Shown here piece by piece: positions 1 through 64,000 of a stretch of 64,000 bases of DNA. Numbering within the stretch: the first letter of the stretch is position 1; every line of letters begins with the position of its first letter. The notes below the pieces were generated by a model, which was not told the DNA's origin, did not search any database, and was given only the letters and a program-made list of their open reading frames with translations. The stretch is from Prevotella sp. GTDB lineage: Bacteria > Bacteroidota > Bacteroidia > Bacteroidales > Bacteroidaceae. The translations under genes and the position numbers were made by a program. The stretch is from positions 1 through 64,000 of the forward strand of contig JAEEQB010000005.1 of the NCBI GenBank assembly GCA_016285075.1, in the 5' to 3' direction.

Positions 1-334
1 CCTTCTTCACGTTCTCGTAGTTCTTGCCGCTGTCGATGTATTCCGTCACCAGCTTCGAGGCACCGAACAGGATGCGCTGGAAATAGGCATACTCCGACTC
101 TCCCTGCACCTCTACCAGCAGCATCTCTCCGTCTTCATCCTCTGCCAGCAGGTCCACCCGGTTCAGCTTGGCGTCGTCACGGTCCTTGTTCCCCTCGCTC
201 TCCAGCAGGCGGTGGATCTTCACCGGACGGTCCAGCAGCGTGGACACGAACCCCTCGAGCACACCGAAGTTGGCCTTGTCACGCAGCAGGCGCTTCAAGG
301 CCCAGTCGAAACAGATGAATGTCTTGTCTCTCAT
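1..334 (-). CDS. Rpn/PD-(D/E)XK nuclease-family protein, C-terminus cut by window edge
   Basis: Partial gene of 111 codons that runs off the left end, so it is absent from the ORF track. It starts at an ATG (332-334) and reads MRDKTFICFDWALKRLLRD, then a stretch with KLNRVDLLAEDEDGEMLLVEVQ. This pattern (FDWALKRLL..., D-x(n)-E-V-Q nuclease core) is typical of the Rpn / PDDEXK_2 'recombination-promoting nuclease/putative transposase' family, where D and ExQ/ExK belong to the PD-(D/E)XK active site. Family members are often multicopy and associated with genome rearrangement. The family call is from pattern recognition; the C-terminal half is not visible. Confidence 0.75.
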   Translation of the reverse strand, partial: MRDKTFICFDWALKRLLRDKANFGVLEGFVSTLLDRPVKIHRLLESEGNKDRDDAKLNRVDLLAEDEDGEMLLVEVQGESEYAYFQRILFGASKLVTEYIDSGKNYENVKK

Positions 335-358
335 ATAACTGTCAGTCGTTTATCGACT

Positions 359-391
359 GCAAAGGTACGAATAAGCGAGCAAAACACCAAA
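359..391 (-). promoter_or_regulatory. Bacteroidota-type promoter for the Rpn-like gene
   Basis: On the minus strand the -7 box TACCTTTGC (367..359) lies 20 nt after a TTTG -33 element (391..388), matching TTTG-N19-21-TAnnTTTG. The predicted start site lies about 20 nt upstream of the Rpn-like start codon. Confidence 0.6.
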
Positions 392-551
392 TAAATTTGA
401 GTGTTTTCGAGCGGGAGTACCTTCGAGCATAGCTCAAAGATAGCACAAAGAAAAGGAAAAGCAAAATTTATTAGGAATTATTTAAGAAAAAAGTCTTCAC
501 CAAGTCAGGGTTGTTATGAAACTGCCGATGCTCATGCTTACTCGAATTCCG

Positions 552-599
552 CAAGTAAGAAACGGCCTTAAAGACCAAAAGCTTACAGATGCTGCCCCT
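552..599 (+). repeat. Dispersed intergenic hairpin repeat, copy A
   Basis: Starts caagtaagaaacggcc and is about 44/48 identical by eye to 2685-2732. It contains nested inverted segments (GTAAG...CTTAC outside, GGCC...GGCC-like inside), so it can fold. A shorter diverged copy lies at 7055-7079 on the other strand. No coding function is seen. The rest of 392-769 holds only AT-rich sequence with no recognisable gene. Confidence 0.6.
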
Positions 600-769
600 T
601 CTGGGCGCACTGGAGAAAGTTGAATACTATTATAAGAAAAAACCTTGCTCTCGCCGTTCAATTCATTGTTTTTTAGTACCATTCCTCTAAAGAAAATATA
701 AATTCTTTATTGGACTGGCTTGTAATTCAAGTTTTTTATGTACATTTGCAGGCGTAGCAGCTAGAGCGG

Positions 770-898
770 ATGAAGATAGTTTTGCGGGTAATAATCTCGG
801 GGCTATCTGTGCTTGCTACAATTGCCGTTCACATTGCTGGCAAAGAACTACGTTATCTTCAAAGAAATATACTAATAAAAAAAGAATTGTTGTTATGA
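770..898 (+). CDS. Possible 42-residue membrane peptide, translationally coupled to the esterase
   Basis: ATG at 770 opens 42 codons (MKIVLRVIISGLSVLATIAV...) ending in TGA at 896-898, which overlaps the esterase start (ATGATG at 895-900) in an ATGA arrangement. The N-terminal half is hydrophobic enough for one membrane segment and the C-terminal half is basic. A -7 box TACATTTGC (about 740-748) lies 20 nt upstream. It is below the ORF-track cutoff. It could be a real small protein, a leader peptide that sets esterase translation, or chance; no strong Shine-Dalgarno is visible. Confidence 0.3.
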   Translation: MKIVLRVIISGLSVLATIAVHIAGKELRYLQRNILIKKELLL

Positions 899-2040
899 TG
901 AGAACCTCTAAGACCGACAAGACCCTATGGGCATTGCTGCTGTGTGTCTTTTCCATTCTTCCTTTACATGCTGGCACCACATTGCCGCTGAAGGGTACGT
1001 TCGTCAGTCCCGCCGACAAACATATCAAATATGTAGGGCGTATCAGTTTCCAGAACCCGGAACGTCCTGCATGGAACTACCCAGGCACACAGATCATAGC
1101 TGCTTTTAAGGGCACTCAGGCAAAGCTGGTCTGTAAACCGGGAAGCGGTTACTTCATGGCTCAGATAGACCAGGCCGAGCCGTTCAAGGTGGCATTCCGC
1201 GGGCAGCGTGACTCGGTGGTGACGCTCTGCACTGCGCTGGCAGACGGCGTGCACACGGTGAGGCTGATGTATACCATAGAGGGTTACGAGATGAATCCCG
1301 AATTCTGGGGTTTCGTCTTCGACGGCCCTGTTGTGGACGCACCATCCTTGCCTGCAAGAAACATGGAGTTCATTGGCAACAGCATTACCTGTGGTTATGG
1401 CAATGAAGCCATGAACAGTAGTGACCACTTTGAATATGAGACAGAGAACCATTATTATGGCTATGCCCAGTTGACGGCTCGTGCGCTGGATGCCAAGGCA
1501 AGCATCGTGGCCCGCAGCGGCATTGGTGCCTATCGTAACTACAATGGTCCGAAGACCGGCAACCCTGAAAGTCACATGCCTGTACAGTATGAGTACACCG
1601 CCTATGCTTATGACACGAAGCTCCGTCAGGAACCTGGACTGCATGGCGAGAAGTGGGATTTCAGCCGCTTTACTCCAGATGTGGTATGTATTAATCTTGG
1701 CACTAACGACCTGTCGACTAGCAACTATGACACCCAGCTGCTGAAGAAAGGTTATCAGCGGTTGCTGAAGATGGTACGTGGTCATAACCCCAAGGCCAAG
1801 ATTGTGTTCCTGTGTGGCTCAATGCTGACCGGCAAGGAACTCGGCATCTGCAAGCAGTTGCTCAACGAGGTGTGTGACGAAGCACACAAGGCAGGCGACG
1901 AAGAGGTATACCGCTTCGACTTCTCACCCTCTAAAGGTAGTCTGAAGTATGGTGCCGATTATCATCCCAGCGTGTGGCAGCATGAGCTGATGGCTGCCGA
2001 GCTGACCGCTTTCCTGCGTACGCTGATGCAGTGGTGGTGA
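895..2040 (+). CDS. Secreted SGNH-hydrolase, carbohydrate esterase family 2-like
   Basis: The 381-residue protein has a signal peptide (ends near residue 27, ILPLHAG). An N-terminal beta-rich domain (about 30-150) is followed by an SGNH hydrolase domain starting with the nucleophile motif GNSITCGYG near residue 159. Further blocks are CINLGTNDLS (GxND block) and, near the C-terminus, DYHPS carrying the catalytic His. Jelly-roll plus SGNH order is that of CE2 acetyl esterases, which deacetylate plant polysaccharides such as xylan or glucomannan; the exact substrate cannot be read. The protein should act in the periplasm or at the surface. Either ATG of ATGATG could be used. No PUL partner is adjacent. 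Confidence 0.82.
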   Translation: MMRTSKTDKTLWALLLCVFSILPLHAGTTLPLKGTFVSPADKHIKYVGRISFQNPERPAWNYPGTQIIAAFKGTQAKLVCKPGSGYFMAQIDQAEPFKVAFRGQRDSVVTLCTALADGVHTVRLMYTIEGYEMNPEFWGFVFDGPVVDAPSLPARNMEFIGNSITCGYGNEAMNSSDHFEYETENHYYGYAQLTARALDAKASIVARSGIGAYRNYNGPKTGNPESHMPVQYEYTAYAYDTKLRQEPGLHGEKWDFSRFTPDVVCINLGTNDLSTSNYDTQLLKKGYQRLLKMVRGHNPKAKIVFLCGSMLTGKELGICKQLLNEVCDEAHKAGDEEVYRFDFSPSKGSLKYGADYHPSVWQHELMAAELTAFLRTLMQWW

Positions 2041-2164
2041 CAGTGCTAATACATTGTTGCCCTTCGTCGATTGCACTAAAGTACAGAGAAAATGCCTAAA
2101 AAGTTTCAAATTATCTGATATTTCCACCAAATTGTGTTAAATTATCATTAAAGTACGCGAAATT

Positions 2165-2197
2165 CATTGCACTTTGCACTTTTTTCCCTATATTTGC
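2165..2197 (+). promoter_or_regulatory. Promoter of the 33-residue peptide unit
   Basis: -7 box TATATTTGC at 2189-2197 with a weaker ATTG-containing -33 region near 2165-2169. It precedes a strong ribosome site (taggagga, 2223-2230). A 17-bp direct repeat (agtRctaatacattRtt) sits at 2042-2058 and 2202-2218, once just after the esterase stop and once in this leader. Confidence 0.5.
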
Positions 2198-2236
2198 ACT
2201 GAGTACTAATACATTATTCTAATAGGAGGAATTCTT

Positions 2237-2338
2237 ATGCCAACTAAAACACAATTTGAAAAGGAAGAGGTGAAGTTTGAAAGCATGAAGACTGACGGCT
2301 ATTCACCCGAAATGGAAACATCGATCTGGTATAACTAA
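2237..2338 (+). CDS. 33-residue small peptide gene with its own promoter, RBS and terminator
   Basis: ATG at 2237 follows TAGGAGGAATTCTT, the best Shine-Dalgarno in this part of the window; the frame is MPTKTQFEKEEVKFESMKTD... and ends SIWYN-stop at 2338. A Bacteroidota -7 box lies 40 nt upstream and a GC-rich intrinsic terminator starts 14 nt downstream, so this is a complete monocistronic unit. The peptide is charged, has no signal sequence or membrane segment, and ends in an aromatic WYN. I do not recognise a family. It could be a RiPP-like precursor, a regulatory peptide or a small structural protein; no modification enzyme is adjacent. Confidence 0.6.
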   Translation: MPTKTQFEKEEVKFESMKTDGYSPEMETSIWYN

Positions 2339-2351
2339 ACACACAGGGAGA

Positions 2352-2383
2352 AAAAGCGTGCCGACCACAGTCGGCACGCTTTT
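2352..2383 (+). terminator. Intrinsic terminator of the peptide gene
   Basis: Perfect 14-bp stem AAAAGCGTGCCGAC / GTCGGCACGCTTTT with a CACA loop, followed by TCTTT. It would work in both directions. Confidence 0.85.
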
Positions 2384-2485
2384 CTTTGCTACCTTCCTTG
2401 ACAACGTTTTCTTCCTTTCCCCCATGTCGTTCTGGTGCAATTGTTGGCTATCGTTGCTCTGTCAGTTCTAAAAAACTCAAAAACA

Positions 2486-2518
2486 TTTGGTTTTTTGCTT
2501 ACTTATTCGTACCTTTGC
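2486..2518 (+). promoter_or_regulatory. Promoter of the tRNA-Arg gene
   Basis: TTTG at 2486-2489, 20-nt spacer, TACCTTTGC at 2510-2518; about 49 nt upstream of the mature tRNA 5' end. Confidence 0.65.
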
Positions 2519-2566
2519 ACGCGCAAAGCCGATTTGGCTGCTGCAAGAAACTATTATATTTGTGTT

Positions 2567-2638
2567 GCCCTGATAGTTAAATGGATATAACAAGGCTCTC
2601 CTAAAGCTTAGTTCCGAGTTCGATTCTCGGTCGGGGTA
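2567..2638 (+). tRNA. tRNA-Arg (anticodon CCT)
   Basis: Cloverleaf read by eye: acceptor GCCCTGA pairs with TCGGGGT (two G-U pairs); D stem GTTA/TAAC; anticodon stem AGGCT/AGCTT with loop CTCCTAA, giving anticodon CCT (reads AGG); T arm CCGAG-TTCGATT-CTCGG. Discriminator A; CCA is not encoded, as is usual in Bacteroidota. The shadow ORFs here (2386..2580 and 2477..2668) are rejected. Confidence 0.93.
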
Positions 2639-2641
2639 CTG

Positions 2642-2669
2642 AGTGAGAAACCGCTTCGGATTTCTCACT
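2642..2669 (+). terminator. Terminator after tRNA-Arg
   Basis: Stem AGTGAGAAA / TTTCTCACT with inner CCG-CTTC-GG, followed by TTTATTT; starts only a few bases after the tRNA discriminator. Confidence 0.8.
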
Positions 2670-2684
2670 TTTATTTGACCTTCC

Positions 2685-2732
2685 CAAGTAAGAAACGGCC
2701 TGAAAGGCCAAAAGCTTACAGCTGCTGCCTCT
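2685..2732 (+). repeat. Dispersed intergenic hairpin repeat, copy B
   Basis: Second copy of the 552-599 element (caagtaagaaacggcctgaaaggcc...). Here the inner stem GGCCT-GAA-AGGCC is perfect, and compensatory-looking differences from copy A lie inside the hairpin. Same orientation as copy A and immediately downstream of the tRNA terminator. Confidence 0.6.
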
Positions 2733-2762
2733 TAAGGGATTTGATCAGGGACAATTTGATTA

Positions 2763-3626
2763 CTATTGAGGAGGTTTGAAGTAAACATATATATGCCCCA
2801 ACGATTCATAGTCCCAATGATAATCGAATGTTTTCCTTCCCTCCATAGAGCTGTCAATAGTTAGGGTTGTAATAGTTCCGGGTTCTATTATGATGTCCTT
2901 TGATGCGGGGTGAACTATGTGTTTACCATCTTTTTCGGTTTTGTATTCTTTTAAGGCGAAGAAAGAGAAAGTCAATGTCACATTCCTATGATGGTTTTGG
3001 CCATTTTCTTCCCAACTGTAATGACTATGATATGTACATGTTCCATTAGAAATCGTAAAACTATTTCCCCAATAACCATATTTGTGAAGACGTGGTTCAC
3101 GTTCCAAGACATAGTCGAACTCCATTGTAACATTGTAGTCATTCTCACCATATCTCAGTTTACAATGCCACCCTCTGTCAATGCGCGTAACTTCACTTGT
3201 GATTTCATTCGCACCTGCACTGATACTTAGTCCTAAATCATTCGTGTAAAGCCTGAACTGAAAATAATGTGGATCAAGTTTAAGGTTAGGCATTAGCCAT
3301 ATACGGAAAGACTTTTCTTCCGTCATAAAAAGACTCTCGTACTTCGACCCTATACCTACATATCGGAATCCTTCATCCCAATTGCTAATCTCCACTGTAT
3401 CAGCAGGACTATAATTGATGGGAACATTTTCCAAGAACTTGTCTCGATCAACCGAAATTTCAAACCTTCCCTTATTCCCATTGACAACACAAAAGCTGGG
3501 TCCTAAGTGATCAGCACCGTCTAACCAAAAATTATGAGACTTAACGCCTTCGATGTCGTTGCCAGTAACAACAAATGGATGATTCCCTTTGTGAGATTTC
3601 TGCCTCGAAGAGGCACTGAGGGGCGC
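2763..3626 (-). pseudogene. 5'-truncated gene for an unidentified beta-rich protein
   Basis: The ORF track lists 223 residues from a TTG (3434), but the frame stays open for 64 more codons to a TAG at 3627-3629 with protein-like sequence and no ATG or GTG start. The upstream part reads SHNFWLDGADHLGPSFCVV, so the conserved sequence clearly begins before the TTG. I infer that the 5' end (signal peptide and N-terminal domain) has been lost. The protein is rich in aromatic and beta-branched residues, ending VYFKPPQ. No family recognised. It lies downstream of the BACON lipoprotein gene, from which it is separated by a hairpin, and next to tRNA-Arg and repeat B, a plausible rearrangement site. 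Confidence 0.55.
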
Positions 3627-3710
3627 CTATAGGTTGTGGTCGCTTCTATAAAATGTAAATTAAATGAGAGGGGAATGGGAGAAGGATGGGAGGAGACCCC
3701 AATGAAAACA

Positions 3711-3733
3711 GGGGCGGCAGAAATGCCGTCCCC
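3711..3733 (-). terminator. Hairpin downstream of the BACON lipoprotein gene
   Basis: GGGGCGGCA-GAAA-TGCCGTCCCC with a single bulged T; on the minus strand it is followed by TGTTTTCATT. Probable terminator for the gene ending at 3805. Confidence 0.5.
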
Positions 3734-3804
3734 GCAATATGATCAAGGGAATACTATATGATTTCCACTCTTGGTTGTTTGCTATTCGAAACACGAATGA
3801 GGTA

Positions 3805-6486
3805 TTATTCCTGCCTTTCCATATAAGTTGCCACCATTCTCATGAAGTGAGGGTACATTTCACATATTTCATTATCAGTATGCTTGTTGCCTTTGCTATC
3901 CTTATAGGTTAACTGGATGTTTACCCTGAGGCACGTAGTAAGTGCTTTATAGCTAGTTACAGTGTAAGTTCCTTCCTGAGAAACAGCCCACTTCCCAGCA
4001 TCGGCTCCTTTTGATTTGTTATACTTCGTTTCCATTGTATAACTGCCATTACTATTGAAGGTGAACCTGTAATACAAGTAGCCTCCCAAATTGTCGGGTC
4101 CTTCGTTTGGGTTGTACCACGTTCCAACAAAGAGCTTTGACAGATCCTGGAGCTTATACGGTCCGGCTTCCTGTTTCACAACCACCGGCGTGTAGAGACG
4201 ATCCTTCTCTGTTGGGTTCTCCTTTTTCGTGAAGTATATCTTCAGGGTGTCGGTACGAGCACTCTTCGTATCGTTCGGTGATATAATGACATACCATTGG
4301 TTTGTGTGGCGCTTTGGCGACAAGTAGTCAACATTCCATCCAGCCGTTATCCATTTGGCGGCATCGTTGCTGAGCACCCAGTTCGAATTTGTGTAGTCGC
4401 CAAATGTCACCTTCACAGGTAGTGCCCCACCTATTGAGGGCACCGTCAGCACCGTGGGAGAGACGCTTGGGCCGCCAGACTGATCTGCTGCCTGATTCAC
4501 GGTGACAGTAACTGCCTGTACCACTTTTTTGTTGAATACTCCCTCTTTTACAGCGCGCTCTACGTTTTCCTGGCTATTGGCAGCATAGACGGTGAAGGTG
4601 CCCGAGCGTTCCTTGCCAGTATCGTTGGGGTCGACCTCTACCACGATGTTCCAGCCAGTCTCCGTTTCTTTCCAACTCAGATCGCACCATGAGGATAGTT
4701 CTTCGCCGATGACAGGTAAAGTATAGTTCAGGGCATTGGAATGGGTAATCTCAACCTCCTTCTTGCCACCCTTGGCGTCAAACTTCAGGGATGACGGTGA
4801 GGCGTCTACCCACTCCTCATAGACTGGTGGGAGCGTTTGCTTCACGGTGAGCACGGTGGTCTTCAGTACCTTGCCCTTTGAGTCGGTGGCAGCCACAGTG
4901 ACATGGCCCGTCCGCTCCTTTCCTGTGTCGTTCTTGGCTACGGTAACATAGAGGTAATTGATATCTTTGCCCATTCTGGCTGAAATCCATTTATCGGCAG
5001 AGTCGGGGATGCAAGTGTAGTACATATAGTTGGTCTCTACCATGACTTTATAGTTTCCACCATATCCGCCTTCGTCTATCATAGGGTTCCTTCCAAGTTT
5101 AAGGATACCTTTTTCAGGGTTCTCCTCAAGCAGTCTCTCGTCGTGCTCCAAGTCGAAAGTTATATCCATCGGATCATCATCAATATTCACAACTTTGGTC
5201 TTACGCTTGCCGGTTTGTTTGTTCACAACAGTGACAATCTTTGCACCTACCGATTGGGGATTGACAACAATCATTCCGTTGTTTTCGTTGGGAAAGCCAA
5301 TAATTGCCTTTCCAGTCTTCTCGTCTTGAATGACAACAAGGTCGATGGGCTTGCCATTTTTGTCCTTTACCGTGCAAGGATTCGTGATGATGCCAGCATC
5401 TCCATCATATATTTCCTTGAAGTAATCCTCATAATTGCCAATGATGCTTAATAAAGCTCCTTGGCCAAGTGTTTCATCGAATTCATCGAAAAGGTCATAA
5501 CCCTGCCATCCGTTTCCCTTTTTCAAGTTCATGAGGTAAGGATAATAGTTGACGAGGTTGCCTAAGCCGTTCTGCACTAATTCCTTCCCGGTTTTTGCAT
5601 CCCAATGCGTAACAAACTCAAGCCCTGCGTCTAAACCGTTATAGATGTCTTTGCCATAGTTTACCGAGCTACTGAAAAGTCCCATACTTCCAGGTATGCA
5701 ATCTATAATGAGCCCCAGACTTGCTTTACAAAGCTCACCGCCTATGATACCAATGTTACGACTTGGCGTAACTCCCATTTCCATGGCTTTTTCCCTGAAA
5801 TCAGGATGTGTTCTGTAGAGAGTGGTGAACACTACATTGCTCCGTGTTGAAATCTCTCCTTTACTATATGCTTTCCAGAATTCGGTGGCATTGCTGAAGC
5901 CTCGGCGTGTTTCAGAAGGAAGGGTTTCGTACAAATCTTGCAGCATAGATGGGTTATTTCCCCATCCCGCCTCATTGATGACGGCGATCACCGATTTGCG
6001 GCCCATGCCCACGCTTTTCATACCTCCCCTGAAAAAATCAATCATATCGGAAACACCGCGTGTCTCGTTGACAGTTGAGAGTACTCCCGAGACCTCCAGG
6101 CGTTCTAATGCCTCTGTGTAGGTATCACGGTTCTCTAAAATGTGATCCAAAATCTCATACAACAGTTCACCACAGCCGTACTCGTCTTTGTCAAGATCCT
6201 TGGCAGTGGCACAGAACGCCTTACCGTCTTCGAGGCTGTTAGATACAAGCATTAGCCAAACCAAACGGAAAGAATGTAGGTCAAGGGCATAGGTGGCCAA
6301 CGCATCCAAGTCATTTTGGAACGTCTTCGAGTCCTCATACTGTGTCACTTTGACAAAGTCCTTCACGGTCTCACCTACCTCGATAGAGGCTTCCGGTTCG
6401 TCTTCTGATTCACATGATGTGGTAAAAGTGGCCAGTGACAACATGGCCAGCAGCAGCAATAATGCCTGATTTCGCATTTTCTTCAT
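3805..6486 (-). CDS. Large lipoprotein with BACON domains and a C-terminal lipocalin-like domain
   Basis: 893 residues. A signal peptide with lipobox (FTTSCESED; Cys 25) sends it to the outer membrane. The N-terminal half (about 40-420) is mostly helical and unrecognised. From about residue 470 come repeated beta-sandwich units with the BACON signature, e.g. SPSSLKFDAKGGKKEVEIT and the recurring NDTGKER-[ST]G phrase (three times). The last 130 residues (LFVGTWYNPNEG...YRFTFNSNGSYTME) look like a lipocalin/DUF-type domain. BACON domains are thought to bind carbohydrate or mucin or to act as spacers. No enzymatic motif is seen. No PUL neighbour is present, so the ligand is unknown. Confidence 0.72.
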   Translation of the reverse strand: MKKMRNQALLLLLAMLSLATFTTSCESEDEPEASIEVGETVKDFVKVTQYEDSKTFQNDLDALATYALDLHSFRLVWLMLVSNSLEDGKAFCATAKDLDKDEYGCGELLYEILDHILENRDTYTEALERLEVSGVLSTVNETRGVSDMIDFFRGGMKSVGMGRKSVIAVINEAGWGNNPSMLQDLYETLPSETRRGFSNATEFWKAYSKGEISTRSNVVFTTLYRTHPDFREKAMEMGVTPSRNIGIIGGELCKASLGLIIDCIPGSMGLFSSSVNYGKDIYNGLDAGLEFVTHWDAKTGKELVQNGLGNLVNYYPYLMNLKKGNGWQGYDLFDEFDETLGQGALLSIIGNYEDYFKEIYDGDAGIITNPCTVKDKNGKPIDLVVIQDEKTGKAIIGFPNENNGMIVVNPQSVGAKIVTVVNKQTGKRKTKVVNIDDDPMDITFDLEHDERLLEENPEKGILKLGRNPMIDEGGYGGNYKVMVETNYMYYTCIPDSADKWISARMGKDINYLYVTVAKNDTGKERTGHVTVAATDSKGKVLKTTVLTVKQTLPPVYEEWVDASPSSLKFDAKGGKKEVEITHSNALNYTLPVIGEELSSWCDLSWKETETGWNIVVEVDPNDTGKERSGTFTVYAANSQENVERAVKEGVFNKKVVQAVTVTVNQAADQSGGPSVSPTVLTVPSIGGALPVKVTFGDYTNSNWVLSNDAAKWITAGWNVDYLSPKRHTNQWYVIISPNDTKSARTDTLKIYFTKKENPTEKDRLYTPVVVKQEAGPYKLQDLSKLFVGTWYNPNEGPDNLGGYLYYRFTFNSNGSYTMETKYNKSKGADAGKWAVSQEGTYTVTSYKALTTCLRVNIQLTYKDSKGNKHTDNEICEMYPHFMRMVATYMERQE

Positions 6487-6901
6487 ATCTCAGATTATTA
6501 CGTTAATGATGGCGCAAAGATAGGCAATTCTTTCTACAAATAGCTTACAAATCGTCATTTTTTTACTTACAAATGATCATTTGTAAGTGAAAAAGTTGAA
6601 AAATCATAGGCTTTACACCATATAAAGCACATCCACCCGCAGGAATTGATGCCTGCGATGGGCATGACAGTGGTGAAAAGGAAATGGTTTTACCTGCAGA
6701 GCCGGCTGCCTGTTTACCGCAAAATCTTGTCCTATAGAAGTCGTCTGTCCAAGGAATAAAGAAGTTACGCGATGCCAAAGGGTTGACTCCAGTAATTTCT
6801 CATATTTTTTTTGCTACGCGCAGCCCTTCTTCAATTTGGTTTTATATAGGAATCGGAATTCTTGACAAATCGGGAAGGTCCGGAAATGGTTATTTTCAAT
6901 C

Positions 6902-6980
6902 CAGTTAACTCACTCGATTAAATGAGTTAACTCAAACAATCAATCGAGTTAACTCAAACGACTGATCGAGTTAACTCGCG
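6902..6980. repeat. Tandem 22-bp array with palindromic GAGTTAACTC cores
   Basis: About three and a half units with a 22-bp period, each starting with (g/c)AGTTAACTC: units at 6902, 6924, 6946 and 6968. The cores are perfect 10-bp palindromes containing an HpaI-type GTTAAC; the 12-bp spacers vary (actcgattaaat, aaacaatcaatc, aaacgactgatc). Not CRISPR: the units are too short and the spacers too similar. It may be a protein-binding array. The rest of 6487-7529 (about 1 kb without a gene) holds the two repeats listed next and otherwise nothing recognisable. Confidence 0.7.
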
Positions 6981-7004
6981 TTTTTGGGGTAGTTATGCCA
7001 ATTT

Positions 7005-7052
7005 CCCTTTTTCATAGCAAAAACAAAGTAAAATAATTTGACTTTCGCAATT
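7005..7052 (-). repeat. 48-bp dispersed element, copy 1
   Basis: On the minus strand AATTGCGAAAGTCAAATTATTTTACTTTG... through GCTATGAAAAAGGG; 46/48 identical by eye to 58491-58538 (plus strand). The centre GAAAGTtAAATTATTTTACTTTC is near-palindromic. An ATG in the element opens a 14-codon frame (MKKGNWHNYPKNAS) that stops inside the 22-bp array. Confidence 0.65.
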
Positions 7053-7054
7053 GT

Positions 7055-7079
7055 GCCCGTTCAGACCGTTTCTTACTTG
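7055..7079 (-). repeat. Diverged partial copy C of the caagtaagaaacgg repeat
   Basis: Minus strand CAAGTAAGAAACGGTCTGAACGGGC, about 22/25 identical to the start of copy B. It abuts the 48-bp element, so two repeat families are nested at this spot. 7080-7500 contains no gene that I can support. Confidence 0.5.
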
Positions 7080-7529
7080 AGATAGTTGAGTTCGTTATAG
7101 ATGTTAACAAACCTGCCGTGACATGGCATCAAGCTGTTTGGCAGACCCCGCTTATTCCAAAAAGGATCTTAAGCGAATCCGCTCAGGCACTGAACCTCGT
7201 TCACTCCCGTTCTCTCCTCGATTCACAAGGGATGTAAACGGCAGAGAGAACGTAAGCGGATAAGCGAGAGTGGCAAGGTGAACTGACTCTTCATTCCTTC
7301 TCCTTTTCACTTCTTCACCTTTTCACTCTTTTGCCCCCGTGACTATTTGCGTTTCTTAAAAGCCATTGTGCAACTTCCGCTCATCGTTGTACGTCCAACA
7401 GATGAAAGACAGGATAACATCCAACGAAAAAAAATGGCGAAAGTTGTAGTAAAACCAATAAGCCATGCGTCTAAGGAGTAAAATCATTTTTCCAAACATT
7501 CAATAAACAATTTTAAAATCTTGACCACA

Positions 7530-8075
7530 ATGAAAAAGTTATTTTTTGCAACACTGATGTGCGTAGCAGCCCTGAGCGCCAAAGCACAAGTTCTCACCTC
7601 AGAGACCGTGAACAATGTCTACGAGACAGTTACTCACAAGACCGATGGCAACTTCGCCCATAATGCCGAATGGACCGGAAAAGACATCACTACCATGTAT
7701 GTATTCAAGGTCATCAATAGCCCCAAGGGGGAGACGAGTTTGAAGCATCACCTGAAATACAATTACACCTATGCTGCCGATGGCACACTGACCAGCCGCG
7801 TGACCTATCGATGGAACGACGAGCAGAGCAGCTGGGTTTGTGCCAACCGTTACGACTATACTGTTGCCGGTGGAATCTATAGTGTAGAGTACAGCCGCTA
7901 CAACCACCTGGCCAATCGCTTCGACTTGCCGGTAGAGATGATGGTGTATTCGCTGACCCCCGACGGTTGCGTCAACAACGTCAGCTGCTACCATCGCAAC
8001 AATCCGTCTTCGCCGTACCAGCTGGTCAGCGAGACGATGGTAACAGACATGCCTATGCTCTTAGCCGTGAAATAG
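7530..8075 (+). CDS. Secreted DUF3836-type protein
   Basis: The ORF track starts at a TTG (7521); the ATG at 7530 gives a clean signal peptide MKKLFFATLMCVAALSAKAQ, so 181 residues are proposed. The mature part contains repeated tyrosine-rich strands of the type YNYTYAADGTLTSRVTYRW and YSVEYSRYN, the pattern of the DUF3836 family of small secreted Bacteroidales proteins with YD-repeat-like strands. Function is unknown. It is monocistronic: long intergenic region upstream, terminator 70 nt downstream. Confidence 0.7.
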   Translation: MKKLFFATLMCVAALSAKAQVLTSETVNNVYETVTHKTDGNFAHNAEWTGKDITTMYVFKVINSPKGETSLKHHLKYNYTYAADGTLTSRVTYRWNDEQSSWVCANRYDYTVAGGIYSVEYSRYNHLANRFDLPVEMMVYSLTPDGCVNNVSCYHRNNPSSPYQLVSETMVTDMPMLLAVK

Positions 8076-8145
8076 CCAGGCTCGAGAGTGCCGGACAAAA
8101 AAGCCGCCGATACTCTTGCGTAACATATTAGCCAGTAATTGACAG

Positions 8146-8178
8146 ATAGGCAGATTCACATCGCGTGAACCTGCCTAT
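8146..8178 (+). terminator. Terminator of the DUF3836 gene
   Basis: ATAGGCAG-a-TTCAC ... GTGAA-c-CTGCCTAT stem with ATCGC-type loop at 8146-8178. Confidence 0.6.
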
Positions 8179-8270
8179 TCAAATATAAAAAGATGAAAGA
8201 ATAAAAGAAGCAAAAGATTAATCCAAAGAAATGACTGACCTTGATACAACTCACACCGAGAAAAAGAAAT

Positions 8271-8296
8271 GAGCGGCGATATTCCTACCGCCGCTC
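8271..8296. terminator. Terminator-like hairpin at the convergent gene end
   Basis: GAGCGGCG...CGCCGCTC, 8-bp perfect stem, 7 nt before the stop of the minus-strand gene at 8303. Together with the 8146 hairpin it separates converging transcripts. Confidence 0.5.
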
Positions 8297-8302
8297 TTGT
8301 GT

Positions 8303-8950
8303 TTAGTGATCAAGAAAGGAAAAGTCCTCGATGTGAGGACCGTCGTGCCAGTAGTCCGTGAAGTCCTCGGAGCATGGGGGAAGGTTCTCACCCTGACCCT
8401 CGCGGAAGATGATTGCCGTTTCCTGATTCTTCCTGCACATGTCCATCTCCGCATCCCATTCCATTTGGAGCTGATCGGGAAACCAGTTGCTGTCGTAGTT
8501 CTCACCGAAGAGATAGTGATAAGAGGTGCCAAACGTCTCACTGGCTATCCGTTCCATGTAATCACTCCACCAGTAGTCTTCAGGGAATCCTAATGCCTTG
8601 TAAAGGTCGCAACAGCGCTTGATGAGCAGTTCGTACTCCGTCTCTGAGATGACATCTGTCAGTCTTACCCTTTTGTTGTCGAACCAGACGTACTGCCAGT
8701 CTTCAATGTCCTTGTCCTCAATTAGGCTTGCGGTGAGTCCCCATACCTTTAAGGCCCAGATAAAATGACCGGTCTCGGCACAGAGGTCGCCTATACGCGA
8801 ACCTTTCAGGTACTTCCGCTTGCAACTTGCCGCGCAACGGATGGGATGGATCTCACGATTGACCAAGTCCCTGAGCAATCGGGCTTCAAGATGGGTCACA
8901 ACACCATTGGGTAAGCATCTGCATACCCTGTAGGGAATTCTTCTTCTCAT
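8303..8950 (-). CDS. Hypothetical protein
   Basis: The ORF extends to a start at 8998, but ATG at 8950 (MRRRIPYRVCRCLP) is preferred; this gives 215 residues. It is Cys- and Trp-rich, with an acidic C-terminus (DYWHDGPHIEDFSFLDH) and no signal peptide or membrane segment. The basic N-terminus and several cysteines (CRC, CAASCK, RCCDLY) could bind metal, but no known motif is clear. No family recognised. A consensus promoter (9104-9136) lies upstream and the gene stands alone, converging on the DUF3836 gene. Confidence 0.5.
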   Translation of the reverse strand: MRRRIPYRVCRCLPNGVVTHLEARLLRDLVNREIHPIRCAASCKRKYLKGSRIGDLCAETGHFIWALKVWGLTASLIEDKDIEDWQYVWFDNKRVRLTDVISETEYELLIKRCCDLYKALGFPEDYWWSDYMERIASETFGTSYHYLFGENYDSNWFPDQLQMEWDAEMDMCRKNQETAIIFREGQGENLPPCSEDFTDYWHDGPHIEDFSFLDH

Positions 8951-9103
8951 AAAACTGTGTTTGAATGTAGTGTAACAATGTAAAAGAACGCCTTTCACCC
9001 ATCGTAACGACGGGTGTTGAAAAGGTCCAAAAACCTCATGGTTACACTGCTTTCAAGCGGATTCTTAGCTACGTCATACGGCTACCCTTCTCATTTTGCG
9101 GGT

Positions 9104-9136
9104 GCAAAACTACACATTATTCCTGAAACCACCAAA
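9104..9136 (-). promoter_or_regulatory. Promoter upstream of the 8303-8950 gene
   Basis: Minus strand TTTG (9136..9133), 20-nt spacer, TAGTTTTGC (9112..9104); the leader of about 150 nt contains a small CACCC...GGGTG hairpin near 9027-9046. Confidence 0.5.
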
Positions 9137-9153
9137 TTTTTTACGGGAAATAT

Positions 9154-10593
9154 TTATTTGCAGAGTCGGCAGCCCTCGCACTTGCTGAGCTGTCCTCGGA
9201 AGCGTTTCTCTACAAGGTAGTGCAGACGGTCGCGCAGGGGACTGAGCTGCATCTTGTCTATCACCTCGTTGATGAATGCCTGCTGGAGGAGCAGACGTGC
9301 CTCGGCAAGGCTGATGCCACGTTGCCGCATGTAGAACAAGGCTGCATCGTTCAGCTGGCCTACAGTGGAGCCGTGGGCACACTTCACGTCGTCGGCATAG
9401 ATCTCGAGCATGGGCTGGGTGTACATACGGGCCTCATTGGATGCACAGAGGTTCTGGTTGGTCATCTGAGAGACGGTCTGCTGAGCCCCCGGCTGTACCA
9501 GCACACGCCCGGCAAAGGCACCGGTGGCGTGGTCGTTGAGTACATATTTATATAGTTCGTTGGAAGTGCAGTGGGTAGCCTGATGGGTGATGAGGGTGTT
9601 GTTGTCCACGTGCTGCTGCTTGTCGGCAATGACACAGCCATAGCAGGCACACTCGGCACCTTCTCCAGAGAATATGAGGTCGAGCTTGTTGCGGGTGATG
9701 CCGTTGTGCAGGGTGATGACATTGTGGTTGACGCGGCTGTCACGCTGCTGGTCGATATAGACATTGCTCACACGGACATTCTTGGCGTGGGTCTCTTCCA
9801 GGCAGTAGAGGTCAAGTGAGGCGTTGGCTCCCACGTAGGCCTCGATGATCTGTGTGGTCAGAAAGTGGCAATCGTCGGCGGCATGGTCGCAGAAGAGCAT
9901 CTTGACTTCTGCTCCTTCCTCCAGGACTATCAATACGCGACGATTGACCATCAAGGCTTCATTCCCCACACGTTCCGAAGGCGTCTTGGTCTCAGGCTCT
10001 GAAGAGCCGATATTGGCATTGCTCTTCGCTTGCATGAACGGCGACTTCAGAATGTTGATGACCTGGATGGCGCGGTCTACCTTGACGTTTCTTGGCACAT
10101 AGACCAACAGACCGTCCTGTGCCAGCATTGTGTTCAAAGCGGTAACGGCATCGTCGGAGGTCTTGGCGAGTTTTGCATAATAATTCCCGATGAAATCGGC
10201 GTTTTTTGCCAATGATCCAATGATGACACCCTCAGGCAGTTTGGGAGAGGAGCTGGGTATTCTCGTTCCACTTTCCACTTTACTCGCTTCACTATAGAAC
10301 GCATCGTTCACCATGAAGAAGAGATTGGTGGAGAGGTTGGGCACATCGCATCGGAAAGCCTGATAGGGGTCTACGGGAATCGTCAGCCTGTTCAGGTTCA
10401 ACCCGTAGTCGGGTGCAAAAAGCCTGCTGATGTCGGTATACTTATAGCGTTCCACCTTCCGGGAAGGGAAACCTTGGGATACGAAGTGTTCAAAGGCCTC
10501 GTCGCGTATGGCATTCATCTCTGCCGGGGCGTGGTCACAGATGATCTGCCTTGCCTGTTTGTACAACTCAATATATTGCTGCTCGCTGCTCAT
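9154..10593 (-). CDS. sufD: Fe-S cluster assembly protein SufD
   Basis: 479 residues, the usual length for Bacteroidota SufD. Recognised by the N-terminal FPSRKVERYKYTDISRLF block and by the conserved beta-helix core with RVLVQPGAQQTVSQMTNQN and the KCAHGSTVGQLNDAALFYMRQRG block that holds the conserved His of the SufB/SufD family. SufD forms the SufBC2D scaffold that builds Fe-S clusters in the cytoplasm. The C-terminus ends in a Cys cluster (SKCEGCRLCK), a tail seen in many Bacteroidota SufD proteins. Its start overlaps the sufC stop by 4 nt (ATGA), so the two are translationally coupled. No sufB is present next to it in this window. Confidence 0.95.
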   Translation of the reverse strand: MSSEQQYIELYKQARQIICDHAPAEMNAIRDEAFEHFVSQGFPSRKVERYKYTDISRLFAPDYGLNLNRLTIPVDPYQAFRCDVPNLSTNLFFMVNDAFYSEASKVESGTRIPSSSPKLPEGVIIGSLAKNADFIGNYYAKLAKTSDDAVTALNTMLAQDGLLVYVPRNVKVDRAIQVINILKSPFMQAKSNANIGSSEPETKTPSERVGNEALMVNRRVLIVLEEGAEVKMLFCDHAADDCHFLTTQIIEAYVGANASLDLYCLEETHAKNVRVSNVYIDQQRDSRVNHNVITLHNGITRNKLDLIFSGEGAECACYGCVIADKQQHVDNNTLITHQATHCTSNELYKYVLNDHATGAFAGRVLVQPGAQQTVSQMTNQNLCASNEARMYTQPMLEIYADDVKCAHGSTVGQLNDAALFYMRQRGISLAEARLLLQQAFINEVIDKMQLSPLRDRLHYLVEKRFRGQLSKCEGCRLCK

Positions 10594-11345
10594 TCTTCTC
10601 CTATCTCCTCTTTTATCCAGTCATAACCATGCTCCTGAATCTCCTTGGCCAGTTCGGGGCCTCCGGTCTTGACAATACGACCCTTGTAGAGCACGTGGAC
10701 GTACTGGGGACGAATCATCTCTAACAACCGGTCATAGTGGGTTATCACTATGCATGAGGTCTCTGGAGTCTGCAATTTGTTGACACCCTCGGCTACAATG
10801 CGCATAGCATCGACATCGAGGCCGGAATCGGTCTCATCAAGAATACTGAGCTTGGGTTCCAGCATGGCCATCTGGAAAATCTCGTTGCGTTTCTTCTCAC
10901 CTCCGCTGAAGCCCTCGTTGACAGAACGGTTGGCCAGCTTGGAGTCGAGTTCCACAACCTTGCGCTTTTCGCGCTGCAGTTTCAGGAATTCTGCCGGTTT
11001 CATCGGTTCCAACCCCTGGTACTTGCGCTTCTCGTTGATGGCAGCTTTCATGAAATTGGTCATTGACACGCCCGGTATCTCCACGGGATACTGGAATGAA
11101 AGGAAAAGCCCCTCATGAGCCCTGTCCTCAGGTGCCATCTGCAGCAGGTCCTTTCCATTGAACCACGCCTCGCCTTCTGTCACCTCGTAGAGCGGATTGC
11201 CCACGAGCACAGCACTCAGCGTAGACTTGCCCGAACCGTTAGGTCCCATGATGGCATGGGTCTCTCCATCGTTGATGACCAGATCTATTCCTTTCAGTAT
11301 TTCCTTGTCGCCAATATTGGCATGCAGGTTCTTGACTTCTAACAT
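10590..11345 (-). CDS. sufC: Fe-S assembly ATPase SufC
   Basis: 251-residue ABC-type ATPase: Walker A GPNGSGKST, signature FSGGEKKRNEIFQ, Walker B LSILDETDSGLDVD and switch-His ITHYDR. The ETDSGLD sequence and EKKRNE signature are specific for SufC. It drives conformational change of the SufBCD scaffold. The gene lies 47 nt after the beta-helix protein gene at 11393; that gap has no TAnnTTTGC box but does have AT-rich tgagatattgagaaatt-type micro-repeats, so sufCD may be read from the upstream VTC operon promoter. sufB, normally directly upstream, is missing here; sufS lies 8 kb away. Confidence 0.95.
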   Translation of the reverse strand: MLEVKNLHANIGDKEILKGIDLVINDGETHAIMGPNGSGKSTLSAVLVGNPLYEVTEGEAWFNGKDLLQMAPEDRAHEGLFLSFQYPVEIPGVSMTNFMKAAINEKRKYQGLEPMKPAEFLKLQREKRKVVELDSKLANRSVNEGFSGGEKKRNEIFQMAMLEPKLSILDETDSGLDVDAMRIVAEGVNKLQTPETSCIVITHYDRLLEMIRPQYVHVLYKGRIVKTGGPELAKEIQEHGYDWIKEEIGEE

Positions 11346-11392
11346 AGTGATATTATGAAATTGAGAGATTGAGAAAATGAGATATTGAGAAA

Positions 11393-12574
11393 TTAATATT
11401 CTATGATGACGGAACGCTTTTCGAGAATACAGGTGGCAGGCGTTCCAATGACAGTGACGCGGGCTGTGGGGTCTTCGCTCTCATTTCCGTTGTCGCAGGC
11501 CCAGCTCTTCTTGACAGAAGCCTTGAACGAACCGCCGCTGACAATGATACCCGTGTCGCTCTTGACGGCCTTGGGCTTACCCTCGTCGTTAGAGCCGGTA
11601 GTGGTGATGTTGAGGCTTCCGCCGCTGAACTCCACGTTCTGGCTGCAGTTGATGCCTTTACCACCATCGCCAGTACTGGTGATGGTAAGGGAACCACCTG
11701 ACATGGTGAAGAGGCTGTCGCTTTTGATGCCTGCACAAGACGTAGTGTCGATGACTCCATCCTTCTTCTCGATGAGACAGTCGCCCTTGGTGGTGATGGT
11801 GATGTTGCCACCAGTGATTTCCGTACGTGCATCGTTCTTGATGCCACGTGCACCGTCGGCAGTGACATTGATGGTGAGGATACCGGCGCTGATGAACAGG
11901 CCGTCATTGATCTTGATGCCATTGCTGGCAGTAGAGTTGGCATTGATGGTGATGTCTTCGGCAACGATGATATAGTCATCAGAGGCGATGGCGTTCTTGC
12001 AGTTGCCAGTGACATTAAGTGTTCCTGTGCCCTGGAAATAGATCTGCCCCTCGCTGAAGAGCGCACCTTTCTGGTCGATGTCGCGCTCAATATAGGATGT
12101 GCCGTCGGTGAGGGTGTTGTTAGTACCGTCAGGACAGTTCACATAGAGTGCCTTGCTACACTGATTGTTAATGGCAGGGCCTTCGGGGTTGGTGATACTT
12201 ACATTGTTCATCACGATGCTAAATGGTGCCTCCCGATAGATGAGCAATGAGCCGTCGGGAGTGGAACCATTGAGAACAATGGTGATGTGATTTGTTGTGG
12301 CAGAGCTGATGACGACATCGGCTCCGCTGATGGTGAACTCGCTGTCAAGAGCACCAGTGACGGTGGCAGAAGCACCGTCATAGCTGACATAGATAGTGTC
12401 GCTGGAGGTGGCGGGAATGTCGGGTTCCTCGGGTTCTTCTTCCTCAGCCTTGATATATTCGCTGAAGTCGGTGGTATCGTCGTTCTCGCAGGCAGTGAAG
12501 GCAGTGAGTGCTACGGCAAAACCGCAACTCATGCAAAATGCAAGGAGAAACTTCTGTATGCTTGTGGTCTTCAT
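11393..12574 (-). CDS. Cthe_2159-like carbohydrate-binding beta-helix lipoprotein
   Basis: A signal peptide with lipobox (LTAFTACEND) is best placed from the second ATG (12574); the listed ORF begins 9 nt earlier. After an acidic linker, about 300 residues form a right-handed beta-helix built from short repeats such as ITISGADVVIS, ITINANSTASNGIKIND, ISGGxxTIT and GGSLNITTTGSND. This matches the Cthe_2159 / DUF4353 family, described as polygalacturonate-binding beta-helix proteins that often sit beside CotH, VTC and DUF4956 genes. It is the last gene of that set here (DUF2490 gene 18 nt upstream), before sufC. Likely surface-exposed. Confidence 0.8.
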   Translation of the reverse strand: MKTTSIQKFLLAFCMSCGFAVALTAFTACENDDTTDFSEYIKAEEEEPEEPDIPATSSDTIYVSYDGASATVTGALDSEFTISGADVVISSATTNHITIVLNGSTPDGSLLIYREAPFSIVMNNVSITNPEGPAINNQCSKALYVNCPDGTNNTLTDGTSYIERDIDQKGALFSEGQIYFQGTGTLNVTGNCKNAIASDDYIIVAEDITINANSTASNGIKINDGLFISAGILTINVTADGARGIKNDARTEITGGNITITTKGDCLIEKKDGVIDTTSCAGIKSDSLFTMSGGSLTITSTGDGGKGINCSQNVEFSGGSLNITTTGSNDEGKPKAVKSDTGIIVSGGSFKASVKKSWACDNGNESEDPTARVTVIGTPATCILEKRSVIIEY

Positions 12575-12601
12575 ATCTGTCATACCTTGTTATCCGTAAT
12601 C

Positions 12602-13387
12602 TTAGAACTTGATTTTGTAGCCTACGCCCAGATAGTGCATATCGGGTTCGTAGTCGTTTTCATCTACATGGCGCTGGTCCTGGAAGCGGTAGTAGAGCTC
12701 GAAAGAATGCTGCTTGGAGAGCTTCAGACTTGTGCCCACCGAGTAGCGTACTTTCTCGATACCCCAGCTGTTGTAGAGCTCCACGCTGGCAAAGGGTTTC
12801 AGTGTGGCACGCTTACGGTCGTACTCTACCTCAAAGCGTGAGCGTAGCTGATTCTTGGCCTTGCCATTGCGTACCCTTGTCTGTGATGCCCATCCGTCTG
12901 TGCCTTGCCATGTGGAGGAGCCGTAGTCACTGAAATAGTAACGCTCAGTATCGGCTTGCGGACGATAGGTGTATTGCCAGCGTTCACGCAGCGAGATTTT
13001 CAGATTGGTACCCGGCAGCTTCGTATCAGCAGTCAGCGAGGCGTTCAGCCTGTGACGGATGCCCCAGTAGCTGGGCCGCCAGTATTTGGTGGCGATCTTC
13101 TCGCGATAGTTGTTGTAAAGCAGGATGTAAGAGGCATCAGCTTTCAACCATTTCGTGAGTTTGTAGTCCAAGCCCACAGAACCGCTCCAGCGGTCTGCTG
13201 TCTTGAAATTATTGCGGGAACGGAAATCGCCTCCAAGGTTGATGCTGAGGTTCGAGGTCAGCTTCTTCTCGGCTTCAACGCTTACAATCAGACCACCTTC
13301 CGATTGCGCCACTGCGTGGCTAAATGACAAATGATAAATGATAAATGATAATATCACCCATCTTTTTTCACCCCATACTCTCATCAT
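12602..13387 (-). CDS. DUF2490 outer-membrane beta-barrel protein
   Basis: 261 residues with a signal peptide (ends near HAVAQ). The mature part has amphipathic beta strands with aromatic girdles (LSINLGGDFRSRNNF, WRPSYWGIRHRLNASLT, ISLRERWQYTYRPQ) and ends in a barrel-closing strand LGVGYKIKF. This is the DUF2490 pattern; such proteins are predicted 10-12 strand outer-membrane barrels of unknown cargo. The gene sits 6 nt after DUF4956. The 5' end contains an ATGATAAATGATAAATG microrepeat that is translated as part of the signal peptide. Confidence 0.8.
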   Translation of the reverse strand: MMRVWGEKRWVILSFIIYHLSFSHAVAQSEGGLIVSVEAEKKLTSNLSINLGGDFRSRNNFKTADRWSGSVGLDYKLTKWLKADASYILLYNNYREKIATKYWRPSYWGIRHRLNASLTADTKLPGTNLKISLRERWQYTYRPQADTERYYFSDYGSSTWQGTDGWASQTRVRNGKAKNQLRSRFEVEYDRKRATLKPFASVELYNSWGIEKVRYSVGTSLKLSKQHSFELYYRFQDQRHVDENDYEPDMHYLGVGYKIKF

Positions 13388-13393
13388 AGCTTC

Positions 13394-14053
13394 CTAAAAT
13401 AAAATGCTGTGTAATGTCTCGCGCCATTGCGACTTGCGTACCTCGTACTGTCCATCCACATCGCTGGCAGAGTCACCTTCATACGTAATTTTAAGTACGG
13501 CAGAATCCTTCAGGAAGTCAACGCCTCCCACATTGATTCTCAAGATCTTCAACCCTAAGCGCTGCTCCAAGTCAGCCTTCAGTTCTGCACGACGCTCAGG
13601 CTTGATCAGTTCAATACGGTCGTACTGAATGAGTTTTGTCTGCTGCACCTTCAGACTCAGTTCACAAAGCCAGATGGTAGTGACTGTGACTGCATCGACA
13701 ATGAGTAACTCTAAATAGTCTTCAGCCATGGCGTGAACCACAGAGAGGCAGATGATGACAAACAAATAGGTCATCTCGCGAACCGGCATGGCATCTGTGC
13801 GATAACGCATGATGGAGAAGATGCCGAACAACCCCAGACCCACACCCATGGATGCCTTGCCACGCTCTATGCCCATCATGAAGTAGACCAAGAAGAAGAT
13901 GGCCACCGACATCAGCATGAACGTGAAGAAGAAGTCGCGGCGATGGCTCTTTTTATAATACAGCCGGGAGATGATCACCCAGTTCACTACCAAGCAGATG
14001 ATGAACTTCACCATCGTGCTCAGGAATTCGGTAGAAAAAATCGTTGTATCCAT
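13394..14053 (-). CDS. DUF4956 inner-membrane protein
   Basis: 219 residues with about four membrane segments in the first half (e.g. FIICLVVNWVIISRLYY, FFFTFMLMSVAIFFLVYFMMG) and a cytoplasmic C-terminal domain ending QYEVRKSQWRETLHSILF. The GKASMGVGLGLFGIFSIMRYRT motif is characteristic of DUF4956. Genes of this family typically neighbour VTC-domain proteins, as here (22-nt gap), and may form the membrane partner for polymer transfer; that role is inference. Confidence 0.85.
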   Translation of the reverse strand: MDTTIFSTEFLSTMVKFIICLVVNWVIISRLYYKKSHRRDFFFTFMLMSVAIFFLVYFMMGIERGKASMGVGLGLFGIFSIMRYRTDAMPVREMTYLFVIICLSVVHAMAEDYLELLIVDAVTVTTIWLCELSLKVQQTKLIQYDRIELIKPERRAELKADLEQRLGLKILRINVGGVDFLKDSAVLKITYEGDSASDVDGQYEVRKSQWRETLHSILF

Positions 14054-14075
14054 AACTATATCTCTTTTTACCTTA

Positions 14076-14825
14076 TTAATTATTCATCTTTTCTATCTTC
14101 TCAATGTCACGCAGCTTCTGCTTGAAGAGGTTCACTGGCAGATCCTCGTTCGTCATGGCTGCCCCCATGCAGTATTTGCTGAAGCCGTGGGGTTTGATGT
14201 GCAGTTCTCGAAGCATGGACAGTACAGGAGAGAATACCTGACCGTCGCGCTTCAGTTCGATAATCACTAATGGTCCCATGTCTCGGTCGTGACCTGTCAG
14301 CATGTTGTGGAACTGCAATTCTGTGTCGATGGTCAGACGTTCGGTCTTCAGCCTGTTCACCAAGGTGATGCGGTGGAAGAAGTTGTGCATGTGGGGAACC
14401 AAGTCGTCGACATTGAACCGAAGGGTACGGCTCAGGAATTCGCGCTTGGCAGTGTCGGCAAGGTCCATGTCATTGACCTCTATCCGCTTCTTCTTCGTAC
14501 GTCCGTGGTTGTTCTTGGTCTTCACCTCCATGAACTGCAGGTTGGAACTGACATAGGTGCGGAAACGTATCTTCTGGCGGCCAGCATGTCCGTGCTGGTG
14601 GTCCTTGAACATGTCAAAGCCCTGTGTGTCGAAATAGGTGGTGTCGTAGAGCATGTTCCGCTCTCCGTCAATCTCCTGAGCATAGTAGTCACCCTGAGCC
14701 ATCTCCAATAGACGGCAAAGCTGAGGAAGAGTGGTCACGAACTTAGTGTCCGTGCGGTTCATCAGCTTTACCGAGCTCATTTCTGCCAAGGTGATGGCGG
14801 GAAAATTCTGGAGTAGTTCTGTCAT
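14076..14825 (-). CDS. VTC-domain (polyphosphate polymerase-like) protein
   Basis: 249 residues, the size of a stand-alone VTC domain. Conserved features of the tunnel-fold (CYTH/TTM-like) catalytic site are visible: NRTDTKFV, KIRFRTY, FMEVKTKN, KKKRIEV, VIIELKRDG and GFSKYCMG. In eukaryotic Vtc4 these Lys/Arg and Glu residues bind ATP and the growing polyphosphate. Here the protein lacks an SPX domain. It is the first gene of a VTC / DUF4956 / DUF2490 / beta-helix operon behind its own promoter. A CotH-like kinase, common in such sets, is absent. Product could be polyphosphate or a modified surface polymer. Confidence 0.85.
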   Translation of the reverse strand: MTELLQNFPAITLAEMSSVKLMNRTDTKFVTTLPQLCRLLEMAQGDYYAQEIDGERNMLYDTTYFDTQGFDMFKDHQHGHAGRQKIRFRTYVSSNLQFMEVKTKNNHGRTKKKRIEVNDMDLADTAKREFLSRTLRFNVDDLVPHMHNFFHRITLVNRLKTERLTIDTELQFHNMLTGHDRDMGPLVIIELKRDGQVFSPVLSMLRELHIKPHGFSKYCMGAAMTNEDLPVNLFKQKLRDIEKIEKMNN

Positions 14826-14865
14826 GGATTTGTCGCTTTTAGTTTCCGCTTTCTATTTTCCGTTT

Positions 14866-14899
14866 GCAAAGGTAATAAAAAAGTAGTAAACTCAGCAAA
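14866..14899 (-). promoter_or_regulatory. Promoter of the VTC operon
   Basis: Minus strand TTTG (14899..14896), 21-nt spacer, TACCTTTGC (14874..14866), about 40 nt before the VTC start codon. Confidence 0.65.
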
Positions 14900-14949
14900 T
14901 CCATTCAACAAACCACCGTTTTTTTTCAGTTAATTAAAGTTCTGGTTAC

Positions 14950-15585
14950 TTACTGGAAGTCGAAACCGATGCGGACACCGTCATAGCTATTGCTTATCTG
15001 GCCAATAGCCTGGATGTTGGAGTTGCCGCTCAGAGCCGACAGCGTCTGCAGGACGGTAAGCAGTTTCTTGGCCTCGAAGAGGATGGCAATACCGTTGGCG
15101 TTGCGCTTGGCGTAGCAGTTCATGTTGAGCAGCAGGCCCTGCAGCTGTATCTTACAGTTGGACTCGTCGAACGTCCATCTGCCCTGCATGGGTTTGCCGC
15201 CAATGGTAGCAGAATAGGTACCATCCTGGTTGAATGTGATGCCGGTATTGCTGTTGTTGATGCCCACCTGCTGATAGTATGGCTGCAGCTTGCTCTTAAT
15301 CTGTGCGGCCACCACCTCACCGCCAGCCTTCGCCAACAGCTGATCACTGGTGAAGGCACAGCCGGGATTAGCATAACGCCATGTACCGATAAGATTCTGT
15401 GCGGTGACCTTCTGGGCACCGATGACGCTGGTAATGACGTTGGTAATGGTTCCTCCGTAGAGAACCTCATTCAGTACAGCACTGAGGATATCGCCAGTGG
15501 CCGATCCTGTCGAACCTGTTCCTAATGTTCCGCAGCCTGCCAATAGCATGGTGGCAGCTACTGCTAAAGTCTTAATTCTTTTCAT
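14950..15585 (-). CDS. DUF4923 lipoprotein
   Basis: The true start is the ATG at 15585 (MKRIKTLAVAATMLLAGCGT); the ORF-track start adds 17 residues before the signal peptide. The result is a 211-residue lipoprotein (Cys 18). The mature sequence has the DUF4923 pattern: ILSAVLNEVLYGG, NLIGTWRYANPGCAFTSD, GITFNQDGTYSATIGG and a closing GVRIGFDFQ. The GTWxY...F..DGTY core is lipocalin-like. Its function in Bacteroidales envelopes is unknown. It lies downstream of the lyase-like gene with a 53-nt gap. Confidence 0.8.
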   Translation of the reverse strand: MKRIKTLAVAATMLLAGCGTLGTGSTGSATGDILSAVLNEVLYGGTITNVITSVIGAQKVTAQNLIGTWRYANPGCAFTSDQLLAKAGGEVVAAQIKSKLQPYYQQVGINNSNTGITFNQDGTYSATIGGKPMQGRWTFDESNCKIQLQGLLLNMNCYAKRNANGIAILFEAKKLLTVLQTLSALSGNSNIQAIGQISNSYDGVRIGFDFQ

Positions 15586-15638
15586 AGTTTTTGTAAGTTT
15601 ATGAGTTTTGTTTATGTAAAATGTTTCTGTTTTCACGA

Positions 15639-18600
15639 TTATCTTTCCAGCACTTCCTGCAAATAGATGGCATCAAGGCTCCAAAGAGCTGCATCGTTGG
15701 TAGACAGACCGTTCCACTCGTCAATTGGAGCCGCCACTTCGGGAGGCAGTATCTTACGGATGCTGAACTGGGGTGCCGCCTCGTGCTCAATGCGGCTCCA
15801 TAGGTCGTTCCAGGTCTCTGCAGCCAACTGTGGGGAACGCGTCTGCCACGCTGCATAGGCCATGAGTCTGCGGACGGGGAAGCGGTTGCGTGAGATTTCC
15901 GAGGCCATCTGCTTGTAGCGCCTGGCATGATCGAGCCATACGGGCTGGAATTGTCGGCGAGTAGCTTCTGGGATGATGGTCAGCATTTCGTTCATCACCT
16001 CAAATCCGCCCATAATGGTGGCAAGGTGGTTGGTATTTTTCCTCTGTGTATCACCCTCATAAGTGATTAATCCCGTATCGGGGTAGTAACCCAAGGCTTT
16101 GTTTCCAGTAAACAAGCCGTCGGACAGCCGTGAGATACTTTGCAGCCCATTGCATATCTTATCCAAGTAGTATTTATTCCCTGTCCGTTCCCATTCTGTC
16201 ATCCAATTGCCTGCGTATGCCAGCCAATCAGGACCGATACGCAGCCGTGCAGGTGCAGAACAGGGAAACATTGAGCGAGGCTCCGCCAGACGCATGGGAT
16301 CCAGATGATAGAGCAAGGTGTCGGCATCGGTCTGTGCATGCATCAGGTCACCAGTCCGCTCATCACAGGTGAGATAATAATAGAACCGTAGGAACGCGGA
16401 CTGCGAGATGCGTGCCTCCTTGGCTCCGCAACCCCAGTGGCTGACATTATGGCGTGAACCTAAGGGTGCGAAGGGCCCTAAATGGTAAGTATCCACCTCG
16501 GCATTGTGACGTGTCATTGCTTCAGCCATTTGCCAAACGTCCTTACGGCTTGTACGCAGGAACGAATACCAGAGCCACATGGGCGTTGCCAGCTCAGTGT
16601 TGTCCCAGGCATAGCCTCCTACATCGTATTGCCAGGAATGGCGCACAGGGTCGTAGGCATGCATCAGGTCTCCGTAGTTCCAGAATCCGTACCATTTGTG
16701 CTGCTCTATGGCATTACGGTAGAATTCCAGGTATTCACTCAGACGGCGCTCCACATGGGAAGAATCAGCCTTAGGCAGGCTCCATAATCCGAAAGCCTGC
16801 TTCTGATGCAGGTATTCCGGTGTGGGAAGCAAGAGAGCATCGTGGACTATCTGTGCGGCAGTGGCAGCAACTTGTGGCTTGCCTGGATAGCCCGTCTGAG
16901 GGAACAGCCAGAGCACCGAGGTGCGGGCAATGCCATAAGGTGAGCTCATGCCTGGCTGCACATCCTCATAACTGGCCTGAAGGCTGTGGGCAATGGTGTC
17001 GTAGTGGCATAGGTTCATCGGTTCTGCCTCAGGGCTCCACATCCAAGCGGTGACTGCTGCTTCTTCATTGCGGGCCTGGTCTATCTGTAACGTGGAGGGA
17101 TAGGACTGCCAGAAGTCCTTCAGCCCCACGCCTAATCCTCCGCTGGCGTCACCCACGAAAGCATAGCCGGGAGCCCGTTGCCCTGTAAACGTACCTATCC
17201 ATGGTGAAGCCGACGTTGCCCGTTTGCGAACGGAAAAGCTGTTATCAGTCAGCTGTGACAGACGGTAACCGTCCCACGCAGCCCAATTGTCCAATAACTG
17301 CCGGTCTATTGCATTGAAAGATTCATAGGCAGCAATACGTTCTCCCTGAAGCTGCCTGCGCTCTGCCTGCGGATCTGACAGCCAGCGACGTCCTGTCAAG
17401 GGTTGGACGGGTTCAGCCCAAACACCGTCGCCATTATCAGTGGCAAAGGCGACATGACGATTGTACAGTTCATCGCGAAGAGGAACGTTGAACCGGATGC
17501 CTAATGAGGAAATATTGTCACGGTGCTCGTCGCCATCGTAGACAAAGGAATGGACGAGTTTCACTTGTTCCGATCCCTTCCAGAAATACAGGCGGAGGGT
17601 AAAAGGCAGACACTGACGTTTTTCGTTAGACAGATGGTGTCCTTCCACCTTGACTACTGCAGATACATTGCCCGAACGTTCCAAGACGACAGTATCGATC
17701 TGAGAGACAAGTGGCACTTCTTTTTCAACAAGTGGCATTCCTGGTTCGTCAAGTGGCTCTTTAGATTCGTTATGTGGTTCTTTATAATTAAAGGATGCCA
17801 CTAACCATGCACTGCCTCCGACACGCACTCCGTCCAGTATAAGGCTGTCGAGGATGTTACTTCCTTTGCGAGGCAAATAGGCTTTCATGCGGCCTGTGCC
17901 AATTTGCAGTTGTGTGTCAGTAACTCGTGTATCCATCCGGTTCTGTTCCTTGCCTTTTTTGCTGTTCATCCGAAAGGACAAATCATCAGAGGGAGACGCC
18001 ACAGTAGATACTCCAGCCCACTTCACAGAGCCGTCAGGCCATCGGGCATTCACCCAACAGTCGAATCGATCTGTATTGCTTACCTCCCGCAATTCACCTG
18101 GAGCAAAGGGAATACCAAAACTCACAGGTTGCGGGTTGGAGGGAGTTTTCCCGATCCAATGCAGGGGAATGCCAGTCTTGAAAGAATACTGCCCGATAGG
18201 CATGATTCGGAAGTTGGTGATACGGATACGAGACCAAGTAGTACGGAAGCCAAACCATCCCTCCGTCAGCGGCTGAGGGTCGAGATAGCTGACAATTGGC
18301 TCTCCGTCGATTGTCATGGTGGTGCGTCCTACTGCACTTTCTATCCGGATATGATACCAATGGTTGGCCTTCAGCAGGTGTTTCGTGTCGGTATATTCTT
18401 TCAGGATGGCAGGTCTATAACCGGTACTGTCCACTCCCCGTGCGTCACCCGTATATCGACGGAAGCGGGTGGTGGTGTTGCTGTTGCCACCATAGCCTAG
18501 ATAATACATCTGCAGGGTGTAGCAGCGCGTGAAGATACCACTGCGCCACCCGGCACGAGCCCAGATGTCTTTTGCCTCAGGGTCTGAAGCCAGCCAGAAC

Positions 18601-18890
18601 ACATTCATGTCGCTCAAACGGTCACCGTTTCGGCCTTCGTCCAACACACACACGTCATATTCCACTGCTATATCAGCTTTCAGCTTTTCCTTTCGCCACA
18701 GTGTGAGACCCTTTGGCGACAACACCTCTGCAGTATCACTACGGAAAGACACCGTATAGTCAGACGATTCCGACTCTACCCGCCAGTACTTTTTGAACTG
18801 CCGGGCATCCAGTCCTGATTCAGCAGCCGCAGTGACTGCCGTCAGGAACAGCAGGAGAAGGAGTCTAGAAATGCGTGCTGCCATCGTCAT
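15639..18890 (-). CDS. Exo-rhamnogalacturonan lyase-like (PL26-type) secreted enzyme with N-terminal DUF6250
   Basis: 1083 residues with a signal peptide (LLLLLFLTAVTAAAES). Residues about 30-230 form a jelly-roll, DUF6250-like (NVFWLASDPEAKDIWARAG, HWYHIRIESAVGRTTMTIDG). From about 235, HWIGKTPSNPQPVSFGIPF and WPDGSVKWAGVS match the first domain of PcRGLX/YetA-like proteins; a long catalytic region follows with KDFWQSYPSTLQID, WMWSPEAEPMNL, LWLFPQTG and WHIR-type aromatic blocks, then an (alpha/alpha)-rich C-terminus. Family PL26 cleaves rhamnogalacturonan-I from the chain end by beta-elimination, so pectin degradation is likely; activity is inferred. No susC/D partner is directly adjacent. 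Confidence 0.7.
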   Translation of the reverse strand: MTMAARISRLLLLLFLTAVTAAAESGLDARQFKKYWRVESESSDYTVSFRSDTAEVLSPKGLTLWRKEKLKADIAVEYDVCVLDEGRNGDRLSDMNVFWLASDPEAKDIWARAGWRSGIFTRCYTLQMYYLGYGGNSNTTTRFRRYTGDARGVDSTGYRPAILKEYTDTKHLLKANHWYHIRIESAVGRTTMTIDGEPIVSYLDPQPLTEGWFGFRTTWSRIRITNFRIMPIGQYSFKTGIPLHWIGKTPSNPQPVSFGIPFAPGELREVSNTDRFDCWVNARWPDGSVKWAGVSTVASPSDDLSFRMNSKKGKEQNRMDTRVTDTQLQIGTGRMKAYLPRKGSNILDSLILDGVRVGGSAWLVASFNYKEPHNESKEPLDEPGMPLVEKEVPLVSQIDTVVLERSGNVSAVVKVEGHHLSNEKRQCLPFTLRLYFWKGSEQVKLVHSFVYDGDEHRDNISSLGIRFNVPLRDELYNRHVAFATDNGDGVWAEPVQPLTGRRWLSDPQAERRQLQGERIAAYESFNAIDRQLLDNWAAWDGYRLSQLTDNSFSVRKRATSASPWIGTFTGQRAPGYAFVGDASGGLGVGLKDFWQSYPSTLQIDQARNEEAAVTAWMWSPEAEPMNLCHYDTIAHSLQASYEDVQPGMSSPYGIARTSVLWLFPQTGYPGKPQVAATAAQIVHDALLLPTPEYLHQKQAFGLWSLPKADSSHVERRLSEYLEFYRNAIEQHKWYGFWNYGDLMHAYDPVRHSWQYDVGGYAWDNTELATPMWLWYSFLRTSRKDVWQMAEAMTRHNAEVDTYHLGPFAPLGSRHNVSHWGCGAKEARISQSAFLRFYYYLTCDERTGDLMHAQTDADTLLYHLDPMRLAEPRSMFPCSAPARLRIGPDWLAYAGNWMTEWERTGNKYYLDKICNGLQSISRLSDGLFTGNKALGYYPDTGLITYEGDTQRKNTNHLATIMGGFEVMNEMLTIIPEATRRQFQPVWLDHARRYKQMASEISRNRFPVRRLMAYAAWQTRSPQLAAETWNDLWSRIEHEAAPQFSIRKILPPEVAAPIDEWNGLSTNDAALWSLDAIYLQEVLER

Positions 18891-18974
18891 TGAATATTGA
18901 TATGTCAGTAGGAATAGCTTCAGGGTTGAACCGCATACTCATAGCCTGTTTTTGATGTTTTGTTTCTGTGTCAG

Positions 18975-19583
18975 CTAATATTCGAAGTCAAAGGAGAGCT
19001 GTCCGTCCCCCAAAAGATTGTAGCTTTTACGATGGAATGGGGTAATTCCGAACTCCTTGATGGCCTGACGATGTTTTTTCGTGGGATAGCCTTTGTTGCG
19101 TTGCCAGTCATACTGAGGGTACTGCACGGCTAACTCGTTCATGTAGTCGTCGCGATAGGTCTTTGCCAGGATGGAGGCTGCTGCAATAGCCATATACTTA
19201 CCGTCGCCCTTGACAATAGTGGTATAAGGTACTTTCTGATAGGGCTTGAATCGGTTGCCGTCGACGATGATGGCTTCAGGGCGGACGGAGAGCTTGTCGA
19301 GGGCACGGTGCATAGCCAGGATGGAGGCGTTAAGGATGTTGATCTTGTCGATTTCCTCGGCAGTAACGATACCTACTGCCCAGCTGACGGCATCGCGTTC
19401 TATCTGCTGGCGCAGTTCGTAGCGTCGATGTTCCGTGAGCTGTTTTGAATCGTTGAGCAGCGGGTTCTCGTATCCATCAGGCAGGATGACTGCAGCAGCA
19501 TAGACGCTGCCAGCCAGGCAACCTCGTCCTGCCTCGTCGCAACCGGCCTCGACCATTCCTGTGTAATAATGACTTGCCAACAT
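18975..19583 (-). CDS. rnhB: Ribonuclease HII
   Basis: 202 residues. The N-terminus holds GCDEAGRGCLAGSVYAAAV, in which the conserved D-E pair of the DEAGRG motif coordinates the catalytic metals; further acidic residues are in AIIVDGNRF, and AAASILAKTYRDDYM is the last active-site block. RNase HII removes ribonucleotides misincorporated in DNA and RNA primers. The protein is of normal length. It follows sufS by 12 nt and looks co-transcribed with it. Confidence 0.95.
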   Translation of the reverse strand: MLASHYYTGMVEAGCDEAGRGCLAGSVYAAAVILPDGYENPLLNDSKQLTEHRRYELRQQIERDAVSWAVGIVTAEEIDKINILNASILAMHRALDKLSVRPEAIIVDGNRFKPYQKVPYTTIVKGDGKYMAIAAASILAKTYRDDYMNELAVQYPQYDWQRNKGYPTKKHRQAIKEFGITPFHRKSYNLLGDGQLSFDFEY

Positions 19584-19595
19584 ATTTCCCTTTTT

Positions 19596-20837
19596 TTAGA
19601 ACATCTTGCTGACACGTTGGATACCGCTAACCAGCGTGTCAATTTCTTCCTTTGTATTGTAGAGGGCAAACGAGGCACGTACTGTTCCTTGAATGCCCAG
19701 ACGGTCCATCAAAGGCTGAGCACAATGGTGACCTGTCCGTACGGCTATTCCCAGACGATCGAGCAAGGTACCAAGATCCAGGTGGTGGATGTTGCCGACA
19801 TTGAACGACACTACCGCATCTTTCGGCGTGAGGTTGGGGGCAGAGAATGACGAGAGCTGTGGCCCGTAGATTCTCAGGCCGTCAATGGTCTGTAGCTGCT
19901 CCATGCAGTAGCGTGTCAATTCCTGCTCATGAGCCTTGACTGTATCAAGGCCTATGGAACAAAGGTAATTGATGGCAGTGGCCAGCCCGTGGGTGGCAAT
20001 ATAGTCGGGGGTTCCTGCCTCGAACTTAAAGGGCAGGCGTTCGAAGGTGGTCTTCTCCCACGTCACGCGGTCTATCATCTCACCGCCTCCCTGATAGGGT
20101 GGTAGTTTCTCCAGCCACTCCTCCTTGCCATAGAGCACGCCTATGCCCGTCGGACCGTACATCTTATGGCCGCTGAACGCCAGGAAGTCGCAGTCCATCT
20201 GCTGTACGTCAAGCTGCATGTGAGGAGCACTCTGTGCCGCATCCACCAAAACAGGTATGCCGTGTCTGTGTGCTGCCTGGATGATCTGTTCCACGGGATT
20301 GACGGTTCCTAGGACATTGCTCACATGAGCCACGCTGACGAGCCGTGTATTCTCTGTCAGACATGTCTCGATTTCGTCAAGGCAAAGCGTCCCCTCGTCG
20401 GTGATGGGCAGGTGTCTCACCACAATTCCCTTACGTTGTGCCTGCAGCTGCCAACTGACGATGTTGGAATGATGCTCCATGTCAGTGACCAGCACCTCGT
20501 CGCCAGTCTTCATCTGTGACTCGCAGAATGAGTAAGCCACCAAGTTGATGGCTTCCGTAGTTCCTCTGGTAAAGACAATCTCCTCCGTTTTCCGTGCGTT
20601 GATGAACTGCCGCACAGTCTCGCGTGCTGCTTCATGCAGATCAGTGGCCTGCTGCGACAGGTAATGGACACCGCGGTGGACATTGGCATTGACGTTGAGG
20701 TATTCATCTCGCATGGCATCGAGCACGCAGAGTGGCTTCTGCGTGGTGGCAGCATTGTCAAGATAGACCAAGGGGCGGTTGTAGACCGTCCGTGAGAGAA
20801 TGGGGAAGTCCTCCCTTACCTTATTTATATTATACAT
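19596..20837 (-). CDS. sufS: Cysteine desulfurase SufS
   Basis: 413 residues, PLP-dependent class V aminotransferase fold. FSGHKMYGPTGIGVLYG contains the PLP Lys; RTGHHCAQPLMDRLG contains the active-site Cys that carries the persulfide, in the SufS/Group II arrangement; DMEHHSN binds cofactor. It supplies sulfur to the SufBCD scaffold. It is separated from sufC/D by about 8 kb of unrelated genes, and lies 3 nt after the M16 peptidase gene and 12 nt before rnhB. Confidence 0.94.
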   Translation of the reverse strand: MYNINKVREDFPILSRTVYNRPLVYLDNAATTQKPLCVLDAMRDEYLNVNANVHRGVHYLSQQATDLHEAARETVRQFINARKTEEIVFTRGTTEAINLVAYSFCESQMKTGDEVLVTDMEHHSNIVSWQLQAQRKGIVVRHLPITDEGTLCLDEIETCLTENTRLVSVAHVSNVLGTVNPVEQIIQAAHRHGIPVLVDAAQSAPHMQLDVQQMDCDFLAFSGHKMYGPTGIGVLYGKEEWLEKLPPYQGGGEMIDRVTWEKTTFERLPFKFEAGTPDYIATHGLATAINYLCSIGLDTVKAHEQELTRYCMEQLQTIDGLRIYGPQLSSFSAPNLTPKDAVVSFNVGNIHHLDLGTLLDRLGIAVRTGHHCAQPLMDRLGIQGTVRASFALYNTKEEIDTLVSGIQRVSKMF

Positions 20838-20840
20838 CGT

Positions 20841-22082
20841 TTACTTGTATATCAATGTTATTATCTTGCCGGGTACGAACAGTTGCCGGGCAACCTGTTG
20901 AATTTGTTCAGCCGTAATGTCATCAATACGTGCCATAAGCTGGTCAAGGTTACGTTCCCATCCATAATGAAGGAAGCTCTTGCTGAAGTCCAGTGCAAAT
21001 TGTTCGCGGTTGTCGCAGGCGATGGCCAGCTGTCCCTTCAGCTGCATCTTGGCTTTCCTCAGCTGGCTGGCTGTCAGCGCTTCCTGCATCACGATGTCCA
21101 GTTCCTGCCTCACCAGTTCACGGCAGCGTTCTATGTCTTCCGCATCGCAACCGAAGTATACACTCCAGAATCCCGTGTCGGAATAGGTTGTCATATTGCT
21201 TTCCACGGTATACACCAACCCGTACTTCTCCCTCAGCAGCAGGTTCAGCCGGGCGTTCATACCCGGTCCTCCTAAGATATTATTCAGCAGATAGAGAGGC
21301 ATCCGTCGCTCATCATGGTATCCGAAGGTTCGTGTGCCTAACAGAACATGAGCCTGATGCGTGTTGCGATGGCGGGTAATGGTGGAGGGAGAGGAAGTGG
21401 AGAGCGGACTGCCACTGGGTTCTGGCATGTCTTTTCTAGGTCCGTCCATTCTATCCAATCCATTCAAGTTGTCCAGGACTTCCTCAAAAGCCACACTGCC
21501 GTAGACAAAAAAGATGGCATTGTCGCGCCGGTAGCCGCGGTGTGTGAAGCGCAAGGCATCGGCAGTAGTATATGTTCTCAGCTGGTCGGCTTCACCCAGG
21601 ATGTTGTGTCCTAAAGGATGATCTTTGAACAGGATATTCTCAAACTCATCATAGATCAGTTCGGCAGGCGAATCATTGTAGCTCTCTATCTCATCGCAGA
21701 TGACCTCTATCTCCTTGTCTATCTCTTCCTGTGGGTATTGGCTGTGGAACACGATATCGGTCAGCAGGTCTGCTGCCTCCATGAAGTGGTCTTTCAGTAC
21801 AGCTGCATAGAACGTAGTGCTTTCCTTGTTGGTATAGGCATTCAGTTCACCACCCAGTTCCTCCAAGGTATTGATTACTTGCAAGGCTGTCCTCCGTTCT
21901 GTGCCTTTGAAGGTGACATGTTCGCAGAAGTGTGCCAGACCTTCCTCACCCGGCAGTTCATGACGTGTGCCAGCCGCTATCTGGTAGCCGCAGTAGACCA
22001 CGGGCGACACCGATGGCAGGTGAATCACCCGCAGACCGGAGGGGAGTGTAGCTGTGTTGTACTTCATTTCCCAGTCCTTCAT
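20841..22082 (-). CDS. M16-family zinc metallopeptidase
   Basis: The ORF track starts far upstream (22214) inside the preceding gene; the ATG at 22082 (MKDWEMKYNTATLPSG) overlaps that gene's TAA as TAATG and gives 413 residues, normal for a single-subunit M16B peptidase. The inverted zinc motif HFCEH is at about residue 54, with the distal Glu in a downstream ExxxE segment (EVICDEIESYN). The C-terminal domain has RxxxLLLREKYGLVYTVES. Such proteins degrade peptides or process precursors, in Bacteroidota usually cytoplasmic or periplasmic; no signal peptide is seen here. Confidence 0.85.
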   Translation of the reverse strand: MKDWEMKYNTATLPSGLRVIHLPSVSPVVYCGYQIAAGTRHELPGEEGLAHFCEHVTFKGTERRTALQVINTLEELGGELNAYTNKESTTFYAAVLKDHFMEAADLLTDIVFHSQYPQEEIDKEIEVICDEIESYNDSPAELIYDEFENILFKDHPLGHNILGEADQLRTYTTADALRFTHRGYRRDNAIFFVYGSVAFEEVLDNLNGLDRMDGPRKDMPEPSGSPLSTSSPSTITRHRNTHQAHVLLGTRTFGYHDERRMPLYLLNNILGGPGMNARLNLLLREKYGLVYTVESNMTTYSDTGFWSVYFGCDAEDIERCRELVRQELDIVMQEALTASQLRKAKMQLKGQLAIACDNREQFALDFSKSFLHYGWERNLDQLMARIDDITAEQIQQVARQLFVPGKIITLIYK

Positions 22083-22918
22083 TAGAAACTCTGCAGCCAT
22101 GCCTTCAGGTTGAACACCATCTCGTAGTGGTGGTCGAACGATTCGCGATAGCCCCATCCGTGACCTCCGGTAGGATAGACATAGAGTGAGGCTGGCACAT
22201 CGTGGCGCAGACATTCTGTATAGAAGCTCACGCCGTTGGTTGGCATCACCAGGTCATCATCATCGCTCAGTGCCACAAAGGCACGTGGAGTGACACGTGT
22301 CACCTGCAGGTCGCTGCTGTACTGCTGCTCCAACCGTTTCATCTGTTTCTTCGAATGTTCGGTACCGAGGAAGTTGTCGTGCGACCCGCGGTGCGTATGG
22401 TCAGGCATCATCGTGATGACAGGGTACATTAGTATCTGGAAGTTGGGAGCATCTTCGCCAGTGGTCAGGGTGGCAACAATAGATGCCAGATGGCCACCTG
22501 CCGAAAAGCCCATGATGCCTACCTGGTTCGGGTCAATGTTCCAGTTCGCAGCATTGCGACGCACCATGTGAAGCGCCTCCTTGGCGTCGCTCATAGGGAT
22601 AGTAGGGTTACCATGAGGCATTCTGTACTTCAATACTATCACGGCAATACCCTGGCTGTTGAAGAAGGGTGCCCAGTCGTGGCCTTCGTGGTCAATGGCC
22701 AAGAACCCATAGCCTCCACCAGGGCAGATGACCACGGCACGTCCCGTAGCCTTCTTCTTGTTGGGCAGATAGATTGTCACTTTGGCCGTGTCCGTAGCCA
22801 CGCCATTGGTATTGGGTGCTCCGTTGGCCCAGAGGTTATACGTTGCGCCTTTCTGTGCGCTGGCTGTCAGCGCGGTGGCAGTTATCACCATCAGCATCAA
22901 TATCTTGATTATCTTCAT
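22082..22918 (-). CDS. Secreted alpha/beta hydrolase (esterase/acetylxylan-esterase-like)
   Basis: ATG at 22918 gives a signal peptide (MKIIKILMLMVITATALTASAQ) and 278 residues; the track start adds 15 residues. The oxyanion-hole motif VICPGGGY, nucleophile elbow GFSAGGH and catalytic His in GGHGWGYR are present, with a DDDDLVMPTNG acid segment. The family (BD-FAE-like/alpha-beta hydrolase 3) includes xylan acetyl- and feruloyl-esterases. It heads the hydrolase / M16 / sufS / rnhB run and has its own promoter. It is next to, but divided by a terminator from, the SusCDE operon, so a linked role in glycan breakdown is plausible. Confidence 0.78.
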   Translation of the reverse strand: MKIIKILMLMVITATALTASAQKGATYNLWANGAPNTNGVATDTAKVTIYLPNKKKATGRAVVICPGGGYGFLAIDHEGHDWAPFFNSQGIAVIVLKYRMPHGNPTIPMSDAKEALHMVRRNAANWNIDPNQVGIMGFSAGGHLASIVATLTTGEDAPNFQILMYPVITMMPDHTHRGSHDNFLGTEHSKKQMKRLEQQYSSDLQVTRVTPRAFVALSDDDDLVMPTNGVSFYTECLRHDVPASLYVYPTGGHGWGYRESFDHHYEMVFNLKAWLQSF

Positions 22919-22948
22919 ATCTTTGTTGTCGTTTATCGTAATCTGCGT

Positions 22949-22957
22949 GCAAAGATA
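22949..22957 (-). promoter_or_regulatory. -7 box for the hydrolase/M16/sufS run
   Basis: TATCTTTGC on the minus strand, 31 nt before the signal-peptide ATG at 22918; no perfect TTTG at -33. Confidence 0.45.
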
Positions 22958-22996
22958 GTGCATTTTTTTGAAAACGCCAAAAGGCTATAAAGAAAA

Positions 22997-23025
22997 CTGT
23001 CCCGAGCCTATATGACTCGGGACAG
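22997..23025 (-). terminator. Terminator of the susCDE-like operon
   Basis: CTGTCCCGAG-(9-nt loop)-CTCGGGACAG, perfect 10-bp stem followed on the minus strand by TTTTCTTT; 25 nt after the SusE/F-like stop codon. Confidence 0.85.
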
Positions 23026-23050
23026 AATCTATGAATAATCAGGGGAACGG

Positions 23051-24526
23051 TTACTTAGCCTTGAAGTGCCAGTAAGTAGCTTCAGCCCAGTTGCCCAGGC
23101 CACCGAAGTCGCCACCGTCAGGATAGACAAGGCACATCTTGCTGTTGGTCAGGTAAACTACCTCGAACTTGGTAGGCATCTTACCGCCAGAGTTGATTTC
23201 GAACGGCCACAGTATGGTGCCTTCTGTCGTATTCAGGTCAGCCACCTTCCAAGCATTACCCTCAACGACATCGAACGAATAAGTTCCTTTCTTGATCACA
23301 CTGCCGTCGTTTCCATGACGAGTGATGTTGCCCTCAGCATCGAGTGTGAAGTAAGCATTCGGACCCTCGTCGCCATTCAGTGCACCGGTGTTGCTGTGGT
23401 TGGTCTGACCGGCAAATTCCTCCTCGGCCACAACACCCCACCACTGGCCTTCGTGTGTCATACCGACCTTTGCACCGTCACCGCCGCAGTAACCCATATT
23501 ACCCCATACGGTGTTGGTTCCATCGTAATCCCATGTCCAGTCCTTGGCAGCAGTCTTGCCATAGCCAACGGCCATACCTTCGATGTCTGTAGAACTCTTG
23601 AAATGCCAGAACGAAGCTTCGCCCCAACCGCCTTGTGAACCACCATCAGGATAAACGAGACACATCTTGTCGGCAGTCAGGTACACAATCTCGTAGGCAC
23701 CGGGAACGTTACCGCCAGAGTTGATTTCGTACGGCCACAGGATGGCCTTGGTCTTCAAGACGCCGAGTTTCCAGTTCTCGCTATCGTAAGCACCGGTATA
23801 GCCTTCCACAGAGTAGGCATCCTTGCGGATTTCGTTACCATCCTTGTCATAGACTGTGGAGTTGCCGTCCTCGTCCATCACGAAGTAAGCATTGATGCTC
23901 TCATCGCCGTGAGCCGAATTGTCGGGCGTATGTCCCAGCTGATTCATAAACTCGCTCAGTTCGCCATTTTCGTCAAGGCCTACGCCCCACCACTTACCAT
24001 TGGCTTCGAGAGCAACGGACTCGCCGGTGCCGGGCTTGTAACCCATGTTACCCCAAACCTCTCCGAGGCTGGTATCCCACGTCCAGGTCTTCTTGCCATA
24101 AGCATCGGAAGCCAGGAGACGGATTTCGGGGTCAAGATCCTGTTTCACGAAAACATTATAGGTCTTAGTGACCTTTGTCTCGGAACCGTCAGTATTGACG
24201 ACACGTGCATAGAACGTCTGGTTGGGATCGCTACCACGTTTGGGCGCGATAACAAAGTCGCCGCTGCAGCCGTGAGCCAGCACATTCTCTTCACCACTGG
24301 ATGCGATGTTGTAGAATGACACTTCGGTAGCAGGGCTGGTGGTATAGTGGAAGTAGTTTCCATCGGCAGCGGGATTGCCGTTTGCATCGGTCTGGGTAAT
24401 TGTCAGACATCCGTTCAGTGCCGACTCCGAGACCATGTTCAGTTCCAAGTCTTTCGATTCCTTCTCGGGATCGCACGCTGTTAGGACGGCCAGACCCATT
24501 GCGAATAATAATATTGTTTTTTTCAT
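23051..24526 (-). CDS. SusE/SusF-like surface glycan-binding lipoprotein with duplicated domain
   Basis: 491 residues; lipobox AVLTACDPE (Cys 18). After an Ig-like N-terminal part (about 25-130) two homologous units of about 165 residues follow. Landmarks repeat in each: WTWD...WGNMGY, GxWWGVxxEE/DENGE, NAYFxxDxxGN, ILWPxEINSGG, KMCLVYPDGG and WHFK. Tandem C-terminal glycan-binding modules are characteristic of SusE/SusF proteins, which hold polysaccharide at the cell surface. It is the third gene of the susC-susD operon (29 nt after susD). The duplication is read directly; the ligand is unknown. Confidence 0.82.
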   Translation of the reverse strand: MKKTILLFAMGLAVLTACDPEKESKDLELNMVSESALNGCLTITQTDANGNPAADGNYFHYTTSPATEVSFYNIASSGEENVLAHGCSGDFVIAPKRGSDPNQTFYARVVNTDGSETKVTKTYNVFVKQDLDPEIRLLASDAYGKKTWTWDTSLGEVWGNMGYKPGTGESVALEANGKWWGVGLDENGELSEFMNQLGHTPDNSAHGDESINAYFVMDEDGNSTVYDKDGNEIRKDAYSVEGYTGAYDSENWKLGVLKTKAILWPYEINSGGNVPGAYEIVYLTADKMCLVYPDGGSQGGWGEASFWHFKSSTDIEGMAVGYGKTAAKDWTWDYDGTNTVWGNMGYCGGDGAKVGMTHEGQWWGVVAEEEFAGQTNHSNTGALNGDEGPNAYFTLDAEGNITRHGNDGSVIKKGTYSFDVVEGNAWKVADLNTTEGTILWPFEINSGGKMPTKFEVVYLTNSKMCLVYPDGGDFGGLGNWAEATYWHFKAK

Positions 24527-24555
24527 ATTGCTATTCTCTGTTTAAGTTTGGTAAA

Positions 24556-26397
24556 TTAATAGACGGGAGTACCCGTGATGTTGGCATCGGCTACGCTACT
24601 GCCCCAACCGGGGTTCTGCTTCAGGATGCTCTCGTCACCTACGTTGTTAATCTGTGAGGGAGGAATCTGCAGGAATCCGTCGGTCTCAGCATAGCGTTTT
24701 GCCCAGCTGCTGGTGGCATGCTTCATGACAGTCCAGCGCTGAGTGTAGTTCACGCGGCTGCCGTTCTGGCGCTCCAAGGCCTTGGCAGCCTCGCAGCCCT
24801 CGCCACCGTTGATGCCCGACCAGCGACGCAGGTCGTTGAAGCGGATACCCTCGGCAGCCAGCTCCCAGCGCCGCTCGTCCTTGATGTTCTGCCAGCTGTA
24901 AGTGGTGGGCGACAGTCCTGCACGTGCGCGAACCTTATTCATTTGAGTAGCATCACCTGTCAGCTCACTCTGCATCAGCATGACGTCGGCCAGGCGCAGC
25001 AGCATGATGTCGGCGAAATGGTCGCCCTGGAACGAGTTACCGTTGTTGTTGGCATCTGCTGTGTTCTTGGTGCGGTACACACCCCACCAGGTGTAGACGG
25101 CGCTATGGTCGCCCCAGTTGGTCTCCGAGCAGGTGACGGGCATCCATTTCTTGTTGTAGTAGCCGGCATCCTCCGAGCAAGAGGTGGTGAACACGAACTT
25201 CTCGCAGTCGTTCACTGCATCGAGGATAGTAGCCTTCTTTCGGGGGTCGGCATCGCTCCAGTCATCCCAGAGGTTAGCATTGATAGTACCCTGGCCCCAG
25301 CCCTGTCCGAAGGGGAAGGTGTTCTGATCGCCATTGGCAGTACCGGCACCGTCATCATCACAGCGCAGACCCAGATAAAGTGAAGCCTGATTGACAAAGC
25401 CCATACCGATGGTACCGTTCCAAGAACCGCAGTTCATGAATTGTACCTGGAACATCTCTTCCTCATTGCCGTTGCCAGCCCAGAACTTGCCATTGTCAGC
25501 CAGATCTTTCACAAAGTCATAGTCGGGAGCTGTATACTCGTTGGTGTACTGCCACAGCAGACGATAGTCTTCCACCAGTTTGTAGCCACCGTTGTTGATA
25601 GCATCGTTCAGGTAGTCAATAACCTTCTGCTTGGAGAGGGGACCGCTGACACCTTCCTGCTCAGGCAATTCCACATCGGCAAGATTGGCAGTAGCCAGCT
25701 CGCCAGCCTTCTTGTAGAAGCCCTGATAGAACATATAGGCACGTGCCAAATAACCCTCGGCAGCACCCTTGGTGGCGTGTCCGTCGCCACGGGTAGTATA
25801 ACCATGACTCATCAGCTCAGAAGCGCTGACGAAGTCGGCCAGGATGTGCGGATAAATCACACTCTCAGCATCTTGCTGGGGGCAGGGATCGGGAGCGGCG
25901 GGAGCCCAGTAGGCGGGGATGTTGCCCCAGAACTGTGAGCCCCAGAGATAGAACAGGCCACGCATGAAGTAAGCCTCGCCCAGCAACTGGTTACGGGTTT
26001 TCTCCTGACCTGTCCAGTCGAAGGCGTCTACAGCAAAGATGATAGCGTTGGCACGGGCAATACCCACGTAGGTGCTATGCCAGGCCTTGTCGAAGAGTCC
26101 ATCCTTGTTGGTGGTGAGGTGGCCGATGGCGTGAGCCTCGACGTCACCAGTACCGCCGGCACCGTTGGCATCGTCAGACATGATATAGTTCACGAGCCAG
26201 GGTGACTGCAAGGGGTCGTTGTTGAATTGGTTCATCACACCGTAGAGAGCAGCCAACTCCTTGTTCAGGTCATCGGCAGAAGCCGGGTAGTTGTTGGTAG
26301 TAGCCTCGGTGTAGTTTGAGGAATCGAGGAAGTCCTCACACGACGTGAGTCCGAAGGTGAAGGCGGCCGCGATTGCCATTAAATATATCTTTTTCAT
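24556..26397 (-). CDS. SusD/RagB-family nutrient-uptake lipoprotein
   Basis: 613 residues, lipobox FGLTSCEDFLD (Cys 20). Typical SusD features: NNYPASADDLNKELAALYGVM at the N-terminus, TPR-like helices (NQLLGEAYFMRGLFYLW), and a C-terminal segment RRWELAAEGIRFNDLRRW that is almost diagnostic for the family. SusD caps the SusC barrel and captures oligosaccharide. It lies 42 nt after susC in the same operon. Confidence 0.94.
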   Translation of the reverse strand: MKKIYLMAIAAAFTFGLTSCEDFLDSSNYTEATTNNYPASADDLNKELAALYGVMNQFNNDPLQSPWLVNYIMSDDANGAGGTGDVEAHAIGHLTTNKDGLFDKAWHSTYVGIARANAIIFAVDAFDWTGQEKTRNQLLGEAYFMRGLFYLWGSQFWGNIPAYWAPAAPDPCPQQDAESVIYPHILADFVSASELMSHGYTTRGDGHATKGAAEGYLARAYMFYQGFYKKAGELATANLADVELPEQEGVSGPLSKQKVIDYLNDAINNGGYKLVEDYRLLWQYTNEYTAPDYDFVKDLADNGKFWAGNGNEEEMFQVQFMNCGSWNGTIGMGFVNQASLYLGLRCDDDGAGTANGDQNTFPFGQGWGQGTINANLWDDWSDADPRKKATILDAVNDCEKFVFTTSCSEDAGYYNKKWMPVTCSETNWGDHSAVYTWWGVYRTKNTADANNNGNSFQGDHFADIMLLRLADVMLMQSELTGDATQMNKVRARAGLSPTTYSWQNIKDERRWELAAEGIRFNDLRRWSGINGGEGCEAAKALERQNGSRVNYTQRWTVMKHATSSWAKRYAETDGFLQIPPSQINNVGDESILKQNPGWGSSVADANITGTPVY

Positions 26398-26439
26398 ATT
26401 CTAATATATCTGAGTTTTTAAGTTCATTAGTTCACGAGT

Positions 26440-29400
26440 TTACTTCACCTCAGAGATGATGACCGAGCGAGAGAGTTGCTCATCGTTGAAATACATATAG
26501 TCAACGCCACCCTTAGAGTCCTTAACCAGCTGAGAGGCAGGAACGCCGTATTTGTTGACGAGGATGTCGTAAACGTTCTGTGCACGGCCCTGAGCCAGCA
26601 CGGTGTTGCCCTCGGGCGTACCGGTCTGCTTGTCGGCGTAGCCAATGACGTTGTACTTCTTGTTCGGAGTGGCCTTAATCATCTGTGCCACGGTTTCGAG
26701 GTTCACCAGTTCGCGGTTCACCACGTCAGTGGTGTTCACTACGAAGTTCACTAAGTAGGGGAATGTGATAGTCTTGTCGATGGTCTTCACCACCTCCTTG
26801 GCTGGCTGGTTGCGCAGCTTGTCGTTCTCTGCCTGCAGGGCAGCAATCTGAGCATTCAGACGGTCGAGCTCGCTGTTGTCAACAGCAGCGGGGATGACAG
26901 GAGCCTTGGTGGGGGCAGCCTTCTCGTCCTTGCCCTTGAAAGTGATGCTGGCACCTACGAGGAACGTGCGGGCTGAGGGATACAGACCTACATCGATACC
27001 ACGGATAAAGTTCTGGTTGTTAGCACTCTTACCACCATCGGACGTACACTCAGGATCCACACCTGTGTAACCAGTGAAGGTATAGAGGTTCTGGGCCTGC
27101 ACATAGAGACGCAGTTTAGAGAAGTAATCGTTTTTCCACAGACGTGCGAAGTCGTAGCCCAGAGTAACGTTCTGGATGCGGAAGTAGTCGGCATCCTGCA
27201 TGTAGAGGTCGCTTACCCACTGATTGGCCTCACCACCTACGAGCAGGCGGGGACGCTCATTGTTGGTGCCCTCACCGTGCCAGCGGTCGAAGGCATCCAC
27301 TGTGTAGCTGTCGAACGGTGTAGCGAGCAGAGCTGTGCGGTAGCACTGCATGATCTGCTGGCCGAAAGCTCCGTAACCAGTCACACCAAAGTCAAGCCCC
27401 TTCCACTCGAAGCCCAGGTTCACACCAAGGGTCATGTCGGGATGAGGGTTACCTATTTCGTGGCGGTCGCTGGCGTAGTCAATCTTGCCATCTCCGTTGA
27501 AGTCATCCCAGATGGGATCGCCAGGAGCGGCTTTATCGAGCACGGCCTTGCCAGCCTTGCGGGCAGCATCGATCTCACCCAGGCTCTGCCAGATACCATT
27601 GTGGCTCATACCCGAGAAATAGCCAATGGGATGTCCCTTTTCCACCACACTTACGTAGCTGGAGTTCTGGAACAGGGTGCTGGCATAAGTATCGTCTGCA
27701 CCAATGCGGCCTACGCCGTCAGGACCGGCGGCAACAGCCAGACGCGTTACCTCGTTCTTGTTCGTAGCGAAGTTCACACCCACGTTGTAGTTAAAGTCAC
27801 TTCCAATCTGGTCACGCCATGTCAGACCCACCTCAAAACCGGTATTCTCAATGTCACCACCGTTGATGTAGGCAGGATCCTCATAACCTAGTACCTCGTT
27901 CATAGGAGCCTGTACCAGCCAGTCCTTTGTAGTCTTCTTGTACCAGTCGAAGGCCAGGCCGAGTTTGCCGCCGATGAAGCGGGCATCGATACCGAGGTCG
28001 AGCTGCTCAGAGGTCTCCCAAGTGATGTCTTCATTGGGCACGTTACGGGCATAAGCACCTGTCTGGTAGATATTCGAACTGACCGTATTGATCATGTCAG
28101 AAGAGAACTTGTAGCCATAGTCGGGATAGCCTGTGGGCGAGAAACCCATGTTCGACAGATAGTAGTAATTACCAATCTGGCAGTTACCGTTCTGACCCCA
28201 GCTGGCGCGGAGCTTCAGGAAGTCAAGCCAAGAGCTGGTGCCCTGCATGAACTTCTCGTTGGTGATGACCCAACCGGCCGATACAGAGGGGAAGTAACCC
28301 CAGCGCTTGCCGCGTGCGAAGTTCGAACTGCCGTCAGCACGGATGATAGCGGTCAGCATGTATTTCTCGTCGTAGTTCCAGTTGGCACGTCCGAAGAACG
28401 AGGCGATGCTACCCTGCATGGGGTTGTCATAGCCAGAGTGGCCGGTCATGTACTGCTGCTCGTAGTTTGAGGGGATATTATAGTTCCAGCCATTGTAAAT
28501 CAGTGAGTTGAGGTTCTCCTCACCCACCTTGAAGTTGTTGCTCAGACCCATGCTCCACTGTGAACGTTCGAAACTCTGGCCTACCAACACGTCAATGTTG
28601 TGCTTACCAATCTGCGGCAGTGCATAGCTCAGGGTGTTCTCCATGGAGAAGCTCGAGCCCTCGTTGGCACTCATGTTCATGCTGTAGTTGGTATTCTGAT
28701 AAGTATAGTTCTTACTGAAGGGCAGGGTGACATCACGGTGGTTGTCGCCGCTATAACCCGTATTGAACTGTCCGCGGTACTTCAAGTTCTTGATAGGCTC
28801 GATGATCCAGTAGATGGTAGCACCCACGCCGTAGTCGCGGTTCTTGTTGATGGCAGCATAGTCACCGTTCATAAAGGCCACTAACGGCTGCTTGTAGATA
28901 TTGGTACTGTAGCCTGCGCCGTTCTCCTTAAAGTTGGTCAGGGTACCGTCAGCATTGTGAGCTTCCACCAGCGGACTGGCGTTGTAGGCATCCTGCATGA
29001 TGTTCCAGTAACCATTACCCTCTGCCAGGTCGTGTGAACGGTGATACCAATAGCTCACGTTCTCACCGATGGTCACGATGTCGTGGGTCTTACCGCGCCA
29101 GATGACATGCTCAGAGTTGATGCGGCCGCCATAGCGACGGAAGTCAGAGGCGTTGCTGCCACCCATGATACCTTCATTGAAGCTGTAGTTCAAGCTCATG
29201 CTGAACTTCGAACGGTCAGTACCGCCTGACAGTGTCACTGCGTGGCTGTACTGCAGGGCGTTCTTGTTCTCGTACTCCTTGAACCAGTCAGTGCCTTCCC
29301 AACCGCCGTTTACTTTGTCGATAATGCTCTGTGGCACGTTCTTCGACCAGTCAATGGCTGTACCATAAGTGTTGAACCATGTCTCGTTGATCAGCTGCAT

Positions 29401-30234
29401 GTACTGTTGGGCATTCACCACGCCAGGCACCTTGTAGGCATTCGAGATACCTACATAGCCGTCGTAGTTCACCGTCAGTGCACCTGCCTTACCCTGCTTG
29501 GTGGTCACCAGAATGACACCATTGGCAGCACGGGCACCGTAGATGGCTGCCGAGGCAGCGTCCTTCAGCACGTCGATGCTCTCAATATCGTTGGGGTTCA
29601 GACCGTTCAGGCCGTTGTCGGCAGTACCGGCATTGATACCGTCAATCACCAGCAGCGGAGAAGAAGTACCAATGGTACCTACACCACGGATGTTCACCTT
29701 GAAGCCCTTGCCAGGCTGAGCAGAGCTCTGGGCAATGTTCACACCAGGGCTTGAGGCCTGCATGGCTGACAGAGCATTGGTGGTGTTGAGTTTGGCAATA
29801 TCCTCACCCTTTACCTGCACCGTAGCACCTGTGACCAGCTTCTTCTTCTGGACACCATAACCTACGACTACCACTTCCTCCAGTGAGGTGGCGTCTTCCT
29901 TCATCAGGATGTTAAAGCTGGACTGGTTGCCCACTTTGATCTCCTGTTTGATAAAGCCGATGTAGCTCACCACGATGGTTGCACCGGGCTTCACTGAGAG
30001 CGTGAAATTACCGTCGAAGTCGGTAACCGTACCGTTGCTGGTACCTTTCTCGATGACGCTGGCACCGATAATCGGCCCCATCGCATCGCTTACAGTACCA
30101 GTAACCCTTTTCGCTTGCTGCACAGCCTGGGCACTGGCCTCAGGACTGGCGGCAAAGGCTGTCTGCGGGAAGCTCATCCCCATAAGGGAACAGGCACCCA
30201 GCAACAGCGCTGTCTTCCTAAAAGTTTGCTTCAT
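26440..30234 (-). CDS. SusC/RagA TonB-dependent transporter with C-terminal OmpA-like domain
   Basis: 1264 residues, longer than a usual SusC (about 1000-1050). Order: signal peptide; carboxypeptidase-regulatory-like domain (VTGTVSDAMGPIIGASVIEK); TonB box region and plug (EEVVVVGYGVQKKKLVTG; INIRGVGT-type motif; LLVIDGI); 22-strand barrel ending near residue 1095 (SARTFLVGASITFKG). It does not stop there: a Pro/Ala linker, a coiled coil (LNAQIAALQAENDKLR) and about 130 residues like OmpA C-terminal domains follow (VIGYADKQTG...GRAQNVYDILV...YGVPASQL). OmpA-like domains bind peptidoglycan. The frame is continuous, so this is a true fusion, not two genes. First gene of the operon. Confidence 0.92.
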   Translation of the reverse strand: MKQTFRKTALLLGACSLMGMSFPQTAFAASPEASAQAVQQAKRVTGTVSDAMGPIIGASVIEKGTSNGTVTDFDGNFTLSVKPGATIVVSYIGFIKQEIKVGNQSSFNILMKEDATSLEEVVVVGYGVQKKKLVTGATVQVKGEDIAKLNTTNALSAMQASSPGVNIAQSSAQPGKGFKVNIRGVGTIGTSSPLLVIDGINAGTADNGLNGLNPNDIESIDVLKDAASAAIYGARAANGVILVTTKQGKAGALTVNYDGYVGISNAYKVPGVVNAQQYMQLINETWFNTYGTAIDWSKNVPQSIIDKVNGGWEGTDWFKEYENKNALQYSHAVTLSGGTDRSKFSMSLNYSFNEGIMGGSNASDFRRYGGRINSEHVIWRGKTHDIVTIGENVSYWYHRSHDLAEGNGYWNIMQDAYNASPLVEAHNADGTLTNFKENGAGYSTNIYKQPLVAFMNGDYAAINKNRDYGVGATIYWIIEPIKNLKYRGQFNTGYSGDNHRDVTLPFSKNYTYQNTNYSMNMSANEGSSFSMENTLSYALPQIGKHNIDVLVGQSFERSQWSMGLSNNFKVGEENLNSLIYNGWNYNIPSNYEQQYMTGHSGYDNPMQGSIASFFGRANWNYDEKYMLTAIIRADGSSNFARGKRWGYFPSVSAGWVITNEKFMQGTSSWLDFLKLRASWGQNGNCQIGNYYYLSNMGFSPTGYPDYGYKFSSDMINTVSSNIYQTGAYARNVPNEDITWETSEQLDLGIDARFIGGKLGLAFDWYKKTTKDWLVQAPMNEVLGYEDPAYINGGDIENTGFEVGLTWRDQIGSDFNYNVGVNFATNKNEVTRLAVAAGPDGVGRIGADDTYASTLFQNSSYVSVVEKGHPIGYFSGMSHNGIWQSLGEIDAARKAGKAVLDKAAPGDPIWDDFNGDGKIDYASDRHEIGNPHPDMTLGVNLGFEWKGLDFGVTGYGAFGQQIMQCYRTALLATPFDSYTVDAFDRWHGEGTNNERPRLLVGGEANQWVSDLYMQDADYFRIQNVTLGYDFARLWKNDYFSKLRLYVQAQNLYTFTGYTGVDPECTSDGGKSANNQNFIRGIDVGLYPSARTFLVGASITFKGKDEKAAPTKAPVIPAAVDNSELDRLNAQIAALQAENDKLRNQPAKEVVKTIDKTITFPYLVNFVVNTTDVVNRELVNLETVAQMIKATPNKKYNVIGYADKQTGTPEGNTVLAQGRAQNVYDILVNKYGVPASQLVKDSKGGVDYMYFNDEQLSRSVIISEVK

Positions 30235-30305
30235 ACTTAAGTAATTAGTTAGTACTATTTATATATAAACAATGTTCTATGATGATTGATGCGTTTTACC
30301 ACGGT

Positions 30306-30314
30306 GCAAAGTTA
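30306..30314 (-). promoter_or_regulatory. -7 box of the susC operon
   Basis: TAACTTTGC on the minus strand, about 72 nt before the susC ATG. The region 30315-30440 is shared with the divergent comF promoter (TAAATTTGC, 30435-30443). No perfect TTTG -33 is seen, consistent with a need for an activator; none is encoded nearby. Confidence 0.5.
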
Positions 30315-30463
30315 AATTAATTTTATGAAACAGTAGCATACTTTTTTGTTAAAGTTTGGTACTTTTTTGTCATTTTTCCTTTTTGGGCACAAAAAAGCCT
30401 GAAAAGTATCAGCCAATAATCCAAGAAAAAGCTGTAAATTTGCAGCAGTTTTGCTGATTTGGT

Positions 30464-31198
30464 ATGAAAACAGAAAGCACAAGAGTGAAAGAAATGCCTG
30501 TACATAGCTTCTGGAGCCGGCTGTTCGACCTGATCTCTCCGCGAATGTGTGTCGTGTGTGGCTGTCGATTGGCAGTCAGTGAAGAAGTGTTATGCAGCAA
30601 GTGCAACTTTCACCTTCCGAGGACAGGTTTCCAGTGCGATGCGCTGGAAAACAATATGGCCAAGATGCTGTGGGGACGCATTCCTGTTGAACGGGTGGCT
30701 GCACTATTCTATTACGAGGCCCATTCGAAGCCTAGACACATCATCTACGACCTGAAATATCATAACCATCCGGAGATAGGACAGGTGATGGGACGTATGA
30801 TGGCTTTGGAGTTCATGCCCAGCGGATTCTTCGAGGGTATCGATGGCATAGTGCCTGTTCCCTTGGCAAGGAAGCGGCAACGGCAGCGTGGCTACAACCA
30901 AAGCGAGATGATTGCGGAAGGTATCAGAGAGGCAACAGGTATCCCTATATATAATAAGGTAGTAAGCCGTTCCGCTTTCTTGGAGAGTCAAACACATCTG
31001 GGCCGGTGGGACCGTAATGACAATGTGGAAGGAATCTTCCAACTGATCGGTGACGGTAGCAACATCCGTGGCAAGCATCTGCTGATGGTGGATGATGTGG
31101 TGACGACAGGAGCTACCGTTGTGGCCTGTGGGCAGGAACTGCTGAAGTCAGGCGATGTCAGGTTAAGTGTACTCTCATTAGGTTATGTGAAGCACTGA
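30464..31198 (+). CDS. comF: ComF-family phosphoribosyltransferase-like protein
   Basis: 244 residues. An N-terminal zinc ribbon (CVVCGCRL...CSKC) is followed by a type I phosphoribosyltransferase fold with the PRPP-binding loop LLMVDDVVTTGATVVACG and the family motif RGYNQSEMIAEGI. ComF proteins take part in DNA uptake/processing in naturally competent bacteria, and the role in Bacteroidota is not settled. The ATG at 30464 is used; an alternative is M11. Divergent from susC. Confidence 0.9.
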   Translation: MKTESTRVKEMPVHSFWSRLFDLISPRMCVVCGCRLAVSEEVLCSKCNFHLPRTGFQCDALENNMAKMLWGRIPVERVAALFYYEAHSKPRHIIYDLKYHNHPEIGQVMGRMMALEFMPSGFFEGIDGIVPVPLARKRQRQRGYNQSEMIAEGIREATGIPIYNKVVSRSAFLESQTHLGRWDRNDNVEGIFQLIGDGSNIRGKHLLMVDDVVTTGATVVACGQELLKSGDVRLSVLSLGYVKH

Positions 31199-31326
31199 GG
31201 TAACGTCAAAAAAGTCCCGCTGCCAAGAGGACTGAGGGGCCGAAGGGAGATTCCGTGCGTGTGATGGCCAGCGGAGACTTGTAGGGGTGCCTTCACGCTG
31301 GGCTTGCTCTTTATTCCAAGGTACAC

Positions 31327-31515
31327 CTAGACATCCTTGTTGTCGTTCGATTTCAGCGATGTGAGTGTCTGCGTGGCGGCATCCAATGAGAATAAGCCAT
31401 TGTCCTCGCCGTTGCGCGCCTTGCTGTTGTCGGGTGACTGCCCGAAAATCTGCACGTCGTTCCTGTCCCAGGTGACGCCTTCCTCATAATACTGACCTAA
31501 TGTGACCTTTACCAA
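31327..31515 (-). pseudogene. Short gene relic between comF and the Ig-like lipoprotein gene
   Basis: 62 codons from a TTG, with no ATG. The frame runs upstream into the terminator of the next gene, so there is no independent start signal. The sequence reads like part of a secreted protein (VTWDRNDVQIFGQSPDNS). Nothing recognisable remains. 31199-31326 holds no supported gene. Confidence 0.25.
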
Positions 31516-31537
31516 CTGATTAAACCTGTTAATAGAA

Positions 31538-31571
31538 TTATCCCCGAAACCTTGTGGGGCCTCGGGGATAA
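31538..31571 (-). terminator. Hairpin after the Ig-like lipoprotein gene
   Basis: Perfect 10-bp stem TTATCCCCGA / TCGGGGATAA, 28 nt after the stop codon at 31599. Confidence 0.65.
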
Positions 31572-31598
31572 CAGATGAGAGGGAGTTAACGTTATAGA

Positions 31599-32027
31599 CT
31601 ACTTCCTTTTCCTAATTTCTGCTTCAGCTTGGTCAATGGCATCATTCACACCCAAGATTTCGTCGGCAACTGTCAAGGTAATAGTTTGGCCGATTTCTGC
31701 ATTATTAATCGACTTCACTGTGATAGTGACAGTGCCCTCTCCAACGGCAGTAACAATGCCGTCAACAGTCACTGTAGCCACGTCGTTGTTGTCTGATATG
31801 AATATCACCGAAGGGTCGGTGGCATTGGCGGGAGCCACAGTCACTGTCAGCTGAAGAGTACTACCTATGGCCATGGATCCAACATCGCCATGAATACTTG
31901 GCCCAGTAATGGTGATACCCGTTACAGCCACATCCATATCGTCCACAGGGTTTTCGATGAAAGGTCCGCACGCAGAAATCAGATTGGCTGTCATAAGAAT
32001 AGCCAACATTTTACATATCTTTTTCAT
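31599..32027 (-). CDS. Lipoprotein with a bacterial Ig-like (BIG2) domain
   Basis: The start is placed at the ATG at 32027 (MKKICKMLAILMTANLISACGP), giving 142 residues with lipobox Cys 20; the track adds 8 residues. One Ig-like domain follows: VTGITITGPS, LTVTVAPANATDPSVIF, DNNDVATVTVDGIVTAVGEGTVTITV, the classic BIG_2 signature. A short Lys/Arg tail ends it. Probably a surface or adhesin-type lipoprotein; it follows the giant metallophosphoesterase gene by 41 nt and may be its operon partner. Confidence 0.78.
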   Translation of the reverse strand: MKKICKMLAILMTANLISACGPFIENPVDDMDVAVTGITITGPSIHGDVGSMAIGSTLQLTVTVAPANATDPSVIFISDNNDVATVTVDGIVTAVGEGTVTITVKSINNAEIGQTITLTVADEILGVNDAIDQAEAEIRKRK

Positions 32028-32068
32028 ACCTCTAATTCTATTAATGTTCATTTTTTCCTTGTTTCACT

Positions 32069-35000
32069 TCACTTTACTACAACTTTATGTCCATTTAGGA
32101 TATATATGCCCTTCTTCGTAGGTTTGTCGATGCGATTACCCAGAAGGTCATACCAACGGTCGGTACCATCAGGATTCAAGGTGTGGATGTCTGTGATAGC
32201 ACCATCTACAATGCTCATCACGCGAGCGGCAGCACCATTCAGTTTCAATACGGCCTTGCCAGCAGGCGTCTTCGAACCGTTGTCTAACAGCGAGTGGAAC
32301 TCATTGTTCTTCAGAGCCCAGTAGTAGCCAGAGACGAAGTTTGTGGGCACTATAACGGGCACTAATTGATTATCGGCGTAGCTTTGGGCGTTGTCAGTCG
32401 TAACTTCGTCGCCGCTCTTCTTCGTGCCAGGTATGGCTATAATTTCATAGCTTGACCCCTTCTCGCCCTTCATGAGTATGCCGTTGTTGGCCTTGATGAC
32501 CTTTTGGCCATCCACGGTCAGTTCAGCGTTGCTAATCTCGTTCGCCAATACCTGCGTTGTATTGAACTGTCTACTTGCATAGGCAGTAAGACCCTCAGGC
32601 AGCAGCACGTCCACACCAGCCGATAGTGTGAACCAGTCGTTGACGGCAGTAAGGATGGTCATGATCTTACCTGCCTCGAAGAGTTCCTTCAGGGCTGGGT
32701 CGAGTGCATATTTTGCCAGCTGTCCTAATGGAACTTGGACATTCACATCTGCAGGCAGTGCACCTTCTGCAATCTTGATGGGCTCGTCCGTCTCAGGCAA
32801 GATGATGTTCGTGATGCCAGTTACGCCTTCGAGGGCGTCAGCGGTGATGTTCGTCAGCCTATAGCCCTGGATGGTGGCAGGAATAGTGATGGTGGTGGCT
32901 TCGGCAGCTGGTTCTACCTTCGTCAGATCAGCGGTCTTGTTGGCCTCATGAGTCACCTCGGCAGTAAGCTTTGACGATGGATTGTCTGTGGTTTGTGCCG
33001 TGAGCACCTTGGTCACGATGCTTACCTTCAATGATGCAGGCTCAGTATCTTTGTGGTTGGCGTCGCCCTCAACCATATAGTACACGGTGTACTCTTTTTT
33101 ATCCTTACCTTTTGGCACATCGGTACTGAAGTTCTTGCCATCGAGCGAGAACTTCATCGTGCCACCTTCGACAGTGACAGGGATGATGAGCTCCTGCTCC
33201 TCACCGCTATAGGTAAGCCCGGTCTTGGGGGTGGGAGCAGCGGTGATGTTGGCAATGTCTACTTTGTTGATGGTGAACTTCTGCGTAAGTCCGGTCTTTG
33301 GCAGTTTGTAATTCTCGTTGCTCAGCGCAGTGGCGGTGACGGTGTAGTGACCGGCATTGGTTTCTGCGCCGGAAACGATCACCTCGCATTTGTCACCGTT
33401 CACCAAGTCGTCGGCCTTCACGTAGGCGGAAGGAACGTGTTGCTGGTTGTCGTAGTCGAACTCGAAGGGCTCGCTCCATTCCACGGTCACCACCTTCGGA
33501 TTGACGGTAAGGGTACCGTCAGCGTAAGTGATAGCGTAGTTAGCGGAGCTGAGTCCGCTGGGGGTCATCTTGTAAGTGCCTACCTTGCCAAACTGTTTGT
33601 ACTCATGGGTGATGGTCAGTTTGCCGCTAAGCACAGCAGTTGTCTCGCCGTTGACGAATCCTTCATAGTTTGCGCCGAGGTCGGCAGGTGCATCGCCGTA
33701 GGTGATGGTAGTTGCGTTGTCTTTAGCCGTCACGGTTAGCGGTGCCTGCTTGATGGTAAACGTCTTCGTAGCTGTCTTGCCGTATTTTCCTGTACCCGTA
33801 ATGGTTACCGTGGCGGTTCCTGCGTTGATGTTGTTGTTGTAGCTCACCGTGTAGTCATTGTCGGCAGTTAGTACAGCATCGCCTAACGTCACGCTGCTCA
33901 CGGTAGGCTGTATGGCCTTTCCGGTGTAGGTGAACTGTGTTGTTTCTGTAGTTGAGGTACCGTCAGTGAGAGTGATGACAGCTTCGGCAATCGATGTCTT
34001 TGATGCGGAGGCGTCAGCAGATTTCACTAAGCGGACGGCAGAGCCTTCGCGCCGGTTCTGGGTGACGGCAGGATCGAGGTCAGATTCTGTGAACCATACC
34101 TGACATGCCTCCATCTCGGGTGTTCCCGTCATACCAGCCGACGGTGTGCTGCTCCAGTAGAAGCCTTTTTCGCCGATAAAGTCCAGACTCTTTCCTTTGG
34201 AGAAAAGACCTGCTGCAGGCAGGAATACGGCTCCAGCCTCCTCCATGGCAGCCCACTGATCGGCAGTATAGGTGTTGATGACAACTGTAGCAGCGTCTGA
34301 CTTCTTGTAGTAGGGACCAAATTCACTGACAGCGGGCTTTAGCTCCATGCCTCCCTCACTGTACGGTGTAAGGCTAATGCCTGCAGGCGTTTCCCATTCA
34401 TCAGGCAGAATGACGACACCCTGCACATTATTGACAGTAGCGTATGCCACTAACTTGTCGGCATTAGGACGCTCACAGAGGACATAGCTCCATTCGGACT
34501 TGCTTAGCGTGCGCCAGCCAGTGCCAAGACAGTCGATTACCTCCTGACTCTCACCCCACTCGGAAAAGTCACCCTTGAAGTAAGATTCTGCCTTGGATTC
34601 GTCGGAGTAGTTATAAGCGTAATAAGAACCGAGGTCGTTGTCGGCGGTGCTCCAGCAGAACAGGTCGAGAGTCGCAGAGGGGGCTATGCCTGTGGTGGTG
34701 TTCACCTTATTGCCCTCGCCGAGGATGTCGTACTGGTGTTCGGCCAGTGACCATACTTCCGTGTTGCGATTATAGCGCAGGTTGCCCTTGGCGAAACTAA
34801 TCTGCGTGCCATCAGCGCAAGTAGTAAACGCACCCTTCACTGGCTCTGCTTCTTCGCCGAGGGTAGTAAATACGGTTATGGGACTTTCGGGGCCTGTGGT
34901 GTCGTCATTATATACGGGCTCCACATAGGTCTCGTAGGTGGTGGCAGGCGTCAGGTTCTGAAGCATGTAGTCGGAAGGTGAGACATTGGGAACCGTCGTC

Positions 35001-38000
35001 CAATCGTTGACATCCTGAAGGATAGTGAAGCTGTTAAATTCCAAGATGTCGTAATTATCGTCAGGCTCATGTTCAATGTAGAAGAAGTAATACTCTTCGT
35101 CTGAGTCAGAAGCAGAAGCTACGCGGTTTGCACGTGACATCAATTTCTTCGATCCTCTAGACCATGCACTAACCCGTGCTTTCTTCGCTTTTTTCATGAA
35201 GAAATTCCTCTGCAACTGGAGAATTTTGATTTCCTGCTGTATCACCTCTTTCTTGGCAGCATCGGTTTCTTCATTGAATTCCTTCCACTTGGCTTTGAGG
35301 GTCTTGTCAATATTCTTCAGTTCTTTTCTCTTTGATAGTGAGAAGGTCTTCAGTTCTTCCTTTGACAATTTGCCGTCCTGCTTCACAAAGCCATATTTTA
35401 GGTTCACGCTGTTCTTGGCACTATTCCACTGAGTTATATTAAAGGTAATACCCTTCCCGGCACGTATGTTACCAATGACAATCATGTTGTCGCTCGAAGA
35501 GGATGCCTTAGAGGTATAGACTCCTTCAGAGCCGCCAAGTGTGTTGTCATCACTAATCAGTACAGTAACCTCATCGCCTTCTGCACCAGAAGTTGAGGAG
35601 AAAAGCCTGTAATACACATTCCATTTGCTCTCAGAGCCATAACCCGTCCATGTCAATTGCTCTTTCGTGGAAGATACGGGCGTAGCTGTCACGACAGATG
35701 GTGCTGCATTCTCTGATTGCGTGGTTACCTCCAAAGGCTCAGACCAGCGGCTGTTGCCGCCCTCTTCGCACACGCTGCGTATCCATATATAATAGGTAGT
35801 GAGAGGTTCAAGGTTCTCCAGAGTGTACTCCGAACCAGCCTCCACTTCGCTCTTGTTCTTCGCTAAGGGTGTCAGCGTGGATGGGTCGGCTTCTGGATTG
35901 GTGGAGTAAACTATTAGGTCTTTCTTCGTTGTGCTGTTATAGGTCAGCGTTACGCTTGTGGGCCTTGTTTCGCTTGCGGCTACCTCTACGGGCCGCTGTG
36001 CACAGTAGGAAGTGCAGTCCATGACGAACGAGCCAAGTTTTTTGTTCTCTGAAGCACCTTTGTAGTTCAGGTTGAAGAATACATCGCCCGGTGCAAACTT
36101 GAGTGTGCAATTCAGTTGGGAAGCCATCCAGCTGTAGTCGTCATCGTAAATCCAATTGATGTCGTACTTGCGTCCACAGCAGAGTGACACAAAGCCGGCA
36201 TCCCAGTTGCTGGTACTACGCAGATAAGCCGCTTCGATGCCCGTCTCTGCGTCAACAATCTGTATGGCAAAGCCATGCCAGCCACTATTCGGACCCTCGA
36301 GCTCGTACTGTATGGTGGCCATGTCCTCAGTAGCACAGCAGTTGGTGGCGAAAGTCAGCGTGGAAGACCATTCGCTCTGTTTGCCGCCATTAAAGATGCC
36401 CTGTACCTGTACCTCATAGTTGGTGGCTGCCGTCAGACCCTCAAGGGTCTTTGATTGGTCAACAAGGTTGCTCAGGGTCGTCCAAGCCTCCGTACCCGCC
36501 TTGCGATAGCGCAGGTTCCATACAGTAGATCCGCTACGCAGCGAGCACGAAATACGTGCAGTCGTGTTGGAAAGGTCGGCAACTGCCAGTCTGTTAGGTG
36601 CCGGATAGGTTGAGAACGTGAACTGCATCTGGGCTTTCCAACTAACAGATGTGCTATTTGTTGGAGGATTCGTCGGGTCGTAGTCTTCGTCACCTGTAGC
36701 ATATTCACACTGGCCGCTGCAATCGTAGCAATAGTTTTTCAGATCGCCCATATCCAGGCTAGTGCCTGTATTATCGTCAATGGTGACAAGCAGGTTCGAT
36801 GTGCCATCGTAGGCAAAAGGCTTGTCGAACTCAATGGCGTTCCACTGGCCAGACTTAAAGGTTACATCACCACTGAACACCAAGTCGCTGGCATTGACTG
36901 CTGAGAAGCCTGAGACACTGGCATTCGTGGTATGGGTAACGTAGACAGAGAGACTGCGGGTGACGCCACCCTTCACAGTATTGAAGGCTATGCTGGTCAA
37001 TGGCCCGGCACCACGCCCGAGTTGCTCCTTAGTATAGAGCTGTTGGGTTATGCAATAATTAGTGCTTACAAAGACAGGACCTACGTGGGCATACTTTTCC
37101 GTACCCACCGTCACCGTGCCGTCTGCATCAGGTACGACAGGTGTCGATACCTCTGGCATCGTAATACTCAGTGTGCGGTCATCGGTCTTGTCGGCCTTCC
37201 CTGTATCGTAGTTGCTCTTATCCTCAAGAATGCTGTTGATAGTGGCATCATTGATATTCGACAGCGTAAAGAGGGTACCATAGGTAGCATTTGACTTATA
37301 GGTGTTGTACGTAGTCAGCAGACCATTCTTGTCAGCTGAGGCATCCTCGTTGCCATCGGCATGGGTGGTGAACAGGCCTGCAGCGAAGGATCCCAGATTA
37401 CTCTTGACCTCATTGGTAGCGACAGCCATGGCAGCAGCCTTTATGGTCGGGTCAGTTATTGCATTGATCTTGCTTTCAATGGCCGCTATTGTGATGGCAG
37501 CCACCCTGCCCTGCAGGAAAGCCTTGCTCGTTGTGTCAAAACCCATCGTGGTGACGGTGAGTGTCTTCTTGTCCTCTGAGAGGGTCAGTGTGCGGTAGTC
37601 GCAGGGATAGGAGATGAGTGAGCCGGTGTTGATGTCATAGATAGACTCACCGGTCTTGGACGTACTTGCCCAGTCCTGCGCAATGTCTGAGGTGTGGAAG
37701 TGACCGGTCAGAATGACCTTTACGCCGGCCTTCACCAGTTCGTTGCGCACGGTTTCAGAGTTATTTACCGCATAGGTGGAGATAAACAGGTCGGCGCCTG
37801 TAATGTGTGGAAATAGCGGGTGGTGCATCATGGCAATAACTTGCTTGCCTGCTTCCTTTGCCGCTGTGGCCTGCTCGCAAATCCACGTAAGGGTGGCAGC
37901 AGGAACAGAGCCGTTGTGAGAGTCAATAGCCAAAAGCACTAGTCCGTCTATGGGCTCTGCCACATAGCTCAACGAGCCGTTTGGATCGAGCGTGCTGCCT

Positions 38001-38509
38001 GTGCCATAGCCATAGTCGGCATAGAACGTGGCGAAATCATCCGTTGTCATCTTAGTGGCTGCGGAAGTGGTTCCGTCGGCATTAAACTGCGTGCAGTTGC
38101 CCTCATCACCGAAGTCGTGATTACCTGGAATCACAAAGATTTTGATACCCGACACTCTGTTCTTCAGTGCTGTCAGCTTATCCTTCACGTAGTTGTGGCT
38201 GGCCTGTTCGCCGTCCTTGGTCAAGTCGCCGGTAATTAGCAGCAACTTGGCATCTTCCGGAACAGTATATTCCGTGAATGACGCGAAATATTCAGCACTC
38301 TCTTCCAGCATCTTGCGCTGGCCAGCATAGTAGGTCTTCCAAGCAGACTGGTTCTTAGCTGCATCGGGCAGCAAACTAGGCGCCATGACATGGATGTCGG
38401 AGACAACAATCATTTTTGTTCCCGTCTCTACAACCGCTGCGCCATAGGCACTAGTCCACGCTACCGCCATGAGTAGCGTAAACCATAGGTTTTGTAGTTT
38501 TCTTTTCAT
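32069..38509 (-). CDS. Giant secreted multidomain metallophosphoesterase
   Basis: 2146 residues with a signal peptide (ends about VAWTSAYGA). Residues about 30-330 are a calcineurin-like phosphoesterase: VSDIHV (DxH), LLITGDLTKDGE, IPGNHDFG, MMHHPLF and GHFHTSD. Downstream come jelly-roll and FN3 modules (TATRISCSLRSGSTVWNLRYRK-type strands), a Lys-rich coiled-coil insert (about 1090-1170), a module with KGNLRYN...HQYDILG...WRTLSKSEW...YWSST...AVRLV resembling Fibrobacter-type paralogous domains, MBG/Ig repeats, and a C-terminal tail YDLLGNRIDKPTKKGIYILNG. Metal-site residues are intact. It probably cleaves phosphoester at the cell surface; the substrate is unknown. (Quoted strings are fragments of longer segments.). 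Confidence 0.78.
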   Translation of the reverse strand: MKRKLQNLWFTLLMAVAWTSAYGAAVVETGTKMIVVSDIHVMAPSLLPDAAKNQSAWKTYYAGQRKMLEESAEYFASFTEYTVPEDAKLLLITGDLTKDGEQASHNYVKDKLTALKNRVSGIKIFVIPGNHDFGDEGNCTQFNADGTTSAATKMTTDDFATFYADYGYGTGSTLDPNGSLSYVAEPIDGLVLLAIDSHNGSVPAATLTWICEQATAAKEAGKQVIAMMHHPLFPHITGADLFISTYAVNNSETVRNELVKAGVKVILTGHFHTSDIAQDWASTSKTGESIYDINTGSLISYPCDYRTLTLSEDKKTLTVTTMGFDTTSKAFLQGRVAAITIAAIESKINAITDPTIKAAAMAVATNEVKSNLGSFAAGLFTTHADGNEDASADKNGLLTTYNTYKSNATYGTLFTLSNINDATINSILEDKSNYDTGKADKTDDRTLSITMPEVSTPVVPDADGTVTVGTEKYAHVGPVFVSTNYCITQQLYTKEQLGRGAGPLTSIAFNTVKGGVTRSLSVYVTHTTNASVSGFSAVNASDLVFSGDVTFKSGQWNAIEFDKPFAYDGTSNLLVTIDDNTGTSLDMGDLKNYCYDCSGQCEYATGDEDYDPTNPPTNSTSVSWKAQMQFTFSTYPAPNRLAVADLSNTTARISCSLRSGSTVWNLRYRKAGTEAWTTLSNLVDQSKTLEGLTAATNYEVQVQGIFNGGKQSEWSSTLTFATNCCATEDMATIQYELEGPNSGWHGFAIQIVDAETGIEAAYLRSTSNWDAGFVSLCCGRKYDINWIYDDDYSWMASQLNCTLKFAPGDVFFNLNYKGASENKKLGSFVMDCTSYCAQRPVEVAASETRPTSVTLTYNSTTKKDLIVYSTNPEADPSTLTPLAKNKSEVEAGSEYTLENLEPLTTYYIWIRSVCEEGGNSRWSEPLEVTTQSENAAPSVVTATPVSSTKEQLTWTGYGSESKWNVYYRLFSSTSGAEGDEVTVLISDDNTLGGSEGVYTSKASSSSDNMIVIGNIRAGKGITFNITQWNSAKNSVNLKYGFVKQDGKLSKEELKTFSLSKRKELKNIDKTLKAKWKEFNEETDAAKKEVIQQEIKILQLQRNFFMKKAKKARVSAWSRGSKKLMSRANRVASASDSDEEYYFFYIEHEPDDNYDILEFNSFTILQDVNDWTTVPNVSPSDYMLQNLTPATTYETYVEPVYNDDTTGPESPITVFTTLGEEAEPVKGAFTTCADGTQISFAKGNLRYNRNTEVWSLAEHQYDILGEGNKVNTTTGIAPSATLDLFCWSTADNDLGSYYAYNYSDESKAESYFKGDFSEWGESQEVIDCLGTGWRTLSKSEWSYVLCERPNADKLVAYATVNNVQGVVILPDEWETPAGISLTPYSEGGMELKPAVSEFGPYYKKSDAATVVINTYTADQWAAMEEAGAVFLPAAGLFSKGKSLDFIGEKGFYWSSTPSAGMTGTPEMEACQVWFTESDLDPAVTQNRREGSAVRLVKSADASASKTSIAEAVITLTDGTSTTETTQFTYTGKAIQPTVSSVTLGDAVLTADNDYTVSYNNNINAGTATVTITGTGKYGKTATKTFTIKQAPLTVTAKDNATTITYGDAPADLGANYEGFVNGETTAVLSGKLTITHEYKQFGKVGTYKMTPSGLSSANYAITYADGTLTVNPKVVTVEWSEPFEFDYDNQQHVPSAYVKADDLVNGDKCEVIVSGAETNAGHYTVTATALSNENYKLPKTGLTQKFTINKVDIANITAAPTPKTGLTYSGEEQELIIPVTVEGGTMKFSLDGKNFSTDVPKGKDKKEYTVYYMVEGDANHKDTEPASLKVSIVTKVLTAQTTDNPSSKLTAEVTHEANKTADLTKVEPAAEATTITIPATIQGYRLTNITADALEGVTGITNIILPETDEPIKIAEGALPADVNVQVPLGQLAKYALDPALKELFEAGKIMTILTAVNDWFTLSAGVDVLLPEGLTAYASRQFNTTQVLANEISNAELTVDGQKVIKANNGILMKGEKGSSYEIIAIPGTKKSGDEVTTDNAQSYADNQLVPVIVPTNFVSGYYWALKNNEFHSLLDNGSKTPAGKAVLKLNGAAARVMSIVDGAITDIHTLNPDGTDRWYDLLGNRIDKPTKKGIYILNGHKVVVK

Positions 38510-38559
38510 TGCAAATTGTTTTTAGTGTGTTAAATATTGTTTGATTATCACAATTGCTT

Positions 38560-38736
38560 TTAAAGTAATAAATTGTAGATGCCAAAGGGGATGAAGAGGT
38601 CGAATTTGTTGAAGTGGCTCGTCATCTTGGTATCGTGCATGTCATCGTTGTTTTTACACGACTCGTTCTGAGCATTTGCCTCTGTCAAGCAGAGAAAGGC
38701 AAATAGCAGCATAGTGATAGTTGTCTTTACTTTCAT
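38560..38736 (-). CDS. 58-residue secreted peptide upstream of the giant gene
   Basis: Not in the ORF track because it is 58 codons. ATG at 38736 opens a clear signal peptide (MKVKTTITMLLFAFLCLTEA, cleavage after NAQ), then about 35 residues with one Cys and a hydrophobic end (FDLFIPFGIYNLLL). The stop at 38560 lies 50 nt before the giant gene, same strand. A -7-like TAACTTCGC with TTTG 20 nt upstream lies near 38809-38845. No family recognised. It may be a leader-coupled partner of the metallophosphoesterase. Confidence 0.5.
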   Translation of the reverse strand: MKVKTTITMLLFAFLCLTEANAQNESCKNNDDMHDTKMTSHFNKFDLFIPFGIYNLLL

Positions 38737-38882
38737 TATCGGTTGTATTGTAGTATTTATAATAGGTATGTCTTCGGTCGTTGTTAGTTTGTTATCTATA
38801 CTTCTAGTTGCGAAGTTAACGTTTATTTTTCAAACAAATAAAAGCACAATGATTCCTTTATCTTTCCATTGTTTCAGATAAT

Positions 38883-39215
38883 CTATTTGCTGGCTCTCTT
38901 CTCCTTCTCTTCAGGCACTCGCTGTTCGAAGAGACGGCGCAGTCCGTCTTCATAAGCACGGAGTGCTTGTGACCCCTTTTGGGTAATACGACAGACTGTG
39001 CGAGAGAAACGGCCAAGACCTGATTTTGAAACTTCTATATACCCCGCTTCTCGCAATGTGGTGATTTGTGTACTCATATTACCCCGCGTGGAGTCAGTAA
39101 TCTGACAAAGATACATAAAGTCGGCACTCTCCAGTGAATCGAGCGCAACAATGATTTTCAGTCTTAATTCGCTGTGAAGCAGGGGGTTGATAACTGGAAA
39201 TTTGAAGGAATTCAT
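38883..39215 (-). CDS. Winged-helix transcriptional regulator
   Basis: 110 residues. The helix-turn-helix/wing pattern LLHSELRLKIIVALDSLESAD...NMSTQITTLREAGYIEV...TVCRITQKG matches the stand-alone winged-helix (HTH_34/MarR-like) group, with a basic C-terminal tail (EEKEKRASK). It is the second gene of a pair with the membrane protein starting 3 nt upstream; such pairs usually autoregulate and control the membrane partner. Confidence 0.82.
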   Translation of the reverse strand: MNSFKFPVINPLLHSELRLKIIVALDSLESADFMYLCQITDSTRGNMSTQITTLREAGYIEVSKSGLGRFSRTVCRITQKGSQALRAYEDGLRRLFEQRVPEEKEKRASK

Positions 39216-39218
39216 GAG

Positions 39219-39812
39219 TTATTGAGCTATTGAGTTCTTGACATATCTGCGGAATAGGTGACCAGGGATGATGAGAGCAATGATGGTGATGATAGAGCCG
39301 ATAAGCATCTGCCACGGCCATCGTTCGTCTTGGAAGAAAAGGGGTAGAACAGAGAGAAGGGAGGCTGTGACGCCGCAAACTATCTTTGGACGGAAATGCA
39401 GGATGATGCCAGTCATGAAGCAGCCCATGCCGCAGAGCAAGCACTGATATGAACAGTAACATTGAGGGAATACGCCTGCAAAGCCCATCGCTGCTCCACC
39501 GATACAGGAGGCTCCACCGATAAAGCACCACATCATTAAAATGACATTCTGGTCGAGCGTCCTATGATGAGTGCGTCCGTAGTCTTCATTGATAAAATAC
39601 ATCATCAGTGGTACGCCTATCAATGGAATAACAACCCAAAGCCAGGAGCACCAGTCTTCGTTCCACAACAATAAAGCCATGAACTCCAAGAACAAGACGA
39701 TGGCTGTGGGATATCCCCATGCCAGGAAGAGGTTCTCGCCTGTCAACTCCCTGCTTCTTATGACCTCACTCCTTAGGCGTGTTATCATGTCCAGTTCGTC
39801 GGTTTTGTTCAT
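39219..39812 (-). CDS. Integral membrane protein paired with the winged-helix regulator
   Basis: 197 residues with about six hydrophobic segments (AIVLFLEFMALLLW, LWVVIPLIGVPLMMYF, VILMMWCFIGGASCIGG, CLLCGMGCFMTGIIL, ITIIALIIPGHLF). The N-terminus is charged (ELDMITRLRSEVI) and cytoplasmic by the positive-inside rule. I recognise no transport motif. -7 box TATCTTTGC lies near 39845-39853. The regulator gene follows almost directly. Confidence 0.75.
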   Translation of the reverse strand: MNKTDELDMITRLRSEVIRSRELTGENLFLAWGYPTAIVLFLEFMALLLWNEDWCSWLWVVIPLIGVPLMMYFINEDYGRTHHRTLDQNVILMMWCFIGGASCIGGAAMGFAGVFPQCYCSYQCLLCGMGCFMTGIILHFRPKIVCGVTASLLSVLPLFFQDERWPWQMLIGSIITIIALIIPGHLFRRYVKNSIAQ

Positions 39813-40036
39813 TATTGTTATGCTTAAAGGTTGTATTTGTTTTGCAAAGATAATGTTTATTCTTTAAACATTCATTTACTTCTGACCTTTTTTATTGTTT
39901 ATTAACTATATTTGCTCTGAGCGGCTGATCATTCCCTCTTGTTACCTCTGCTCTTCTGGCAGAACCGGAAAGTATCTATGCGGCAATTGTTGCATATCGC
40001 AAATACCACTTATCGATTCTAAAGCGCCACTTCGTC

Positions 40037-40169
40037 GTTAATCTTCCCAAATTCGTTGTTCTTTACAACCTCTTTTCGTAACTTTGCCATCAAAGATGGC
40101 GAAATTACTCCGTCTCGGCAAAAAAAGAAACGAGTTTCTTTGTTTTGCACTCGACTTTTCGTAACTTTG
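40037..40169 (+). repeat. Left copy (R1) of the 97-bp promoter-bearing direct repeat
   Basis: 40073-40169 is 95/97 identical by eye to 52866-52962, same orientation; weaker similarity extends left to about 40037. The core contains two Bacteroidota -7 boxes in the plus sense (TAACTTTGC, 40079-40087; TAACTTTG, 40162-40169). No plus-strand gene follows this copy. The ORF 40056..40295 over it is a shadow. 39813-40036 holds only the membrane-protein promoter and AT-rich sequence. Confidence 0.85.
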
Positions 40170-40285
40170 GAAGAATTCTTAGCTTTTCTTTATATAAAGG
40201 CAGTTTGGGGGATTGAAGGAAAATGGGGTTACGAATTGGAGACCGTTCTGAATTCCACATTCTGCTATGAAATGCACTCAATGAA

Positions 40286-40362
40286 CACCCGATGATGTGT
40301 CACCAGCCGTTTTATGGCCCATCATCGGGTGCAAAGGTAATCATTCTTTCTGAAAGAACAAA
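40286..40362 (-). promoter_or_regulatory. Consensus minus-strand promoter running into a 12-bp inverted repeat
   Basis: Minus strand TTTG (40362..40359), exactly 19 nt, TACCTTTGC (40339..40331). It is overlapped and followed by a perfect 12-bp inverted repeat CACCCGATGATG (40286-40297) / CATCATCGGGTG (40320-40331). The transcript would enter a 14-codon frame (MGHKTAGDTSSGVH, 40322..40278) and then antisense R1. It may be an orphan promoter of a repeat element or make a small RNA. Confidence 0.5.
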
Positions 40363-40426
40363 ATCTATTCACATCTTTTTTCCTGGGCCTGTTCTCTTTT
40401 TATTATCTACAGCCTTTCCTTTTTTA

Positions 40427-41044
40427 CTATTTATTCATCTGTTGTTTATAAAAGTCCACCACTTCTCGCATTGACATGATGTACATTTTGAGCCTCTTAC
40501 CGTCGAGAGGTGTGCGACTGCCGTCCATCCAACTGAGTTCTTGGAATTCTATGCAGAATGTGTAGTAGTCATTCCTGCCCTGTTGATACCATAGCAGCGC
40601 ATCGGCATAGACGGAGTAGTACAGGTTACAGAAAGGCTTGAAAAAGATGAAGTGCTCATCGTCCTCATACACCACCTTACAGAACTGCTCCACGACGCTT
40701 GGCACAAAGTGCTCGTCGGTATATTCCTCTACGAGCCGTTTAAACTCCCTGTATGTGGCGATAGATTCGTCTGTGCTTTCTTCCTGTGTGTGCATAAAGT
40801 CCGCTGGCGACGAATGGAACATGGTCATCTGATTCATCATCGCCGCCTGACGCTCTGCCTGCTGATACGTTGCCTGCTCCTCGCTCATGGCCAACTGCCT
40901 GTGAAGCATTGTCAGATGATACTTGCCATACGTCAGTGTCAACTTGACGGCCAAAGTCACATCAATGGCACGTTGTTGGTAGCGCTCTGACAATCCTTGC
41001 CGCGGCTTCAAGTGGCTAAGCGTTTCTTCTGAGAAATAGTTCAT
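40427..41044 (-). CDS. Hypothetical protein, last gene of the candidate defence operon
   Basis: 205 residues, start overlapping the HEPN gene stop as ATGA, so translationally coupled. Mostly alpha-helical with a Gln/Met-rich coiled segment (EEQATYQQAERQAAMMNQM) and a C-terminal half rich in Tyr/Phe (HFIFFKPFCNLYYSVYADALLWYQQG). No signal peptide, membrane segment or known catalytic motif. Base composition is higher in GC than the upstream genes of the operon. It could be an older resident gene picked up by the operon or a partner of the HEPN protein. Confidence 0.5.
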   Translation of the reverse strand: MNYFSEETLSHLKPRQGLSERYQQRAIDVTLAVKLTLTYGKYHLTMLHRQLAMSEEQATYQQAERQAAMMNQMTMFHSSPADFMHTQEESTDESIATYREFKRLVEEYTDEHFVPSVVEQFCKVVYEDDEHFIFFKPFCNLYYSVYADALLWYQQGRNDYYTFCIEFQELSWMDGSRTPLDGKRLKMYIMSMREVVDFYKQQMNK

Positions 41045-42234
41045 GCTCCCTTATAGATACTCAATTTAAAGCCTTTACGGAAATGAATGTTGTCAAATCC
41101 TAAGTGATGAAGTATTGTAATTAACACAGTAAATTCTAAATAGAAAATCGTGTAATTGTAGTTCAAATAATCAATAATCTTTTCTGAAGGAAGCCTGTGT
41201 AAAATTTCATTTCGTAGGTCAACAAAGTCTTTTAACCCAACGCTTTCTTTGATATTACCATTTAGCTTGGACAAATCAATATTTTTCTTTGTCAGAGATT
41301 CGCTTACAATATCATAGGCATCCCGTGGAGCGTTATGCTCTTTCCCATTCTTGTCAACTACTTTTTCTGTTGTCTTTATCTTCTCAACTTTTTCTGCTAT
41401 GGTTTCAAGAATTGAAACTAAATATATAAATTTAGTTAGATTATCAACATATTTTGAACTTATATATCTTTCTATAGCTTTCACCATATATTCTCTTATC
41501 GTTCTCTCTGAATAGTTGTCTGCTGTTTTAAGAGACAATTTCATATACTGTTCTAAATCTTTTAATGCTACATGATCTAAATAGTGCAAGTCGTTGGTAA
41601 AGGGGGATAACTCACGAAACCGATATTGTACAGGAATATACGTTATTATCTTTTTACCTTCTTTACAATCCTCCTTACAACGGATTTCCATAGCCGTTCC
41701 TTGAAATAGCGATAACAAGGAAACAACAATGTCCTTGTATGGGGTGTCTCTCTTCGTTTTAATCAGTATTTCATTATCGTTATTCTGTGAAAGTAAATAT
41801 TTGTTGTGCTTATATTCAACTTCTACATCTTTATCACTGAGCCCCTTAACACGCCATTTCTTATCTGTAGTAACGACATCAAACAAAAACCCTTCTTCTT
41901 CGTTTGTCTCTATCACTCTCTTAAAAGAACTAATTGACCATTGATACTTTACACCATATACAGCGTGTTCCACTTTTGTATGTAATAATACTGTTCTAGA
42001 GAAATCATAATGGCATTGATCTCCTAAAACCTGGGACGAATTGACTATATAGTCGCTAAAACTGGTCGGGTTATTGACCATTTCATTTGAAAGGATCGCC
42101 AAACGGCTATCTTCTGGACTTGTCGCACTTAAAATATAATTTGCTCCATCAAACTCTATAGTGGCTTGATTCATTCTTATTTCTCCAGCTCTATCTTTGA
42201 GTGAAAAATCTATGCTATCTTTGAAAGTTATCAT
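41041..42234 (-). CDS. ApeA-like HEPN-domain protein (candidate RNase effector)
   Basis: 397 residues. The N-terminal two thirds are beta-rich and unrecognised (IEFDGANYILSATSPED, HYDFSRTVLLHTKVEH). The C-terminal 150 residues are helical and contain LRNEILHRLPSEKIIDYLN, a textbook HEPN R-N-x3-H motif (RNEILH), preceded by a helix with TIREYMVKAIERYISSK. N-terminal beta domain plus C-terminal HEPN is the layout of ApeA anti-phage proteins, whose HEPN RNase activity halts growth; family assignment is by architecture only. Fourth gene of the operon, 41 nt after the PLD gene. AT-rich compared with core genes. Confidence 0.65.
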   Translation of the reverse strand: MITFKDSIDFSLKDRAGEIRMNQATIEFDGANYILSATSPEDSRLAILSNEMVNNPTSFSDYIVNSSQVLGDQCHYDFSRTVLLHTKVEHAVYGVKYQWSISSFKRVIETNEEEGFLFDVVTTDKKWRVKGLSDKDVEVEYKHNKYLLSQNNDNEILIKTKRDTPYKDIVVSLLSLFQGTAMEIRCKEDCKEGKKIITYIPVQYRFRELSPFTNDLHYLDHVALKDLEQYMKLSLKTADNYSERTIREYMVKAIERYISSKYVDNLTKFIYLVSILETIAEKVEKIKTTEKVVDKNGKEHNAPRDAYDIVSESLTKKNIDLSKLNGNIKESVGLKDFVDLRNEILHRLPSEKIIDYLNYNYTIFYLEFTVLITILHHLGFDNIHFRKGFKLSIYKGA

Positions 42235-42275
42235 ATTAATTATTTATGTAATGGCATTTGTTGTTTGTAAAGTTT

Positions 42276-44168
42276 TTATCTAAAAGATGGGTTACGTATA
42301 AACCTACGTTCATTTTCTCGTGACCACGACAAGATTTCTTCACTATAGTATTTTAATGGTTTTACTTGTAATCCCTCTGTAGTGAATCCACAAGCTTCCT
42401 TTAATGAAAGAAATCTAAATCCATCCCTTGCATAATACATGTCATCGGGTATGAGGTATGCTGTTTCCGGCCACCATCCTAAATACCCCCAAGAGTCAAC
42501 ATGCCAACTCTGGTAATCATATTTTGCAACGAATTGCAAGACATATAGCAATTCTGATGAAGGGAAAGCCTTATGAAAAACTGTAATATGACAATAATCT
42601 GGCTCCATTATATATTCGGATGAACTACTGTCATCTTCACACACAAACATCTCTAGCCAAAGTTGTGAAGGGTGTAATAAAGCTCTGGTATCCAAAATAT
42701 CGCCGATGGTTTTATTTTGAAGTTCATCTGGGCACTTTATCACTTCTTTCCCACTCCTTTTATGAATCTCTTCCGCAATCTTATAGGCTTCCAGTATGCT
42801 AACATTCTTACATTTAGTAAGTCTTTCTCGGCAATGTTGATTGTAGGACTCAATTGCATAATTTGCTTCAAAAAGTAAACGCACATTTTCTTTTTTCAGA
42901 AATCTGTTTCTTCTTTTTAGCTTATGCGAAAAGCGAGAGTTGAAGACGCATGACCCTATAAATCGCTTTACGTATTTTTCTTTATCTGGATAATCTTCAA
43001 TGGCAGGTATCGTGACGAATTCCACAAAAGGAGTATTTGTAATTTTTGTGATTTTACCTAGAGTGCCACCAAACTCTGGTTTCTCCCCGATAATTTCCCA
43101 ACTAAAAAAACTATTCCTTTTTCTGCTATCTGGCCGAACTTCATATGTAAATTCTGGTTCTTTTCCATCATAGGAGAATATTTTGCGTTGCAAAGAACTA
43201 TCCCCGAATTCATAATTTGGAGAAGCAACTATTGCGGGCAAATGATGTTTCTTAATGTACTCATATGCTGAAATAGAATTTTTGTTCACCTTTATTTTAT
43301 AGTTTTTAAGTTCTTTGTTTGATTCTATAGCATCATTCAATTCTTTCAGTCTGTCTCTATAATCAGGCCAAAGAAAAAGTTTGTCAATATATTTGCAATA
43401 ATTTTCATAGGCAATTTCAGCTTCATTTCTTGCATTCTGACAAAATTCAATATATTCTTCATCTTCTTTCAGTTGGTCTTGCTTGCGAGCCCAGTCTTCT
43501 ATTTCTAATTTCATCAAGAAGTCAGGTTTTTCTTCAAACCTCATTTTTTGTTGAGTGACACTAAAAGTCCAATACTCAATGAACGATTTGATATAATCGT
43601 TGCTGTAGTTATCAACATCAGCGTGTTTCAGATCTTCTATAAATAATCTGACACGATCCTCTTTAGAAGGAATGATATTTCGATGTGCTTTTGAAGGGAC
43701 TGACGTAGGGTGTGTGGCTGATTTATCATTTGAATTACTTCCTTTTTTAAGTCTTTCGAAATGCGCGGAATACGCCTCTATCAATGATGGCTCGTCGTAA
43801 GTCATGTTGAAAGCCTCAACATTCTTGTTAAATCCGCGATAAGTCCAGTTACATGAACCATGCAGTAGAATCTTATTGTCGATGATGCAATATTTTGTAT
43901 GCATCGTTGAATTCATTTCTTCTACCCAATACAGTTTGCCTCCAAGTTTCTTATACTCACTAAAATCAAGAGAATTTCTGCCCCCATTGTTTATATCGTC
44001 ATACTGCAAAACCAATACAACATCAACGCCTCCCTTTAGTTTCCAGCAAAGGATGCCTAGTATATCCTTTGAGTTAATCCATGCGACCGCAACTTTTATA
44101 GATTTTTGCGCCAACATAAGTTGGTTGACGATGTTTGCCTCTATATTATCAAACACTACATTAGTCAT
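42276..44168 (-). CDS. PLD-superfamily nuclease-like protein with long C-terminal region
   Basis: 630 residues. The first 150 are a single phospholipase D-like domain: IKVAVAWINSKDILGIL (strand and helix 1) and MHTKYCIIDNKILLHGSCNWT, where H-x-K and the following GSxN form the HKD active site. Single-HKD proteins usually dimerise and act as nucleases (Nuc type). The remaining 480 residues are helical then mixed, with several Trp/Tyr-rich stretches (WHVDSWGYLGWWPETAYLI) and no motif I know. Starts 3 nt after the kinase/retropepsin gene stop, so the two products are probably made together. Candidate nucleic-acid-degrading effector. Confidence 0.72.
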   Translation of the reverse strand: MTNVVFDNIEANIVNQLMLAQKSIKVAVAWINSKDILGILCWKLKGGVDVVLVLQYDDINNGGRNSLDFSEYKKLGGKLYWVEEMNSTMHTKYCIIDNKILLHGSCNWTYRGFNKNVEAFNMTYDEPSLIEAYSAHFERLKKGSNSNDKSATHPTSVPSKAHRNIIPSKEDRVRLFIEDLKHADVDNYSNDYIKSFIEYWTFSVTQQKMRFEEKPDFLMKLEIEDWARKQDQLKEDEEYIEFCQNARNEAEIAYENYCKYIDKLFLWPDYRDRLKELNDAIESNKELKNYKIKVNKNSISAYEYIKKHHLPAIVASPNYEFGDSSLQRKIFSYDGKEPEFTYEVRPDSRKRNSFFSWEIIGEKPEFGGTLGKITKITNTPFVEFVTIPAIEDYPDKEKYVKRFIGSCVFNSRFSHKLKRRNRFLKKENVRLLFEANYAIESYNQHCRERLTKCKNVSILEAYKIAEEIHKRSGKEVIKCPDELQNKTIGDILDTRALLHPSQLWLEMFVCEDDSSSSEYIMEPDYCHITVFHKAFPSSELLYVLQFVAKYDYQSWHVDSWGYLGWWPETAYLIPDDMYYARDGFRFLSLKEACGFTTEGLQVKPLKYYSEEILSWSRENERRFIRNPSFR

Positions 44169-44171
44169 ATC

Positions 44172-45245
44172 TTATAGAAATGTTAATTTGTACTTAAAGC
44201 CATTACAATAAGGTTCGCTTTCAAATTTGCACCTTGACAGTAAATCCATGCCAATAACAATAGAAACTTCTGCGTCGGGACTTATAGTTAAACCTCTTAG
44301 ACTTTCAATTTGTCCATTTGGAAATGTTACGAAGCAAAAAGTCTTGATAGCCTCTCGTTTACCCGTACAGCCCCCCACCGTTGTTTTTCCAAGATTCTTA
44401 AGTGATGCGTATTCAAAAAAGTCGTCTGAGAATCCCGATGACATAGCCCCTGTATCTATTAATCCTAATACAAGTTCTTCATTGCTACCAACAAGAACTT
44501 TTAGCGGCATCAGCATTTGCTTGTTCTTAACATTATATTCATCAATGATGGGGTCATACTTGACAGTAATAGAATTAGAATCCGTTATAATTTCATAATT
44601 GTTATCGAGCCCCACAAACTTGTGATCAATATTGCAAATCTTTATATCACCATTTTCGTCTAATCCAATATTATCAGGATGGGGATGCCAAAAAGATTCA
44701 GTGTCGAGGGGTTTTATGACATGGTAGGCCTCATCAATTGCCAGTGCCACGTCCTTTGCGACTTGTGTCGCATCTGCACTTTTTATGTTATGAATAACAA
44801 ACGTCCTTGATTTTTCATCCAAATTGGAGTATGCCGTTTCAATATCAATAAATGGATTAGAATCTAACCGATGTTTTTTGACTATACAATCAGTCCACAA
44901 ATCTCTAAATAGGTTAATGCCTGATTGTATAGTAGCTGTTGTTGTAAAATTACGTTTAAGAGGTTCGCTAACGATACAAAATACATTTTGAGGTTCACCG
45001 TACTGGTCAGGAAGAACTGTCTTGAAACAATCTGAGATACCTGCAATATGCTTGTATGTCTTGTTACAAAGTGCTGTAGAGAAATTATACATACTTGATT
45101 TTGTTGTAATACGCACCTCTCTACCATCGTCAAGTCGGTATACGCAAGAATACACATCTTCCAATATAGGCTCTACAATGTTGTAGCCTGTATGTTTCTT
45201 GTTAAATGCCGTTTGCCAAATTTTAGAAATCTGTTTCATAATCAC
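44172..45245 (-). CDS. Degenerate kinase-like domain fused to a retropepsin-like aspartic protease
   Basis: 357 residues. N-terminal part: a glycine-poor beta hairpin with VYRLDDGREVRITTK (possible VAIK-type Lys), a hinge-like NVFCIVSEPL, then HPDNIGLDENGDIKICNID, which matches the HRDxxPDN-x(n)-DFG region of protein kinases; the Asn and the DFG-type Asp are kept, but the HRD Asp position is not Asp and almost no C-lobe follows. C-terminal part (about 240-357): LVLGLIDTGAMSSGF is the DTGA active site of retropepsins, and SIVIGMDLLSRC is the matching downstream IGMD motif. This two-domain fusion is new to me. Second gene of the operon, 27 nt after the XRE gene and 3 nt before PLD. Kinase call 0.5, retropepsin call 0.8. 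Confidence 0.68.
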   Translation of the reverse strand: MIMKQISKIWQTAFNKKHTGYNIVEPILEDVYSCVYRLDDGREVRITTKSSMYNFSTALCNKTYKHIAGISDCFKTVLPDQYGEPQNVFCIVSEPLKRNFTTTATIQSGINLFRDLWTDCIVKKHRLDSNPFIDIETAYSNLDEKSRTFVIHNIKSADATQVAKDVALAIDEAYHVIKPLDTESFWHPHPDNIGLDENGDIKICNIDHKFVGLDNNYEIITDSNSITVKYDPIIDEYNVKNKQMLMPLKVLVGSNEELVLGLIDTGAMSSGFSDDFFEYASLKNLGKTTVGGCTGKREAIKTFCFVTFPNGQIESLRGLTISPDAEVSIVIGMDLLSRCKFESEPYCNGFKYKLTFL

Positions 45246-45272
45246 ATAATATGCATTTTGTTATTTACCATC

Positions 45273-46319
45273 TTATCCAAACTTCTGAATCATTATTTGT
45301 CTAAACTTGCTTAATTTTTCCGTATCGTTTCTGTCCTCTCTGGGATTGGCAACCAAATCAGCAGAAAACTCTATAGTATCTATATTCTCATCTAAAGTAT
45401 ATGCACAAATCTTTCCAACCATTATTTTTTCACGGAACAAACAATCAGATAATGGAGGTTGGCATCCTGCTTCGAAAAACTTAATGCCATAATCAGTATA
45501 GAAACATATGGTGTTGTATTCATTACCAGTTTTAGCGAAGAAGAATGCTTCATGAGGCCGTTCTTTCTTTACGAGCATTTGAAACCACTCGCGTACAGGC
45601 TCGCTCATGTCACTGTATGCATATAAGAAACGAATACCATAGAACCAAGTGACAGGTGCTTTGATTACATTCTTTTCCATATCATTATTTTCATTTTGAT
45701 TACGACGTACAGCATCTAGCTCAGATTGAGTATTTAGAAGTTTGACTCTCAATTTATGCATTTCCATAAGATATTCTTCTGCCAAATTATGCTTATATGG
45801 CTTTGATAACAGTAGAGTACCCAGACGACTATCAAGTACACCTGAATCTGTCTCCAGATTGGGGTCAACTATGAACTCAAAAAAATTCAGCGTGAAAGCG
45901 TTGCAGAAATTAAGCAGTCGTGTAACAGGAAGACGGTGTACCGCCAGCAGTGATTCTTTAACTCGATTAGGATGAACACCTACCGTAGTAGCGGCATCTT
46001 TATACGAAGAGACTACGCCTGATTTGACAACTTGTTGAATGGCTTCTCCGTTATAATAACATTCTTTAAAATGGTCACATACAATATAATCCTCGCGTTT
46101 ACCTATCTCATCAGAGTATTCAGATGAAAAGAATCGACTTACTGGAATATGCAGGCCATTAGCCAGGTCAATAAGTTGATGTACTGATATTTTAGATGGA
46201 GTCTGGACTATTCTATACCATGTTGATATAGCAATGTTAGACTTCTCCGATATAGCCCCATTCGTCATATTCAATATACGTGGAAGCTCTTTCAATAGTT
46301 TCTCGTTAAGCTGCATCAT
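45273..46319 (-). CDS. XRE-type regulator with two HTH segments and a C-terminal sensor-like domain
   Basis: 348 residues (M1 or M2). Residues 15-65 form an XRE/Cro helix-turn-helix (NGAISEKSNIAISTWYRIV...ISVHQLIDLANGLHIPVSRFF). A second HTH-like unit follows (KDAATTVGVHPNRVKESL...VTRLLNFCNAFTLNFFEFI). After a coiled linker (LRVKLLNTQSELDAVRRNQ) comes a roughly 140-residue globular domain (TWFYGIRFLYAYSDMSEP...DYGIKFFEAG) of unknown fold. It is first in the operon and its promoter carries a direct-repeat operator candidate, so it is likely an autoregulated controller. Confidence 0.75.
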   Translation of the reverse strand: MMQLNEKLLKELPRILNMTNGAISEKSNIAISTWYRIVQTPSKISVHQLIDLANGLHIPVSRFFSSEYSDEIGKREDYIVCDHFKECYYNGEAIQQVVKSGVVSSYKDAATTVGVHPNRVKESLLAVHRLPVTRLLNFCNAFTLNFFEFIVDPNLETDSGVLDSRLGTLLLSKPYKHNLAEEYLMEMHKLRVKLLNTQSELDAVRRNQNENNDMEKNVIKAPVTWFYGIRFLYAYSDMSEPVREWFQMLVKKERPHEAFFFAKTGNEYNTICFYTDYGIKFFEAGCQPPLSDCLFREKIMVGKICAYTLDENIDTIEFSADLVANPREDRNDTEKLSKFRQIMIQKFG

Positions 46320-46343
46320 ATTTTTGCTGTTGCGATTATGGGT

Positions 46344-46383
46344 GCAAAGTTAAGCAATATTTTCGATTAAACAAATATTTTCG
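46344..46383 (-). promoter_or_regulatory. Promoter and operator candidate of the XRE / kinase-retropepsin / PLD / HEPN operon
   Basis: Minus strand TTTG (46375..46372), 19 nt, TAACTTTGC (46352..46344). The 10-mer aatattttcg occurs twice with an 18-bp period (46356-46365 and 46374-46383), overlapping both promoter boxes. Placement is right for binding by the XRE protein encoded 25 nt downstream. Confidence 0.65.
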
Positions 46384-46544
46384 CAAAAACATTTACTAAA
46401 TGGCCCACAAGCGTTAATTATGAGAGTAAAACGCAATAATTATGATACAAACCTGATACTAATGTTATTAAAGATCTCCCACACCTTAGATTAGATTCAT
46501 AAAGCGTAGGAGATGGTTTACCAACATATGAGTGAAGAGCTTAC

Positions 46545-46652
46545 ATGCGCATAATCCAAGGCGATGCCATTGCTAGTGGCCTTGCCTTTTTTCTAATGGT
46601 TGGTGCATTCTATGTTCCTATACCTATTCTTATTTATAGTAAGTCACTTTAG
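46545..46652 (+). CDS. Possible 35-residue membrane peptide
   Basis: ATG at 46545 reads MRIIQGDAIASGLAFFLMVG... to TAG at 46652, with one long hydrophobic segment. A terminator-like structure (AAGGC-gat-GCCA...TGGC-ctt-GCCTTTTTT, 46558-46592) lies inside the frame. No clear RBS. It could equally be a relic or chance. The rest of 46384-46648 has no other support. Confidence 0.18.
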   Translation: MRIIQGDAIASGLAFFLMVGAFYVPIPILIYSKSL

Positions 46653-48249
46653 TCTTGAATGGCTGATAGTTTCCCATTCTCAAAGTACACGTATCTGTTT
46701 CTGGAATATACCCATTGTTCGTGTACACCCCAGCGGCCTCTTGAAGTGTTTATGTCATCAGGCTCGCCCCATGAGAGTTTACATGCATCTTTAGACATGC
46801 CTATTCGGATTCTGCCCTGTCTTATCAGATTCCAATCAGATTTGGGTATTCGAGGAAATGCCTTCTCTGGATTAGAAAATTTATAGTGATCAATAAACAG
46901 ATTGTCTTCGTCTTCCAACGTAAGAGCATTGGTAAGTGACAAATTGGCTTGAATGCTATGTTTTTCCCCTTGGCTACCTATGAGTAAGATTTCATGCTGA
47001 TATTTTGTTGATTTACCTATCCCCACACCAATAATTGTCAATGGAGCATAGGGGAATCTGGTATCTCTGGTACCCCATACTTTTGTTCCAATCAAAACAA
47101 TTCTTGCAATCTCAACATCTTTAACATTGAAAAGATAAGGAAGGCGAATGCAATCTGCATTTGACTTACATTCATACGTTAATGTTGTTCCGTCATCAGT
47201 CTCAAATGTCATTAGAGCTTTTACAAGTTCTCTTGTAGAAATCGATCCAGACCTGAAACTTTTAAACCTTACAACGCAATTGTTTAGATCCTCGATTTTA
47301 TTCCGTCCTCCACCCTGGACTTTGACAATAATTCGACCGTAAATCCCATTTCCTGATCTATCATTACTACGAACAAGGAAACGTGTGGATTTATCATACT
47401 TCTCGTAAGCTATATAGGGGAAATCGGACTCGTATAGTAATGTTGAATAATGCTGGTCGATTTTAGCTTTTGATTTCCATTCAGGATCCTCATAAGCCTC
47501 ATAAACTCTTGCAATTGAGTCTGAGATAGTTTGTTTATGCGCTTTTTCTTTGGCAACTTGTTCTTGCATTTTCTTTTTGGCAGCAGCAAGATATGCATTT
47601 GCTTTGGCCTCACCATTATTGACAGACTTTTGTAGCCAAAAAACAGCTTGGTTTAAGTCCTTTGATACACCTAACCCCTCGGAGTAACTATAATCTAAAC
47701 ATAATTGTGCGCCTGCATGCCCTTTCTCTGCCGCTTTACGATAACGTTCAAAAGCTTGTGTCTCGTTTTTATCCACTCCCCATCCATTAGAATAGCACAC
47801 GCCCAACCAATATATGGCTTCTATTTGGCCTTTTTCTTCTGCTTTACGAAGCCAATAGACTGCTTGAGCATAGTCCTTTTGTCCCCTTTTTCTGTCATAT
47901 AGAATAGAGCCAGCACCAATAGTGCTGTATCATTTCCTTGTTCTGCAGATTTACGATACCAATACACTGCTTGTGATGGGTCTTTGGTTATGCCTTTACC
48001 AACCTCGTAAGAACGGCCTAAAAATTGTTGTGACATAGCATGACCTTGTTCAGCAGCCTTTCGCCACCAAGAAACAGCTTTTTTGTCGTCTTTATCTATG
48101 CCGTCGCCTTTACTATAGCATAGACCTATCCGACACTGAGCGTCCGCATCACCCTTTTTGGCTGCTTTAATATACGTTTTATAAGTGCTTTGAGCCGATG
48201 CCATCCTTGGAATGAGCATCAATAGCATAATAAAAAACCATTTTTTCAT
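46649..48249 (-). pseudogene. Sel1-repeat secreted protein split by a frameshift
   Basis: The track shows two ORFs (47821..48249 and 46649..47806). They are one gene: after KGDK the first frame runs into nonsense, while the +1 alternative reads KDYAQAVYWLRKAEEKG, which is the expected Sel1 repeat and joins the second ORF (its listed TTG start is internal). One A is missing from the run at 47877-47880 (minus GACAAAAGGAC where GACAAAAAGGAC restores the frame). The repaired protein has about 533 residues: signal peptide, five or so Sel1 repeats, a coiled linker, a beta-rich domain and a BamE/SmpA-like end (GMSKDACKLSWGEPDDI). Sel1 repeats mediate protein contacts. Real mutation or homopolymer sequencing error. 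Confidence 0.75.
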
Positions 48250-48632
48250 TTTTTCTTGGCTTTCTTTATTTCGTCAGCTGTTAACAGATTCATGCCTGTT
48301 TTGGCATCTGCGTCCTTCGTTACTAACTTTCTAAAAATATAATAGAAATGTCCATTGACGTTCTCAAAGCTGACAAATTCCCAGCCGACTTTGGATAAGA
48401 AGTTTACAATTTGCATTGGCCCAGAAAAAATCATTTTTTCATTATTAGCATCACAGATGACATAAGGTTCGTAACCGTCCAAACAAATGTCACCTCTCCA
48501 TTCTTTGCTACCTGCCCATGCAAATGGATGCAATTGCAGGTAGAAATAATAGGGTTTCGTACTTTCTACAGTGCCTTGTGCAAATGAATTCAAGCATATA
48601 AGCACAAACAAAGTTACTAAAATCTTTCTCAT
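48246..48632 (-). CDS. Small secreted hypothetical protein
   Basis: 128 residues with a signal peptide (MRKILVTLFVLICLNSFAQ). The mature part (YYFYLQLHPFAWAGSKEWRG, GWEFVSFENVNGHFYYIFRK) looks like a small beta-rich domain and ends in a Lys-rich tail. Its stop overlaps the Sel1 start (ATGA), so the two are coupled. No family recognised. Confidence 0.6.
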   Translation of the reverse strand: MRKILVTLFVLICLNSFAQGTVESTKPYYFYLQLHPFAWAGSKEWRGDICLDGYEPYVICDANNEKMIFSGPMQIVNFLSKVGWEFVSFENVNGHFYYIFRKLVTKDADAKTGMNLLTADEIKKAKKK

Positions 48633-48681
48633 AAGTCAAACCCTAAATGAGTGTCGGGCGCAACCTCAATTTAAATGCAGA

Positions 48682-49200
48682 TTATTTTTGATATGGAGTT
48701 GTCTTTATATCGAAGTCAGGCATGTTTTTACGCTTGCATACAACGCGTAGGGAACTTCCTCCAGACTGTACAGCTTTTAACATGCGCTTCATTTGACGAG
48801 CTTGTGTGAAAGTACGGCCAACTACAAGAAGTGATTTAGAATCTCCCTCTTCTTCAAAATAACTTTCACCGTCTAATTTCTCCTGCAATGCTCCTTCTCT
48901 ATTGTACAATCCAATGAGCACCTTTGATACATATACAATCTTGTTCAAATGTGTTACAGGATTTATCACTTCACGCTTTGAGTACTCAAATTCGCCTACA
49001 TTGGTTGTGATGATAATTCTATCTTTCTTCTAGTCTGCGATTTCAATATACCCAATACTATCTACAGAGTACTGATAGCTTTCGCCACCTTTTACCCCCT
49101 TCAATTCATCGGCCTCCACTTTTACAGTGGTCCATTGTCCTTGTGCGCTTGCCGTTAAGCCTGTTAACAGCAGCAGTGTGATTGCAAACAACTTTTTTAT
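48682..49200 (-). pseudogene. Small secreted protein gene with lost start codon and in-frame amber stop
   Basis: The track gives 49030..49242 and 48682..48969. Both are in the same frame: after YIEIAD the TAG at 49032..49030 is followed, still in frame, by KKDRIIITTNVGEFEYSK and the rest of the second ORF, which has only a GTG start. Restoring CAG (Gln) joins them. The natural start should be at 49200, where the codon is ATA instead of ATG (ATA AAA AAG TTG, signal peptide KKLFAITLLLLTGLTASAQ); the listed TTG lies inside the previous gene. The repaired protein would have about 172 residues. Two lesions indicate decay. No family recognised. Confidence 0.65.
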
Positions 49201-49207
49201 AAATATA

Positions 49208-49831
49208 TTACCAATCCGAATTAGATGATAGTCCGCTAACAATTTTGGAGATATGCGAATTGAAAATTTCCTCTGCTTTTGCCTGATATTGTTCTCCAGC
49301 TTTTGTCAATTCTTCATATAGAGTATACGTATCTATATATTTTTCCGTAGCACTATTTCCTGGCAATATAGGAACGTCCCGTTCTGTTATTTTAGAAAAG
49401 GATGGGGCATCTACTTTTATCCTTCCAGCCTTAATCTCTATTTTGATGTTGTATATAAAACTGTAATGCTTAAAACTTATAAATTCATCTTTTACAATAA
49501 CGTCAGAGGCATAAGCATTAATGTTGATAATGTTATCTCCTAATGTAGATATGACCTTAGAAGGGTTCGTGTACATACTAGATAACGAACTCATAATTGA
49601 TGACTTGATGTCACTAACGGATTTTCCTGGAGCCGTTATTATCACATAATCTTTTTTGTCAGTTTCATGAAAAAATCCATCAGGATAAAATTTAAATTTC
49701 CCATTTGCAGATGGTTCTTTAGAGGTCTTGGTAACGGCTTTTGCGGTTCTCTTTACTGGTCTCTTAGTTTGTGCATTACCTACTATGGATAAGGACAAAC
49801 ATACAACCAAAAACATCAATAATCTTTTCAT
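49208..49831 (-). CDS. Secreted protein, DUF4468-like core
   Basis: 207 residues, signal peptide MKRLLMFLVVCLSLSIVGNAQ, then a basic Thr/Lys segment. The core FKFYPDGFFHETDKKDYVII...YSFIYNIKIEIKAGRIKVD has the strand-helix-strand pattern of the DUF4468/TBP-like secreted proteins of Bacteroidales; this assignment is tentative. It is first of a four-gene run (this gene, the amber pseudogene, 48246..48632, Sel1). Transcription may enter from the ncRNA promoter upstream if its terminator leaks. Confidence 0.5.
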   Translation of the reverse strand: MKRLLMFLVVCLSLSIVGNAQTKRPVKRTAKAVTKTSKEPSANGKFKFYPDGFFHETDKKDYVIITAPGKSVSDIKSSIMSSLSSMYTNPSKVISTLGDNIININAYASDVIVKDEFISFKHYSFIYNIKIEIKAGRIKVDAPSFSKITERDVPILPGNSATEKYIDTYTLYEELTKAGEQYQAKAEEIFNSHISKIVSGLSSNSDW

Positions 49832-49864
49832 AACGTTTGTATTATTAAATTGTTATACATTACA

Positions 49865-50095
49865 CAAAAAGAAAAACGTGAGCAATCTACTTCGCTTACG
49901 TCTTCTGAGGTATTGGGGAAACCTATCCGTATTAAACGAGTAAATGCCCACGCCGAGCGGCGTGAACTATCTACTTCAGTTCTTTACGGATTCGTCTAAT
50001 TCCCCAATTATCAGAAAACAAGAATCAAAAGTGGACGTTCAGTCTTATGTCCTATTGTCTTTTATCTGTCCATTGGCGTACATTTTTTATTAAAC
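49865..50095 (-). ncRNA. Unrecognised structured small RNA with own promoter and terminator
   Basis: About 230 nt. Pairings read by eye: long-range P1 ATTGGGGAA/TTCCCCAAT plus CTGA/TCAG (50014..50000 with 49920..49905); P2 ATCCGTA/TACGGAT (49991..49985 with 49931..49925); hairpin GAACT-GAAGTAGAT-AGTTC (49982..49964); hairpin CACGCC-GCTC-GGCGTG (49964..49949); terminator hairpin ACGTaAGC-GAAGTAGATT-GCTcACGT (49901..49876) followed by TTTTTCTTTTTG. The same 9-nt loop GAAGTAGAT is shown by two separate hairpins. No long ORF. The rod-like closing stem recalls 6S RNA, but I cannot match it to a known class. Confidence 0.7.
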
Positions 50096-50100
50096 ATGCT

Positions 50101-50133
50101 GCAAAATTACTCAAACTTTGCCACATAACCAAA
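50101..50133 (-). promoter_or_regulatory. Promoter of the structured RNA
   Basis: Minus strand TTTG (50133..50130), 20 nt, TAATTTTGC (50109..50101). Confidence 0.65.
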
Positions 50134-50171
50134 CAATTTGTATTAAATAAGGTGTTTTTGTCTATTAATTC

Positions 50172-50203
50172 TTTGCCCTTTGCTGGAAAATGCTTAATTT
50201 TGC
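50172..50203 (+). promoter_or_regulatory. Promoter of the ATPase/TOPRIM pair
   Basis: TTTG (50172-50175), 19 nt, TAATTTTGC (50195-50203); predicted start about 10 nt before the ATG at 50221, i.e. nearly leaderless. Divergent from the ncRNA promoter 40 nt away. Confidence 0.65.
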
Positions 50204-50220
50204 AAGCAAAATTTTCAATT

Positions 50221-51327
50221 ATGATTGACAAAATAAGGATAGAAAACTATAAGTCAATAGTTGACTTGACGTTGGAACTTGGCCGTTTCAATGTTATCAT
50301 TGGTACTAATGGCTGTGGTAAATCCAACATTTTAGAAGCAATCACAATGGGAGCGTTGGGCGTTTCCGACAATGCCGACATAGGAAGATTGGCAAAACAC
50401 GGTATCCGCGTTACAGACTCAAATTTAATGGTCAATGCGTTTGAGGACATTGATGATAATATGAGTGAGTTTATCCAACTTCAGGTTTCTGGTGACAATA
50501 AGCCATACGACACGGGCATTGCTTTGTCATACGAAGAAAAATGGAACAAATGGGTTGATATCAAACCAAAAGAATACAGTATCATCAAGCAACATTATAT
50601 AAAAGAACATGGTGAGACAACAAAAGAAGAGGTTCCCTATAATGAATACCATAAACTACGTAAGGAACTAATCGAAAAGCCCGCGTTTCTTAGGTTTCTA
50701 ACGTATTCTCCTAATGAAAGTGTTATGAGAGAAATGGTTAGAAGTATAGATGTGTATCCATTAGGAGTGCATGGTGAGGGACTTTTCCAATACCTAAAAC
50801 TAACAAAAACTCAAAATCTTTTCCCCATTATCAATGAAGGGCTCAGAATGTTAGACTGGTTTGAGGATGTTTCTCCAGCCGATGATTTGTTGTCCAATGA
50901 ATTTGATGTTAATATAACAGATAAATATTTGAAAGAAACCCTGCACAGTTTCGACCAGCGTAGTACAAACGAGGGATTCCTTTATCTGTTGTTCTATCTT
51001 ACTTTGTTCAATAGTCAGGATACTCCATCTTTCTTTGCGGTGGATAACATAGAGACCTCATTTAATCCAGGATTATGTCAGAATTTGACAAAGTATCTGG
51101 TTGGTGTTTCAGGAAAAAAGGACAAGCAGGTGATTCTGACGACGCATAATCCATTTGTGCTTGATGGATTGGATTTGTCTGATGACGAACAACGATTGTT
51201 TGTATGCCGTCGTGATATTGACGGACATACAAGGATAGAGCGTGTGAAGTATAGGGAGGATAGGAAGATGTCTCTTTCTGAGTTGTGGATGTCAGGACTG
51301 ATTGGCGCTCTGCCTGAAAATTTCTGA
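50221..51327 (+). CDS. AAA/ABC-type ATPase of a two-gene ATPase-TOPRIM system
   Basis: The track start (50047) lies before the promoter; ATG at 50221 (MIDKIRIENYKSIVDLTLEL) is the true start, giving 368 residues. Walker A is IIGTNGCGKSN, the Walker B region FFAVDNIETSFNP, and the switch His TTHNPFVLDGL, as in the SMC/RecF-like AAA_21/AAA_15 ATPases found in OLD, Gabija, RloA/PrrC and PARIS (AriA) defence proteins. It lacks a fused nuclease; the next gene, 5 nt away, supplies a TOPRIM-like protein. Probably forms an ATP-dependent sensor or clamp. Confidence 0.82.
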   Translation: MIDKIRIENYKSIVDLTLELGRFNVIIGTNGCGKSNILEAITMGALGVSDNADIGRLAKHGIRVTDSNLMVNAFEDIDDNMSEFIQLQVSGDNKPYDTGIALSYEEKWNKWVDIKPKEYSIIKQHYIKEHGETTKEEVPYNEYHKLRKELIEKPAFLRFLTYSPNESVMREMVRSIDVYPLGVHGEGLFQYLKLTKTQNLFPIINEGLRMLDWFEDVSPADDLLSNEFDVNITDKYLKETLHSFDQRSTNEGFLYLLFYLTLFNSQDTPSFFAVDNIETSFNPGLCQNLTKYLVGVSGKKDKQVILTTHNPFVLDGLDLSDDEQRLFVCRRDIDGHTRIERVKYREDRKMSLSELWMSGLIGALPENF

Positions 51328-51332
51328 GTTTT

Positions 51333-51995
51333 ATGAGTAAGAAAATTGGTGTCGTCAGTGAGGGTGTTTCGGATTATTATGTACTGAAACATATCGTCTC
51401 GCGCTATCTGAAAGAACAGGATGTCTATACCATCCCATTGAACCCCAAGCAGGACAAAGGTAAGCAGGTGGGCTTTAGCGGATGGCAGGGTGTGTTGAAC
51501 TATATTTCGGGCATGGATGAAAAGAATCTGTTTGTGGAAGCACTGAAAGAGGAATGCGAATATGTGGTAGTGCAGATTGACACAGACCGCTGTGCAGAGT
51601 ATGGCGTTGAGCATCAGACCGACGACTTGACTGTTCTTTGGAAGAATGTGTACGAGAATCTTGTGAATCGTATCCCTGCCGATTTTGATAAGAGCAAGCT
51701 AATCTTTGCCATTAGTATTGATGAAACGGAATGTTGGCTTATCCCTTTCATAGACACGAATAAGAAGAACTGTGAGAATATTGACCGTTGCGTGAATCTG
51801 GTAAACAAGGGGATTAAGAAGCAGGATCTTTTCATAGACCCTGACAACAAGAATAGCGATGGCGCAAAGAGCGCATACGATTATATTCTGAAACAAAAGA
51901 AGAAGCCAAAAGAAATTAAGGAGTGTTCGGAATTTAACTACGGGTTCAAGAAATTGATTGAACAATTAGACGAAATAAGTGCAAAGGAATCTTAG
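51333..51995 (+). CDS. TOPRIM-like (DUF4276-type) nuclease partner
   Basis: 220 residues. VVSEGVSDYYVLKHIV begins with the conserved Glu strand of a TOPRIM fold, YVVVQIDTDRC gives the DxD motif, and SIDETECWLIPFI follows as in DUF4276/RloB-like proteins. It lies 5 nt after the ATPase gene. ATPase plus separate TOPRIM protein is the arrangement of PARIS (AriA/AriB) and split OLD systems, where the TOPRIM protein is the toxic effector released on infection. This one is shorter than AriB, so it may be a separate subtype. Confidence 0.68.
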   Translation: MSKKIGVVSEGVSDYYVLKHIVSRYLKEQDVYTIPLNPKQDKGKQVGFSGWQGVLNYISGMDEKNLFVEALKEECEYVVVQIDTDRCAEYGVEHQTDDLTVLWKNVYENLVNRIPADFDKSKLIFAISIDETECWLIPFIDTNKKNCENIDRCVNLVNKGIKKQDLFIDPDNKNSDGAKSAYDYILKQKKKPKEIKECSEFNYGFKKLIEQLDEISAKES

Positions 51996-52011
51996 GTACA
52001 AATCCTAAAGG

Positions 52012-52050
52012 AAACGCCCCGACATTCAGATACGCGAGGCGTTTTTCTTT
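52012..52050 (+). terminator. Terminator of the ATPase/TOPRIM pair
   Basis: AAACGCC ... GGCGTTT with a 19-nt loop, followed by TTCTTT. Confidence 0.65.
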
Positions 52051-52268
52051 AGTCTATTGACTCACGGATAATATGACGAGTTTCTCGTTTATATTCCAAT
52101 CGGTCATACTCATAGCCGCGACACATCGGGCAACTACAGGGCGTATCTGTTGAACGATAGACTTGCGTCCGATGTTTCTTTGCCAGTTCAAACCAGTGCA
52201 GACATACGAGCCTTAAACACTCGGAAGCCTTGCTTCCTTTGCCAAAGTTTTGTTATTTTCGTTTCCAT
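52049..52268 (-). pseudogene. Relic of a small Cys-rich protein
   Basis: ATG at 52268 opens METKITKLWQRKQGFRVFK, which stops after 26 codons. A second frame without a start continues with SECLRLVCLHWFELAKKHR...CSCPMCRGYEYDRLEYKRET to TAA at 52049. The CSCPMC...YDR...KRET pattern recalls small Bacteroidota proteins found beside RNA-repair genes, but that is from memory and weak. A frameshift between the two parts is the likely reason. Confidence 0.4.
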
Positions 52269-52270
52269 CG

Positions 52271-52459
52271 TCACTTTGTATTAAAGTGATTAGGTGATGG
52301 AAATTCGCTATGGTAAAAATCATAGTGTTCATAATCTTCTATTCTTAAGTTACTTACTGAACGTTGATCAAATAGTGTGCCAATATACTGCATCAAATAT
52401 ACTTTAGAGGGACGTGATAAATCGTCATGGAAAAATATACATTTTCTCTTTATATGTCG
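52271..52459 (-). pseudogene. Start-less coding relic
   Basis: An open frame of 62 codons between two TGA codons with no proper start: KCIFFHDDLSRPSKVYLMQY...FDQRSVSNLRIEDYEHYDFY. It reads like protein and ends 2 nt before the ATG of the next relic, the spacing expected in an operon. No family recognised. 52460-52829 contains further debris, e.g. a plus-strand tail TGFNSFVTKMKEMAK-stop near 52660-52718 and a CTTTGTGgC...CACACAAAG hairpin near 52537, but no gene. Confidence 0.35.
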
Positions 52460-52829
52460 TCATTACACATTGATTTCATCTTGCAATTCCGCAATTAGAT
52501 TCTGTAGAAGGGTGTAGCCTAATACGCACTTTGTGGCGGAGTGCCACACAAAGATGCTTGCCTGCTTTCTGATGAGCAAGCTCGGCAGACATTAGGTTTT
52601 TGTTTCCTTGAATTGAGCGCAGTGCCTACGAGGTAATCGGCTTGCCGCTTCGCTCGTCGAAGAACTGCTGACGGGCTTCAACAGTTTCGTCACAAAGATG
52701 AAGGAGATGGCTAAATGAGGTTATGATTTGGAAACCTAACTTCTTCACCGATCCTCTCTAATTTGCCTTTTGCCACAAATCGTACTTCCACGTTCTTCCC
52801 CTCTTTGCCTTTATTTCAGGCCGAATTGC

Positions 52830-52962
52830 GTTAATCTTCCAAAATCCGTCTTTCGTTACAGACTTTTTTCGTAACTTTGCCATCAAAGATGGCGAAATTA
52901 CTCCGTCTCGGCAAAAAAAGGAAAGAGTTTCTTTGTTTTGCACTCGACTTTTCGTAACTTTG
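52830..52962 (+). repeat. Right copy (R2) of the 97-bp promoter-bearing direct repeat
   Basis: 52866-52962 matches 40073-40169 at 95/97 positions; weaker similarity from 52830. Here the second -7 box is the pyrE promoter. Minus-strand ORF 52758..52943 across it is a shadow. Confidence 0.85.
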
Positions 52963-52963
52963 C
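52932..52963 (+). promoter_or_regulatory. pyrE promoter (inside R2)
   Basis: TTTG (52932-52935), 19 nt, TAACTTTGC (52955-52963); start site predicted about 12 nt before the ATG at 52982. Confidence 0.75.
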
Positions 52964-52981
52964 AGCCAAATCAACGTTGAT

Positions 52982-53620
52982 ATGATGAATATTAAGAATC
53001 AATTTGCTAGGAAACTGATGGAAATCAAGGCCATCAAGTTGCAGCCGAACGACCCTTTCACTTGGGCCAGCGGCTGGAAGTCACCCATCTACACCGACAA
53101 TCGGAAGACACTGGGCTACCCGGAGGTGCGCTCTTTTGTGAAGCTGGAACTGTGTCACGCCATCCAGGAGTATTTCCCTGAGGCTGAGGCTGTGGCCGGC
53201 GTGGCTACAGGCGCCATTGCACAGGGTGCGCTTGTTGCTGACGAGTTAGGGCTGCCCTACTGCTATGTACGTCCGAAACCGAAGGATCACGGCATGGGCA
53301 ATCAGGTGGAAGGTGAAATCAAGCAAGGTACCAAGGTGGTGGTGGTGGAAGACCTCATCTCTACCGGAGGTTCGAGCTTGAAGGCTGTTGAGGCACTGCG
53401 TCAGTATGGTGTAGAAGTAGTAGGCATGGTGGCTTCGTTCACTTATGGGTTTCCTGTTGCCGAAGAGGCATTTGCCGCTGCTGGCGTGAAACTCATTACG
53501 CTCAGCAACTATGAAGCCGTGGTCGAGGAAGCTGCCAAGACGGGTTATATCAAGGATGAAGATAAGGCCGTGCTTGCTGAGTGGCGGAAAAACCCCGGTA
53601 CTTGGGGAGTTAAGAGTTAA
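52982..53620 (+). CDS. pyrE: Orotate phosphoribosyltransferase
   Basis: 212 residues, standard length. PRPP-binding loop VVVVEDLISTGGSSLKAVEAL; orotate/phosphate sites in FTWASGWKSPIYTDNRK and YVRPKPKDHGMGNQVEG. It converts orotate and PRPP to OMP in pyrimidine synthesis. ATGATG: the first (52982) or second codon may be used. Promoter lies within repeat R2. Followed by the SRPBCC gene and argH on the same strand. Confidence 0.95.
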   Translation: MMNIKNQFARKLMEIKAIKLQPNDPFTWASGWKSPIYTDNRKTLGYPEVRSFVKLELCHAIQEYFPEAEAVAGVATGAIAQGALVADELGLPYCYVRPKPKDHGMGNQVEGEIKQGTKVVVVEDLISTGGSSLKAVEALRQYGVEVVGMVASFTYGFPVAEEAFAAAGVKLITLSNYEAVVEEAAKTGYIKDEDKAVLAEWRKNPGTWGVKS

Positions 53621-53717
53621 AGATTAAGGATTTAGAATTAGGAGTTCTTTTAGTCGGCTGACGCCTTTGTAAAAGAGGCATAGCCGATTGAAGAACGAAG
53701 AATTAAGCTTAGAAACG

Positions 53718-54149
53718 ATGGGATTATTCGGAGGTGAAAGTAAATTCGAGAGTAGTGTGAAGATGGTTCCCTACCCTCAGCAGGCAGTGTACGACAATAT
53801 CAGCGACCTGCGGAACCTGAAGAAGGTGCAGGACCGTGTGCCTGACGACAAGGTGAGTGATTTCCAGTATGACGAGGATACGGTGAGCCTGAACGTACCG
53901 CCTGTTGGCGAGCTGAAGCTGCGTATCTGCGACCGTGAGGAACCGAAGTGTGTGAAGTTCGAGACGCTGCAGTCGCCCGTACCATTCAACGTGTGGATTC
54001 AGGTCCTGCCTGTCGACGAGAACAGCTCGAAGATGAAGGTCACAGTGAAGGCCGAGCTGAACCCGTTCATCAAAGGTATGGTGGAAAAACCACTGCAGGA
54101 GGGTGTGGAGAAAATAGCCGATGCCTTGGCGCAGGTTCATTATGTTTAA
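53718..54149 (+). CDS. SRPBCC-fold (polyketide-cyclase-like) protein
   Basis: The track starts at a TTG (53688); ATG at 53718 (MGLFGGESKFESSVKMVPYP) gives 143 residues. The pattern of an N-terminal strand with P-x(2)-VYDNISDLRNL, central strands (VSLNVPPVGELKLRICDRE) and a long C-terminal helix (PLQEGVEKIADALAQV) is that of SRPBCC/START-like ligand-binding proteins common next to pyrE in Bacteroidales. No catalytic residues are known. About 48 nt before argH. Confidence 0.75.
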   Translation: MGLFGGESKFESSVKMVPYPQQAVYDNISDLRNLKKVQDRVPDDKVSDFQYDEDTVSLNVPPVGELKLRICDREEPKCVKFETLQSPVPFNVWIQVLPVDENSSKMKVTVKAELNPFIKGMVEKPLQEGVEKIADALAQVHYV

Positions 54150-54196
54150 CGAAACGTTCCTGTGGACAAGACGTCTTAACGACAAAACGTAGAAAG

Positions 54197-55528
54197 ATGA
54201 AGCTTTGGGAAAAGAACTTTGAAGTGAACAAGGAGATAGAGCGGTTCACCGTCGGGCGTGATCGTGAGATGGACCTCTATCTGGCCAAATACGACGTGCT
54301 GGGCTCTATGGCTCATATTATTATGCTGGAGAGCATCGGCCTGTTGGGTAAGGACGAACTGCCCGCGCTGCTGCGTGAGCTGAAAGCCATCTATGGGCAG
54401 TGCGAGAGAGGTGAGTTCGTCATAGAAGATGATATAGAGGATGTACATTCACAGGTGGAGATGCTGCTCACTCGTAAGCTTGGCGACATGGGCAAGAAGA
54501 TACATTCCGGACGGTCACGCAACGACCAGGTATTGGTGGATCTGAAGCTCTTCACCCGCCACGAGCTGATGGAGACAGCCGAGGAGGTGAAGGTGCTGTT
54601 CGATGAGCTCATACAGAAGAGCAACCAGTACAAAGACGTGCTGATGCCGGGGTATACGCATCTGCAGGTGGCCATGCCATCGAGCTTTGGATTGTGGTTC
54701 GGAGCCTATGCCGAGAGCCTGACGGACGATATGCTTTTCCTGCAGGCCGCCTACAAGATGACCAACCGTAACCCGTTGGGATCGGCTGCCGGCTATGGTT
54801 CATCATTCCCCTTGAACCGTACAATGACCACGCAGCTGCTGGGTTTCGACTCGATGGACTACAATGTGGTCTATGCACAGATGGGGCGGGGCAAGATGGA
54901 GCGGAACGTGGCCTTTGCCATGGCTTCCATAGCCGGCACATTGGCCAAGCTGGCGTTCGACGCCTGCCTGTTCAACTCGCAGAATTTCTCGTTTGTGAAA
55001 CTGCCCAAGGAATGTACTACTGGCAGCAGCATCATGCCGCACAAGAAGAACCCTGACGTGTTCGAACTGATACGTGCCAAGTCGAACAAACTGCAGAGCC
55101 TGCCACAGCAGGTGATGATGATCATGAACAATCTGCCCGTGGGCTATTTCCGTGACCTGCAGATCATCAAGGAGGTGTTCCTGCCAGCCTTCGGCGAACT
55201 GAAGGACTGCCTTCAGATGACGGCATACATCATTAACAAGATAGAGGTGAACGAGCATATCCTGGACAACCCGATGTACGACCCGATGTTCTCGGTAGAA
55301 GAAGTGAACCGCCTTGCAGCTGCTGGAATGCCTTTCCGCGATGCCTACAAGAAGGTTGGACTTGACATTGAAGCCGGACAGTTCACGCCCGACAAGGATA
55401 TTCACCATACCCATGAGGGTTCTATCGGCAACCTCTGCAATCAGCAGATAGAGGCCTTGATGAAGCAGTTGATGGAAGGTTTCCATTTCGAGCGGATAAA
55501 GGAAGCCGAGAAAGCACTGCTGAAGTAA
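54197..55528 (+). CDS. argH: Argininosuccinate lyase
   Basis: The track start at 53948 runs through the previous gene; ATG at 54197 (MKLWEKNFEVNKEIERFTVG) gives 443 residues, the family norm. The fumarase/aspartase signature GSSIMPHKKNPD with the catalytic Ser region is present, along with HSGRSRNDQV and GYTHLQVAMPSSFG. It splits argininosuccinate to arginine and fumarate. The next gene starts 46 nt downstream. Confidence 0.95.
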   Translation: MKLWEKNFEVNKEIERFTVGRDREMDLYLAKYDVLGSMAHIIMLESIGLLGKDELPALLRELKAIYGQCERGEFVIEDDIEDVHSQVEMLLTRKLGDMGKKIHSGRSRNDQVLVDLKLFTRHELMETAEEVKVLFDELIQKSNQYKDVLMPGYTHLQVAMPSSFGLWFGAYAESLTDDMLFLQAAYKMTNRNPLGSAAGYGSSFPLNRTMTTQLLGFDSMDYNVVYAQMGRGKMERNVAFAMASIAGTLAKLAFDACLFNSQNFSFVKLPKECTTGSSIMPHKKNPDVFELIRAKSNKLQSLPQQVMMIMNNLPVGYFRDLQIIKEVFLPAFGELKDCLQMTAYIINKIEVNEHILDNPMYDPMFSVEEVNRLAAAGMPFRDAYKKVGLDIEAGQFTPDKDIHHTHEGSIGNLCNQQIEALMKQLMEGFHFERIKEAEKALLK

Positions 55529-55574
55529 CAACTGAGGGCAAGAAGTGATGGGTGGGAATCGTTTCGTGAGGTCA

Positions 55575-56144
55575 ATGCGGCATTCATTATTATTGCCGCT
55601 GCTATTCATCTGTCAGTTGTCACTCATCACTTCTTCTTGCGACGGCGAGGATAAATTCAGCCGTAAATACCCCTGTTCGTTTGTTTTCCAGGCACAGTAT
55701 CACACTGCAAGCCTCTTTGCCCGTTCCTTGGGTAATCCGGGAATGTTTGTCATTGTCACCTCTACCCAGCGACAAGGCGTCACACACCTGTTGGTGACCG
55801 CAGCTGACGGTCAGAAAGAGGATATCGCCATGTCCACGGCCATTGAAAACGAACGGACCTACTATGCTAATATGGGGGCTAACCGCGGCCTCATCATCGG
55901 CCTTAGCAATTTTGACGGGCTGAAGGCGTACGACCGCCAGTGCCCTAACTGCATGGAGGAGACCGGCGGCGTGAACCACCCGCTCACCTTCACCAGCAAC
56001 GGACAGGCTGTGAGCTGTGCCCGTTGCCAACGGGTTTACAATCTCAATGCAGAGGGGATGCCCCAAAACGGAAAGCAGGGTGATGAAGCCCTGCTGCAAT
56101 ATGTGGCGGCCTATGACGGCACGCGGCTATATGTTCATAACTAA
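55575..56144 (+). CDS. Lipoprotein with a zinc-ribbon-like CxxC...CxxC domain
   Basis: ATG at 55575 gives the signal peptide MRHSLLLPLLFICQLSLITSSCDG with lipobox Cys; 189 residues (the track adds 10). The C-terminal part holds YDRQCPNCMEE and AVSCARCQRVYNLN, two CxxC pairs about 27 residues apart, which could bind zinc or a metal cluster. A true Rieske centre would need CxH...CxxH, which is absent. Downstream of argH on the same strand. Function unknown. Confidence 0.6.
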   Translation: MRHSLLLPLLFICQLSLITSSCDGEDKFSRKYPCSFVFQAQYHTASLFARSLGNPGMFVIVTSTQRQGVTHLLVTAADGQKEDIAMSTAIENERTYYANMGANRGLIIGLSNFDGLKAYDRQCPNCMEETGGVNHPLTFTSNGQAVSCARCQRVYNLNAEGMPQNGKQGDEALLQYVAAYDGTRLYVHN

Positions 56145-56163
56145 AACAGTTTCTAAAGTAGGA

Positions 56164-57332
56164 ATGAGACACTTCTGTGTATTCATCGTCATATTGGCTG
56201 CTTTCTCTGCCTGTACTGGCGGAGGAAAGTATGAGGAGATGCGGCAGGGTCTCCAGGCGCTGAACGCGCTGAACCGTGCCGACTCCGTGCTCACCGCTAC
56301 GGAGCGCGACGAGGCATAGGCCTTCGTCGACTACTTCGACAGTCATGGCATGCCTAACGACCAGATGCTGGCCCACTACCTCCTGGGTCGCTGCTACGCC
56401 GACATGCACGAGGCTCCCATGGCCCTCCACTGCTATCAGGAAGCCATCAGTCGTGCCGACACCACAGCGAAGGACTGTGACTTCGCCCAGCTCAGCAGGG
56501 TGTACGGGCAGAGTGCCACCATATTCTATCAACAGGGTTTGTATAGGAATCAGTTAGAGTATCAAGATCTTGCATCATCTTATGCTTGGCGGGGAAACGA
56601 TACTTTGGCCACTTTACAATGTTACGCTATTAAAGCATTGGCTTACAACCAGCTACAAATGAAAGATTCTGCCATCTATGTTTACACAGATGCCATCAAG
56701 CAATTAAAAGCAAATAAATATAATAAGGTAGCAGCTCATTAGGGAACACATCTCCATGCAGGCAGAGATGATGCAGTTACGTGAACGTAAAGCCAACTAC
56801 GACCTTCTGCTTCAAGAAAAAGAAGAGCAGGCCACGGCTTTGGGTACTGTACTGTTGGAAATGGAAACTCTACGGCAGGAAAAGAGTAGGTTCGACCAAA
56901 TGCTGAAAGAGAAAGAAGACAAGATAGAAAAGCAAAAAGCAGACATCGGTCGATACAAACGATTAGCACGCTTGGAGAAGGACAGATTAAAGCACCAATT
57001 ATATGATGCACCCATATACCAGAATGTCTCCTTCAAGGCTGCCAGAGGAATGGTGCTTACCAATGAGGAATGGAAAGAACTGGAACTGTTTGTTGTCAAC
57101 CGTCTTCCAGAATTTTATATGTTTGTTTCCTCTCGTGAACATGGCTTGACTACCATCATTTACCATGTGTGCATACTTGTTCGCCTACAGTTCTCCTTCT
57201 CTTCCATCAGTCACATGATTGGTGTCAAGGCTCCTACCATCACAAAAGTATGCAGTGTTGTGCTTAAAAAAACTCTTTGACCAAGAGGGAAGTGGAAAGG
57301 ATTTAGAGCAGAAACTAATTCAGTTCAACTGA
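56164..57332 (+). pseudogene. TPR / coiled-coil signalling lipoprotein gene with multiple lesions
   Basis: ATG at 56164 gives MRHFCVFIVILAAFSACTGG, a lipoprotein signal. In-frame TAG at 56317-56319 (ERDEA-stop-AFVDYFDSHG) interrupts a continuous TPR region (QMLAHYLLGRCYADMHEAPM, then further repeats) that runs to a second TAG at 56740. The coiled-coil segment (YDLLLQEKEEQATALGTVLL) follows in another frame from 56756, without the membrane segment expected between. Finally a 7-A run (about 57266-57272) shifts the frame; one A fewer restores LKKLFDQEGSGKDLEQKLIQ to TGA at 57332. The intact family is common in Prevotellaceae (TPR, TM, coiled coil, HTH-like end). Clearly inactivated. Confidence 0.75.
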
Positions 57333-57523
57333 TTTTTTAGGGGCTAATTTTTGCGATAATTCTTGCAATTCACTATTTCCCAGCGGATTGCATTTTCTGT
57401 GCTAATTTTAATGCTAATTCTGTTCGGTCTCTACTTTTGATAGTTTAGACCGAAACTGTTATTTTTGCTGTCAGAAATCTGTTTTCATATTATAACACAA
57501 TTAGTAATTAAAAAGAAAAAAAG

Positions 57524-57628
57524 ATGAAGAGGACGAAGTTTTTCATTGCGACATTGGTCGCTTATTTCCTCTGTCTAGGGGTACTATCTGTTAATGCTCA
57601 AGAATGGAGAAATATGCAGCTCGAATGA
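57524..57628 (+). pseudogene. Orphan signal-peptide relic
   Basis: 34 codons: MKRTKFFIATLVAYFLCLGV... with a cleavage site after VNAQ, then only EWRNMQLE-stop. It has an AT-rich leader with aaaagaaaaaaag before the ATG. It looks like the 5' stub of a deleted secreted-protein gene. 57333-57523 contains nothing else recognisable. Confidence 0.4.
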
Positions 57629-57699
57629 TTTTTAGCGGCTATTAAGTTGTAGATTTATCGAAAAATATATATCTTTGCAACACAATAAATGTTTGTATT

Positions 57700-58443
57700 A
57701 TGAGAAAAGGATTGCTTTTCATATTGTTGGTTCTTCTGCCTTTATTGTTATTCGGGCAGGAGATATACAGATCTTTCTTAGAGGAGGGAAAAGTATGGAC
57801 GTATCATTACTATAATGATATGACAGGAAGAGAGTTCTATAAGTCCTTGACCATAGCAGGTGACACTGTTATAGATGACAAGAGCTACAAGCGAATCGTA
57901 GATGTGGCTACAGGAAACTATGAGTATGCTATACGCGAGGATGGAAAGAAGGTTTATTGTATCTATGCGAACTATGAATCTAACGGAGAGAAATTGATTT
58001 ATGATTTCGGGCTGAACATAGGAGATACATTCAAGTTGTATGATGCAGACGAAACCGTAGACCCTTCCTCACGGGCAACAGTTGTCTCTGTGGATACCAT
58101 CGTGTTAGGGAATCGAGCCTTCCGAGTGATGGATGTTCGTCCTAACGACCAGTCGAGTTGGTCAAACTGGTGGGTAGAGGGTATTGGCAGTATGCATGGG
58201 ATTGCCAGTAATTCTTTATTACCAGGCAATGATTATACATTCTCTTACTGCCAAATCAATGGAGAAACCATATTGACGCATAAGAATGTCAGGACTGTTG
58301 GCATTCATCATCAACCCATCATCCACAAGGGTTCGTATTCTACGATTGATCCTCTGTTCGACCTCCAGGGCCGCCGCCGCCAGGGCGAGCCGCAAAGGAA
58401 GGGCGTGTATATCCGTGGTGGCAGGAAGTACGTGAGACCCTAG
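57700..58443 (+). CDS. Secreted protein with C-terminal sorting-like tail
   Basis: 247 residues; signal peptide MRKGLLFILLVLLPLLLFGQ. The mature part is beta-rich with short repeats around FLEEGKVWTYHYYNDMTG, GDTVIDDKSYKRI and WSNWWVEGIGSMHG, a pattern frequent in Prevotellaceae surface proteins. The C-terminus, FDLQGRRRQGEPQRKGVYIR plus GGRKYVRP, resembles the short T9SS type-A-like tail (DLxGRR...KGIYI..GKK). -7 box TATCTTTGC lies near 57671-57679. Ends in TAG, showing that TAG is an ordinary stop in this genome. Confidence 0.6.
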   Translation: MRKGLLFILLVLLPLLLFGQEIYRSFLEEGKVWTYHYYNDMTGREFYKSLTIAGDTVIDDKSYKRIVDVATGNYEYAIREDGKKVYCIYANYESNGEKLIYDFGLNIGDTFKLYDADETVDPSSRATVVSVDTIVLGNRAFRVMDVRPNDQSSWSNWWVEGIGSMHGIASNSLLPGNDYTFSYCQINGETILTHKNVRTVGIHHQPIIHKGSYSTIDPLFDLQGRRRQGEPQRKGVYIRGGRKYVRP

Positions 58444-58490
58444 AGAGCCTCCGGCCTTGCAGGCGCTGAACCTATCGCTTTTAAGAAATG

Positions 58491-58538
58491 AATTGCGAAA
58501 GTTAAATTATTTTACTTTCTTTTTGCTATGAAAAAGGG
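58491..58538 (+). repeat. 48-bp dispersed element, copy 2
   Basis: 46/48 identical by eye to 7005-7052 in opposite orientation, 50 kb away. It ends 11 nt before the S41 protease stop codon. Confidence 0.65.
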
Positions 58539-58548
58539 TCATTGTGCC

Positions 58549-60159
58549 TTAGTCTCTGTTGGGTACGCTTAACTGCTCTAGCGCCTTGCGGACAATGTCG
58601 CTCTGCTCGTTGAAGATGGAGAAGTATTCACTCATGTCCCACAGGTCGCGGGCAATGAGGGCTTTCAGCTGTAGACGCAAGTAAGGCTGTGTACGCTCCA
58701 GCTCCGCATCGTCCTTTGGTTCTATCTTCTGTTTTTTCCCCTCGGCAATGATCTCATCGACAAGTGCCTTCGGAACTTCAAACTGCTGCTTGAAAGTTTC
58801 AAACTGCGGATACTGTTTCTTCAGTTCCTTGCGGTGATTGTCAACATAGCGCAGGCATTGCTGCAGGACGATGGACTTGGCTGCCAGCTGACGATGCAGC
58901 ATGGTGTAGCGGGTGGTGTCCAGAGGAACGAAGTAGTCAGGCATGATACCACCGCCACCATAGACGGTGCGGTGTTCACGCAGGGTCTCGAACTTCAGTG
59001 AATCGGCAAAGTGTATGCTGTCGGCATTGGTCAGCTCACCATGCTTCAGACGGTTCACCACGTCCATGGCATAGTCCGTCTGCTTGCCCTTCACATAAGG
59101 CTTCTGGATGCATCGGCCGGAGGGTGTGTAATAATGGGCAATGGTGAGCCGTATCATCGAACCATCGGGCAGGTCGATGGGGCGTTGTACGAGTCCCTTG
59201 CCAAAGGTGCGGCGTCCCACGACGAATCCACGGTCCTGGTCTTGGATGGCACCTGTCACAATCTCTGCGGCCGAGGCTGTATATTCGTCTACGAGCACTA
59301 CGACACGTCCCTGTTTGAAGCTGCCGTTGCCGTCAGCACGATAGTCACGGCGAGCCTGACGACGTCCCTGAGTATAGACGAGTAGGTCGCCTTTCTGCAG
59401 GAACTCGTTGGATATATCGGCAGCTGCCTGCAAATAGCCGCCGCCATTCTCCTGAAGGTCGAGTACCAGGTCTTTCATACCTTGTTTACGGAGTTTCTCC
59501 ATCGCTTCGACAAACTCCTGATAGGTGGTGGCACCAAAGTTGCCGATGCGGATATATCCGATTCCTGGCCTGATGATGTATGCAGCGTCAATGCTCTTGA
59601 CGGGAATCTTGTCGCGTACGACAGTGAACGTCAGCTGATCCTTTATGCCGCGGCGCACCACGCCGAGTTTTACCTTTGTATCCTTGGGACCGCGTAGACG
59701 TTTCATGATTTCCTCTTTCGACATCTTCACACCCGCAATGGCTGTGTCGTTGACGCTGATAATGCGGTCGCCGGCAATGATGCCCACCTTTTCTGACGGG
59801 CCATTGGTCACAGGCTGGATGACCAGCAGCGTGTCTTCTATCATGTTGAACTGCACACCGATGCCTTCGAAGTTGCCATTCAACGGCTCGTTCATGGCCT
59901 TCACCTCCTTTGGCGTAGAATACTGGGAATGGGGGTCGAGCTTCTCCAACATCCCGCGGATAGCATCCTCCACGAGTTTGGTCTCGTCCACACTGTCCAC
60001 ATAGAGGTTGGCTGTGGCCATCTCTGCTATCTGCAGCTTACGCAACGGGGAGTCCTCACTCATGTTGATGCGCATCTGCGCCCCAAGGGGGCTGAATGTG
60101 AAATAAAACAGAATCAATAAAACCCCCGTTATCAGTAGGGTGCCATTTCTTGTTTTCAT
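58549..60159 (-). CDS. S41-family C-terminal processing protease (CtpA/Prc-like)
   Basis: ATG at 60159 (MKTRNGTLLITGVLLILFYF) gives a membrane anchor or signal peptide and 536 residues; the track adds 31. Domains: N-terminal helical cap; PDZ (GIGVQFNMIEDTLLVIQPV, AGDRIISVNDTAI); S41 protease with the Ser in VVLVDEYTASAAEIV and the Lys in GRRTFGKGLVQ; C-terminal helical region. It acts in the periplasm on damaged or precursor proteins. Divergent from the PCMD operon, with a -7 box TACCTTTGC at 60194..60186. Confidence 0.92.
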   Translation of the reverse strand: MKTRNGTLLITGVLLILFYFTFSPLGAQMRINMSEDSPLRKLQIAEMATANLYVDSVDETKLVEDAIRGMLEKLDPHSQYSTPKEVKAMNEPLNGNFEGIGVQFNMIEDTLLVIQPVTNGPSEKVGIIAGDRIISVNDTAIAGVKMSKEEIMKRLRGPKDTKVKLGVVRRGIKDQLTFTVVRDKIPVKSIDAAYIIRPGIGYIRIGNFGATTYQEFVEAMEKLRKQGMKDLVLDLQENGGGYLQAAADISNEFLQKGDLLVYTQGRRQARRDYRADGNGSFKQGRVVVLVDEYTASAAEIVTGAIQDQDRGFVVGRRTFGKGLVQRPIDLPDGSMIRLTIAHYYTPSGRCIQKPYVKGKQTDYAMDVVNRLKHGELTNADSIHFADSLKFETLREHRTVYGGGGIMPDYFVPLDTTRYTMLHRQLAAKSIVLQQCLRYVDNHRKELKKQYPQFETFKQQFEVPKALVDEIIAEGKKQKIEPKDDAELERTQPYLRLQLKALIARDLWDMSEYFSIFNEQSDIVRKALEQLSVPNRD

Positions 60160-60185
60160 GATCTTTTCTCGCTTACTTGTTGGGG

Positions 60186-60194
60186 CGCAAAGGT
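60186..60194 (-). promoter_or_regulatory. -7 box of the S41 protease gene
   Basis: TACCTTTGC on the minus strand, 26 nt before the ATG; no TTTG at the ideal distance. Confidence 0.45.
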
Positions 60195-60311
60195 ACAAAA
60201 TAAAATGAAAACTCCACCTTATTGCACTACTTGATGTTGTTAACGAATGCAAATTTAGATGAATTTTTAGAGTTTACAGGCCTGTTGAGAAGAAAATGTC
60301 CGAAAATTTCG

Positions 60312-60320
60312 TACCTTTGC
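60312..60320 (+). promoter_or_regulatory. -7 box of the PCMD operon
   Basis: TACCTTTGC, 30 nt before the ATG at 60351; a supporting reason to reject the upstream start at 60222. Confidence 0.5.
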
Positions 60321-60350
60321 ACCCTGTTAGGACACAAATTGCTAAAGACG

Positions 60351-61532
60351 ATGAGGCTTAGACTCTTTTCCATATACGCTCTGAACCGCACATATCCATT
60401 ACTATTGCTATTGGCTATGAGCGTTACCGTGGGTGGTTGTTTCAAGGATGAACCGCTGAACGCTGAGTGTGACATCCTGGAGGCGAGTGTCACCACCACC
60501 AGTATGACAGAGACTTTTTTCCATGAAAGCGATACCTTGGTACGCGTCGGTTCCGATGCTTCCATCATTACCTTTACCGTGCGCCGCACAGCCGACTTGA
60601 GCCACATGGCACCGAGATTCAGGATTACCGATGGAGCTACCATCGAGCCTGCCAGTGGCTCAGTGCATGACTTCAGCCAAGGACCTGTAGCCTATACCGT
60701 TACGTCGGAAGACCGGCAGTGGAGCCGCCGTTACGAGGTGGCGTTCCGTCCCGTGACAGTGACGGTGAACGATACCGTGCGCTACGATTTCGAGCACTAT
60801 GAGCTGGACGACAACTACAAACGCTTTTACGTATGGTACGAGGAGGAACCTGATGGCCGGCAGCCTATATGGGCATCTGGCAACGGCGGTTTCTTCATTG
60901 CCAACCAGAGCAAGGGCGCCGAGGACTATCCCACCACACCTAGCGACGGCGGTGTGGACGGCGGGAAGTGCCTTCGGCTGATGACCCTCGACACCGGTCC
61001 GTTGGGCCGTAGCACCGGACGCCCCATCGCAGCCGGGAACATGTTCCTTGGCAAGTTCAACGCCGAGCTGGCATTGCGCGATGCCCTTCATAGTACCGAG
61101 ATGGGGGTGCCCTTTACACAGCTGCCGCAGAAAGTCACAGGCTATTACCGCTACAAGCCGGGCACAGAGTACAGGAACAAGGCTCAGCAGGTGATGGCAA
61201 ATCGTACTGACAGTGCCGACATCTATGCTGTGCTCTATCGTAATCATGATGCCCAGGGGCAGCCTACCGTGCTCTATGGCGACAATGTGCTTACCAGTCC
61301 GCTCATCGTGCGGAAGGCACGTATAGACCTGGTGAAACCCACCGACGAATGGACCTTTTTCGAGTTGCCCTTCTCTGTGCTGGCACCTGTGGACGAAGAG
61401 CTTCTGCGTAATCGCGGCTACAATCTGGCGCTGGTGTTTGCTGCCAGTATCCACGGCGATGTGTTCGAGGGGGCCATCGGTTCCACTTTATTGATCGACA
61501 AAGTAACAATTATATGCTCCCACGAAGAATAA
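60351..61532 (+). CDS. PCMD-domain lipoprotein
   Basis: ATG at 60351 gives 393 residues and a lipobox (SVTVGGCFKDEP). An N-terminal Ig-like domain (about 30-150: ITFTVRRTADLSHMAPRFRI) is followed by a putative carbohydrate-metabolism domain (PCMD): FYVWYEEEPDGRQPIWASGN, KCLRLMTLDTG, PQKVTGYYRYKPG and an end strand STLLIDKVTI. PCMD proteins are frequent cell-surface lipoproteins in Bacteroidetes and may bind glycans. First of a three-gene operon; its end overlaps the next gene by 19 nt. Confidence 0.82.
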   Translation: MRLRLFSIYALNRTYPLLLLLAMSVTVGGCFKDEPLNAECDILEASVTTTSMTETFFHESDTLVRVGSDASIITFTVRRTADLSHMAPRFRITDGATIEPASGSVHDFSQGPVAYTVTSEDRQWSRRYEVAFRPVTVTVNDTVRYDFEHYELDDNYKRFYVWYEEEPDGRQPIWASGNGGFFIANQSKGAEDYPTTPSDGGVDGGKCLRLMTLDTGPLGRSTGRPIAAGNMFLGKFNAELALRDALHSTEMGVPFTQLPQKVTGYYRYKPGTEYRNKAQQVMANRTDSADIYAVLYRNHDAQGQPTVLYGDNVLTSPLIVRKARIDLVKPTDEWTFFELPFSVLAPVDEELLRNRGYNLALVFAASIHGDVFEGAIGSTLLIDKVTIICSHEE

Positions 61533-62302
61533 AACTATCAATGGCCTATCATCAATTGTCAATTGCCCTTGTCCTGCTACTGCTTGCCACGGGCGCTAAG
61601 GCCAGCCAACCGGCGGATGCTGATGGATGGAGGCTGTGCATCCGTGCCGGCTACAGTCTGGGAGCTACTACGCCAATAGGAATACCCGCCACCATCCGGA
61701 AACTGAACCGTTTTAACCTGTCGCCCAATGCGGTTGTCGGTCTCGATGCCACTCTTCCGTTTTCAGAACGGTGGGGACTGTTGACCGGACTGCACTTCGA
61801 GCATAAAGGCATGGATGTCACTGTCACCACCAAGGGCTACCACATGGCAATGGTGAAGGGTGGCGAGGAACTGGAGGGTGTCTATACAGGCCGCGTGGAA
61901 CAGCATGTGAAGGCATGGATGTTCAGCCTGCCGCTTCAGGCTACCTACAGTCTCTCGCAGTGTTGGCAGCTGAGGCTAGGTCCTTATTTCTCTGTGCTCA
62001 CGTCCAAGGCCTTCAACGGAGAGGTCTCTGACGGCTATCTGCGCAAGGACACGCCTACAGGCCAGAAGATAGAGATGGGACACGAGGCCGACGAGCGGGC
62101 CACCTACGACTTCTCGTCCAACATGCGCCGGCTGCAGGCTGGTCTCGACGTGGGCGCAGACTGTCAGCTGGCCAGCAGGATTGGTCTCAGCGCCGACCTC
62201 TCCTGGGGGCTCACAGGACTGATGCACAGCTCGTTCAAGACCGTGGAGCAGACGTTATATCCTATCTACGGCACAATCTCTGTAACATATCAACTGAAAT
62301 AA
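61514..62302 (+). CDS. Outer-membrane beta-barrel protein (porin-family fold)
   Basis: 262 residues; start at 61514 overlaps the PCMD gene, an alternative ATG at 61541 fits the signal peptide better (MAYHQLSIALVLLLLATGAKA). The mature part has alternating strands RLCIRAGYSLG, NAVVGLDATLPF, WGLLTGLHFEHKG, LQATYSLSQCWQLRLGPYFS and a closing YPIYGTISVTYQLK, typical of PF13568-type barrels. Cargo unknown. Middle gene of the PCMD operon. Confidence 0.82.
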   Translation: MLPRRIKLSMAYHQLSIALVLLLLATGAKASQPADADGWRLCIRAGYSLGATTPIGIPATIRKLNRFNLSPNAVVGLDATLPFSERWGLLTGLHFEHKGMDVTVTTKGYHMAMVKGGEELEGVYTGRVEQHVKAWMFSLPLQATYSLSQCWQLRLGPYFSVLTSKAFNGEVSDGYLRKDTPTGQKIEMGHEADERATYDFSSNMRRLQAGLDVGADCQLASRIGLSADLSWGLTGLMHSSFKTVEQTLYPIYGTISVTYQLK

Positions 62303-62315
62303 AACAAATATCAGA

Positions 62316-63824
62316 ATGATGAAAAGAATTCTTTACTTCTTGATGGTTGCAGCAGCCACGCTGTCTGCTCACGCAACCGACTACACCGATCAGCTGCTGG
62401 TGCTGGTCAATGGCGATGGTGGTATTCAGCAGGCTACCATCTCAGTCAATGAACACAATGGCCTATATGACCTGAACCTCAAGAACTTTGTGCTGATGAA
62501 TGGCGAGGAACCCATGCCTGTTGGAAACGTTGAACTGAAGGACATCGTGCCGGAAGTTGCCGGTGATGCCATCTTCCTGCGTACTAATCAGAACATCACC
62601 ATTACCAACGGTGACCTGCCTGACGTGCTCTTCTGGATGGGTCCGACCCTCGGCGAGCTGCCGGTGATGGTGACAGCCGTGCTCAACGGTGACCGCCTGC
62701 GGGCCATCATCGACTTGGATCTCTCTCAGATGCTGGGACAGATAATCAATGTGTTCTTCGGCGAGTCACTGGTCTCGGGTACCGGTTATCACATCCCCAA
62801 TGGTGACTTCGAAGCCTGGCACACTTCGGCAGAAGGATATGTCGAGCCCAACGCCTGGCATTCTTTCGAGAGCGCCACTGGTGCATTGGCTTTACTGGCT
62901 GGACACCATTTAGAAAAAAGCGACAAGGGACGTGACAGATCTGCCTGTGCCCGCATCTTTGCTACTTCCATCTTTGGCATCGTTGCCAACGGAACCATGA
63001 CCACTGGACGTATGAACGCTGGTTCCATGATGGCCAGCAACGTCGACAATCACGCTTACATAGATATGAGCCAGACTGATGTCGACGGCAACGGAGACCC
63101 CTTCTATGTGGCTCTCAACAGCTGTCCCGACTCACTTGTGTTCTGGGTACAGTTCCATCAGGGCAGTGCTAACAGCGAACACCCTTATGCCACCGTCAGC
63201 GCTGTCATAACCGATGGCACCCGCTATCAGGACCCGGAGGACAAGGCCTACAGCAATGTGGTGGCACGGGCCTCCAACAATCAGATTTCCGTCACTGGCG
63301 ATGAATGGCGCCGCATCAGCATACCCTTTGTCTATACCGACAACAACGTGAAGCCTCGTGCCATCATGGTTACTATCTCTACCAACGCCGATCCCGGCCA
63401 AGGCAGTGGTGACGACGAGGTGCTCGTCGACGACCTCACACTGGTTTACAACAACCGTCTGGCCGCACTGTCAGTAGAAGGGTTCCAGCCCGATAGATTC
63501 GACTACAATGTGGATAAGCACATTGCCACCGATGCCCTCGACTTCAACCCTGCTGCCAACGGCAAGGGTGCCTACGTACTGGTGAAAGACAACGAAAATG
63601 AGGGTAGGATTGTCATCGATGTCTTTGCTGCTGACCTACGCTCACAAACGACCTATTACATCAACTATCCTAATAGTGCTGACGGCATAGAAAACCTTGC
63701 CGTTCGTCCTGTAGCAGCTGATACCTATTATAATATAAAGGGACAGCGTGTGGATAGCCCCCGGAAGGGTCATCTTTTCATTGTACGTCAACCCGATGGC
63801 AGCGTAAGAAAGGTTCTGAAATAA
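62316..63824 (+). CDS. Secreted calycin-like / PCMD protein with sorting-like tail
   Basis: 502 residues, signal peptide ending SAHA. Residues about 20-145 form a calycin-like domain (QLLVLVNGDGGIQQATISV, LYDLNLKNFVLMNGEE). The PCMD part begins at YHIPNGDFEAWHTSAEGYV and runs through VNDLTLVYN-type strands (VLVDDLTLVYNN). The C-terminus has YYNIKGQRVDSPRKGHLFIV, the same DLxGxR-type tail as in the 32069 and 57700 proteins. Starts 13 nt after the barrel gene. Confidence 0.8.
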   Translation: MMKRILYFLMVAAATLSAHATDYTDQLLVLVNGDGGIQQATISVNEHNGLYDLNLKNFVLMNGEEPMPVGNVELKDIVPEVAGDAIFLRTNQNITITNGDLPDVLFWMGPTLGELPVMVTAVLNGDRLRAIIDLDLSQMLGQIINVFFGESLVSGTGYHIPNGDFEAWHTSAEGYVEPNAWHSFESATGALALLAGHHLEKSDKGRDRSACARIFATSIFGIVANGTMTTGRMNAGSMMASNVDNHAYIDMSQTDVDGNGDPFYVALNSCPDSLVFWVQFHQGSANSEHPYATVSAVITDGTRYQDPEDKAYSNVVARASNNQISVTGDEWRRISIPFVYTDNNVKPRAIMVTISTNADPGQGSGDDEVLVDDLTLVYNNRLAALSVEGFQPDRFDYNVDKHIATDALDFNPAANGKGAYVLVKDNENEGRIVIDVFAADLRSQTTYYINYPNSADGIENLAVRPVAADTYYNIKGQRVDSPRKGHLFIVRQPDGSVRKVLK

Positions 63825-63922
63825 GGCGATCGCTCGATCCAGAGCGATGCCCATGACAGACATCTGCTTGGCCCTGCAGGCTGCTCTTGTCGGGGTCTGA
63901 TTTGTTAATCATCGCCTAAATT

Positions 63923-63959
63923 ATAAATGGAGTCCACTCAAGAAGTGGACTCCATTTAT
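63923..63959. terminator. Bidirectional terminator at a convergent gene end
   Basis: Perfect 16-bp inverted repeat ATAAATGGAGTCCACT-CAAGA-AGTGGACTCCATTTAT between the calycin/PCMD gene and a minus-strand gene entering at the right edge. Confidence 0.85.
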
Positions 63960-63979
63960 GATTCCCTGATACTGCCGGC

Positions 63980-64000
63980 TTACTCCTCTTCTTCCGGACG
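63980..64000 (-). CDS. C-terminal end of a minus-strand gene, cut by the window edge
   Basis: Minus strand reads RPEEEE followed by TAA at 63982..63980, just beyond the terminator hairpin. Too short to identify. Confidence 0.4.
   Translation of the reverse strand, partial: RPEEEE

Follow-up and report, generated by a model that had tools for sequence, protein, structure and literature searches.

A predicted stand-alone microprotein gene family of Prevotella with a conserved Shine-Dalgarno sequence

Can some 220 bp of Prevotella DNA hold a complete gene for a 33-residue peptide and, if so, how might that peptide act? The preliminary description of the window (the whole 64,000-nucleotide stretch of DNA that was analysed) had placed a promoter, a strong Shine-Dalgarno (SD) sequence, 33 codons ending SIWYN and a terminator with a 14-bp stem within 220 bp, and all four are found where it put them (Table 1). 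At the consensus 19-nt spacing, the −33 element of the promoter is TTG preceded by A, the full TTTG being absent, and transcription is inferred to start at about position 2203. The terminator hairpin alone has a computed free energy of −24.2 kcal/mol; it is a near-palindrome and could also stop transcription from the opposite side. The arrangement strongly suggests that the unit is transcribed singly, between a promoter and a terminator of its own. A generic scan for sigma-70 promoters and terminators missed both ends of the unit because its Bacteroidota-type promoter, and a tail made up of the stem's own T-run, deviate from the models. GGAGG lies 4 to 12 nt upstream of an ATG at 17 sites in the 64 kb, one of which, the unit itself, has TAnnTTTG within 60 nt upstream; as the sole such case, and with a frame conserved between species under purifying selection, the unit is placed beyond chance. 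Its own genome holds a single copy of the gene.

Table 1. Features of the microprotein locus and its immediate surroundings in the window
Feature	Position	Strand	Details
CE2-type esterase gene	895-2040		upstream of the microprotein gene
Small transcription unit	2165-2383	+	promoter, SD, ORF and terminator read from sequence
Bacteroidota-type promoter	2167-2196	+	−33 TTG 2167-2169, 19-nt spacer, −7 box TATATTTG 2189-2196
Short 5' leader	2203-2236	+	~34 nt, ACTAA present, little structure, MFE −2.9 kcal/mol
Shine-Dalgarno GGAGG	2225-2229	+	7 nt 5' of ATG 2237
Microprotein ORF	2237-2338	+	33 codons, coordinates including stop; product MPTKTQFEKEEVKFESMKTDGYSPEMETSIWYN
Codons for C-terminal S[IV]WY[NST] motif	2321-2335	+	within the ORF
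Intrinsic terminator	2352-2383	+	AAAAGCGTGCCGAC-CACA-GTCGGCACGCTTTT; perfect 14-bp stem, 4-nt loop
tRNA-Arg, anticodon CCT	2567-2639		downstream of the microprotein gene; own putative promoter

The gene belongs to a family. A search with the 33-mer in 60 relatives gave two convincing, although weak, matches, L002 (MSTKNERNEEKKLDLKRVEGYSPTQLPSIWYS) and L004 (MKKTRKMQHEEEYEFDNVYNSEADELYSVESETSIWYS), and the layout of promoter, SD and terminator at L002 is that of the window unit; two other matches (L003 and L005) lie within longer or unrelated frames and were rejected. DNA encoding SIWY[NS] followed by a stop was found 32 times in 398 same-genus genomes, against 9 matches for the reversed pattern used as a control; 29 of the 32 proved to be small frames preceded by a GGAG-type SD, the remaining three (L008, L009 and L031) being chance matches. 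Profiles A3 and A4, built from these pattern-found members, matched 91 of the 276 near-complete same-genus genomes, often with one or two copies each; a few of the weakest matches fall within long frames and probably reflect chance. In the taxonomic family, 37 of 299 genomes were matched, in two genera only. There was no credible match in 246 other genomes of the order, where the hit in G775 (E = 0.003) falls inside a 791-residue frame. A DNA pattern combining SD and motif, run on 84,980 species genomes, returned at least 78 in-frame members among at least 117 matches; among the matches listed, the titles of in-frame members are Prevotella-type or other Bacteroidales with one exception, "uncultured bacterium," and matches outside Bacteroidales failed the in-frame test. 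Among the carriers are cultured isolates of species from the gut, rumen and mouth, namely, Prevotella ruminicola KHT3, Segatella copri iA622 and iAQ1173, Leyella stercorea An906 and Hoylesella saccharolytica JCM 17484.

All searches combined gathered 128 distinct coding sequences, for proteins of 32 to 39 residues, from Prevotella sensu lato (the GTDB genus and one sister genus). As far as searched, the family appears to be confined to Prevotella-type gut, rumen and oral bacteria. The window member has the family's profile match (E = 6e-12 against A3, a profile that contains this member), C-terminal S[IV]WY[NST], GGAGG SD and Bacteroidota promoter, and, where they align, it shares 43 to 52% identity with relatives from other genomes. 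Scans of 27 members against Pfam, NCBIfam, PHROGs and PADLOC gave only isolated single-member matches (E = 0.035 to 0.2), a PDB search gave none, and no mention of the motif strings was found in the literature searched. The family is thus absent from the curated databases checked, although members may sit unnamed in the small-ORF catalogues GMSC and sORFdb. One locus, L300 (contig C6 of G481), carries two tandem copies about 300 bp apart, near 5476 and 5772 and without a clear SD, which are a recent duplication. Phage and plasmid records contained no members, setting aside L285, a 2.3-kb IMG/VR contig whose peptide is identical to the bacterial one of L002; it is likely host DNA within a viral collection and poor evidence of phage carriage.

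The preliminary description would have the gene abandoned if its frame were not conserved or if synonymous and nonsynonymous changes occurred equally. The frame is conserved and, over 156 close pairs (72 to 97% nucleotide identity), the mean pS is 0.50 against a mean pN of 0.13, with pS exceeding pN in 150 pairs, which are not independent of one another. Between the window gene and its eight nearest relatives, pS is 0.51 to 0.83 and pN is 0.16 to 0.29. As judged by these comparisons, the reading frame is shown to be under purifying selection and to be a real coding gene, and translation of the window gene is strongly supported because of the selection on its frame. The gene is strongly supported as a self-contained unit encoding a peptide of no known family: the family is uncatalogued, the frame is conserved and pS is far above pN.

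The C terminus is the most conserved part of the peptide and is nearly invariant across species. Almost all members end S[IV]WY[NST], and WY occupies positions −3 and −2 in 120 of 125 distinct peptides; this frequency is partly a matter of ascertainment, and that of the exact ending is inflated because many members were found by a pattern containing it. A minority of members have variant C termini (SGWYA, SAMFY and DLRYK). Two subtypes share the S[IV]WY[NST] end: subtype 1, mostly with a long leader, has YELDNVYN in midpeptide, and subtype 2, to which the window member belongs, has the form STK...VDSYSPEVETSIWYN and a leader of about 30 to 50 nt. ACTAA is present in 33 of 59 short leaders, compared to 17% in shuffles. 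A third subtype, beginning MKRKPKMHNEQEFNLDNVYQEDERQLDNLDD (L145, L155, L157 and L159), keeps the N-terminal half and the SD and lacks the SIWY end. The peptides are acidic, with a median net charge of −4, and contain neither a signal sequence nor a hydrophobic stretch; AlphaFold predicts one helix at residues 4 to 19 and no confident fold (pLDDT 67.5, low confidence). A likeness of SIWY to the C terminus of bS21 (HAIYVQKL, L298) was dropped as too short to mean anything.

Several lines of evidence favor an autonomous gene. First, a terminator-like hairpin follows 66 of 127 members, compared to 4.4% of shuffled sequences. Second, 116 of the 128 members have TAnn(T/C)TTG in the 200 nt before them, compared to 18% of random places. 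Third, clustering of the neighbors over 29 loci revealed nothing shared across clades and no conserved partner gene. The neighbors that do recur, presumably TerC and GH97, then ksgA, FKBP and aroC, and also NfeD and SPFH, represent within-clade synteny only and were rejected as conserved neighbors. At L299, a sulfatase gene and that of its radical-SAM maturase adjoin the microprotein copy, but they are convergent with it and the arrangement, seen at this single locus, is not repeated elsewhere.

A terminator hairpin directly after a short ORF is also what would be expected of a leader peptide and attenuator controlling transcription of the next gene, and in five relatives of the window's subtype (L043, L052, L057, L062 and L063) a TerC-like membrane protein gene follows codirectionally about 200 nt downstream, beyond the stop and terminator of the microprotein gene. 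Attenuation is nevertheless very improbable: the next gene is codirectional at 18 of the 29 loci but convergent at 11, no antiterminator was seen, and the next element in the window is a tRNA-Arg gene with its own putative promoter, beyond which the genes are on the opposite strand, so that the next protein gene is oppositely oriented. Because members stand alone at unrelated loci with their own promoter and often a terminator, the gene is taken to be neither an operon gene nor an attenuator.

The preliminary description was right in assigning the gene to no known family but, from the charged body and aromatic end, had likened the product to a precursor or signalling peptide, and this second part is not supported. 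Such a precursor would be secreted, with the C-terminal SIWYN piece as the signal, and the short charged body, the aromatic C terminus and the strong conservation of that end would all suit it. However, a secreted signal or RiPP calls for an export signal and a linked exporter, peptidase or maturase. The peptide lacks the former, and no exporter (or other transporter), peptidase or protease, receptor or maturase is conserved beside the gene across the 29 loci. Signals between cells usually diversify, whereas this peptide end hardly varies from species to species, and the midpeptide YELDNVYN of the long-leader subtype is conserved as well. We therefore regard a signalling precursor as quite unlikely.

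Bacteroidota are the standard example of bacteria with an anti-SD sequence that they retain but do not use. Among 57 members found by a protein profile, that is, by a query without the SD, 68% have GGAGG, and 53 have some SD (GGAG, GAGG or AAGGA); one group has AAGGA only, and L091, L104, L109 and L114 are without a clear SD. By comparison, GGAGG precedes 2 of 335 control ORFs (0.6%) and, within the window, none of 40 long ORFs. The controls, drawn from the window and neighboring loci, were ORFs of 200 residues or more whose first ATG was taken as the start; some of these starts are therefore wrong, and the contrast is large in spite of this and agrees with the literature. For pairing energies, we assumed the 13-nt 16S tail ACACCUCCUUUCU from general knowledge of Bacteroidia, the 16S 3' end not being found in this assembly; with this assumed tail, the duplex of the window SD has −10.2 kcal/mol, compared to a median of −1.6 for control ORFs.

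In Bacteroidia, a pocket made up of bS21, bS18 and bS6 conceals the anti-SD of the ribosome; without bS21, ribosomes gain the reading of strong SDs and selectively translate strong-SD rpsU mRNA (PMC9976891). The microprotein family resembles the rpsU (bS21) and rpsR (bS18) mRNAs of Bacteroidia in having a conserved strong SD within SD-poor Bacteroidota, theirs being read by the 16S tail that bS21, bS18 and bS6 normally hide (PMC9976891). It differs in that its product is not a ribosomal protein and that rpsU of the window's own genome has no SD; rpsU of Bacteroidales misses the strong-SD criteria, unlike that of sister orders, and rpsR often has an SD (PMC9976891). The pairing of about −10 kcal/mol is similar to that of rpsR and weaker than that of rpsU (−14 to −21 kcal/mol), and the window SD (−10.2 kcal/mol with the assumed tail) does not reach the pairing below −13 kcal/mol that is linked to bS21-type autoregulation of rpsU-type genes (PMC9976891). 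In Prevotella bryantii, the yield of a reporter was much the same whether an SD was added or removed (PMC3155529); given this result, GGAGG might serve RNA pairing or another role.

The leaders of the long-leader subtype carry a further element. In 32 of 50, two hairpins precede the SD, with loops that are perfectly complementary over 5 to 7 nt (P ≤ 0.05 for each leader against 40 dinucleotide shuffles of itself). The loop pairs vary between species yet stay complementary, e.g., GTCTC/GAGAC, GGCTCC/GGAGCC, GCCCCAG/CTGGGGC, GTTCCG/CGGAAC, TTCCCC/GGGGAA and GTGCTCC/GGAGCAC. When hairpins were picked by stem strength alone, matched loops were complementary over 4.81 nt, compared to 3.08 nt for permuted loops, and 0 of 5,000 permutations were as high (P = 0.0002, with related leaders not fully independent). 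No Rfam family matches the leaders or terminators: tRNA alone scored above threshold in the scans, the leader matches being single, chance-like and far below the gathering score. The kissing-loop element is absent from the short leader of the window and is therefore a feature of the family, not of the window finding. In the IncIα and IncB plasmids, the repZ leader has two hairpins that form an intramolecular loop-loop pseudoknot and can control translation. Two leader hairpins with pairing loops are common to both systems, but there is no sequence relation, and the element described here has no upstream leader peptide, precedes a microprotein and occurs in the long-leader subtype only.

Such leaders raise the question of whether the RNA is the working part, as a small regulatory and possibly dual-function RNA with the open frame secondary. 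A short transcript (about 180 nt) bounded by a promoter and terminator of its own is sRNA-like, and the structured leaders covary; set against this, pS far above pN indicates selection on the protein, and leaders of the short-leader subtype are nearly devoid of structure. An RNA with a secondary frame is conceivable but rather unlikely, although the RNA may have a function alongside the peptide. Kissing loops are also a theme of antisense-controlled genes, and a structured leader bearing them, on a short autonomous gene often present in one or two copies per genome, would fit the toxin of a type I toxin-antitoxin system. Such a toxin would be a short hydrophobic membrane peptide with an antisense RNA. 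The acidic peptide looks soluble, is not hydrophobic and is not a membrane helix, there was no PADLOC match, and members are not on plasmids or phages. A type I toxin seems very unlikely.

We tentatively favor, at a little short of an even chance, a stand-alone gene for a cytosolic, acidic and mostly disordered microprotein that acts in trans via its SIWY motif and whose dose is set at translation initiation. Action in trans in the cytosol via SIWY is inferred because the end is conserved, there is no signal sequence and there are no linked genes; the peptide would dock its C-terminal SIWY motif onto a partner protein or ribonucleoprotein. Its dose would be controlled by a strong SD that is used largely by ribosomes whose anti-SD is exposed; candidates are subunits that are stressed, immature or devoid of bS21 or bS18. 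In long-leader members, the kissing loops would switch the leader open or shut, and in the short-leader member of the window only the SD part of this control would apply. SgrT of Escherichia coli is a cytosolic regulatory microprotein of about 40 residues that is made from a short autonomous transcript and acts in trans on a partner; the SIWY family would share these traits but has no sequence similarity to SgrT. A bolder form of the proposal is a sensor of ribosome state, in which none but ribosomes whose anti-SD is exposed would read the mRNA and the aromatic C terminus of the peptide would feed back on ribosome or stress physiology. We consider this form unlikely; if true, bacteria that elsewhere take no notice of Shine-Dalgarno sequences would have an effector peptide gated by an SD and tuned by kissing loops.

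Autonomous, lineage-restricted microprotein genes are known as a kind. Families in GMSC (PMC11364881) and sORFdb (PMC11796252) are likewise short, lineage-restricted, conserved frames without a Pfam domain; here, by comparison, a transcription unit, an SD, a leader RNA and a motif have been delineated, and they join two sequence subtypes into one family. What is unusual is the conserved strong SD in an SD-blind lineage and the covarying kissing-loop leader of the sister subtype, both of which are new beyond the preliminary description. With GGAGG conserved across Prevotella and members in about one-third of the genus genomes searched, the family offers a natural probe of when and how these ribosomes read the SD, and the near-invariant C-terminal motif provides a direct handle for finding the partner.

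Three further observations concern the surroundings of the gene. At window positions 2 to 334, on the minus strand, lies a partial transposase of the PD-(D/E)XK nuclease family (PDDEXK_2; Pfam E = 5.6e-15), cut by the contig end. A lipoprotein-like protein of 893 residues with BACON domains is encoded at 3805 to 6486, also on the minus strand. Finally, a 36-nt element, AAGTAAGAAACGGCCTNAAAGNCCAAAAGCTTACAG, occurs at 553 to 588 and at 2686 to 2721, flanking the stretch with the esterase and microprotein genes, and a third copy is present on contig C79 of the same genome; it holds nested inverted repeats (TAAG/CTTA and GGCC/GGCC) and may represent a REP-like sequence or a vestige of a mobile element.
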